Notes under the pieces: model-generated
Database searches by the model: none
What the model was told of the DNA's origin: nothing
The model's input: only the letters and a program-made list of their open reading frames with translations
Translations under genes and position numbers: made by a program
Virus record (IMG/VR): IMGVR_UViG_3300025889_000461
Span: 1 to 34,252 of that record
Length of the DNA stretch: 34,252 bases
Source of the DNA: a virus
Direction: 5' to 3' (one strand)
Part shown: positions 1-34,252 of the stretch, piece by piece
Numbering within the stretch: the stretch's first letter is position 1
How the letters are laid out: each line of letters opens with the position of its first letter

Positions 1-498
1 ATCGGGGCGGAATCCTGCCCGGTGCGTGTATGCGGTCCACCCTGCGGCTTCGCTCAAAAGCTCGTCCCAAACCTCAGGCGGCACGGCCCCGGGGTCTCCG
101 TATGTGCCCACGCGCACCATGCGGCCCCGCCCCATGTCCGCCGCGCTTTGCTGCACATAAAGGCCGCGCAAGTAAGCTTTCCAGATAGACAAAACACCCT
201 GACCAAGAACGACATAGCATGTCCGCCCCTTGGCTTGTTTTGCGACCGGGTCCGATGTCGGGATGCCCCGGTGCTGGCAGGTGCCGCAAATCGCCTCATC
301 CGCCCCGGTTTTGCTGGCCGTTAGCGGGTCCATGTCATCCCGCAAGATGTAAGTTTGCAGCATCTCGCCCGTCTTTTTGTTCCGCTTGGAATAGGTCGCA
401 AGGACCACGATAGGCGAGCCGTCTATCAAGGACGGGCCCCGATAGATCACGCCCCGCAAATTTGTTTCCCCCGCCCTCTTAGCTAATCCCTTTTTCAT
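1..498 (-). CDS. Conserved phage protein of unknown function, cut by the left window edge
   Basis: This leftward frame is open from an ATG at 498 to the window edge, giving 166 codons without a stop, so its C-terminus is missing. The start is preceded on the minus strand by AAAGGAG at a good distance. The protein begins MKKGLAKRAGETNLRG and contains TYILRDDMDPL, CGTCQHRG and SIWKAYLRG. I recognise this pattern from hypothetical proteins of many environmental phages, but no function is established. Cys71, Cys74, His76 and Cys94 could bind a metal ion; that is inference. It lies downstream of the hairpin terminator at 787-811, so it probably uses its own promoter within 499-760. It is certainly coding; its role is unknown. 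Confidence 0.85.
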   Translation of the reverse strand, partial: MKKGLAKRAGETNLRGVIYRGPSLIDGSPIVVLATYSKRNKKTGEMLQTYILRDDMDPLTASKTGADEAICGTCQHRGIPTSDPVAKQAKGRTCYVVLGQGVLSIWKAYLRGLYVQQSAADMGRGRMVRVGTYGDPGAVPPEVWDELLSEAAGWTAYTHRAGFRPD

Positions 499-562
499 TT
501 TGCCGCGCTCCTTTGTGCCATTGCCCGGGGTCCGTGCCCCGGTATGCTCAAACCCTATCACC

Positions 563-581
563 CTTGTTGATAATCAACAAG
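563..581. promoter_or_regulatory. Palindrome containing TTGTTGATAA, possible operator or DnaA-box-like pair
   Basis: The sequence is CTTGTTGATAATCAACAAG, nine bases inverted around a central A. It lies 65 bases upstream of the leftward gene starting at 498. Read on the minus strand it contains TTATCAACA, one mismatch from the DnaA box TTATCCACA. The same TTATCAACA core occurs upstream of the leftward cluster at 1840-1848, and a variant TTGTTGACAA occurs upstream of the rightward genes at 2111. This suggests a shared regulator or DnaA, but neither is proven. Confidence 0.4.
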
Positions 582-608
582 TGCAAAGCTGCAAACTCTA
601 TTTGCAAA

Positions 609-656
609 GGCCCCCGGTCCGTGGAGCTCGTCACATAGTGCAACGGACCGGGGGCC
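609..656. repeat. Inverted repeat with a 14-bp perfect stem
   Basis: The arms are GGCCCCCGGTCCGT (609-622) and ACGGACCGGGGGCC (643-656), separated by 20 bases. There is no T-run directly after either arm, so it is not a standard intrinsic terminator. It could be a protein-binding or transcript-folding element in the leader of the leftward gene at 498. Confidence 0.6.
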
Positions 657-666
657 GGGGTCCGAT

Positions 667-759
667 GCTCTGCGGGCCCGCCGCGTCTCTTTTGTTGCTC
701 TGCGGGCCCGCCGCGCGGTTTTTTGTTGCGCGGCCTTGCGTCTCTGCGACCCCGCCGCG
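667..759. repeat. Three GC-rich direct repeat units upstream of parS
   Basis: The unit CTCTGCGGGCCCGCCGCG occurs at 668-685 and 698-715, and as CTCTGCGACCCCGCCGCG at 742-759. The core GCGGGCCCGC is a perfect palindrome in the first two copies. Each copy is followed within a few bases by a T-rich run ending in TTTTGTT. The last run leads into the parS site. The function is unknown; spacing of copies beside a centromere-like site is suggestive of a partition element. Confidence 0.55.
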
Positions 760-765
760 TCTTTT

Positions 766-781
766 TGTTTCACGTGAAACA
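766..781. promoter_or_regulatory. parS: Exact canonical parS site (ParB-binding centromere sequence)
   Basis: The 16 bases TGTTTCACGTGAAACA match the consensus chromosomal parS palindrome recognised by ParB proteins across most bacteria, with no mismatch. By my arithmetic a given 16-mer is expected about 8 times per million windows of this length with equal base frequencies. The site sits in non-coding DNA between a terminator and repeat units. No parA or parB gene is in the window, so host ParB, or a phage ParB elsewhere, would have to act on it. Confidence 0.75.
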
Positions 782-786
782 ATGAA

Positions 787-811
787 AAAGGCCCGCGAAT
801 CGCGGGCCTTT
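787..811 (-). terminator. Intrinsic terminator of the leftward cluster
   Basis: AAAGGCCCGC (787-796) pairs perfectly with GCGGGCCTTT (802-811) around a five-base loop. Read on the minus strand the stem is followed by a run of five T residues. It lies 24 bases past the stop of the last gene of the leftward cluster. It may also act on rightward transcription. Confidence 0.8.
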
Positions 812-834
812 GTGCCTTGGCGCGCGGGCCTTGG

Positions 835-1029
835 CTATCGGTTGTCGTATTCGTCCGCCGCTTCACAGTATGCCGCGAATGACGGGGCCTTGTTCACGTC
901 CGCCCATGATGCGCCTTGCACCTCATTGCCGACAAGCCGGAATAGATGTTCCGTGGCCGGGTCCTGATCATAGCCGCATGCAAGGTGTATCGCGCAAAAC
1001 TCGCGGTATGGGATAGCTAATTCAAGCAT
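835..1029 (-). CDS. Small phage protein of unknown function (64 aa)
   Basis: This is the last gene of the leftward cluster. Its ATG at 1029 is preceded by GGAGG with seven bases of spacing, and it overlaps the end of the gene before it by eight bases. The product is acidic (MLELAIPYREFCAIHL near the start, then DQDPATEHLF) and ends EAADEYDNR. It has no signal peptide or membrane segment. I do not recognise a family. The strong ribosome-binding site, the overlap and the terminator just after its stop support a real gene. Confidence 0.65.
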   Translation of the reverse strand: MLELAIPYREFCAIHLACGYDQDPATEHLFRLVGNEVQGASWADVNKAPSFAAYCEAADEYDNR

Positions 1030-1237
1030 GTTCCGCCTCCGCCCATTTCCAGCCTATTTCATGAAACCTCCGGCCAAGGATCGAATGATCCTTGGCCATG
1101 ATGCTATAGATACGGTTGGCCCCTGCGCGTGTCGGGTATAGGCAACCGCGCGTTAGCGCGGTCACCCATTCGTTCTTCTTGCGGTCCCAATAGTGCCGGG
1201 TCAAATCGTCCCGGCGGGTTGCGAAGATATAGACCAT
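1022..1237 (-). CDS. Small phage protein of unknown function (71 aa)
   Basis: I chose the ATG at 1237 (MVYIFATRRDDLTRHYW) rather than a longer reading from 1315. GGAGG sits seven bases upstream of it, inside the end of the previous gene, and the longer reading would be buried in that gene. The product is basic and rich in aromatic residues, with WDRKKNEWV and GCLYPTRAGANRIY. The spacing to the previous stop is two bases, so it is translationally linked. No family is recognised. Confidence 0.65.
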   Translation of the reverse strand: MVYIFATRRDDLTRHYWDRKKNEWVTALTRGCLYPTRAGANRIYSIMAKDHSILGRRFHEIGWKWAEAEHA

Positions 1238-1239
1238 GA

Positions 1240-1563
1240 TCAGGCCTCCATGTCGGCAAGGTATTCCGCCGGGGTTGGCAGGGTCCAACCCGGGAAAGCA
1301 TAGGCCGCTAACCATTCGGGATCAGCCGCAACCAATGACCCATACCCCCGAACCTCATTGGCGTATGTATCCCCGCCCTCAAAGCTTCCGTATGTCATAG
1401 GCGACTTGGCCCATACGAACCAACGCGCGTATGTATCCTTGGCCTCATTCTCCGGGGCCTTGTATGTCTTGCATACATGCCAGAACATGTTGCCTGCGCG
1501 GTATATTGCATAAGGCGCAGTTTGCGGACGCGACTTGCCAAAGGGGTTTTTTGTTCCGGCCAT
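1240..1563 (-). CDS. Small phage protein of unknown function (107 aa)
   Basis: The ATG at 1563 follows GGAGG with good spacing, and that ribosome-binding site overlaps the end of the preceding leftward gene. The protein is rich in Tyr and Trp (YRAGNMFWHVCKTY, ARWFVWAKSP, GWTLPTPAEYL) and looks soluble. It ends ADMEA, close to the LDMEA end of the neighbouring 77-aa protein, because both stop regions carry the ribosome-binding site of the next gene. No known domain is seen. It is probably an early-expressed accessory gene. Confidence 0.7.
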   Translation of the reverse strand: MAGTKNPFGKSRPQTAPYAIYRAGNMFWHVCKTYKAPENEAKDTYARWFVWAKSPMTYGSFEGGDTYANEVRGYGSLVAADPEWLAAYAFPGWTLPTPAEYLADMEA

Positions 1564-1566
1564 GGT

Positions 1567-1800
1567 TCAAGCCTCCATATCAAGGGTTGCAAGGAAAGAG
1601 GTTAGATCAGCAATCGCCTCCTTGTATGCGCCGCGACCATAGGCCTTCCCGGTATACTTCCCGGCCATTGCCAACACGTCACCCTTGCGGACCCCGCGCC
1701 GGGGTTGCATCCCCAAGGCTATCATTTGCAGGTGCGCGCGGGTTGTTGCGGCCATGAACCGCGGGTTGTTGAGGGGGTTAGCTATCGTTGTCATTGCCAT
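1567..1800 (-). CDS. Small phage protein of unknown function (77 aa), first gene of the leftward cluster
   Basis: The ATG at 1800 follows AAAAAAGGT on the minus strand, a weak but usable ribosome-binding site. A second ATG two codons in is possible. The product begins MAMTTIANPLNNPRF and has a basic centre (QPRRGVRKGDVL) and an acidic end. It opens the cluster 1800 to 835 and sits directly beside the non-coding block with the TTGTTGATAA motif, which is the likely place of its promoter. No family is recognised. Confidence 0.6.
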   Translation of the reverse strand: MAMTTIANPLNNPRFMAATTRAHLQMIALGMQPRRGVRKGDVLAMAGKYTGKAYGRGAYKEAIADLTSFLATLDMEA

Positions 1801-1831
1801 TACCTTTTTTGTGACGGACCCAATGTCCGTG

Positions 1832-1857
1832 CTTGTAGGTTATCAACAACCTGCAAG
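1832..1857. promoter_or_regulatory. Inverted repeat with TTATCAACA core upstream of the leftward cluster
   Basis: CTTGTAGGTT (1832-1841) and AACCTGCAAG (1848-1857) pair with one mismatch. The centre contains TTATCAACAA (1840-1849), whose reverse complement TTGTTGATAA is identical to bases 564-573. It lies about 32 bases upstream of the first gene of the leftward cluster, where an operator or DnaA-box would be expected. Confidence 0.4.
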
Positions 1858-1963
1858 GGGGTCAACCCCCTTGTGCAAGGTCCCCGGGCCAAGGTCCCGG
1901 GCCCGCGCGCCGGGGTAACTGGACCCGATCCCCGGCGCAATCCGCGCGGATCGAAGAGGGGGG

Positions 1964-1983
1964 GGACCCCCTTTTGGGGGTCC
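1964..1983. repeat. Hairpin with an 8-bp stem and TTTT loop
   Basis: GGACCCCC (1964-1971) pairs with GGGGGTCC (1976-1983) around TTTT. There is no T-run after the stem, so terminator function is doubtful. It belongs to the cluster of palindromes in the gene-free control block. Confidence 0.5.
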
Positions 1984-2110
1984 GCGTCCCGGCGCGGCGG
2001 CTACTATGTTGGTTTCACAGATTCATTCGTCCCTAAATCCATTGCCCAAGGTCCGCGAACCAAGACCCCAAGTACCCCACAAAAAATATACAACCTAATT
2101 TCATTTGGAC

Positions 2111-2142
2111 TTGTTGACAAAGAACAACCAACCATCTACCAA
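2111..2142 (+). promoter_or_regulatory. Putative rightward promoter with an embedded inverted repeat
   Basis: A perfect -35 hexamer TTGACA (2114-2119) is followed after 17 bases by TACCAA (2137-2142), a poor -10 match. The -35 lies within TTGTT-7-AACAA (2111-2127), which resembles the TTGTTGATAA motif at the two other sites. It is placed 40-70 bases upstream of the first rightward gene. Confidence 0.35.
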
Positions 2143-2181
2143 GGTCCAAGAGCCCCGAACCTCGGACCAAGGACCTTTGCC

Positions 2182-2520
2182 ATGCACCTCTTCCGCAAGA
2201 AGCCTGTGATTATTGAAGCTGTGCAGTTTGAGAGTCTGGCCCTGCTTGAGGGTGAGGTATTCAGCATCCACTTCAATACGGCGGAAGCTCTGCCCAAGTG
2301 GGTGCGGGACGCGATCATCGACGACAAGCTTTGCCCGAACTTCAAGGACGGGAGGACGTTGGTTGTTACGACGCTGGAGGGAGACCACATTGCGTCGCCG
2401 GGCGACTGGATCATTCGGGGCGTCGAGGGGGAGTTGTACCCCTGCAAGCCCAATATTTTTGCCCAGACCTATGAGCCTGTCGATGAGCAGGACGTCGAGG
2501 TTACGGGCGTGGCCATCTGA
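2182..2520 (+). CDS. Conserved small phage protein (PGDWIIRGVEGELYPCKPNIF type)
   Basis: The ATG at 2182 is preceded by AAGGA eight bases upstream; the same frame is open further upstream, but only through the non-coding block. The 112-residue product starts with FRKKPVIIEAVQF and carries the phrase SPGDWIIRGVEGELYPCKP followed by FAQTYEPV. This combination is common in small proteins of many tailed phages and prophages, where no function has been established. It is followed ten bases after its stop by the GapR-like gene, so the two probably form one transcript ending at the terminator at 2884-2915. Confidence 0.85.
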   Translation: MHLFRKKPVIIEAVQFESLALLEGEVFSIHFNTAEALPKWVRDAIIDDKLCPNFKDGRTLVVTTLEGDHIASPGDWIIRGVEGELYPCKPNIFAQTYEPVDEQDVEVTGVAI

Positions 2521-2530
2521 GGAGGACGAT

Positions 2531-2818
2531 ATGGCACTCAAGTTCAAGGAAGACCCAGACTTCGCTGCCCACAATCAGGTGGCCAACGACACGGCCGCGA
2601 GAGAGTTGTCACACATTCTGGAGCAGATCGAGTCGGCGCAGGCCAGCAAGGCTGACGCGTCGAAGGACGAGAGCGATCTTTACGTGGTGGCCAAGGCCAA
2701 GGGCTACAACATTCGCGCCCTCAAGCGGCTTGTCAAAGAGCGCAAGCGGGACGCGGACGACCTGCGCGAGGAGGAGGACGCCTTGACTCTATACAAGCAG
2801 TTTGTGGGTATGATATAA
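2531..2818 (+). CDS. GapR-like DNA-binding protein (DUF2312 family)
   Basis: The ATG at 2531 follows GAGGAGGAC. The 95-residue protein is almost wholly helical, highly charged and matches the DUF2312 plan: an N-terminal helix (ELSHILEQIES), a middle AKAKGYNIRALKRLVKERK segment and a C-terminal EEEDALTLYKQF helix. In Caulobacter, GapR is a nucleoid-associated protein that wraps overtwisted AT-rich DNA and helps replication; the family is largely alphaproteobacterial. In the phage it could replace or compete with host GapR, or organise the phage's own DNA; that part is inference. It is encoded just beside the AT-rich block and is followed by an intrinsic terminator. Confidence 0.8.
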   Translation: MALKFKEDPDFAAHNQVANDTAARELSHILEQIESAQASKADASKDESDLYVVAKAKGYNIRALKRLVKERKRDADDLREEEDALTLYKQFVGMI

Positions 2819-2883
2819 GTAGGACACCTCGTCCTCCCGGGGTAGCTTCCGTTAGGTCTCCCTCCGCAAAGCGTTGAAGCCGG

Positions 2884-2915
2884 AAAGGTCTGCCTCTGTC
2901 AGGGCAGGCCTTTTT
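2884..2915 (+). terminator. Intrinsic terminator after the GapR-like gene
   Basis: The arm beginning AAAGGTCTGCC (2884-2894) pairs with GGCAGGCCTTT (2903-2913), with one G-U wobble, around a short loop, and five T residues close the structure. It ends the two-gene unit 2182-2818. Confidence 0.8.
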
Positions 2916-2948
2916 GGCTATTCGGCACGGCGGGAGTTTGGTATTGTT

Positions 2949-2968
2949 CCTTGGACCACGGACCTTGG
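2949..2968. repeat. CCTTGGACC / GGACCTTGG repeat pair before the effector gene
   Basis: GGACCTTGG (2960-2968) is the reverse complement of the CCAAGGTCC found three times in the 1801-2181 block. CCTTGGACC lies just before it at 2949-2957. The second copy contains the GGAG that serves as ribosome-binding site for the gene at 2978. Confidence 0.4.
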
Positions 2969-2977
2969 AGCTTTGGC

Positions 2978-5221
2978 ATGGCCCCCAATCGCATGACCGC
3001 CTACCAAAACGCCCGCGCGGCAACTCCTCCACAGAAGGGGCTGACGTACAGCGAGCTGTTGATGGACAACATCATCGGTCTGGACAACGACTACCTGTCG
3101 GCCGGGGAGCAGCTTGGGCAGGCGTTCAATGAGGACGAGATCGGCTTTCTGAAGAATGCTGGCATCTCGGCTTACGAGGGGGCGAAGGAGGTCATTGCGG
3201 ACCCCATCGGCGCGGGCGAGGAGTTGCTTTTTGGCCTCTACGACAGCGTGTCGAATCTTGCCACCGAGGACCTAGATGCGCGGCTCAAGCGCATGTACGG
3301 CGTCGGCTACGACGAGGCGTCCGAGGACCAAGTCACAAGCGCCCGGGAATCGGTGTTCGGAGACGCCTTGACGGCATCTCAGCTCATCCCCGGCGCGGCG
3401 CTGGCGAAGACAGGGCTTGACGTGGCGGTCGTGGACCCCCTGCAAAAGCTGCAAGCGGACAGGTTCCTTCGCGAGAACTACACCCCGACGTTTAACCCCG
3501 ACGCCGCGGTAAACTCGCGGTACTTCTATCCTTCCCGTGAAGAGGCCGTTCGCGGCTCCACGCCCCGCCCGGGCAGTCGGCAAGCTCCGGAGTTCGGAAG
3601 ATACACGGACAAAGCGCAGGAGGCGGAGAAGCTCCTGCGGGAAGGCGTATCCCCCGAGACGGTCCTGAACACCACCGGGATCATGCCTGTCCCGCTCCGT
3701 TCGACCACGGGCCTCGATGCCGGGTACAGACTTGTCCTCCCCACGGACGACCAAGGCATCACCGCGTTGCGGCCGAGCGGCAAGTACCGCATCCGAACGC
3801 TCGACAACCCCAACCTGCCCCCGGGCGTTCTTGGCCAGTTCGGCCCGTCGCGGTTCAGCGGAGCAGGATCGCTCGACTACCAGATCGAACTCGACCCCAA
3901 TCTTGGCCCCGAAATGAGAGCGTCGGTTTACGACCACGAGCGGGGACACGCGGACTTGATGGAGGGGGAAGTTGGCTGGAACGAGCTTGGCATGAGCGTC
4001 CCCGGCGCATTCCGCCTTCAGCAGGATTCCCTCGCAACGCTGGACGATCTCATCAGCACCACGACGGACGTGACGGAAAAGGCGGAGTACGGCCGGTTGC
4101 GCGACGAGTTGGCAAAGATGACGTCGCAAGAGCTCTACAACAGGAACCCCGGGGAGATGCTGGCCCGACTGGCGCAGGGCGACGCGACGATGGTCAAGCG
4201 CCTTAGCGCCCTTGAGGTCTTGAACCCGTACCTCCGCCCGGGCAGCCCGACCAGCCGGATCAAGGATTCCCTCCGGACCGCCCTGATGTCCGAGACACGC
4301 CCCGTGGTGCGGGAGCGGATGGCGAGCAACCCGGAAAGCGAATACCTCTCTGGCGTCGACTTCTACTCCCTGCTCCCCATGGACATGGACAAGGCCCTCA
4401 TCAACGATCCGGGGTTCTCGGTCGAAAACCCCTCGTTTGTTGTGAACCCGAACTCCCCTGCCGGGGATGTCCCGAGAACGGGCACAGCCTCGCGGCCCGC
4501 CGAGGCAAGCTCCGCCGTATCCAGCGTGTCTTCGCAGGCCCCCTTGAAGCTGCTCGGCCCAGACCCGGACAAGGACCAGTTGCCAAACACAAGGGGTCGC
4601 GGCGTTCGGTTCCATGGGGCAACAGCTCCGGTGACCGAGCTCGTCTCGGACTACGTCAGCCCGTCTGACCAAAACATCTACGGGCAGGGGCTGTACACCT
4701 CTGACGCCGTCGCGATCACCGAAGGCTACAGCCGCGCACGAGGCGCGAAAGATGGCGCGGTCTATCGGATCGAAGAGGTTGCCCCGGTCAACGCGTTTGA
4801 CATGGAACAGCCTGTCCCGCAGTTCCTCATCGACAGCCTGCGGGAGGACGAGGATTTGCTTCAGGAGGCTCTGGCCGAAGAGCCCAGAAACGTGCGCGAG
4901 TTTTTCGACAACGTGCGTGAGCTGTCCCCTCAGTACGACCTACCGCGCTACGAGGTCCAAGAGATATTCGACACCCTCCATGGCGTCTTTCGCGAGAATG
5001 GGTTTGACGCTCTGGACCACACGGGCGGCCTGCGTACAAAGCGCACCCCGCACAACGTGCGTATCTACCTGAACCCGTCGGCGCAGGTTAAGCTTGTCAA
5101 GGCCGACCCGAACAACCCCATACCCGAGGCGCTCGAGGGCGACGTGAAGAAGTTTAACCGGGGCGGCATCGTCACGGGCAGCTATCTGGACAACGATCCC
5201 CTCGACCCAGCCCTTTATTGA
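2978..5221 (+). CDS. Large polyvalent effector: HExxH motif plus C-terminal ADP-ribosyltransferase-like domain
   Basis: I chose the ATG at 2978 because GGAG lies seven bases upstream; nine further codons are open before it. The product has 747 residues. Around residues 318-326 is YDHERGHAD, an HExxH zinc-metallopeptidase motif (His320, Glu321, His324). The last quarter looks like an ADP-ribosyltransferase of the phage polyvalent-protein type: VRFHG (543-547), YGQGLYTSD (568-576), then FDALDHTGG and VRIYLNPSAQVKLV (694-707). A Pro/Ser-rich linker separates the two parts. The C-terminus carries FNRGGIV, a motif shared with nearby small proteins. The place between the regulatory genes and the ejection and packaging genes suggests a protein packaged in the virion and delivered into the host. 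Substrates are unknown, and the fold assignments rest on motifs only. Confidence 0.65.
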   Translation: MAPNRMTAYQNARAATPPQKGLTYSELLMDNIIGLDNDYLSAGEQLGQAFNEDEIGFLKNAGISAYEGAKEVIADPIGAGEELLFGLYDSVSNLATEDLDARLKRMYGVGYDEASEDQVTSARESVFGDALTASQLIPGAALAKTGLDVAVVDPLQKLQADRFLRENYTPTFNPDAAVNSRYFYPSREEAVRGSTPRPGSRQAPEFGRYTDKAQEAEKLLREGVSPETVLNTTGIMPVPLRSTTGLDAGYRLVLPTDDQGITALRPSGKYRIRTLDNPNLPPGVLGQFGPSRFSGAGSLDYQIELDPNLGPEMRASVYDHERGHADLMEGEVGWNELGMSVPGAFRLQQDSLATLDDLISTTTDVTEKAEYGRLRDELAKMTSQELYNRNPGEMLARLAQGDATMVKRLSALEVLNPYLRPGSPTSRIKDSLRTALMSETRPVVRERMASNPESEYLSGVDFYSLLPMDMDKALINDPGFSVENPSFVVNPNSPAGDVPRTGTASRPAEASSAVSSVSSQAPLKLLGPDPDKDQLPNTRGRGVRFHGATAPVTELVSDYVSPSDQNIYGQGLYTSDAVAITEGYSRARGAKDGAVYRIEEVAPVNAFDMEQPVPQFLIDSLREDEDLLQEALAEEPRNVREFFDNVRELSPQYDLPRYEVQEIFDTLHGVFRENGFDALDHTGGLRTKRTPHNVRIYLNPSAQVKLVKADPNNPIPEALEGDVKKFNRGGIVTGSYLDNDPLDPALY

Positions 5222-5246
5222 TCGCAACTGGCACTCGTGCTAGTCT
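5218..5246 (+). promoter_or_regulatory. Possible promoter with extended -10 before the small-protein cluster
   Basis: TTGATC (5218-5223) is followed after 17 bases by TAGTCT (5241-5246), which has TGC directly before it, as in an extended -10. A similar GTGCTAGACT string occurs in another short intergenic gap at 25047-25056, ahead of a fibre gene. Both are weak matches and could be chance. Confidence 0.25.
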
Positions 5247-5277
5247 TCGCAAAACCAACCCCGCTTAGGAGCCACCC

Positions 5278-5646
5278 ATGATCGGCAAGTCCCCCCGCCC
5301 CCAGTCGCGCTCGTCGGCCATGGGCAAAGCTAAGTCTGCCCCCGCCGCAAAGTCCGCGGCCCCGAGCCGCTCACCGCGCCCGGCCCCGCGCCCGGCCGAC
5401 CTGATGGAAAACTACAACCTCAACCGCGCGATGCGTGGCACGGAGTCCAAGGCCATCAAGCAGGACCTCAAGGCTGCACGTGGTGCAGGTGGCAGCTCGT
5501 CGGGCGGCAAGAAGGACGCGGTTCGCATGTTCTCGTCGAGCTCGTCTCGCAGCGCTGGCGCAAGAGGCCCCAAGATGGTCTCCCGGTTCAAGGACGGCGG
5601 CTGCGTGATGGCTGGCCGCGGCGGCAAGTACAAGGGCGAGATGTAA
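5278..5646 (+). CDS. Basic low-complexity protein with C-terminal GGCV tag (122 aa)
   Basis: The ATG at 5278 follows TAGGAGCCACCC. The protein is rich in Ser, Ala, Pro, Arg and Lys and is probably disordered, with one more ordered part around NLNRAMRGTESKAIKQDLKAA. It ends KDGGCVMAGRGGKYKGEM. That ending is almost repeated in the next gene, at both protein and DNA level. It overlaps the next start by one base. The strong positive charge suits a DNA-associated or head-internal protein, which is inference. No family is recognised. Confidence 0.75.
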   Translation: MIGKSPRPQSRSSAMGKAKSAPAAKSAAPSRSPRPAPRPADLMENYNLNRAMRGTESKAIKQDLKAARGAGGSSSGGKKDAVRMFSSSSSRSAGARGPKMVSRFKDGGCVMAGRGGKYKGEM

Positions 5647-5648
5647 TG
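5599..5648 (+). repeat. 50-bp near-identical direct repeat, copy 1
   Basis: This segment encodes the C-terminal GCVMAGRGGKYKG of one protein together with its stop and the next start. It recurs at 5793-5842 with few mismatches, at the same place relative to the gene end. It indicates a recent tandem duplication of a gene end, or gene conversion. Confidence 0.8.
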
Positions 5649-5840
5649 GCCAAGATGGGCAAGGACATGTCCTGCGAGATGGACGACGATGAGGACGAAG
5701 GCGAGGAGATGGAAAAGTCTCCCAAGCGCCGCGTCAAGAAGGTCACCGTCGAGGAAACCTACGCCAAGGGCGGAATGGTCCGCGCTAAAAACGGCTGCGT
5801 CATGGCTGGCCGCGGCGGCAAGTACAAGGGGATGATGTGA
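5646..5840 (+). CDS. Small acidic/basic protein with two C-terminal GG-V tags (64 aa)
   Basis: It starts at the ATG overlapping the previous stop. Residues 11-22 are almost all Asp and Glu, followed by a basic patch KSPKRRVKK. The tail carries AKGGMV and then NGCVMAGRGGKYKG, the second being nearly the same as the end of the previous protein. The next gene starts within its stop codon. The tail may be a targeting or packaging signal; no family is recognised. Confidence 0.75.
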   Translation: MAKMGKDMSCEMDDDEDEGEEMEKSPKRRVKKVTVEETYAKGGMVRAKNGCVMAGRGGKYKGMM

Positions 5841-5842
5841 TG
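5793..5842 (+). repeat. 50-bp near-identical direct repeat, copy 2
   Basis: This is the second copy of the repeat described at 5599-5648. It differs mainly just before the stop codon (GAGATGTAA against ATGATGTGA). Confidence 0.8.
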
Positions 5843-6022
5843 AAGAACGTCGGTAAGCTGAAGCCCGCTCCCAAGATGGCTTCCAAGAAATCCACTCCGA
5901 ACGCCTCGGCCGATTACGACGCCAAGATGTCGGAGCTCGACTATCCGGGGACCAAGGGCGTAGCTCTTCCGGAATCCGGCAAGCAGCAGGTATCCGGCTT
6001 TAAGTTCTCCGGAACCTATTAA
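5840..6022 (+). CDS. Small basic phage protein (60 aa)
   Basis: The ATG at 5840 shares bases with the TGA of the previous gene; GTG at 5837 is an alternative giving one more residue. The product is Lys-, Pro- and Ser-rich at the start (KNVGKLKPAPKMASKKS) and ends QQVSGFKFSGTY. It lacks the GG-V tag of its neighbours. The function is unknown. Its place inside the tightly packed run 5278-7108 supports it as a real gene. Confidence 0.65.
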   Translation: MKNVGKLKPAPKMASKKSTPNASADYDAKMSELDYPGTKGVALPESGKQQVSGFKFSGTY

Positions 6023-6049
6023 CCCCTGTCGACAAGGAGTTTCGACATC

Positions 6050-6430
6050 ATGGCCTCACCTATCCCACCCAAGCCTCCCGGCAGGACCCCCGTTAAAGTC
6101 ACTCCCCCCACGGTCGTTGGCGGCGGTCGCGGTCGCGGCGGCATGACCCCGCCTCCGGGCATGATGTACGGTCCGAACGACAGGCTCATCCCTATTCCTA
6201 AAAAGGGCGGTGGCGTCGGCGGCTCCTCCGGCGACGGTCGCCGCAGCGACATGTCCCCCAAGGGCGACGGCGGCAGCAGACCCCGCGGCACCTCCCCAGC
6301 TCCCGGCTATAGTGGCGGCAAGCCCAAGGTCAGCATGACCCCGATCCGTGATGGTCGCGGCCCGTCTGGCGGAGGCAAGGGCGGCCCCCGTGGCATGAAG
6401 TCCGGCGGCATGGTCAAAGGCAAGAAGTAA
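6050..6430 (+). CDS. Pro/Gly-rich low-complexity protein with C-terminal GGMV tag (126 aa)
   Basis: AAGGAG lies about 14 bases before the ATG at 6050. The product is dominated by Pro, Gly, Arg, Lys and Ser, with stretches such as VVGGGRGRGGMTPPPGMM, and is almost surely disordered. It ends KSGGMVKGKK, matching the tag on neighbouring proteins. It is four bases from the transglycosylase start. A virion-internal or linker role is plausible but unproven. Confidence 0.7.
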   Translation: MASPIPPKPPGRTPVKVTPPTVVGGGRGRGGMTPPPGMMYGPNDRLIPIPKKGGGVGGSSGDGRRSDMSPKGDGGSRPRGTSPAPGYSGGKPKVSMTPIRDGRGPSGGGKGGPRGMKSGGMVKGKK

Positions 6431-6433
6431 GTC

Positions 6434-7108
6434 ATGAACTACAGCGAGCTGGCAGCGTCCATTGCCCGAGAATATGGGCTCAACCCCGAAATCTTCGTGC
6501 GTCAGATGATGCAGGAGAGCGGGTTGAATCCTGACGCTGTCAGTCCTGCTGGGGCCGTTGGCATCGCGCAGATCATGCCTGACACGGCCCGTGATCCGGG
6601 ATACGGGATCGCACCGATCTCTGACCGACGGGACCCCGAGTCGTCTTTGCGATTCGGGGCCCAGTACATGCGCGCCATGCTGGACAAGTATGGCGACTAC
6701 GGCCTCGCTCTGGCGGCATATAACGCCGGACCGGGGGCCGTGGACAAAGCTGGGGGCATCCCACCCTTCCAAGAAACCCAGAACTACGTCTCGAAAATCC
6801 TTGGCGGCACGATGCAGCCCGATGTTCCGGGCGGTTTGTCCATGGGAATCCCTGCTTCGTCCATGCCCAGCGAAGAGTTGATGATGGGGACGACGCGGGA
6901 CGAGGACACTGATGCTCTTCTTCGTTCCGTTTTAAGTCGTTTTAACCCCGAAAACCAAGAAGAACAGGCCTCCGCGCTGGCCCGGTTCACGGCGATGAAC
7001 ACCCAAGGTCCGGGAAGCATGGCGCAAGGCGAGAAAACCGGTATTTTTTCTCTGCCAGAGGCGCGCTCGACCCCCACGGCAGTGGAACGACTGCGCGGTT
7101 TGGGGTAA
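6434..7108 (+). CDS. Soluble lytic transglycosylase (SLT domain), probable virion muralytic enzyme
   Basis: The N-terminal 120 residues form an SLT/goose-lysozyme-like domain. The catalytic Glu is Glu28 in QMMQESGLNPDAVSP, followed by GAVGIAQIMPDTA and the ALAAYNAGPGAVDK motif. Such enzymes cleave the glycan strands of peptidoglycan, and phages carry them in the particle to open a small hole during DNA entry. The C-terminal 100 residues are not part of the enzyme and look disordered, ending AVERLRGLG. No signal peptide is present, which fits a virion protein better than an export role. It sits directly before the presumed ejection protein and well away from the endolysin at 33259. Confidence 0.9.
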   Translation: MNYSELAASIAREYGLNPEIFVRQMMQESGLNPDAVSPAGAVGIAQIMPDTARDPGYGIAPISDRRDPESSLRFGAQYMRAMLDKYGDYGLALAAYNAGPGAVDKAGGIPPFQETQNYVSKILGGTMQPDVPGGLSMGIPASSMPSEELMMGTTRDEDTDALLRSVLSRFNPENQEEQASALARFTAMNTQGPGSMAQGEKTGIFSLPEARSTPTAVERLRGLG

Positions 7109-7164
7109 TTTAGGCTGGAAGAGCGGGGTTTTCCCCCAAATCGCCGAAAAGAAGGGGAAATGCC

Positions 7165-10100
7165 ATGCCGACAGCCAAAAAAGGCAGCTACGACCGGGTT
7201 CGTGCGGCCGCCGAGAATGTCGCACGGAGCAAGACCAAGTCAAAAACCGTCGTCGCGCCAAAGAAGGCGGTGATTGCGGGCCAGCCGCACATGCTGGCCT
7301 ACATCAACAAGGACGAGCGGCGGCTTTTGAAGGCCTTGGGCGGCGCTGACATCCCCGGCCCGGCCGGGATTCGGTCCTTCCCTCCGTCTGGCGACCGTGG
7401 CGGCAGGGGCGGCTCTTCGGGAGGTTCTGCTGGCGGCTCCGCGGGTAAAGACCGCGACCGTCAGGGCGGTGGAAACGTCGGAGCAGGAAACGCTGGCGGC
7501 TCCGCTGCGGGTAAAGACCGCGACCGTCAGGGCGCGGGCAACGCCGGAGCGGGCAACGCCCCGAGCAGGGGTGGCGGCAGCACCGCGAGCAACGACCGTG
7601 ACCGTCAGGGCGGCAGCAACACTGCGAGCAGCAGTCGCGACCGCGACCGCCAAGCAGCGGCTGACAAGGCGGCAGCCGATAAGGCGGCAGCCGATAAGGC
7701 GGCAGCCGATAAGGCGGCAGCGGAGAAAGCCACCCGCGACAGAATTGCTGCCGCTGAAAAAGCCGCCGCTGAAAAAGCAGCGGCCGATAAAGCCGCCGCT
7801 GAAAAAGCAGCGGCCGAGAAGGCCGCCCGTGACAAGATTGCCGCCGCTGAAAAAGCCGCCGCTGACAAGGCGGCAGCCGAGAAGGCCGCCCGTGACAAGA
7901 TTGCTGCCGCTGAAAAAGCCGCCGCTGAAAAAGCCGCGGCCGACAAGGCGGCGGCCGACAAGGCGGCCGCTGAGCAGGCGGCCCGTGACAAGATTGCTGC
8001 CGCTGAAAAAGCCGCTGCCGCGAAGGCTGCTGAAAAAGCGGCCGCAGACAAGGCGGCCGCTGAGCAGGCGGCCCGTGACAAGATTGCTGCCGCTGAAAAA
8101 GCCGCCGCTGCCGCCACCCCGGCCGCGTCTACCGCGTCTTCCGGTACAGGCATGACGTTCGGTATGAACACGAGGCCGACGGCTGGTGTGGTTGTCGACA
8201 CCCCGGCCGGGCCGCAAACGGTATCCGCGACTTCCAGTGCCGCCAACTTGCAGTCCACCCCTGCCGCGACGTCTCCGACGTTCGGCATAAACACGCGCCC
8301 GACGACCGATGTGGTTGTCGACACCCCTGCTGGGCCGCAGACTGTCTCCGCTCTTTCCAGCGCCGCCAACTTGCAGTCCACCCCTGCCACGACGTCTCCG
8401 ACGTTCGGTATAAACACGAGGCCGACGGCTGGTGTGGTTGTCGACACCCCTGCCGGGCCGCAAACGGTCTCCGCTCTTTCGAGTGCTGCCAACTTGCAGC
8501 CAACCCCTGCCCCGACGTCTCCGACGTTCGGTATAAACACGAGGCCGACGATTGGCTCCGTTGTCGACACCCCTATCGGTCCTCAGACGGTTACGCCCTC
8601 CACGGCTCAGTCTGTTACCTACGCCGCTCCGACCACGGCAGAACTCGCCTCTCAGCTCGCCACCGAGCGAGCGCAGGCGGCGACCGCCGCGCAGGCGGCC
8701 GTAGATCAGGCTACGATAGACAGGCAACGCCAGAATGAGGCAAGTGGGATTCTGGCAAGTGCCCCCGAAGGCCTCAACAGAGCCACTGCCTATCAGCTTG
8801 GGCAGGCGGCCGGGCCGTCCTTGGTCTCTACTGCGCTTGAGGCCGGGGCCGGTTTGGGTATTGAGACCCTTGGAAACTTGGTGGACGTTGTGGGGAACGC
8901 CTTCAACCCCGGGGCGGGCACGGTTGGCGTTGGCTACAATACCGGGCAGGTTGATCCCGGCCTCGCTGCCGCTGTAACGGGCACGAGACCCGGCGCGGTG
9001 CAATCGGTAGCCGCGTTCCCTGAGTCCTACACACCCAACGCCCTTAACTCTCTTGCGGAGTCCATCCAAGGCTATGGAAGTAATCTCCGCGACACCGCCC
9101 TCGAGTCCTACGCTACGAACTTCCCGGAGGCTAACCTCGCCCGCACGGGCGACATCGTCTCAACGGACATCTTTGGGAACGTCAGCATCAACCCGATGTC
9201 CGCGTTCACTCAAGCTCTGGACGCTCTCCCGGGAACTGTGATGGCTCTGGCCCCCGGCGCAGTGCTGGGCCCTGCCGGATTTGCTCTCGGCGGTGCCGGG
9301 ATGACGGTGGGGGAAGTGGCGGGAGATGCTGCGGATATCGCCTATCGGGACGCCATCGCAAGAGGCCTCTCCCCGCAGCAGGCACAAGCAGTCGCCGACC
9401 AAGCTGCCTTGAACGCCGCTCCGGCGGCCGCCGCAGTGGGCGCTGGTTCGGGGATTTTCTCAGGCCTTGGGAGCATCCCGTCCAGAGTTGCGGGCCAGAT
9501 GGTTGAAGAGGGTATCACGGAGGGGATCGCGGAGCCCACGATCTCACAGGCTGGCGCGACCACGGCAGCCGGGAGAAACCTTTCCACCGACGACATCAGC
9601 GGGAGCCTTAACGCGGGGATTATCGGCGGTCTTTTGGGCGGCGGTGCTACGGCTGCTCTGGCAAACGCTGCCTCGGCTGCCTCGGCTGCCACACCTGCCT
9701 CTCGCCCCGACAGTGGTGGTATCGCATCAATTTCTCCCTCCGCCCCCTCCGCCCCGGCTTCTCGCCCCGACAGTGGTGGTATCGCATCAATTTCTCCCTC
9801 CGCCCCTGCGGCCCCTGAGTCGGTCGTCTCGGTGGCGTCTAGGCCGGAGACCTCGGTGTCCCCCGAGCCGGAAATCGCTACAACATCTAGGCCCGAGCCC
9901 ACCATTTCGGTCGTCCCCGAGCCCACCATTTCGGTCGTCCCCGAATCCGTCACCCCCATGGTCTCTAGGCCTGCGGCCGCCATGACTTCCACGCCGGAGG
10001 CCACTGCGCCTTCTCGGCCGGGGATTTCTGTTGCTCCCGAGTCGGTTGTCTCCGTTACTCCCGAGCCTATTATCTCTGTAGCCCCGCCAAGCAACAGCGG

Positions 10101-10626
10101 GATTTCGAGCGTTGCCGGTATTTCTTCGGTCCCTGTCCCAAGCAGCACCGGAATTGCAAGCGTTGCCCCGACGGCTCCCACGATTTCGACAGCCCCGACA
10201 GCTCCCACGATTTCGACAGCCCCGACGGCTCCCACGATTTCGACAGCTCCAACAGCCCCGACGGCTCCCACGATCTCGACGGCGCTGACAGCTCCAACAG
10301 CTCCAACAGCTCCAACAGCCCCTCCGGACACAGTTCTTCCGACCGGGCCGACCGGGCCGACCGGGCCGACCGGGCCGACAGCTCCAACAGGCCCCGACGA
10401 CGGAAAGACAACGACCCCACCAACGGGTCCCAAGAGCTGTCCTCCGGGCTATCGGCTTTATACGTTCACTGACGGAAGTACCACTTGTATTCCCACCACA
10501 AGTGGTACAGGAATGGTTCGTCCAATCGTTGCGCCGTTCTACCAGCCTGTTGGTGGGCGGAGAGCCCAAGGTTACGAGCCTTTTATTGGGATCGGCGCGT
10601 TGCCGACAACCCAAAAACAGCCATAG
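7165..10626 (+). CDS. Very long Ala-rich repeat protein, presumed internal head/ejection protein (1153 aa)
   Basis: The ATG follows GAAGGGGAAATGCC. The order of parts is: a basic start; Gly/Arg/Asp-rich repeats (about 70-160); a long Ala/Lys/Glu/Asp region (about 162-315) built from [12 protein letters not shown]-type units and resembling the TolA helical domain; four 41-residue units starting TFG(M/I)NTRPT (from residue 331); an Ala/Gly-rich part with membrane-like stretches near [15 protein letters not shown] and [16 protein letters not shown]; a Ser/Pro-rich part; Thr/Pro repeats; a short collagen-like GPT run; and a compact end with two Cys. Its neighbours are a transglycosylase and terL. 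This suggests a protein that spans the envelope during DNA ejection, but no homologous family is certain. Confidence 0.65.
7651..8110 (+). repeat. In-frame repeats encoding an Ala/Lys/Glu helix
   Basis: Units of GCTGAAAAAGCC, GCAGCCGATAAG and related 12-base words follow each other for about 460 bases and encode AAA(D/E)KAAAEKA. Longer blocks ending CCCGTGACAAGATTGC recur several times. The DNA repetition keeps frame and would be prone to slippage, so length may vary between isolates. Confidence 0.85.
8155..8613 (+). repeat. Four 123-bp tandem repeats (41-residue units)
   Basis: Units begin at 8155, 8278, 8401 and 8524, each encoding TFG(M/I)NTRPT followed by VVDTP(A/I)GPQTV. The first three are near-identical; the fourth diverges after about 25 residues. 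The DNA similarity is high, pointing to recent duplication. Confidence 0.9.
9700..9806 (+). repeat. Perfect 47-bp direct repeat with 60-bp period
   Basis: Bases 9700-9746 and 9760-9806 are identical and encode [16 protein letters not shown] twice. It lies in the Ser/Pro-rich part of the long protein. Confidence 0.85.
10478..10508. repeat. Perfect 11-bp inverted repeat near the end of the long gene
   Basis: GTACCACTTGT (10478-10488) and ACAAGTGGTAC (10498-10508) flank nine bases. It is inside coding sequence, about 120 bases before the stop and 140 before the terL start. No T-run follows, so a classic terminator is unlikely; an RNA processing or protein-binding site is possible. Confidence 0.5.
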
Positions 10627-10648
10627 TTAACTAGCCGACAAGGAAGCG

Positions 10649-12121
10649 ATGAGCCTCGATACCCTCCCAGAAGCAGCCCTCAAGGAGCTGCTTCTGCTGA
10701 CAGAAGCGAAACGGAAGCTGGACCTGCGCGAGAAAGCGCAGGACAGCTTCATGGCGTTTGCCCACCACGTCTACGAGAACTTCATCGAGGGCCGACACCA
10801 CAGGATCATCGCCGAAAAGCTCGAGCGCGTCGCGCGCGGGGAGCTCAAGCGCTTGATCATCAACATGCCGCCTCGTCACTCGAAGTCGGAGTTCGCATCG
10901 TACCTGATGCCTGCGTGGTTCCTTGGCCGGAACCCAAAGCTCAAGATCATTCAGGCCACGCACAACACAGAGCTCGCCGTCCGTTTCGGCCGCAAGGTCC
11001 GAGACCTGATCGACAATCCCCAGTACGCAGAGATTTTCCCGAAGACGAACCTCAAGGAAGACTCAAAGTCCGCGGGCCGATGGCAGACAGACCAGCTCGG
11101 CGAATACTTTGCTGCGGGTGTAGGCGCGGCTGTGACGGGCCGCGGTGCCGACCTCTTCATCATCGACGACCCGCATTCGGAACAGGACGCCTTGTCCGAG
11201 ACGGCGTTTGACCACGCCTACGAATGGTACACCTCTGGCCCCCGCCAGCGTCTGCAGCCCGGCGGCGCGATCATCGTCGTTATGACCCGCTGGGGTAAGA
11301 AAGACCTGACGGGCCGCCTGCTTCAGGCTCAGGGTTCGGACATCATGTCGGACCAGTGGGAGGTCGTGGAGTTCCCGGCAATCATGCCGTCGGGCGATCC
11401 GCTCTGGCCGGAGTTCTGGGAAAAGAACGCGCTTTTGTCGATCAAGGCCTCGCTCCCGGCGGCCAAGTGGTCGGCCCAGTGGCAACAACAGCCGACGACT
11501 TCCGACGCAGGCATCATCCGAAAGGACTGGTGGCGCATGTGGGAGAAGGAAGATATCCCGCGTTTGGACTACGTCCTTCAGGCCTACGATACGGCCTTCT
11601 CCAAGAAGGAGAGCGCCGACTATTCGGCGATCACGACGTGGGGAATCTTCAAGCCGGAGATAGATGGCCCCGACCACATCATCCTGCTCGACGCTCAGCG
11701 GGGCCGATGGAGCTTTCCGGAGCTAAAACAGGTCGCCTTCGACGAGCACGAGTACTGGCAGCCTGACATGGTTCTCGTTGAAGCCAAGGCCACAGGTCAG
11801 CCGCTCATCGACGAGTTGCGCCTGAAGAACATCCCTGCCCTTGGCTTTTCGCCGGGTGGCCGAGGTGGCGGCCGGGACAAGGTGAGCCGGATGCACATGG
11901 TTGCGCCGCTCTTCGAGGCGGGCATGGTCTGGGCCCCAGAGGCCAAGAGTTTCGCGGACGACGTGATCGAAGAAGTCACTTCTTTTCCCAATGGCGATCA
12001 TGACGACTTTTGTGATAGCATGACGCTGGCTCTAATGCGTTTCCGTCAGGGCGGATTTGTGGCACTTGAAGGCGAAGACGTAGGGGATGATCCTATCCCA
12101 CGCAAACGGGAGTACTACTGA
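10649..12121 (+). CDS. terL: Terminase large subunit
   Basis: This 490-residue protein is the packaging motor ATPase and nuclease that loads DNA into the prohead through the portal. The Walker A-like loop is PPRHSKS (residues 74-80). The Walker B is LFIIDDP with Asp173 and Asp174, and the coupling motif is VVMTRW. The C-terminal RNase H-like nuclease part shows YDTAFSKKESADYSA, VLVEAKATGQPL and HDDFCDSM, which supply the expected acidic residues. AAGGAAGCG precedes the ATG. Its stop overlaps the portal start by one base. I found no recognisable small terminase gene immediately upstream. Confidence 0.97.
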   Translation: MSLDTLPEAALKELLLLTEAKRKLDLREKAQDSFMAFAHHVYENFIEGRHHRIIAEKLERVARGELKRLIINMPPRHSKSEFASYLMPAWFLGRNPKLKIIQATHNTELAVRFGRKVRDLIDNPQYAEIFPKTNLKEDSKSAGRWQTDQLGEYFAAGVGAAVTGRGADLFIIDDPHSEQDALSETAFDHAYEWYTSGPRQRLQPGGAIIVVMTRWGKKDLTGRLLQAQGSDIMSDQWEVVEFPAIMPSGDPLWPEFWEKNALLSIKASLPAAKWSAQWQQQPTTSDAGIIRKDWWRMWEKEDIPRLDYVLQAYDTAFSKKESADYSAITTWGIFKPEIDGPDHIILLDAQRGRWSFPELKQVAFDEHEYWQPDMVLVEAKATGQPLIDELRLKNIPALGFSPGGRGGGRDKVSRMHMVAPLFEAGMVWAPEAKSFADDVIEEVTSFPNGDHDDFCDSMTLALMRFRQGGFVALEGEDVGDDPIPRKREYY

Positions 12122-14616
12122 TGGCTGTCGCACCTCGTATGGCAGGTTCCTTGACCGATAGCGGCTTCATGCAGGGCGGCATGGACGAGGACCTTCCTCA
12201 GGTCGAGTTCTCGATGCCCGGTGCCGAGGATTTCTCCGGCGGCGCGTTGGTCACGGAAACCGAGGACGGCGGCGCGTTGGTGCAGGCCGTCTCGCAGGCG
12301 CTCATGGCGATGGAGTCCGAGGTCCAAATCCCGCACGACGCCAACCTCGCCGAATACCTCGAGGATTCCTACCTCGGAGAGATCGCCTCCGACCTGACGG
12401 CCGCCTACGAGGACGACCTCCTGTCCCGCGAAGAGTGGGAAGAGGCCTACACCAACGGCCTCGATCTTCTCGGCGTCAAGACCATCGAGCGCACCGAGCC
12501 CTTCCAAGGCGCATCGGGCGTGACACACCCGCTCATCTCCGAGTCCGTCACCCAGTTTCAGGCGCAGGCCTATAAGGAGCTCCTGCCCGCAGGCGGCCCG
12601 GTCAAGACAGGCGTCATGGGCATGCAAGACCCAGAGCGCGAGGCTCAAGCCGCCCGGGTCCGGGACTTCATGAACTACGAGATCACCGAGGTCATGGAAG
12701 AATATGACCCGGACATGGACCAGCTCCTGTTCTATCTGCCCCTTTCAGGCTCCTGCTTCAAGAAGGTTTACTGGGACGTTGGTCTGCAGCGCGCGGTGGC
12801 CAAGTTCATCCCGGCTCAGGACCTTGTCGTTCCGTACATGGCTACGGACCTCTACACGACACCGCGAGCTACGCACCGCCTGCGGATGGACAAGAACGAA
12901 ATTCGCAAGATGCAGGTCGCCGGGATGTACCGGGACATCGACTTGATCGCCAGCGACGAGCCCGTCGATCAAGTGCGGGAGAAGGTCGACGAGCTGCAGG
13001 GCACGTCCAAGACTTACATGGACAAGACCTACACGCTGCTCGAGATGCACGTGAATCTTGATCTTGAGGGTTTTGAGGACCTCGACCCAGAGGGAAATCC
13101 CACGGGTATCGAGCTGCCGTATATCGTCACCATCGACAAGGCGTCGTCCAAAATCCTGTCGATCCGCCGTAACTTTGAAGAGGGCACGGACCTCGCAAAG
13201 AAGCGCCAGTACTTCGTCCACTACAAGTTCATGCCGGGTCTGGGCTTCTACGGCTTTGGCCTGATCCACATGATCGGCGGTCTCGGCCGTGCTTCGACGT
13301 CGATCCTGCGCCAGTTGATTGACGCGGGCACTCTGGCAAACCTGCCGGGCGGCTTTAAGGCCAAGGGTATTCGGGTCCGTAACAGCGACGAGCCGATCCG
13401 GCCGGGCGAGTTCCGAGACATCGACGCCCCCGGCGGGGACCTCCGCAACTCGATTATGCCGCTGCCCTACAAGGAGCCGAGCGCAACTCTGGCGCAACTG
13501 CTTGGCAGCCTGATCGACGCGGGCCGCCGCTTCATTTCGCTGGCGGACGAAAAGACCGGGAACATGAACCAAGAGGCCCCGGTCGGAACCACGGTTGCTC
13601 TTCTCGAGCGCGGCATGAAGGTCATGTCGGCGATCCACAAGCGCCTCCATTACGCACAGAAGACCGAGTTCCGCATCCTTGCGCGCATTTTTGCAGACAA
13701 CCTGCCGCAAGAATACCCCTACGAGGTTGCCGGGGCGGAGCGGACGGTGTTCGCTGCAGACTTCGACGACCGTATCGACGTGATCCCGGTCAGCGATCCG
13801 AACATCTTCTCTATGGCGCAGCGCGTCACGCTGGCCCAGACCCAGCTTCAACTGGCCCAGTCGGCACCGCAGATGCACAATCTGCATGCCGCTTTCCGTC
13901 GCATGTATCAGGCCCTTGAGGTCCAGAACATCGAGGAAATCCTGCCTCCTCCTCCGGAGCCGCAGCCCACTGATCCAGTGACCGAGAACGCACGTATCTT
14001 GATGGGCGAACTGGCACAGGCTTTTCCGGACCAGTTGCACGACATCCACATCCAGCTCCACGTGGCCTTTATGAAGACCCCGCTGGTTGCCACATCTCCG
14101 GCCGCGATGGGCGTGTTCTACGCGCACATCCTCGAGCACATCGCGCTCAAGGCTCGGAACGACGTCCAGAGCCAGATCATGCAACTCATGGAGACGGCGC
14201 AGGCGCAAGCCTTGGCGGGACAATCGAATCCGCAGATGGTTCAGCGCATGGTGATGCAGGCTCAGCAGCAGATGCAGGACCCGGCGCAGGTCGAGCAGCT
14301 TGTCGCCATCCGCCAGAAAGAGCTCATGGACGAGTTGCTGCCGATGATTTCGCCGCAAGGACCCGATCCGATGGCCGACCCGCTGGTGATGATCCGCATG
14401 CGGGAACTCGAGCTGAAGAACAAGGCCGAAGACCGCAAGACCGAGATGGAAAAGGCCCAGCTTTTGCTGGACGCCGCCAACCAGAAGCAGCGCGCAACCA
14501 CCGACGCCGCCCGCTTGGAGCTGCAGGAGCAGATCGCCGACGAGCGCAACGAGGTGAACCGCGAGCGCATCGAGGTCCAACGGCAATCGTCCGTGGCAAA
14601 ACAGAGGGCTTTCTGA
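12121..14616 (+). CDS. Portal protein (P22-like, long form)
   Basis: At 831 residues it is in the range of the large P22-type portals. The portal forms the twelve-subunit ring at one capsid vertex through which DNA is packaged and ejected. Typical segments are [18 protein letters not shown] and the conserved region around [18 protein letters not shown] (residues 200-220). The last third is helical and Gln/Met-rich (for example [15 protein letters not shown]), continuing into a long charged coiled-coil tail, as in portals with a barrel extension. Its place directly after terL and before the scaffold-like and capsid genes supports the call. Confidence 0.9.
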
Positions 14617-14813
14617 TGCCGTTGAAGTCTGGAAAGTCGCAGAAGACGGTGTCTTCGAACATCAGTACGCTGGTCAAGGAGGGCCGCCCGCAGAAGCAGG
14701 CGGTCGCCATCGCCTTGTCCAAGGCGGGCAAAAAACGCTACGCCCAAGGCGGAATGGTTAACAGCCGCTTCAGTGATGCCGCTCGTCCGCAGAGGTTTCT
14801 GGGCGTTTTCTGA
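14616..14813 (+). CDS. Small basic phage protein with GGMV motif (65 aa)
   Basis: The ATG shares a base with the portal stop. The protein begins [16 protein letters not shown] and continues with a helix ([18 protein letters not shown]), a combination seen in many small phage proteins of unknown role. The second part contains [12 protein letters not shown], the same GGMV motif that ends the small proteins at 5278-6430. It ends FLGVF. It is probably a minor head or packaging accessory. Confidence 0.8.
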
Positions 14814-14869
14814 GGTGACAGGTCGTCACTTTCATGCGATGAACAAGAAACTTATGCGGAGGTTCTTGC

Positions 14870-15082
14870 ATGGATGTTGTTAGCTTGTCGAAAGCGCTGT
14901 ATAAGGTTTTAAGGGAGCGCGAGCAGGACATCGTCGAGATGGTTGCTACGGGTTCTCCCGCGAACTGGGAGCAGTACCAGAGTATGGTTGGCGAGATACG
15001 GGGCCTCGCCTTTGCCAGAGAAGAACTTCGAGCCCTGCTGGAGAGAACAACAGAAGATGCCCTCGAAGCTTTATCTTCCTGA
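14870..15082 (+). CDS. Small helical phage protein (70 aa)
   Basis: GGAGG lies ten bases before the ATG at 14870. The protein is predicted to be all helix with alternating charge (LYKVLREREQDIVEM, FAREELRALLERTTEDALEAL). Similar short proteins of unknown function precede scaffold or co-chaperonin genes in other phages. Its end overlaps the GroES-like gene by 26 bases in another frame, so translation is probably coupled. Confidence 0.75.
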   Translation: MDVVSLSKALYKVLREREQDIVEMVATGSPANWEQYQSMVGEIRGLAFAREELRALLERTTEDALEALSS

Positions 15083-15539
15083 CCACCTTGTGGAACGCAT
15101 CAACAAGACCAAGGCGGCCAGCGAGCCCGTGTCTGCTCAGGCCGCCTACGTCAAACCCGAGGAGCGTGTCCTCGACCCCGAACTCCTCGACAAGCCCTTG
15201 GTAGACCGCCTGCCCCAACCGACAGGTTGGCGGATTCTTGTCATGCCTTATCAGGGCAAGGCAAAGACAGATGGTGGTCTGATCATCCCAGATCAGGTCC
15301 GCGACCGTGAGGCGCTGGCAACCGTCGTGGCCTACGTCATGCGCCTTGGGCCGCTGGCCTACAAGGACCCGAACAAGTTCGGGGATAACGCAGAGCCGTG
15401 GTGCCAAGAAGGACAGTGGGTCTGCATCGGCCGCTATGCTGGCTCGAGATTCAAGATCGACGGAGGCGAGGTCCGCATCATCAATGACGATGAGGTCATC
15501 GCTACGATCCTTGAACCCGACGACGTACAACACGTGTGA
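15057..15539 (+). CDS. groES: GroES-like co-chaperonin
   Basis: I chose the ATG at 15057 (MPSKLYLPDH); a longer open reading exists, but only across the previous gene. The 160-residue protein has a variable N-terminal 55 residues, then a Cpn10 fold pattern: GWRILVMPYQGKAKTDGGLIIPDQ (start of the fold with the mobile-loop region), ATVVAYVMRLGPLAY, a short insertion with FGDNAEPWC, then GQWVCIGRYAGSRFKIDG and the usual end VRIINDDEVIATI. Phage co-chaperonins such as T4 gp31 replace host GroES so that GroEL can fold the capsid protein. Its location in the head gene block fits that role. It is longer than cellular GroES. Confidence 0.85.
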   Translation: MPSKLYLPDHLVERINKTKAASEPVSAQAAYVKPEERVLDPELLDKPLVDRLPQPTGWRILVMPYQGKAKTDGGLIIPDQVRDREALATVVAYVMRLGPLAYKDPNKFGDNAEPWCQEGQWVCIGRYAGSRFKIDGGEVRIINDDEVIATILEPDDVQHV

Positions 15540-15547
15540 GGAACAAC

Positions 15548-16414
15548 ATGAGCGTAGAGAACAATAACGAAGAGGACGTCGGCAACGAGATCATCGTTGA
15601 AACCGAAGCCCCTGCGGGTAGCCAGACCACCCAGTCGTCCTCGGACGACGATGACGAGCTCTCTTCCTACAGCACCAAGGTCCAAGCTCGGATCGGCCGG
15701 ATCACCGAGAAGTACCGCAAGGAGCAGCGGGACCGCGAAGAAGCGACCCGGATTGCCCAGAAGCTTCTGGAAGAGAACAACCAGCTCAAGAGCCGCGTTC
15801 AGGCGCTAGACTCTGGCTATCTGACTGAGTACGGCTCTCGACTCGAGCATCAGGAGCACCTTGTGAAGGGCGCGTACCGGGTTGCCTACGAGTCTGGGGA
15901 TGCCGACGCAATGATGGCGGCCCAAGAGGACCTTGCTAAGATCGTCTTGGAAAAGCAGCGCTATGCTACAGCGAAGCAGCGCGCCGAAGCAGCTCCCGCG
16001 CGGGCGCAGCAGGCCGAGCGTGAAGCTCCGGCTCCGCAGCAGCAGGCAGCTCCTCAGGTCAAGCCTGATCCCAAAGCTCAGGGCTGGGCCGAAAAGAATA
16101 AGTGGTTTGGCGAAGACCGCATCATGACGACTGCGGCAATCGCCATCCACCAGACGCTCATTGAGGACGAAGGCTTTGACCCGAGTTCAAATGAGTACTA
16201 TACTGAAATCGACCGCAGACTTCGGACGGAATTTCCGCACAAGTTCGCGGCTCGCAAACCGGGTGGAGGAAGTCAGGTCGCCCCTGCTGGCAACTCCGCA
16301 TCCCGCAGCACGTCACAGGAGCGCCGAACAGTGCGGTTGTCCCCGTCTCAGGTCGCCATCGCTAAGCGGCTGAATGTTCCGTTGGAAGAATACGCCAAAT
16401 ATGTGAAGGACTGA
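15548..16414 (+). CDS. Probable scaffolding protein
   Basis: The start is the ATG at 15548 after GAGGA. The 288-residue product is acidic at its start, then has a charged coiled coil (ARIGRITEKYRKEQRDREEATRIAQKLLEENNQLKSR, written in pieces as RIGRITEKYRKEQ and LLEENNQL), a Gln/Ala/Pro-rich hinge, and a basic end with SPSQVAIAKRLNVPLEEYAKYVKD. Coiled-coil, low-complexity proteins between portal and capsid genes usually serve as scaffolds that guide capsid assembly. No sequence-level family match is claimed; the call rests on composition and position. Confidence 0.7.
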   Translation: MSVENNNEEDVGNEIIVETEAPAGSQTTQSSSDDDDELSSYSTKVQARIGRITEKYRKEQRDREEATRIAQKLLEENNQLKSRVQALDSGYLTEYGSRLEHQEHLVKGAYRVAYESGDADAMMAAQEDLAKIVLEKQRYATAKQRAEAAPARAQQAEREAPAPQQQAAPQVKPDPKAQGWAEKNKWFGEDRIMTTAAIAIHQTLIEDEGFDPSSNEYYTEIDRRLRTEFPHKFAARKPGGGSQVAPAGNSASRSTSQERRTVRLSPSQVAIAKRLNVPLEEYAKYVKD

Positions 16415-16418
16415 GAAG

Positions 16419-16871
16419 ATGGATCGCAATACCCGCACCAACACTACCCGCGAGGCAGATACTCGCCGCAAGCCTTGGGCTCCTCCAAGTGTTCTTGACG
16501 CTCCTCCCGCCCCTGAAGGCTTCAAGCACCGCTGGGTGCGTTCGGCCATCCGGGGAGAGGAAGACAAGGGCAACGTGTTCAACCGACTGCGTCAGGGCTA
16601 CGAGCCTGTCCGGGCGGATGAGCATCCGGGGTACCAAGCTCCTACCATTGAAGACGGCAAGCATGCCGGGGTCATTGGTAACGGCGGCCTGATTCTGACT
16701 CGTGTACCTGTCGAAACAGCCCAAGAAAGAACCGCGTACTACGGGGGCCGGACCCGCGAACAAATGGACGCTGTTGATCAGGACTTGATGAAAGAGCAAC
16801 ATCCCTCGATGCCGATTAACCAATCTCGGCAAAGCAGGGTATCTTTTGGCGGACGGAAATCGTCCGACTGA
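16419..16871 (+). CDS. Conserved head-region protein of unknown function (150 aa)
   Basis: The gene starts four bases after the scaffold-like gene. The product has a basic disordered start, then EGFKHRWVRSAIRGEEDKGN, a segment around GYEPVRADEHPGY, a hydrophobic NGGLILTRVPVETAQER and a helix EQMDAVDQDL. Proteins with this order occur between scaffold and capsid genes of other phages. It is probably a head-assembly factor or minor capsid component, but the role is not established. Confidence 0.75.
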   Translation: MDRNTRTNTTREADTRRKPWAPPSVLDAPPAPEGFKHRWVRSAIRGEEDKGNVFNRLRQGYEPVRADEHPGYQAPTIEDGKHAGVIGNGGLILTRVPVETAQERTAYYGGRTREQMDAVDQDLMKEQHPSMPINQSRQSRVSFGGRKSSD

Positions 16872-16886
16872 TAAGGAGCAACGTCT

Positions 16887-17504
16887 ATGCCTAACTCGTC
16901 TGGTGCGTTCGGGCTTCGCCCGATCAACCTCGCAGGTGGCGCTCCCAACAGCCAAGGTACCAACGCGTACTTTATCGCTTCGGGCGCTTCTGCGATCTAC
17001 AACGGTTCTCCGGTTATTGCGGTCAATGGTGGCGATATCGCTATCACTGGCTCGGCTTCCGGCGACACCTATAAGCACATCGGCGCATTCGCTGGCTGCG
17101 AGTACGTCTCGTCCGTGACTGGAAAGAAAACTTGGTCGAACTACTGGCCCGGTTCCGGCGCGAACACCAACTTTGACATCGTTGGGTATGTCTACGACAA
17201 CCCCACCCAGCGCTTTGTCATTGGCACCGACGCGACGTTCACTGACCGGGCCACGGCTCGTGCAGCGATCTTCGAAAACACCCAGTTTGACTCGGGCACT
17301 TCGGGCTCGACCACCACGGGTCAGTCGTCGGCTCGCTTGGATGTGGCTACGCTCGATGCTTCGAACGAGTCGCTTCCGCTCAAGATTCTCGGCATCTACG
17401 ATGATCCGACCTGCCAAGACTTCGCGGCAGCGGGCATCCAGATGATCGTGATGTTCAACAACCATGCACTCCTTCAGGCTAATTCTGAAGGTACGGTGGC
17501 ATAA
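16887..17504 (+). CDS. Probable capsid decoration or minor head protein (205 aa)
   Basis: AAGGAGC precedes the ATG. The protein is rich in Gly, Ser, Thr and Ala, with few charged residues and a predicted beta fold. It starts PNSSGAFGLRPINLAGG and includes GAFAGCEYVSSVTGKKTWSNYW and SLPLKILGIYDDPTCQDF. Proteins of this type lie just before the major capsid gene in many environmental phages and are found in virions. Its exact place in the capsid is inferred. Confidence 0.75.
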   Translation: MPNSSGAFGLRPINLAGGAPNSQGTNAYFIASGASAIYNGSPVIAVNGGDIAITGSASGDTYKHIGAFAGCEYVSSVTGKKTWSNYWPGSGANTNFDIVGYVYDNPTQRFVIGTDATFTDRATARAAIFENTQFDSGTSGSTTTGQSSARLDVATLDASNESLPLKILGIYDDPTCQDFAAAGIQMIVMFNNHALLQANSEGTVA

Positions 17505-17516
17505 GGAGACTGACCC

Positions 17517-18428
17517 ATGGCAATTTCGCGCGCACAACTTGCGAAAGAGCTTGAGCCCGGTCTCAATGCTCTCTTCGGCATGGAGTATGCTCGGTATGAA
17601 AACCAGCATGCTGAAATCTTCACCACCGAGTCCTCGGATCGTGCATTCGAGGAAGAAGTCATGCTGTCCGGGTTCGGATCAGCACCGACCAAATCGGAAG
17701 GCTCGGGCATCTCGTATGACGATGCACAGGAAGCCTACACCGCTCGGTACAACCATGAGACCATCGCGCTGGCCTTCTCGATCACCGAGGAAGCCATCGA
17801 GGACAACCTGTACGACCGCCTCGGCAGCCGTTACACCCGTGCCCTCGCCCGCTCGATGGCTCACACCAAGCAGGTGAAAGCTGCTGCCATTCTGAACAAC
17901 GCCTTCACGGCGGGTGCTTCGGCTGGCGGCGACGGCGTGGCTCTCTGCGCCACCAACCACCCGCTGGTGAACGGCTCGACCTTCGCCAACAAGCCCACCA
18001 CCGATGCCGACCTGAACGAAACCTCGCTCGAGGACGCTCTGATCAACATCGCTGGGTTCGTGGACGAACGCGGTCTGAAAGTGGCTCTTCGCGGCCTGAA
18101 GCTGATGATTCCTCGTCAGTTGCAGTTCGTCGCTGAGCGCCTGATGGTTTCGAACCTCCGCGTCGGCACCGCCGACAACGACGTGAACGCCATCCGTTCG
18201 ATGGGCCTGCTGCCGGAAGGCTACGCCGTCAACGACTTCCTGACCGACCCGGATGCGTACTTCATCAAGACGGACGCACCGCGCGGCTTCATCCACTTCG
18301 AGCGCACCGCGCTCTCGACTGGCATGGAAGCTGACTTCGACACGGGCAACATGCGCTACAAGGCGCGTGAGCGTTACTCGTTCGGCTTCTCGGACCCGCG
18401 CTGCGTGTTCGGCACCACCGGGGCCTAA
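17517..18428 (+). CDS. Major capsid protein
   Basis: TAAGGAGACTG precedes the ATG. At 303 residues the protein resembles HK97-fold capsid proteins of the Mu gpT-like group: a start with LEPGLNALFGMEYARYENQ, an ESSDRAFEEEVMLSGF region, FSITEEAIEDNLYDRLGSRYT, the ATNHPLVNGSTFAN segment, and a conserved end with FERTALSTGMEADFDTGNMRYKARERYSFGF. It is the last gene before a strong terminator. This is the expected place for the most abundant virion protein. Confidence 0.93.
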   Translation: MAISRAQLAKELEPGLNALFGMEYARYENQHAEIFTTESSDRAFEEEVMLSGFGSAPTKSEGSGISYDDAQEAYTARYNHETIALAFSITEEAIEDNLYDRLGSRYTRALARSMAHTKQVKAAAILNNAFTAGASAGGDGVALCATNHPLVNGSTFANKPTTDADLNETSLEDALINIAGFVDERGLKVALRGLKLMIPRQLQFVAERLMVSNLRVGTADNDVNAIRSMGLLPEGYAVNDFLTDPDAYFIKTDAPRGFIHFERTALSTGMEADFDTGNMRYKARERYSFGFSDPRCVFGTTGA

Positions 18429-18451
18429 TTGCTCAAGGACGGTTGACTGGG

Positions 18452-18480
18452 AGGGCGGGGGAAACCTCGCCCTTTTCTTT
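18452..18480 (+). terminator. Intrinsic terminator with GAAA tetraloop after the capsid gene
   Basis: AGGGCGGGG (18452-18460) pairs with CCTCGCCCT (18465-18473), including one G-U wobble, around a GAAA tetraloop. TTTTCTTTT follows. It lies 23 bases past the capsid stop and should limit read-through from the head block into the next block. The 110 bases after it hold no gene and may contain the next promoter. Confidence 0.9.
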
Positions 18481-18591
18481 TGAGGGCGTCCCGTGTACAC
18501 TTCCCGCAGGGTAACATCAGCCACGCGGACAGGATTCCCGACCTGACGATGCACAGACTGCGCGGCGAATCCTTGTGCAAGAGGTAAGATC

Positions 18592-19053
18592 ATGGCTACT
18601 ACGACTTTTCAGGGCATTGTGCGCTCCTACGGCGGCGCAACTAAAGAGAGCGGCGTAACCCCGGCCGGGGTTCTGCAGTCCGTCGTCATCTCGTTCAACC
18701 CCACCTCGGCGTCTGCTACGGCAGCTCGCGTTGGGACCTCGGCTACCGTGGGCAACATCTTTGTTCTCCCGGCGGGCGCAGTTCCGGTATCTTTTGTGTC
18801 GCTCGGCGGCGCGACTGGTGGCACCAACCCGACGGTAGACATCGGCACCGCTGCCGACGACGACGGCTTCTTCAACGAAGCTGACGCAGACACCAAAGGC
18901 ACCATCACTGGCGCGAACGGCGCTCTTGTGACGGGAACTGGTATCGCGGCCGCCGTTACGGTGACAGGCAAGGTTGGTGCCTCGGCAGCGACTGGCGGTA
19001 CCACCACGGGCATCTTCAACTTCGTCGTCTACAGCGACGGGTCGAACACCTAA
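18592..19053 (+). CDS. Probable virion structural protein, beta-rich (153 aa)
   Basis: GAGGTAAGATC precedes the ATG. The product is rich in Ala, Gly, Thr and Val with almost no Lys after the start and no membrane segment. Sections such as AGVLQSVVISFNPTSASATA and GATGGTNPTVDIG suggest a beta-sandwich. Similar proteins appear directly after capsid genes in marine phages and are annotated as structural. A capsid fibre or decoration role is inference. Confidence 0.7.
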   Translation: MATTTFQGIVRSYGGATKESGVTPAGVLQSVVISFNPTSASATAARVGTSATVGNIFVLPAGAVPVSFVSLGGATGGTNPTVDIGTAADDDGFFNEADADTKGTITGANGALVTGTGIAAAVTVTGKVGASAATGGTTTGIFNFVVYSDGSNT

Positions 19054-19065
19054 TAGGAGGCCCAC

Positions 19066-19344
19066 ATGGCCGGTTCTGACGTAAAGGCCAAGAGGGTCAC
19101 TGCAACGGGAGCGCTCAGTGTTGGGCGCTCTCGCCTCCGCATGATCCTTGTAACCACCACAGGCGCAGGCGCGGGTCGCTTGACCCTTACGGACGGCGAC
19201 GGCGGAGCGACGACAGTGGACGTCGATCTCGTGGCCAGCACGACGCATAACGTCTACATCCCGGAAGAGGGCATTCTGTTTTCCTCCGATATCCATGTCT
19301 CAACAGCCACCAACATCTCGGCTGCGACTCTCTTCTGGTCATAA
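19066..19344 (+). CDS. Small beta-rich virion-type protein (92 aa)
   Basis: TAGGAGGCCCAC precedes the ATG. The product alternates hydrophobic and small residues (SRLRMILVTTTGAGAG, GGATTVDVDLV, HNVYIPEEGILF), which points to a single beta domain. It is between two presumed structural genes. No family is recognised. Confidence 0.7.
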   Translation: MAGSDVKAKRVTATGALSVGRSRLRMILVTTTGAGAGRLTLTDGDGGATTVDVDLVASTTHNVYIPEEGILFSSDIHVSTATNISAATLFWS

Positions 19345-19359
19345 GGTAGGGCCCATCCT

Positions 19360-20142
19360 GTGGTAGATATTCGCTCAATCTCGCAGGTAGGCACTTACGA
19401 GCCTTTTGAACTGCAGGTGTCCCGGGGCCAAATCCCGGGCCACCGCAGCGTTGTCGTTTTCGGCTATAACCCGGACGTGGACACCGCTCGGGTTACGGTT
19501 TGGCCCCATACGGGCGTCATCCCCCTGCCCGCAGTAGCACTGCAGATGAAAGTTTCGTCAAGCAACGCCAACGACACTGCGAACGGTACGGGAGCTCGTA
19601 CTGTGTTTGTGGCTGGCCTTGATGCCAACCACAACGAGATCAGCGAGATCGTGACCCTGAACGGGCAGACTGCGGTCCTGACGACCCAGTTCTTCCTGCA
19701 CATCAATAACGCTTATGTTGCGACCGCAGGCTCTGGCTTGTCGGCCGCAGGGGACATCTACTTCGGAGACGGCACCGTTACCGCAGGCGTCCCTGCCACG
19801 GTCTACGACATCATTAAGTTTGACTACAACCAGCGGATCACCGGAAGCTACACGGTTCCGGCTGGGTACACAGCCTATGTCTCACAGGGCCTGTTCTCCG
19901 CAGGCCAGCCGGGTGGATCGGCACAGGTGAGTGGGCGCTTGATGAGTATCGGCGTGGACGGCATCCGCCGCACTGCGGCGATTACTACGGTCAACAACGG
20001 GGTTGCGGACTATCTCTTCGAGTATCCCCTGCAAATCCCCGAAAAGACCACTCTTGAGGCCACGGCGCAGGCTAGTGCAAACAACAACGAAGCCTCCGCG
20101 ATGTTTATCATGGTCCTAGTCAAGAACGGGGGTCCGCTCTGA
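19360..20142 (+). CDS. Probable virion structural protein (260 aa)
   Basis: The reading frame starts at a GTG (19360) after AAGGTAGG; no ATG fits nearby. The product has VGTYEPFELQVSRGQIPGH near the start, which resembles structural proteins of other marine podoviruses and myoviruses, then long beta-type stretches and an end IPEKTTLEATAQASANNNEA. It overlaps the next gene by one base. It probably decorates the head or forms a collar or whisker element; the exact position is unknown. Confidence 0.75.
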   Translation: MVDIRSISQVGTYEPFELQVSRGQIPGHRSVVVFGYNPDVDTARVTVWPHTGVIPLPAVALQMKVSSSNANDTANGTGARTVFVAGLDANHNEISEIVTLNGQTAVLTTQFFLHINNAYVATAGSGLSAAGDIYFGDGTVTAGVPATVYDIIKFDYNQRITGSYTVPAGYTAYVSQGLFSAGQPGGSAQVSGRLMSIGVDGIRRTAAITTVNNGVADYLFEYPLQIPEKTTLEATAQASANNNEASAMFIMVLVKNGGPL

Positions 20143-20393
20143 TGGCCAAGAGCCCAGCTTGGACCCGCAAAGAGGGCAAGGACCCAAAAGGCGGGTTGAA
20201 TGCCAAAGGCCGAGCTTCGGCAAAAGCGCAGGGGATGAATCTCAAACCCCCTGCGCCCAACCCGAAGACGGACAAGGACAAGGGGCGGCGCAAGTCATTC
20301 TGCGCCCGCATGGGTGGAATGCCCGGGCCGATGAAAGACGAGAAGGGCAAGCCCACCCGAAAGGCGCTGTCGCTTAGGGCGTGGAACTGCTGA
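20142..20393 (+). CDS. Small basic protein resembling DUF6321 (83 aa)
   Basis: The ATG shares a base with the previous stop. The sequence AWTRKEGKDPKGGLNAKGR followed by KGRRKSFCARMGGMPGPMK and RKALSLRAWNC matches a pattern I know from many phage small proteins, labelled DUF6321 as far as I recall. The two Cys and high Lys/Arg content suggest nucleic-acid or structural binding. The function is unknown. Confidence 0.8.
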   Translation: MAKSPAWTRKEGKDPKGGLNAKGRASAKAQGMNLKPPAPNPKTDKDKGRRKSFCARMGGMPGPMKDEKGKPTRKALSLRAWNC

Positions 20394-20445
20394 CATGAAC
20401 CGTGGTAGCATGTCCCAACAGATCGAGAATCCCGGAGGGAAGAGG

Positions 20446-20598
20446 ATGGCAAAGACTGGCTTGTATGCTAACATCAACGCCAAGCGGAAGCGCATCGCCG
20501 CAGGCTCTGACGAGAAGATGCGGAAACCGGGAACCAAGGGCGCACCGACCGCACAAGCGTTTCGGCAGTCCGCCAAAACAGCGAAGGGGAAGAAATGA
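20446..20598 (+). CDS. Small basic phage protein (50 aa)
   Basis: I chose the ATG at 20446, after GGAGGGAAGAGG, over the in-frame ATG at 20395, which has no good ribosome-binding site. The product begins AKTGLYANINAKRKRIAAGS and contains KMRKPGTKGAPTAQAF, a set of phrases repeated in many phage small proteins of unknown role. It overlaps the next start by up to four bases. Confidence 0.8.
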   Translation: MAKTGLYANINAKRKRIAAGSDEKMRKPGTKGAPTAQAFRQSAKTAKGKK

Positions 20599-20708
20599 TG
20601 AAAGCTGGCAAGAAGGGCGGCAAGGGGTGCTCGGCTGACATGATCAGCCCGCGCAAGGCTATGGCCATGGGCATGAAGCCCGCAGTGGTCAAAAAGGGCA
20701 AGAAGTAA
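20595..20708 (+). CDS. Tiny basic phage protein (37 aa)
   Basis: Two adjacent in-frame ATGs (20595 and 20598) overlap the stop of the previous gene, with AAGGGGAAGAA in front. The product is Lys- and Gly-rich (KAGKKGGKGCSADMISP) and ends VVKKGKK. It fills the gap exactly up to three bases before the next gene. The tight packing and ribosome-binding site support coding despite the short length. Confidence 0.6.
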   Translation: MMKAGKKGGKGCSADMISPRKAMAMGMKPAVVKKGKK

Positions 20709-20711
20709 ACC

Positions 20712-21377
20712 ATGGCAACCTCAGGGACCCGGACGTTCAATCTGGACGTCGGCGAGCTTATCGAAGAGGCGTATGAGCGGTGCGGGCTTGAAGTCCGCAC
20801 AGGCTACGACGCGCGCACGGCACGGCGGTCCCTGAACCTGATGTTCGCTGAGTGGGCCAACCGTGGCCTGAACCTGTGGACCGTGAACCAAGCCACGATC
20901 ACCGTGACGCGGGCTGTCGCGACCTACACGGTCAACGCCGACCATGCGGACATCCTCGAGATGGTTCTTCGTCGGGACGGCACAGACTACGAAGTCGAGC
21001 GCATCAGCCGCGGGGACTTCTTCCTTCTGCCCAACAAGACCACGCAGGGGCGGCCGTCGCAGTTCTACTACGACCGTCAGATCGCTCCGAAGATCACTGT
21101 CTGGCAGGTTCCCGAGAACTCGACCGACCAGTTGATCTACTACTACGTCCGCCGCATCGAAGACGCAGGAGCCTTGCAGAACACTACGGACATGCCGTGG
21201 CGGTTCTATCCTTGCATGGTCGCGGGCTTGGCTTATTATCTTGCCATGAAGCGGGCCCCGGACCGGATGGCCATGCTCAAGGCGATCTACGACGAAGAGT
21301 TCACGCGCGCGGCCGAGGAAGACGAGGACCGGGTGCCATTGAAGCTGCAGCCTGATGTGGCCTACCTGAGGTTCTGA
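20712..21377 (+). CDS. Head-tail adaptor, gp4-like (221 aa)
   Basis: The protein has the plan of podoviral adaptor proteins: ELIEEAYERCGLEVRTGYDARTARRSLNLMF in two helices (seen as EEAYERCGLE and ARRSLNLMFAEW), a beta part with TYTVNADHADILEMVLRR, a KITVWQVPEN strand, and a helical end FYPCMVAGLAYYLAMKRAPDR. Such proteins dock on the portal and form the platform for the short tail. It overlaps the next gene by one base. The assignment is by pattern. Confidence 0.75.
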   Translation: MATSGTRTFNLDVGELIEEAYERCGLEVRTGYDARTARRSLNLMFAEWANRGLNLWTVNQATITVTRAVATYTVNADHADILEMVLRRDGTDYEVERISRGDFFLLPNKTTQGRPSQFYYDRQIAPKITVWQVPENSTDQLIYYYVRRIEDAGALQNTTDMPWRFYPCMVAGLAYYLAMKRAPDRMAMLKAIYDEEFTRAAEEDEDRVPLKLQPDVAYLRF

Positions 21378-21679
21378 TGCCGTATGCCAGTGGGAAAAAG
21401 GCTTGGGGTATTTCTGATCGCTCCGGCGTCCGCTTCCGGCTGCGCGATATGCGTAAGGAGTGGACGGGGCTTCTTGTCGGCCCCGACGAGTATGATCCGA
21501 AGCATCCGCAGCTCTTCCCGCCAAAGGCCTACCCGGACCCTCAGGCGTTGCGGAACCCTCGCCCTGACCCAGAGGCGGGGCATGTCTATGTCCCCGTCGG
21601 CAACACAGTCTTCCCGCCCGTCGGGATCATCTACCCGATGGTCATTTCCGTCGGCTTCGTTACGGTGGTGACCACATGA
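21377..21679 (+). CDS. Conserved phage protein (100 aa), probable tail-region component
   Basis: The segment GISDRSGVRFRLRDMRKEWTG followed by VGPDEYDPKHPQLFPP is a signature found in many phage proteins in this position, next to adaptor genes. The end is hydrophobic (VGIIYPMVISVGFVTVV) and could be a beta-strand or a membrane-like segment. It overlaps both neighbours. The function is not known. Confidence 0.8.
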   Translation: MPYASGKKAWGISDRSGVRFRLRDMRKEWTGLLVGPDEYDPKHPQLFPPKAYPDPQALRNPRPDPEAGHVYVPVGNTVFPPVGIIYPMVISVGFVTVVTT

Positions 21680-22326
21680 GCTTTACTTACGGCCAGCTGA
21701 AGCAGGCTCTGCAGGACTATCTCGAGACCTCAGAGACCACTTTCGTCAACAACCTGCCGCTCTTCATCCGGCTGTCGGAGGAGCGCATTCTCAAGAACGT
21801 CCAGCTGAGCCTGTTCCGCAAGAACGCGACGGCCAACGCGACATCAGGGAATCAATACCTTGCCTGCCCGTCGGACTTCCTCGCGCCCTTCTCGCTGTCC
21901 TACACGGATGCGGGGAACGACAAGGTGTTCACCGAGTTCAAGGACGTCAGCTTCATCCAAGAGTACGCTCCTGATGCCGCCGTCCCCGGGGCCCCCAGAT
22001 ACTACGCTCAGTTCGACAATCAGAACTTCATCTTGGCCCCGGCACCTAACTCGGCCTACACGATGGAGCTTCACTACTTCTACCGCCCCGCCAGCTTGAC
22101 GGCCGGGGCCGACAGTGGGACCACGTGGCTGAGCATCAATGCCGAGCTGACCCTGTTCTACGGCGCGATGATCGAGGCCTACCTGTTCCTCAAGGGTGAG
22201 CCAGACCTTCTTGCCAGCTACGACAAGCGCTTCCAAGAGTCTCTGCTCGGCCTCAAGATGCTGGGCGAAGCGAAGCAGGTCACCGATGAATACCGCAAGG
22301 GCATGGTTGTGAGGGCCAAGGAATAA
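21676..22326 (+). CDS. Second head-tail adaptor/connector-type protein (216 aa)
   Basis: It begins FTYGQLKQALQDYLETSETTF, followed by FIRLSEERILKNVQL, and shows a beta part (NATSGNQYLACPSDF, RYYAQFDNQNFILAP) and a helical C-terminus. This is the layout of phage head-tail connector proteins that stack below the portal. With the gene at 20712 it forms a pair of adaptor-like proteins. A distinct role for each is likely but not determinable here. Confidence 0.75.
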   Translation: MSFTYGQLKQALQDYLETSETTFVNNLPLFIRLSEERILKNVQLSLFRKNATANATSGNQYLACPSDFLAPFSLSYTDAGNDKVFTEFKDVSFIQEYAPDAAVPGAPRYYAQFDNQNFILAPAPNSAYTMELHYFYRPASLTAGADSGTTWLSINAELTLFYGAMIEAYLFLKGEPDLLASYDKRFQESLLGLKMLGEAKQVTDEYRKGMVVRAKE

Positions 22327-22619
22327 TGTTTGGCGCGAAACTCTCTCTGCCGGAGACCCCGATTGTCACGGTGACGACCACAAGCGGCCGGGGGGAAACC
22401 CCCGAGGAAGTCGCAATGCGTTGCGTAAACAAGCTCATCAGCGTATCGGACACGGCTCCGCAAGAGATCAGGGATCAAGCTCTGGCGTACCGCGCCGCCC
22501 TGCTCAACGTCATTACGAGCTACATGAAAGTCGCTGTCGCGCATGACCGCGTTACGGTGTATAATGCGCTCGTAGAGGCTGGGCACCCACAACTGGCTGC
22601 GGCCATTCAGAAGCTATAG
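22326..22619 (+). CDS. Conserved small phage protein (97 aa)
   Basis: The start overlaps the previous stop. After a short variable start it has GRGETPEEVAMRCVNKLISV, a helix ending EIRDQALAYRAALLNVITSYM, and a last helix with VEAGHPQLAAAIQ. Similar short helical proteins with the GRG-TPEE phrase are common in phages; their function is not known. The gene ends just before a good ribosome-binding site for the next gene. Confidence 0.75.
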   Translation: MFGAKLSLPETPIVTVTTTSGRGETPEEVAMRCVNKLISVSDTAPQEIRDQALAYRAALLNVITSYMKVAVAHDRVTVYNALVEAGHPQLAAAIQKL

Positions 22620-22628
22620 GAGGCCGCG

Positions 22629-23072
22629 ATGGCAATCACTCAGGCAATGTGCACTTCGTTCAAGGACCAAATCCTCGAGGGTGTTCACGACTTCCGCTCG
22701 AGCGGCGGGGACACCTTTAAGTTGGCGCTGTATACCAGCTCGGCCACCCTTGACGCGACCACCACCACGTACTCGGCCACCAACGAGGTGGGTAACTCGG
22801 GGAGCTACTCGGCGGGTGGCGGTACGTTGACCAACATCAGCCCGACCACCTCCGGGACCACGGCCTTCACCGACTTCGACGACATCTCGTTCACGTCGGC
22901 GACCATCACCGCCAGAGGCGCGTTGATCTACAACACGACCCCGGCTCACACCTACACCAACCCGACCGTCGTGGTTCTGGATTTTGGTAGCGACAAGAGC
23001 TCTTCGGCGGGCACCTTCACCATTCAGTTCCCGGCCGCCACCGCTTCTGACGCGATCATTCGCATCTCCTAA
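22629..23072 (+). CDS. Probable virion/tail structural protein (147 aa)
   Basis: TAGGAGGCCGCG precedes the ATG. The product opens with CTSFKDQILEGVHDF and DTFKLALYTSSATLD and then consists of Ser/Thr/Gly-rich beta segments ending PAATASDAIIRIS. Proteins with this start and composition are common in the tail region of many phages. No enzymatic motif is seen. Confidence 0.75.
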   Translation: MAITQAMCTSFKDQILEGVHDFRSSGGDTFKLALYTSSATLDATTTTYSATNEVGNSGSYSAGGGTLTNISPTTSGTTAFTDFDDISFTSATITARGALIYNTTPAHTYTNPTVVVLDFGSDKSSSAGTFTIQFPAATASDAIIRIS

Positions 23073-23086
23073 TAGCGGGGGTTTCC

Positions 23087-23437
23087 GTGGGTCTGGTTCT
23101 ATCCGATAGGGTCCTTGAGACCTCCGCGACGACCGGAACCGGTACGTTCTCTCTGGCTGGGGTCACCACGGGCTTCCAGAGCTTTTCCGCTGGCGTGGGA
23201 GACGGCAACAGTACCTACTACACGATCACGCTGGAAGCTTCAGGGGAATGGGAAGTCGGCATTGGCACCTACACGCTGTCGGGTTCTACGCTGTCCAGAG
23301 ACACTGTTCTGTCGTCCTCTAACAGCGGGTCCTTGGTGAACTTTTCGGCAGGGACGAAGAACGTCTTTACGACACTCCCTGCCGAGCGCGCAGGATACAC
23401 GGGTCGGGCCATCGCTATGGCGCTTGTGTTTAGATAA
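23087..23437 (+). CDS. Fibre-associated beta protein (DRVxETSxTTGTG type, 116 aa)
   Basis: It starts at GTG (23087) after GCGGGGG. The pattern LSDRVLETSATTGTGTFSLAG followed by FQSFSAGVGDGNSTYYTI, GEWEVGIGTYTLSG and TVLSSSNSGSLVNFSAGTK is a recurrent module in phage tail fibres and neighbouring proteins. Here it forms a separate gene. It probably adds a beta domain to the fibre or tail tip. Confidence 0.8.
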   Translation: MGLVLSDRVLETSATTGTGTFSLAGVTTGFQSFSAGVGDGNSTYYTITLEASGEWEVGIGTYTLSGSTLSRDTVLSSSNSGSLVNFSAGTKNVFTTLPAERAGYTGRAIAMALVFR

Positions 23438-23448
23438 GGGGATAACCG

Positions 23449-23823
23449 ATGGCTGCGCCAAACATTGTCAACGTGACGAGCATTATCGGGAAAACTGTGG
23501 TTGCGGACTTGACCACGACCTCCGCCACCTCTGTGCTGAGTAACGCGGCGTCGTCTCACCTAGTCTTCAAGATCAACTCGCTGATCGTGTCGAACGTAGA
23601 CGCGTCTGCAAGCGCTGCGATCACCATCAACCTCTACAGCGCGGCCGCTCTCGGGGGGACCGCGACGCAGATCGCGAACACTATCACCATCCCCGCCAGA
23701 ACTTCTCTTATCGTGATCGATAAGAACAACTCGATCTACCTCGAGGAGGATCGGTCGATTGGCGCGACGGCAAGCGTAGCGAACGACCTCAAGGTGGTTT
23801 GCTCATACGAACAAATCTCTTGA
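23449..23823 (+). CDS. Small beta-rich virion-type protein (124 aa)
   Basis: AAGGGGATAACCG precedes the ATG. The product includes VFKINSLIVSNVDASASAAIT, IANTITIPARTSLIVIDKN and SIYLEEDRSIGATAS, typical for small structural proteins near phage fibre genes. A single beta-sandwich is likely. The function is inferred from position only. Confidence 0.75.
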   Translation: MAAPNIVNVTSIIGKTVVADLTTTSATSVLSNAASSHLVFKINSLIVSNVDASASAAITINLYSAAALGGTATQIANTITIPARTSLIVIDKNNSIYLEEDRSIGATASVANDLKVVCSYEQIS

Positions 23824-23832
23824 GGCCTTGTC

Positions 23833-24786
23833 ATGACGAGAATGCCGGGCGGCTTTATCTCTACGAAAATTAACTCCGCCGACAACCCCTTGGACCGGAC
23901 TGCGGGGGGTGTTTTCACTATGGCCGAGTACAACAACTGGTTTCTCGCAACAGGGCAAGACGCATACACAACTCCCGGGACCTACTCTTGGGTCGCCCCG
24001 TCGTTCGTCCCCGAGGTTAATGTAGTGGCTGTCGGTGGCGGTGGCGGTGGAACCGCTTCGACCAGTGGTGGCTGTGGTGGCGGGGGCGGGGGCCTCGGCT
24101 GGAAGAACAACATTCCGGTCGCTCTGGGGACTTCTTATACCGTTGTGGTGGGGACCGGAGGGACTTCATCAGCCACTGTAGGCAGCACCACAAACGGGGG
24201 AGCTAGCTCCTTTGTCTCAGCTGCGACAGTTGCAGGTAATGGGGGCGGACGCGCAGACTCAATCACCGGCCCAACGCTTAACGTGGGTGGGACCTATGTT
24301 GGGGATGGCGGCGGTAACGGAGGCACAGGCGGCAGGGGTGCCTCTGCCTCCATCGCACAGGGCGGGGGTGGCGCTGGAGGATACTCCGGGGCTGGTGGTA
24401 ACGCAGCGCTGACGGCTGGCACGAACGCTACCGCTGGCGCGGGTGGTGGTGGTGGCGGCGGCGGCCGTGCCGGTGCCACCAGCACCGCGGGTGCTGGTGG
24501 TGGTGTTGGCATCTTGGGAGAAGGGGCGAATGGTGCGGCCGGGGCTACCTCAACCGGAGACGCTTCTGGCGGTCTTGGCGGTTCCGGTGGTGGCAACGCA
24601 ACGCAAGGCGCTGTTAACACCCAGTTCTACTCTTCGGGCAACCCCTCGCGCCCGGGCAACTACGGCGGCGGCGCTGCGGGCTCCGACGTGAACATAAACG
24701 AAATCACGAACGGTGCGGGCGGTGCGGTGCGGATAATCTACGGTCCGGGCAGGGCCTTCCCGGCAACAAACACGGGGGACCTGTAA
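23833..24786 (+). CDS. Gly-rich tail fibre or receptor-binding adhesin (317 aa)
   Basis: The first 75 residues form a compact part with DAYTTPGTYSWVAPS. The remainder carries repeated Gly runs (GGGGGG, GGCGGGGGG, GAGGGGGGGG) alternating with short variable segments, and ends GGAVRIIYGPGRAFP, a common closing strand in phage fibre proteins. Such Gly-rich regions form polyglycine-II sandwiches in T4-type gp38 adhesins, where the loops bind the receptor. A receptor-binding role is therefore likely. The next gene starts within its stop codon. Confidence 0.75.
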   Translation: MTRMPGGFISTKINSADNPLDRTAGGVFTMAEYNNWFLATGQDAYTTPGTYSWVAPSFVPEVNVVAVGGGGGGTASTSGGCGGGGGGLGWKNNIPVALGTSYTVVVGTGGTSSATVGSTTNGGASSFVSAATVAGNGGGRADSITGPTLNVGGTYVGDGGGNGGTGGRGASASIAQGGGGAGGYSGAGGNAALTAGTNATAGAGGGGGGGGRAGATSTAGAGGGVGILGEGANGAAGATSTGDASGGLGGSGGGNATQGAVNTQFYSSGNPSRPGNYGGGAAGSDVNINEITNGAGGAVRIIYGPGRAFPATNTGDL

Positions 24787-25037
24787 TGCGCCTGTTTATC
24801 CGCATGCTGGACGGGGTTCCGTTTGAGCACCCGCTTATCGAGTCGAACATGCGGGCGGCCTTCCCGTTCGTAGACTTGGATAATCTCCCGCCGCAGTTCA
24901 TGCCGTTTGAGCGGGTCCAGTGCCCCAGAGCGGACGAGGGAAAGATCATCGTCAGCGCAGAATGCCGCTACGAGATTCAGGACGGGGTCGTCCGGGATGT
25001 CTGGACGGTCGTTCAAGAGGATGCCCCTGTCGCGTAA
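24786..25037 (+). CDS. Conserved small protein following the adhesin (83 aa)
   Basis: It begins MRLFIRMLDGVPFEHPL and contains FPFVDLDNLPPQF and DGVVRDVWTVV, a pattern common in small proteins encoded next to phage fibre genes. Its start overlaps the adhesin stop, so the two are co-translated. A fibre-assembly chaperone is a fair guess, not shown. Confidence 0.7.
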   Translation: MRLFIRMLDGVPFEHPLIESNMRAAFPFVDLDNLPPQFMPFERVQCPRADEGKIIVSAECRYEIQDGVVRDVWTVVQEDAPVA

Positions 25038-25096
25038 CCACCCCCTGTGCTAGACTACAGGCGGGTCGAGCTGGCTTAATCTAACGGAGGTGCCGG

Positions 25097-25987
25097 ATGC
25101 TAGGTTTTTATCCGCTGTCATCTGCTCCGTTCAGCTCGAGCGAGCGGCCCAGCTCCGGCCCAGTCACAGTCGTAGACGTCACAGGCGTTTTTGCCACCGG
25201 AGCCGTTGGGACGGTCGCCGTACAGGGCTCCGCCGTCGTCTCTCCCACAGGCGTTTTTGCCACTGGAGAGGTCGGGACTGTCGCGGTAGCGACCTCATCT
25301 ATCGTCCCCGTCACGGGCGTCTCCGCCACTGGAGAGGTCGGGACTGTTGCGGCGGCGAGCTCCATTGATGTTCCAGTCGTGGGCGTCTCCGCCAGCGGAG
25401 CTGTCGGAACGGTTGCTCTGGAAGCCTCTGCGGTTGTTTCAATCCTTGGCGCTGGCTGGGGCGCTGGGCCATGGAGCCGAGGTGGGTGGGGCTCCGCCGC
25501 CCCCTCGTACTTTGCCACGGGCTCCGTCGGAACGGTCACCGCAGGTTCGGCTTCCATTGTTGTCGTCACGGGCGTTTCCGCGACCGCAGCTCTCGGCTCG
25601 GTTACCGTAGACGCTGCCACAGGCGTTGCGGTGACCGGGGTCGAAGGTACGGGGCAGGTGGGCACTGCGTCCGTCTTCAGCCCGGTTGTGGTCCTCCCTA
25701 CCGGGGTGTCCGCGACCGGGGCCGTCGGCACAGTCTCTGTCGCTTCTGCGGTCCTTGTTACGGGCGTCTCTGCCACTGGCCGCGTCGGGACCGTCTTCAT
25801 CTGGGGCCAGATCATCCCTGTCCCGGAGGCCGACTGGGACCCGATCAACCCGGCACCGCCCACCACTTGGAGCGCTCTTTCTCCCTCCCCCGGTTCGACG
25901 TGGACGGAGGTCGATACAGATGCTATAAATTCATGGACCGAGGTGGAGCCAGCACCACCCACCATTTGGACAAACATCGCGGCGTAA
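25097..25987 (+). CDS. Repeat protein with nine TGVxATGxVGTV units (296 aa)
   Basis: GGAGGTGCCGG precedes the ATG. From about residue 25 to 235 the protein is built from about nine units of some 22 residues with the core VTGVSATGAVGTVAV. One unit is interrupted by a Gly/Trp-rich insertion (GWGAGPWSRGGWG). The last 60 residues contain repeated TTW, STWTEV and TIWTNI phrases. A repeating beta structure is likely. It sits between a Gly-rich adhesin and a tail fibre, so a fibre or baseplate role is probable. The exact fold is unknown. Confidence 0.7.
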   Translation: MLGFYPLSSAPFSSSERPSSGPVTVVDVTGVFATGAVGTVAVQGSAVVSPTGVFATGEVGTVAVATSSIVPVTGVSATGEVGTVAAASSIDVPVVGVSASGAVGTVALEASAVVSILGAGWGAGPWSRGGWGSAAPSYFATGSVGTVTAGSASIVVVTGVSATAALGSVTVDAATGVAVTGVEGTGQVGTASVFSPVVVLPTGVSATGAVGTVSVASAVLVTGVSATGRVGTVFIWGQIIPVPEADWDPINPAPPTTWSALSPSPGSTWTEVDTDAINSWTEVEPAPPTIWTNIAA

Positions 25988-25996
25988 GGAGGCGAT

Positions 25997-27142
25997 ATGG
26001 CCAGCACGTATACGGCGAACAGCGGCATTGAGCTCATTGCGAACGGCGAACAGTCCGGAACTTGGGGCACCACGACCAACACCAACCTGTCGATCATCGA
26101 CCGCTTGGTGAATGGCGTCGGGGCCATCACGCTTTCAGGAACGACCCACACCCTGACCACCTCTGACGGGGTTCTTTCGGACGGACAGTTTGCGGTTCTG
26201 GTGTTTGGAGGAAGCCCAAGCGGCACCAACACGGTGACGATCTCGCCCAACGACGGACAGCACCTCTACATCGTCAGGAACTCTTCCGGGCAAAGCGTGG
26301 TCCTGACCCAAGGTTCGGGGGGCAACGTCACTGTAGCTAACGGCGACACGAAGATCGTGTACAGCGACGGCGCTGGCGCAGGGGCCGCGGTTGTAGACCT
26401 CACTGCCGACTTCGCCATGTCTAGCGTCAACATCACGGGCGGGTCGATCACGGGGATCACCGACCTAGCCGTTGCAGATGGTGGTACTGGCGCATCAAAC
26501 GCCAGTACCGCGCGCACGAACCTCGGCGTCGGAACCGGGGATAGCCCCACTTTTGCCGCTGTTTCCGTGGGGCAGGTGGACATCACCGCGGAAGGCGACC
26601 TCCGCCTGCAGGACACGACGGGCGGCCAGTACATTGCGCTTCAGGCCCCCGGCATGATTTCCACCAGTTTCACGCTGACGTTGCCTGCATCAGACGGAAC
26701 AAATGATCAGGCCTTGGTGACCAACGGCTCCGGCCAGCTCTCCTTCCTGAGCATCGTGACCGCGAACGACCCGGACACCCTGACCAACAAGACGCTGGTC
26801 GACCCGGTCATCACTGGCGCGATTCTGGAAGACATCTTCTCGATCACCGACGCCCCGGCTTTTGAGATCGACCCCGGCAACGGGACCATTCAGCTCATTG
26901 CTCTTGGTGCCAGCCGCACTCCAAAAGCGACCAACTTTGCCAACGGCGAGTCGGTGACGTTTATGGTGGACGATGGCTCGGCCTACACCCTGACGTGGAC
27001 CGACGCGACTTTTGGCGGAACTGGCGTGGTGTGGAAAACCGACGGCGGCACCGCTCCGACATTGAACACGACGGGCTATACCATTATGGTCCTCTTCAAG
27101 GTCGGTGGTCAGGTCTACGGCGCTCGGGTGGGTGACGCATAA
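25997..27142 (+). CDS. Tail fibre protein (381 aa)
   Basis: TAAGGAGGCGAT precedes the ATG. The N-terminal part (LIANGEQSGTWGTTTNTNL) and the motif VADGGTGASNASTARTNLGVG (around residues 160-180) are typical of phage tail fibres, as are the phrases DTLTNKTLVDPVI and a C-terminal VTFMVDDGSAYTLTW domain. The DNA coding for the GGTGAS motif contains a perfect inverted repeat. The next gene, with propeller-type repeats, starts in its stop codon and may form the distal part of the same fibre. Confidence 0.88.
   Translation: MASTYTANSGIELIANGEQSGTWGTTTNTNLSIIDRLVNGVGAITLSGTTHTLTTSDGVLSDGQFAVLVFGGSPSGTNTVTISPNDGQHLYIVRNSSGQSVVLTQGSGGNVTVANGDTKIVYSDGAGAGAAVVDLTADFAMSSVNITGGSITGITDLAVADGGTGASNASTARTNLGVGTGDSPTFAAVSVGQVDITAEGDLRLQDTTGGQYIALQAPGMISTSFTLTLPASDGTNDQALVTNGSGQLSFLSIVTANDPDTLTNKTLVDPVITGAILEDIFSITDAPAFEIDPGNGTIQLIALGASRTPKATNFANGESVTFMVDDGSAYTLTWTDATFGGTGVVWKTDGGTAPTLNTTGYTIMVLFKVGGQVYGARVGDA
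26483..26509. repeat. Perfect 10-bp inverted repeat inside the tail fibre gene
   Basis: GGTACTGGCG (26483-26492) and CGCCAGTACC (26500-26509) flank CATCAAA. It encodes the conserved GGTGASNAST motif. It could promote recombination between fibre genes or fold in the mRNA; coding constraint alone is the simpler explanation for part of it. Confidence 0.45.
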
Positions 27143-29196
27143 TGATTGGTGGAAAGCTTCTTAGTGCTACGTCTGGGGGCACACAGACAAAGGCTATTGC
27201 CTTGGGTATCAGCGCTTGGCCTAACGTGCTTGCCTATTCGTGGAGCAGCAGCACGGGCTTTGGCGGGCTCTACAGCAGCCCAACCTCTCTACCAACGTCG
27301 GCTGTGTTTGGCGTGAAGTTCCACCCCGAGGGAACGGCAATCGCGGTTGCTCAAGATAGTAGCCCCTTCGTTTCGGCTTACCCTTGGTCCGACTCTGGGT
27401 TTGGAACTAGGTTTTCTAACCCCGCCACACTTCCGACGGGGAGCGGGCGGGGCTTGGCGTTCAGCCCCGACGGTTCGGCAATTGCCGTGAGCCATTTCAC
27501 GACCCCGTTCGTCACGGCCTACCCTTGGTCCGGGGCCGGGTTTGGGACTAAGTACGCCAACCCCGCCACACTTCCGACGGGGACTGGGTTTGATGTGGAT
27601 TTCAGCCCCGACAATTCCGCGGTCGTGATTGGCCACAACATCACCCCCTTTGTCACGGCTTACCCTTGGTCCGGTTCTGGGTTTGGGTCTAAGTTTACTG
27701 ACCCGGCCACTCTTCCACCAAATATTGTGACTGGTGTTGCTTTCAGCCCCGACGGTTTGGCAGTTGCCGTAGCTCACCCCACGACCCCCTTCGTCACGGC
27801 TTACCCTTGGTCGGGTTCCGGGTTTGGGACTAAGTTTTCCAATCCGGCCACGCTCCCGGCCGGGCAAGGGAACGACGTGGCCTTCAGCCCTGACGGTTCC
27901 GCAATTGCCGTAGCTCACAACACGACCCCCTTCGTCTCGGCCTATCCTTGGTCCGGCTCTGGGTTTGGGACCAAGTACGCCAACCCGGCCACCCTTCCAG
28001 CATCAGGCGGGCAAGAGGTGGCCTTTAGCCCTGACGGTTCCGCAATTGCCGTAACTCACAACACGACCCCCTTCGTCACGGCCTACCCTTGGTCCGGCTC
28101 CGGGTTCGGCACTAAGTATGCCAACCCGGCCTCGCTGCCTGCTATCGATGCAAACGCAGTGGACTTTTCCACGGTCGGCGATCCACGGCCCGCGTACAAT
28201 GAGTATATAGCCGTAGCTCACAACGGCACCCCGTACCTCACGGTCTACCCTTGGTCAAGCTCCGGGTTCGGGGCCAAGTATACCAACCCCGCAACACTGC
28301 CTGCTGGTCTCGGGCTTGGCGTCACCTTCAGCCCTAGCGGCTCGGCAATTGTTATGGCGGGAAACCTCACGGCCTACCCTTGGTCAGGTTCTGGGTTTGG
28401 AGCTAAGTATGCCGATCCAGCTACGCCCCTGCCCGGGACTAGCCAAGGCGCGGCCTTCAGCCCAGACGAGACGGCTATTGCCTTTGCTCACAGCACCACT
28501 CCATTCATTTCGGCGTATTCTTGGTCAGGTTCTGGATTTGGGTCTAAGTTTTCCAACCCCGCCACCCTTCCAAACGGAGACGCGCGAAGCGTGGCGTTCA
28601 GCCCCGACGGCTCGGCGGTTGCGGTTGCTCATGGGACCAACGTCTTTGTCACGGCCTACCCTTGGTCCGGTTCCGGGTTTGGGACTAAGTACGCCAACCC
28701 GGCCACCCAACCAACAGGACAGGGGAACGGCGTGGCGTTCAGCCCCGACGGCTCGGCAATCGCCGTAGCGCATCCCACTTCCCCTTACATCACGGCCTAC
28801 CCTTGGTCCGGTTCGGGGTTTGGCACTAAGTACACCAATCCGACAACACTGCCCCTTGATACCGGCACTGGCGTAGCTTTCAGCCCTGATGGTTCGGCCG
28901 TTGCCCTGTCCATCAGTCACCCCTCAGCCCCGTTTACTGGAGTTAACGCCTATCCTTGGTCAAGCGCTGGGTTCGGGGCTAGATACGCAGCCCCCTCAAC
29001 CCCCACAACGGGGAGCGGGCGAGCCGTGGCTTTTAGCACTAACGGCTTCGACATAGCTGTATCACATGCTACGACGCCTTTTATCTCCGTGTGGCCTCGC
29101 GTCTCCGGCGGGGGTTTTGGGACGAAATACGCTAACCCGGCCACCCTTCCAAACTTAGAGGGCTTTGGCGTAGCCTTTGGTCGAACTCAAGTCTAA
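27142..29196 (+). CDS. Fourteen-repeat beta-propeller-like virion protein (684 aa)
   Basis: The start overlaps the tail fibre stop. From residue 28 the protein consists of fourteen units of about 47 residues with the pattern PFVTAYPWSGSGFGTKYANP, ATLP, then VAFSPDGSAIAVAHNTT. The VAFSPDGSAIAVA phrase is typical for propeller blades of the WD40/YncE kind. The last unit lacks its final strand, while the N-terminus has KAIALGIS that could complete it, as in ring closure of propellers. Fourteen units would fit two seven-blade rings. Its location at the end of the fibre block suggests a receptor-binding or glycan-binding tip. The fold is inferred from repeats only. Confidence 0.75.
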   Translation: MIGGKLLSATSGGTQTKAIALGISAWPNVLAYSWSSSTGFGGLYSSPTSLPTSAVFGVKFHPEGTAIAVAQDSSPFVSAYPWSDSGFGTRFSNPATLPTGSGRGLAFSPDGSAIAVSHFTTPFVTAYPWSGAGFGTKYANPATLPTGTGFDVDFSPDNSAVVIGHNITPFVTAYPWSGSGFGSKFTDPATLPPNIVTGVAFSPDGLAVAVAHPTTPFVTAYPWSGSGFGTKFSNPATLPAGQGNDVAFSPDGSAIAVAHNTTPFVSAYPWSGSGFGTKYANPATLPASGGQEVAFSPDGSAIAVTHNTTPFVTAYPWSGSGFGTKYANPASLPAIDANAVDFSTVGDPRPAYNEYIAVAHNGTPYLTVYPWSSSGFGAKYTNPATLPAGLGLGVTFSPSGSAIVMAGNLTAYPWSGSGFGAKYADPATPLPGTSQGAAFSPDETAIAFAHSTTPFISAYSWSGSGFGSKFSNPATLPNGDARSVAFSPDGSAVAVAHGTNVFVTAYPWSGSGFGTKYANPATQPTGQGNGVAFSPDGSAIAVAHPTSPYITAYPWSGSGFGTKYTNPTTLPLDTGTGVAFSPDGSAVALSISHPSAPFTGVNAYPWSSAGFGARYAAPSTPTTGSGRAVAFSTNGFDIAVSHATTPFISVWPRVSGGGFGTKYANPATLPNLEGFGVAFGRTQV
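27223..29190 (+). repeat. Tandem 141-bp repeats in the propeller gene
   Basis: Blocks reading TTCGTCACGGCCTACCCTTG and similar recur about every 141 bases, for example at 27367 and 27508. Middle units (about 27780-28130 and 28570-28830) are most similar in DNA, indicating recent duplication or exchange. Two units have length changes (around 28140-28220 and 28350). Confidence 0.85.
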
Positions 29197-29215
29197 CCAC
29201 AGAAAGAGGAAATCC

Positions 29216-29479
29216 GTGGAAAATACCGAAGCACCTAAGACCCGTGAAGAAATCCTGCAGATGTCGCTCGAGGCTCGAGTGCAGGAGGTCATGCACTACC
29301 AGATCAACATCGACAACTACACGATTGCGTTGAACGAGATCGCAAAGTTGTCGCAAGAAGAACAAGCCGAGCTCTCCGAGTTCTCCACGCAGCTCCGTGG
29401 CCTGCTCGCCTCCGAGAAGCTAGAGCAGAAGAAGGCAAAGATCATGCTCGAGGTCATCCGGCAGCAGGTCGAAGCGTAA
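29216..29479 (+). CDS. Small helical protein in the tail region (87 aa)
   Basis: I chose the GTG at 29216, after AAAGAGGAAATCC; a longer reading starts inside the previous gene. The protein is mostly helical and charged: TREEILQMSLEARVQEVM, NIDNYTIALNEIAKL, EEQAELSEFSTQLRGLLASE and a Lys/Glu-rich end. Such short helical proteins are common after fibre genes; a chaperone function is possible. No family is recognised. Confidence 0.75.
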   Translation: MENTEAPKTREEILQMSLEARVQEVMHYQINIDNYTIALNEIAKLSQEEQAELSEFSTQLRGLLASEKLEQKKAKIMLEVIRQQVEA

Positions 29480-29507
29480 TCCGTCCAACGAACAGAAAGG
29501 ATACACA

Positions 29508-29963
29508 ATGTTCGTCAAGGCCACAAACGGCGCAATCGTCCAGTACCCCTACAGCGTGGGTGCGCTTCGCCGTGACAACCCCAACACCAGCTTCCCGAGG
29601 ACCATCCCCGACGAGGTGCTGGCCGAGTACGGCGTGTACGAGGTCAAGACTCCCCCGGCCCCGGCCCACGATCCGGAGACCCATTTCGTAGAATACGCCC
29701 CCGTCCCCACCTTTGTTGGTGGGGCTTGGGTGTACGCCCCCTCTGTTCGTCCGCTTTCAGCGGAGCAGGTCGCCGAGCGCACCGCTTCTCGGGCCTCGGG
29801 CATTCGCTTTGAGCGCGACCGTCTTCTGGCCGCCACCGACTGGGCGGCGCTGTCTGATGTGACCATGAGCCCGGAGATGGCTGCCTACCGACAGGCGCTT
29901 CGCGACGTCACGGCGCAGCCGGGTTTCCCGGACACCGTAACTTGGCCCGCAAAACCGGAGTAA
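29508..29963 (+). CDS. Tail assembly chaperone-like protein (Phage_tail_APC type, 151 aa)
   Basis: AAAGGATACACA precedes the ATG. The N-terminal half is variable, with FVKATNGAIVQYPYS. The C-terminal 55 residues have the conserved form FERDRLLAATDWAALSDV, MAAYRQALRDVTAQPGFP and VTWPAKPE, known from small proteins that follow tail fibre genes and are annotated as tail assembly chaperones. It likely helps folding or attachment of one of the upstream fibres. Confidence 0.85.
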   Translation: MFVKATNGAIVQYPYSVGALRRDNPNTSFPRTIPDEVLAEYGVYEVKTPPAPAHDPETHFVEYAPVPTFVGGAWVYAPSVRPLSAEQVAERTASRASGIRFERDRLLAATDWAALSDVTMSPEMAAYRQALRDVTAQPGFPDTVTWPAKPE

Positions 29964-29966
29964 GCC

Positions 29967-30209
29967 ATGACCACCGAGATGCTCTGGAGCGCAGGCCTGT
30001 CAGCCATCCTCGCCCTCGTGGGCTGGGTTCTCAAAGGCCATTCCGACGAGGTTCAGCGGCTGCAGATTCTGCTCAATCGCACCCGCGAAGAGATGGCTCG
30101 GGACTACGTCACCAAGACCGACGTGCAGTCCAGCATCAATATGCTCATTGCTCGGATCGACAACCTCGACCAAAAGATCGACTCCCTACTGCGGAGCCTT
30201 GCCAAATGA
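29967..30209 (+). CDS. Small membrane-anchored coiled-coil protein (80 aa)
   Basis: GGAGTAAGCC precedes the ATG. The product has one N-terminal membrane segment (WSAGLSAILALVGWVL) and then a charged coiled coil (VQRLQILLNRTREEMARDYV, IDNLDQKIDSLLRSLAK). It is followed, with an ATGA overlap, by a small lipoprotein. A membrane-anchored coiled coil next to a lipoprotein resembles an i-spanin/o-spanin pair, which fuses inner and outer membranes at lysis. Size and order fit, but the lipoprotein lacks the usual Pro-rich part, so the call is uncertain. Confidence 0.7.
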   Translation: MTTEMLWSAGLSAILALVGWVLKGHSDEVQRLQILLNRTREEMARDYVTKTDVQSSINMLIARIDNLDQKIDSLLRSLAK

Positions 30210-30421
30210 GACTTGCCCTTGTCCTCTTGGTCGCCGGATGCGGCCCTGTTACTGTGTCTTCGGTGGCCTACACCACTGCCTGCCCGAAAGGTGACCGACA
30301 GTGCGAAATTCGGCAGAACGCAGAGACCCTGTATTACATGGCGCACGGAGACGCGGCCAACGAACTGCTTTGCTCTGGCGAGACGCGGGACGTTATGGGT
30401 GCGCTCTGCTCTGTCTACTGA
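30206..30421 (+). CDS. Small lipoprotein (71 aa)
   Basis: The ATG at 30206 overlaps the TGA of the previous gene. The product has a signal sequence with lipobox (LALVLLVAGC, Cys12), so it should be lipidated and held in the inner or outer membrane. The mature part contains four more Cys, in CPKGDRQCE, ELLC and ALCSVY. The gene is part of the string of envelope proteins leading to the endolysin. It could be the outer-membrane partner of the preceding membrane protein; that is inference. Confidence 0.75.
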   Translation: MRLALVLLVAGCGPVTVSSVAYTTACPKGDRQCEIRQNAETLYYMAHGDAANELLCSGETRDVMGALCSVY

Positions 30422-31083
30422 CGACAGCGGCCGACGCTCAAGTCACGGGCGATCTGAATACCAACAGCGGCAACACCAACTCTACCATCGATAGCAATAA
30501 CGTCTCCACCAGCGAGACGAGGAACTATAATGGTGCAGGCTCTTCGCCGTTCTCTACCCCCGTTCCGACTGCCGCAGCGCCGACAGTCATGGGTGGTGGT
30601 GGTAACGATAGCTGCCTCATCCCAGAGCAGAGCGCCTACCAGATCAGCATCTTTGGCCGAGCCAAGGGTAGCATGGTTCAAGACCCAGAGTGCAACCGCC
30701 GCAAGGATGCGCGCCTCTTAGGCACTCCGCAGGAAAGCGGTGGCCTCGGCCTGCAGGTCTCCGGCATCTCGGTCATGTGCGACAGCCCAGAAATCTTCAA
30801 GGCGATGGCGCTTGCCAGCACCCCTTGCCCCATCTACTCGATTGCTACAGGGAAGTTGCTCGTTGGCAGGGAAGGGTATCTCGCAATGCGTGACGACCCG
30901 TATAATTATGTGGTAGGATACGTCGAAGATCAGGCGTTCTGGGACGCCTTCCTACTCATGAATGAGGAGTTGCCCGATGTTCTGCCTCAAGAAAACAGCG
31001 GCCCTACTCTGTCTGAGCGCTTCCGTCGCTCACGCCGAGCCAACGATGACGAACCTTCAGGGGTCGGCGCAAGCGATCCTTGA
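30370..31083 (+). CDS. Exported conserved phage protein (about 237 aa, start uncertain)
   Basis: The frame is open from GTG 30301, with TTG at 30370 giving a good signal peptide (GCALLCLLTTAADA, cleavage before QVTG). No ATG fits, and no start has a strong ribosome-binding site, so the start is uncertain. The mature protein begins with an Asn/Ser/Thr-rich part (NTNSGNTNSTIDSNN), then NYNGAGSSPF, then a Cys-containing domain with SMVQDPECNRRKDARLLG, MCDSPEIFKAM and CPIYS. I recognise this arrangement from exported proteins of marine phages; the function is unknown. It overlaps the lipoprotein gene in front by 52 bases and the next gene by 107 bases, both in other frames. Confidence 0.7.
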   Translation: MLWRDAGRYGCALLCLLTTAADAQVTGDLNTNSGNTNSTIDSNNVSTSETRNYNGAGSSPFSTPVPTAAAPTVMGGGGNDSCLIPEQSAYQISIFGRAKGSMVQDPECNRRKDARLLGTPQESGGLGLQVSGISVMCDSPEIFKAMALASTPCPIYSIATGKLLVGREGYLAMRDDPYNYVVGYVEDQAFWDAFLLMNEELPDVLPQENSGPTLSERFRRSRRANDDEPSGVGASDP

Positions 31084-31726
31084 CCAGCTTGCGGCCTCTC
31101 AAGACTTGACGGTCGGAGCGGTCTACAGTGCGGGCCAAGGTGACATCCTCGCACCGGGCATTATGCAGGACGCGACCATCACCGAGCAGATGCGTCTCGA
31201 CTACAACTCCGACATTCAGGGGGTGATCGACGCGACGTACTACAACGCCGAGATGTTGTTTCAGGATCAGCACGAACAGGCGATGGTCAATCTCGATTCG
31301 GCTGTCGATAACCTCGTTGCCGCGACTGCGGTTTTGATGGAGGTTCAGGCCGTGGCAAACATGGCTGCGAACGCGGACACCGTGACCGAGCAGATGGCCT
31401 TTCAATCTGTCCTGAGCAGTAACGACATGACCATCAGCGCTGCCGACGTGAGCAACTACAACTCGGCTCTTGGTGCTGTGCAGACCTACGCCCGCGACGC
31501 GGGTGCCTTCTTGGCGGCTTCCCGCAACGCATCCCTGACCGGAGCGACCGACAGCTACGCCGCCAACGCCAACACCAGCCTGTACGGGGCCACGGTGGCC
31601 TACAGTGCTACGGCCGACATCATCAACATCAGCGCCGCCAACGCCTTCGGGATCGGCTTCCAAGGCTTCCTCGGCAGCAACACTGTGACGCTGGCAGAGG
31701 TCTACGCAGCGGGCTACGGCTCGTGA
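30977..31726 (+). CDS. Exported Ala/Asn-rich protein (249 aa)
   Basis: I chose the ATG at 30977 because GAGGAG lies seven bases upstream; the ATG at 30962 has no such site. The signal peptide is FCLKKTAALLCLSASVAHA with cleavage before EPTM. The mature protein is rich in Ala, Asn, Thr and Asp with few basic residues, and looks repetitive and helical (VDNLVAATAVLMEVQAVANM, SLTGATDSYAANANTSLYG). It is probably periplasmic or outer-membrane bound. Its signal peptide is encoded within the end of the previous gene in another reading frame. Confidence 0.75.
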   Translation: MFCLKKTAALLCLSASVAHAEPTMTNLQGSAQAILDQLAASQDLTVGAVYSAGQGDILAPGIMQDATITEQMRLDYNSDIQGVIDATYYNAEMLFQDQHEQAMVNLDSAVDNLVAATAVLMEVQAVANMAANADTVTEQMAFQSVLSSNDMTISAADVSNYNSALGAVQTYARDAGAFLAASRNASLTGATDSYAANANTSLYGATVAYSATADIINISAANAFGIGFQGFLGSNTVTLAEVYAAGYGS

Positions 31727-32154
31727 GCGACGACGCTGAAACCAACGGCCTGAGAATCGCGGGCTTCGACATAAAGGGCTGGTGGCTCGCCGCCGCCCTT
31801 CCTGTCTTGTCCGGCATCAGCGGTACGGTGTACGTTGGCTACGACACCGTCAATCGTTTCTGGGCTGTGGAGGAAAGCGTCGATGGGGTTTTGGGTGTCG
31901 AGAGCCGCGTCCAGACCCTCGAGCAAGCGATACAGGACAACGATGTCCGTGGACTTGCTCCGAAGCTCAGCGCGATCAGCACCCAGATGGGTACGATCCT
32001 CGAGCAGCAAAAAGAGCTGATGGACTTGAGGTCTATGGTCGAGAAGTCGGACAGTGTGACCAGCGGCATCGCCGGGAAGCTGGAGAAATACGACGCCGAG
32101 ATCGAAGACTTGTGGAAAGCTATGGACGATCTGATAAGGAATCCCATGCAATGA
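31723..32154 (+). CDS. Membrane-anchored coiled-coil protein (143 aa)
   Basis: The start is a GTG at 31723 overlapping the previous stop. One membrane segment (GWWLAAALPVLSGISGTVYVG) is followed by a long coiled coil (VESRVQTLEQAIQDN, SAISTQMGTILEQQKELM, GKLEKYDAEIEDLWKAM). Topology and place in the lysis-like cluster suggest a spanin- or holin-associated role. No sequence family is recognised. The next gene begins in its stop codon. Confidence 0.75.
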   Translation: MSDDAETNGLRIAGFDIKGWWLAAALPVLSGISGTVYVGYDTVNRFWAVEESVDGVLGVESRVQTLEQAIQDNDVRGLAPKLSAISTQMGTILEQQKELMDLRSMVEKSDSVTSGIAGKLEKYDAEIEDLWKAMDDLIRNPMQ

Positions 32155-32342
32155 TGAAGATGGAAGCCTTAGTCTGGGGAGCGTTCCTCGCCGCCGTCGC
32201 CGCGATCTTCTGGGTCAGCGGGGACGGTTTCTACCGCTACCCCTGCCAAGACCCCGCGAACTGGGCTGCGCTTGAGTGCACCCCGCCGATTTGCCTTCGC
32301 ACCGGTATGTGTGCCACCGATCTGACAGGAGACTCGCAATGA
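32151..32342 (+). CDS. Small membrane protein with Cys-rich tail (63 aa)
   Basis: Two in-frame ATGs (32151, 32154) overlap the previous stop. One membrane segment (LVWGAFLAAVAAIFWV) is followed by FYRYPCQDPANWAALECTPPIC and CATDL, four Cys probably forming disulphides in the periplasm. The YPCQDPANW phrase recurs in small proteins of other phages. The function is unknown; the gene lies within the run of envelope proteins before the endolysin. Confidence 0.75.
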   Translation: MMKMEALVWGAFLAAVAAIFWVSGDGFYRYPCQDPANWAALECTPPICLRTGMCATDLTGDSQ

Positions 32343-32620
32343 GCAAGAATAACCCGGAAATGATGGAAGCCAAGCTGCGCTACTTCATCGGCTGCGCCTT
32401 GGTGGTGATTTTGGCAGGCACCATCTTCACCATCCTTTACAGCCTCGTCTTCGTGACCCAGCCTCTGGGCGAAAGCTCCGAGAACGACCGCAAGTTCTTC
32501 GAGCTGCTTACCCCCATCGCCTCGTTTATCGTGGGCGCTCTCGGTGGCGTGATGGCTGCGGGGAACAATCGCAACAAGGGCGGCAACGATGAGCCGCCGA
32601 CACAGGAGTACACCGAATGA
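32339..32620 (+). CDS. Putative holin-like protein with two membrane segments (93 aa)
   Basis: CAGGAGACTCGCA precedes the ATG at 32339, which overlaps the previous stop. Two membrane segments are seen, FIGCALVVILAGTIFTILYSL and LTPIASFIVGALGGVMAAG, joined by a short charged loop, with a hydrophilic C-terminus. Size and topology fit a class II holin, but related proteins in other phages have no proven role. It is the best holin candidate in the window because the endolysin has no signal peptide and needs one. Confidence 0.65.
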   Translation: MSKNNPEMMEAKLRYFIGCALVVILAGTIFTILYSLVFVTQPLGESSENDRKFFELLTPIASFIVGALGGVMAAGNNRNKGGNDEPPTQEYTE

Positions 32621-32844
32621 TCGGTCGCATCGTCGGAATGCTTGTTGGCCGCAAGCTCAAGGAAAAGGCCGTAGACGCAGTGCTGGACAAGGTCAACTTG
32701 CCTGACCCGGTGGAGAGCGCAATCAAGGTTGCGGCCACGGGTAATGTGGGTGACCTGCTCGGCGGGATGGGCAAGGACATGGCAAAGGAAGCCGTGCTGG
32801 ACGCCGTCACCAAGAAGGTGCCGATCAAGAGACCCAAGAAATGA
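32617..32844 (+). CDS. Small basic amphipathic protein (75 aa)
   Basis: The ATG overlaps the previous stop. The product has an N-terminal amphipathic helix (GRIVGMLVGRKLKEKAVDAVL), a middle segment with GNVGDLLGGMGKDMAKEA, and a basic end. No membrane segment of full length is seen. It is located between the holin candidate and the exported nuclease. The function is unknown. Confidence 0.7.
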   Translation: MIGRIVGMLVGRKLKEKAVDAVLDKVNLPDPVESAIKVAATGNVGDLLGGMGKDMAKEAVLDAVTKKVPIKRPKK

Positions 32845-33248
32845 GGTGGCTCGTTGCCCTGCTCATGTCGGCAAGCCCTGCGCTGGCAGCACCATATGAG
32901 ATCACCCGAGTGATCGATGGCGATACGGTCGAGATCGCGGTGGACTTCCTGCCCGAGCCTCTGCCGCCGAAGCTGTCTATCCGGGTCATGGGCATCGACA
33001 CCCCCGAGAAAGCCCCTCGCGCTCAATGCGATGCGGAGGCGGCCCTTGCGAAGAAGGCCAGCGCCTTCACGAAGAACGCCGTGGCCAACGCCCTTGAGGT
33101 CGATATCAAAATCCTCAAGTGGGACAAGTACGGCGGCCGTGTGCTTGGCGAGGTCTACCTAGACCACCAGAGCCTAGCCGAAAGTCTCGTCTCCGCCGGG
33201 CTGGCCCGGCACTACAAAGGTGATGCCAAGCAGTCTTGGTGCGAATAG
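32841..33248 (+). CDS. Exported thermonuclease-like protein (SNase family)
   Basis: The ATG overlaps the previous stop. A signal peptide (MRWLVALLMSASPALA) is followed by a compact SNase domain. The residues match staphylococcal nuclease in spacing: Arg48, Asp53 and Glu56 in IRVMGIDTPE correspond to Arg35, Asp40 and Glu43, and Arg100 in GGRVLGEV corresponds to Arg87. VIDGDTVEI gives the calcium-site Asp. The enzyme would cut DNA or RNA in the periplasm or outside the cell. Possible roles are destroying DNA of competing phages or recycling host nucleic acid at lysis; both are inference. Confidence 0.88.
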   Translation: MRWLVALLMSASPALAAPYEITRVIDGDTVEIAVDFLPEPLPPKLSIRVMGIDTPEKAPRAQCDAEAALAKKASAFTKNAVANALEVDIKILKWDKYGGRVLGEVYLDHQSLAESLVSAGLARHYKGDAKQSWCE

Positions 33249-33258
33249 GAGAAACTAA

Positions 33259-34140
33259 ATGAGCCTCATTACCGAAGCCCAATTGGCCGTGATGATCCCA
33301 ACGAATAAAGAAGTCGGCGAGTGGTGCGCGGCTCTTAATGAGATGCTGCCGAAGTACGGCATCACCACCGACAAGCGCATCGCTGGCTTCATCAGCCAGT
33401 GCGCCCATGAGAGCTCTGACTTCCGGGTCTTGCAGGAGAACCTGAACTACAAGGAGGCCACCCTCCTGAAGGTGTTCCCGCGCTACTTTGGCCCCGGCAA
33501 GGAGAACGCCGCCGAGTACGCTGGCAAGCCTGAGAAGATCGCCAACTATGTGTACATGGACAAGAACCGTTCCAAGGCAGGCGCTTTAGGCAATGTGAAG
33601 GAGGGGGACGGCTGGCTTTTTTCTGGAAAAGGTCTGAAGCAATGCACGGGCCGTAGCAACGTGTCGGCCTTTGGCAAGACCGTTGGCATGACTGCCGAGG
33701 AAGCTGCCGTGTACCTCTTGACCAAAAAGGGCGCACTGGAAAGCGCGCTGTGGTTCTGGGGTAGCCGCAACCTGAACGACGTAGCAGACACGGGCGACGT
33801 GGTGAAGCTGACCAAGATCATCAATGGCGGCGACATTGGCCTCGCAGACCGTCAGGCGCGGTACGCCAAGGCCATGGCTGCGCTGGGCGGGAAGGTCTCC
33901 GCTCCGGCCCCGGCCCAAGCTGCTCCGACCTCGGCCCCTGCGGCCGCTGGGAACGAGACCCTGAAACGCGGCAGCACTGGCGCGCTGGTGAAGCAAGTTC
34001 AGGAGAAGCTGGGCATCGACCCTGCCGACGGTATCTATGGGTTTTGGACTTCGAACGTGGTGAAGGAGTGGCAGGCGAAGAATGGCCTCACTGCCGACGG
34101 CGTTGCTGGTCCGAAGACATTGGCTAAGCTGCTCGGGTGA
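33259..34140 (+). CDS. Endolysin: GH19-type muramidase/chitinase-like domain plus peptidoglycan-binding domain
   Basis: TAGGAGAAACTAA precedes the ATG. Residues 1-205 form a GH19-like hydrolase domain, with the catalytic Glu51 in QCAHESSDF and the FSGKGLKQCTGRSN motif, where the family usually has GRGLIQLTGRxNY. A linker rich in Ala and Pro (APAPAQAAPTSAPAAA) leads to a C-terminal peptidoglycan-binding domain (LKRGSTGALVKQVQEKLG, then DGIYGFWT and GVAGPKTLAKLLG). Such enzymes degrade the cell wall to release progeny. No signal peptide is present, so export depends on a holin. It ends the lysis-type cluster. Confidence 0.92.
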   Translation: MSLITEAQLAVMIPTNKEVGEWCAALNEMLPKYGITTDKRIAGFISQCAHESSDFRVLQENLNYKEATLLKVFPRYFGPGKENAAEYAGKPEKIANYVYMDKNRSKAGALGNVKEGDGWLFSGKGLKQCTGRSNVSAFGKTVGMTAEEAAVYLLTKKGALESALWFWGSRNLNDVADTGDVVKLTKIINGGDIGLADRQARYAKAMAALGGKVSAPAPAQAAPTSAPAAAGNETLKRGSTGALVKQVQEKLGIDPADGIYGFWTSNVVKEWQAKNGLTADGVAGPKTLAKLLG

Positions 34141-34169
34141 TGTAGTATCTCCGTCAACAGGAGACTGTC

Positions 34170-34252
34170 ATGGCACTCACGAAGCTCGTATTCCGGCCCG
34201 GTATCAACCGCGAAACCACCGCCTACGCCAACGAGGGTGGCTGGTGGGATGG
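34170..34252 (+). CDS. N-terminus of a conserved virion protein, cut by the right window edge
   Basis: AACAGGAGACTGTC precedes the ATG at 34170. The 27 complete codons read ALTKLVFRPGINRETTAYA and continue NEGGWWDG. I recognise this start from large structural proteins of podovirus-like environmental phages, where it is often called a virion stabilisation or tail protein. The rest lies outside the window, so the full role cannot be judged. Confidence 0.75.
   Translation, partial: MALTKLVFRPGINRETTAYANEGGWWD

Follow-up and report, generated by a model that had tools for sequence, protein, structure and literature searches.

The stretch of DNA analysed here, referred to as the window, is the whole of the linear IMG/VR record IMGVR_UViG_3300025889_000461 (34,252 bp). 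It comes from a tailed phage, with genes for a terminase large subunit (TerL), a portal, a major head protein, a GroES-like protein and an endolysin. The TerL shares 52-59% identity with those of the Pelagibacter phages HTVC027P and HTVC023P, phage 023Pt_psg01 and phage DSL-LC04, and the TerL, portal, GroES-like and head genes follow the same order as in DSL-LC04. Both the related TerL and the shared portal/MCP/GroES gene order place the window among the HTVC023P/HTVC027P/DSL-LC04-like phages. The genomes of these isolate relatives measure 57-62 kb and the long metagenomic relatives about 56-62 kb; the record itself is probably incomplete, a piece of a genome of about that size. Contamination by host chromosome or a prophage was ruled out for the window, given its terminase, portal and head proteins and relatives that are themselves phage contigs. 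The alphaproteobacterial host proposed in the preliminary description was not borne out: the isolate relatives infect Pelagibacter, and another relative is labelled Gammaproteobacteria. The sole host lead from genome contigs lies in a Gammaproteobacteria MAG, whose 61-kb contig NYWC01000010.1 (L255, L256) has a TerL of the window's family at both ends and is a mis-binned, terminally redundant phage contig.

Near the left end of the window, the minus strand reads through three small ORFs, a terminator, a parS site, GC-rich repeats, an inverted repeat and a palindrome into gene P0001 (Table 1). As the preliminary description had it, the parS site sits in non-coding DNA beside GC-rich repeats and a terminator, between the leftward 64-aa ORF and the leftward P0001. 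This order of genes and the terminator, which is separated from parS by 5 bp, make the site intergenic and insulated by the terminator. Folding the minus-strand RNA of positions 760-836 gave a z of -4.25, and the folded RNA comprised the terminator plus the parS palindrome. The palindrome was ruled out as a second terminator because a T-run follows it on neither strand. The tandem repeats adjoining parS approximate GCTCTGCGGGCCCGCCGCG and carry T-runs.

Table 1. Features around the parS site, and the terminase gene, in the 34,252-bp window
Feature	Position	Strand	Basis or remark
Gene following parS, P0001 (PHROG 2554, function unknown); continues past the left end	3..498	-	
Palindrome CTTGTTGATAATCAACAAG, which may be a promoter or operator region for P0001	563..581	-	Seen directly; function inferred
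Inverted repeat	609-656		Between the GC-rich repeats and the palindrome
Three GC-rich 25-bp repeats adjoining parS	668..766 (668-692, 698-722, 742-766)	.	
parS, perfect 16-bp palindrome TGTTTCACGTGAAACA	766..781	.	Exact match; identical in L212, L227, L228, L229
Intrinsic terminator of the leftward genes, 11-bp GC-rich stem and T-run	787..811	-	Pattern scan and RNA fold
64-aa ORF, final gene ahead of the terminator, member of the parS-carrying module	835..1029	-	Nearly identical in parS-bearing relatives
71-aa ORF P0003, part of the parS-carrying module	1022..1237	-	Seen in three relatives only, all with parS
107-aa ORF P0002, variable neighbour directly outside the parS module	1240..1563	-	Comparison with relatives
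Terminase large subunit (TerL)	10649..12121	+	PHROG 38, E = 6.5e-106; parS recurs upstream of terL in its family

The 16-mer TGTTTCACGTGAAACA is identical to the chromosomal parS consensus (PMC10197239). The zero-mismatch match had already been claimed and was confirmed by a scan of the entire record, which found no second match at up to 3 mismatches. Base models of 0th, 1st and 2nd order gave 2.2e-6, 4.4e-6 and 2.5e-6 expected exact copies in the window, respectively. In IMG/VR, at least 120 loci contain the exact parS, compared with 11 and 1 for two control palindromes made by scrambling its letters. A chance match was ruled out by this enrichment over the control palindromes together with the expected copy number of approximately 2-4e-6.

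The enrichment extends to isolate phages. Used as a BLAST query with AT-padded ends, the parS 16-mer matched 356 of 50,697 isolate-phage records and a scrambled control matched 1, although the 356 records are not a lineage count because they include redundant relatives as well as many 'Listeria phage' contigs that lack annotation and probably represent host DNA. The many parS-bearing, unannotated contigs named 'Listeria phage LM 4-11-1' and 'LM 4-14-1' resemble host chromosome contamination in the collection. The parS-bearing isolates include phages of Lactobacillus, Bacillus, Roseobacter (DSS3P8), Microbacterium, Arthrobacter and Gordonia as well as Microviridae. DSS3P8 has an exact intergenic parS near the start of its record (L265:841-856); its six match positions correspond to about three sites counted on both strands, and it would be a convenient test isolate. 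Twelve parS-like sites, mostly TGTTTCACGTGGAACA, are packed into 5 kb (8906-13863) of the 117-kb viral contig L087, which gave no ParB match.

Within the window's own TerL family, parS has a preferred place. Among the parS-bearing loci listed (at least 120), 34 encode a TerL related to that of the window, 26 of them at least 45% identical. The site precedes the terL start codon by 0-150 bp in 14 of the 25 parS-bearing contigs of this family in which the distance was measurable, whereas random placement in those 25 contigs gave a mean of 0.58 near terL and a maximum of 5 in 20,000 trials; this bias is not created by the parS-based selection of contigs alone, although related contigs are not fully independent. 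A second terL search was not conditioned on parS and used a subfamily at least 75% identical to its reference with at least 150 bp available upstream. Here parS was found within 250 bp of terL in 8 of 22 subfamily contigs, as opposed to 1 of 47 in a more distant group from the same search. The eight contigs differ both in the distance between terL and parS (35-145 bp) and in the flanks; within the subfamily, the site reads TGTTCCACGTGAAACA in one carrier, and another carrier has a pair of sites spaced 8 bp apart. The site is missing from several near-complete genomes of the TerL family, and we read the overall pattern as repeated gain and loss of the site with one region preferred. Conservation at the same place, suggested as a check in the preliminary description, thus did not hold across the wider family, where parS tends to lie immediately upstream of terL; the window site departs from this and is approximately 10 kb upstream of terL. 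In L110, whose TerL is 73% identical to that of the window, parS is downstream of terL. Three contigs with a distant TerL (L017, L044 and L053, about 28% identity) each carry 3-5 exact parS copies no more than a few kb from terL, an arrangement resembling a small centromere cluster. HTVC027P carries CGTTTCACGTGAAACA at L252:2413-2428, about 4 kb upstream of terL and in frame within an unannotated nuclease-like ORF, where it encodes FHVKH; a syntenic homologue of the window parS was ruled out here by the coding frame and the lack of homologous neighbours. The literature searched, with incomplete coverage, yielded no description of a large family of aquatic phages devoid of ParB in which parS recurs near terL.

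A position just upstream of terL, where promoter elements are expected, raises the question of whether parS is a regulatory element dependent on host ParB, which once loaded would spread over neighbouring promoters and dampen or time transcription, of P0001 in the window and of terL in the 14 relatives. The window site also lies between a terminator and the upstream region of the next gene, and repression of promoters beside high-affinity parS is reported in Pseudomonas aeruginosa (PMC5521831). The geometry argues against this reading, as the window parS precedes the start of P0001 by approximately 270 bp and is 185 bp away from the palindrome that may act as promoter, an arrangement that is not common to the window site and the terL-proximal sites. 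We regard gene control as a rather unlikely role for the site.

The close relatives bear on whether the site has any present role. Four of them (L212, L227, L228 and L229; five contigs including the window) carry the exact parS at the same place. Compared with the window, L212, L227 and L229 are 93-97% identical over the left 1-3 kb and L228 is 92-95% identical in two pieces; because all flanks are about 92-97% identical, conservation of parS among the five contigs is weak evidence of constraint. The suggested same-place conservation is thus seen in four very close relatives and is lost in the next four (L204, L205, L230 and L232), which retain the GC-rich repeats and P0001 and have neither parS nor the rest of the module, i.e., the terminator and the two small ORFs. 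The alignments of these four to the window all end at position 766, the edge of parS, and P0003 was found in only three contigs, all with parS. As the module and parS are present or absent together, the site was gained or lost with the module and is accessory. It could in principle be a passenger, without present function, in a module that recombination brought in, possibly from the origin region of a host; the location of parS at the edge of a module that relatives miss, and the restriction of the module site to very close relatives, are both compatible with this. Passengers would not be expected to recur at another preferred place with diverged flanks, as parS does in the TerL family, or to show such strong enrichment across phages. 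In addition, the 64-aa ORF of the module had no Pfam match and no copy among isolate phages, the set that was searched. Altogether, we consider a functionless passenger improbable.

We then asked which protein might read the site. The ParB models TIGR00180 and PF02195, which both match in 10 of 14 control genomes, gave no match in the window (a 34-kb fragment of an incomplete genome), in its close relatives or in the four 57-62-kb isolate relatives HTVC027P, HTVC023P, 023Pt_psg01 and DSL-LC04. PF02195 also gave no match in a further 22 contigs of the TerL family, several near-complete metagenomic relatives included. Neither the ParA-type ATPase model AAA_31 (PF13614) nor a phage-integrase model matched in 12 records, the window and the isolate relatives among them. 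The search for parA and parB elsewhere in the genome, recommended at the outset, turned up no phage-encoded ParB or ParA in the window and near-complete relatives, and no integrase or partition genes pointing to a plasmid-like lifestyle were found in them. More broadly, only 5 of 37 long parS-bearing viral contigs had a ParB-like match and 32 had none. An own ParB or ParABS system in the missing part of a genome of about 56-62 kb, with parS as its cognate centromere as in phage-plasmids, is highly improbable in view of the lack of ParB/ParA-type matches in the isolate relatives, of ParB matches in near-complete metagenomic relatives and of an integrase, and of a window site that follows the chromosomal consensus and not one specific to plasmids. 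If parS is active, its partner is thus host ParB, with the reservation that part of the genome is unseen.

Several known systems provide a frame for this arrangement. ParB-CTP loads at parS and then slides as a clamp (PMC12704722). A phage with a host-type parS is already known as a kind from Bacillus phage phi29, whose chromosome is reported to be entrapped in spores by Spo0J (ParB) (Meijer 2005, as cited in PMC9437464). In phi29, TGTTTCACGTGGAACA occurs four times, each copy differing from the window's parS at one position. These lie at 10445, 15903, 17243 and 18760 (L266), the related observation in B103 being sites at 10120 and 15611 (L267), and several are inside structural or lysis genes. 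The window phage resembles phi29 in carrying a chromosomal-type parS and, as predicted here, in leaning on host ParB; it differs in its unrelated family, its one site instead of four and its presumably non-sporulating Gram-negative host, for which spore entrapment would bring no pay-off. With chromosomal ParABS systems it shares the identical 16-bp palindromic consensus, whereas its site is on a phage, not near oriC, in single copy and without linked parAB. Phage-plasmids (P1, N15 and some mycobacteriophages) likewise have a partition site on a phage genome, but they encode their own ParA/ParB, usually with own-type sites, in contrast to the window, in which no ParA/ParB genes were found. A further parallel is 'lytic deferment' in alphaproteobacterial phages (PMC9437464), whose DNA also has binding sites for a cell-cycle protein of the host. 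That protein, CtrA, acts as a transcription factor, whereas the presumed partner of the window phage is the chromosome-partition clamp ParB.

Judged from its sequence and setting, the window parS is probably a functional, accessory site of genuine chromosomal type and a putative loading site for host ParB. We favour, with reasonable confidence, the view that the phage uses it as an entry point for host ParB, which would most likely bind the site and is probably borrowed because there is no visible phage protein to read parS. In the mechanism we propose, host ParB-CTP would bind the 16-mer and close into clamps, which would slide onto neighbouring phage DNA and mark the phage genome like a host origin region. 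The likeliest benefit, in our view, would be that the partition machinery of the host positions or retains an infecting genome during slow or stalled infection, comparable to phi29 and Spo0J. That selection acts on positioning or retention and not on local gene control is a more tentative suggestion. The hijacking of the host system put forward in the preliminary description has gained plausibility from the family pattern, the phage-wide enrichment and the phi29 precedent, although we still infer both the binding of ParB and the benefit. Some observations speak against a role for host ParB: parS is patchy, being absent from the repeat-sharing L204, L205, L230 and L232 and from several near-complete genomes of the family; the window has a single site, while chromosomes often use parS clusters; and that site is some 10 kb from terL, away from the position preferred in its family.

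It is conceivable, if doubtful, that a large aquatic and apparently non-integrating phage family has gained host-type parS time and again, with a preference for the position directly upstream of terL, and loads host ParB clamps, perhaps with host SMC, at the late/packaging region, which would tie late gene expression or packaging to the segregation machinery of the host. The pattern of parS recurrence makes the host-ParB idea directly testable at one 16-bp site in an isolate phage. If phages without ParB routinely recruit host ParB, the host centromere system would be a shared resource of infection, well beyond phi29 and sporulation.
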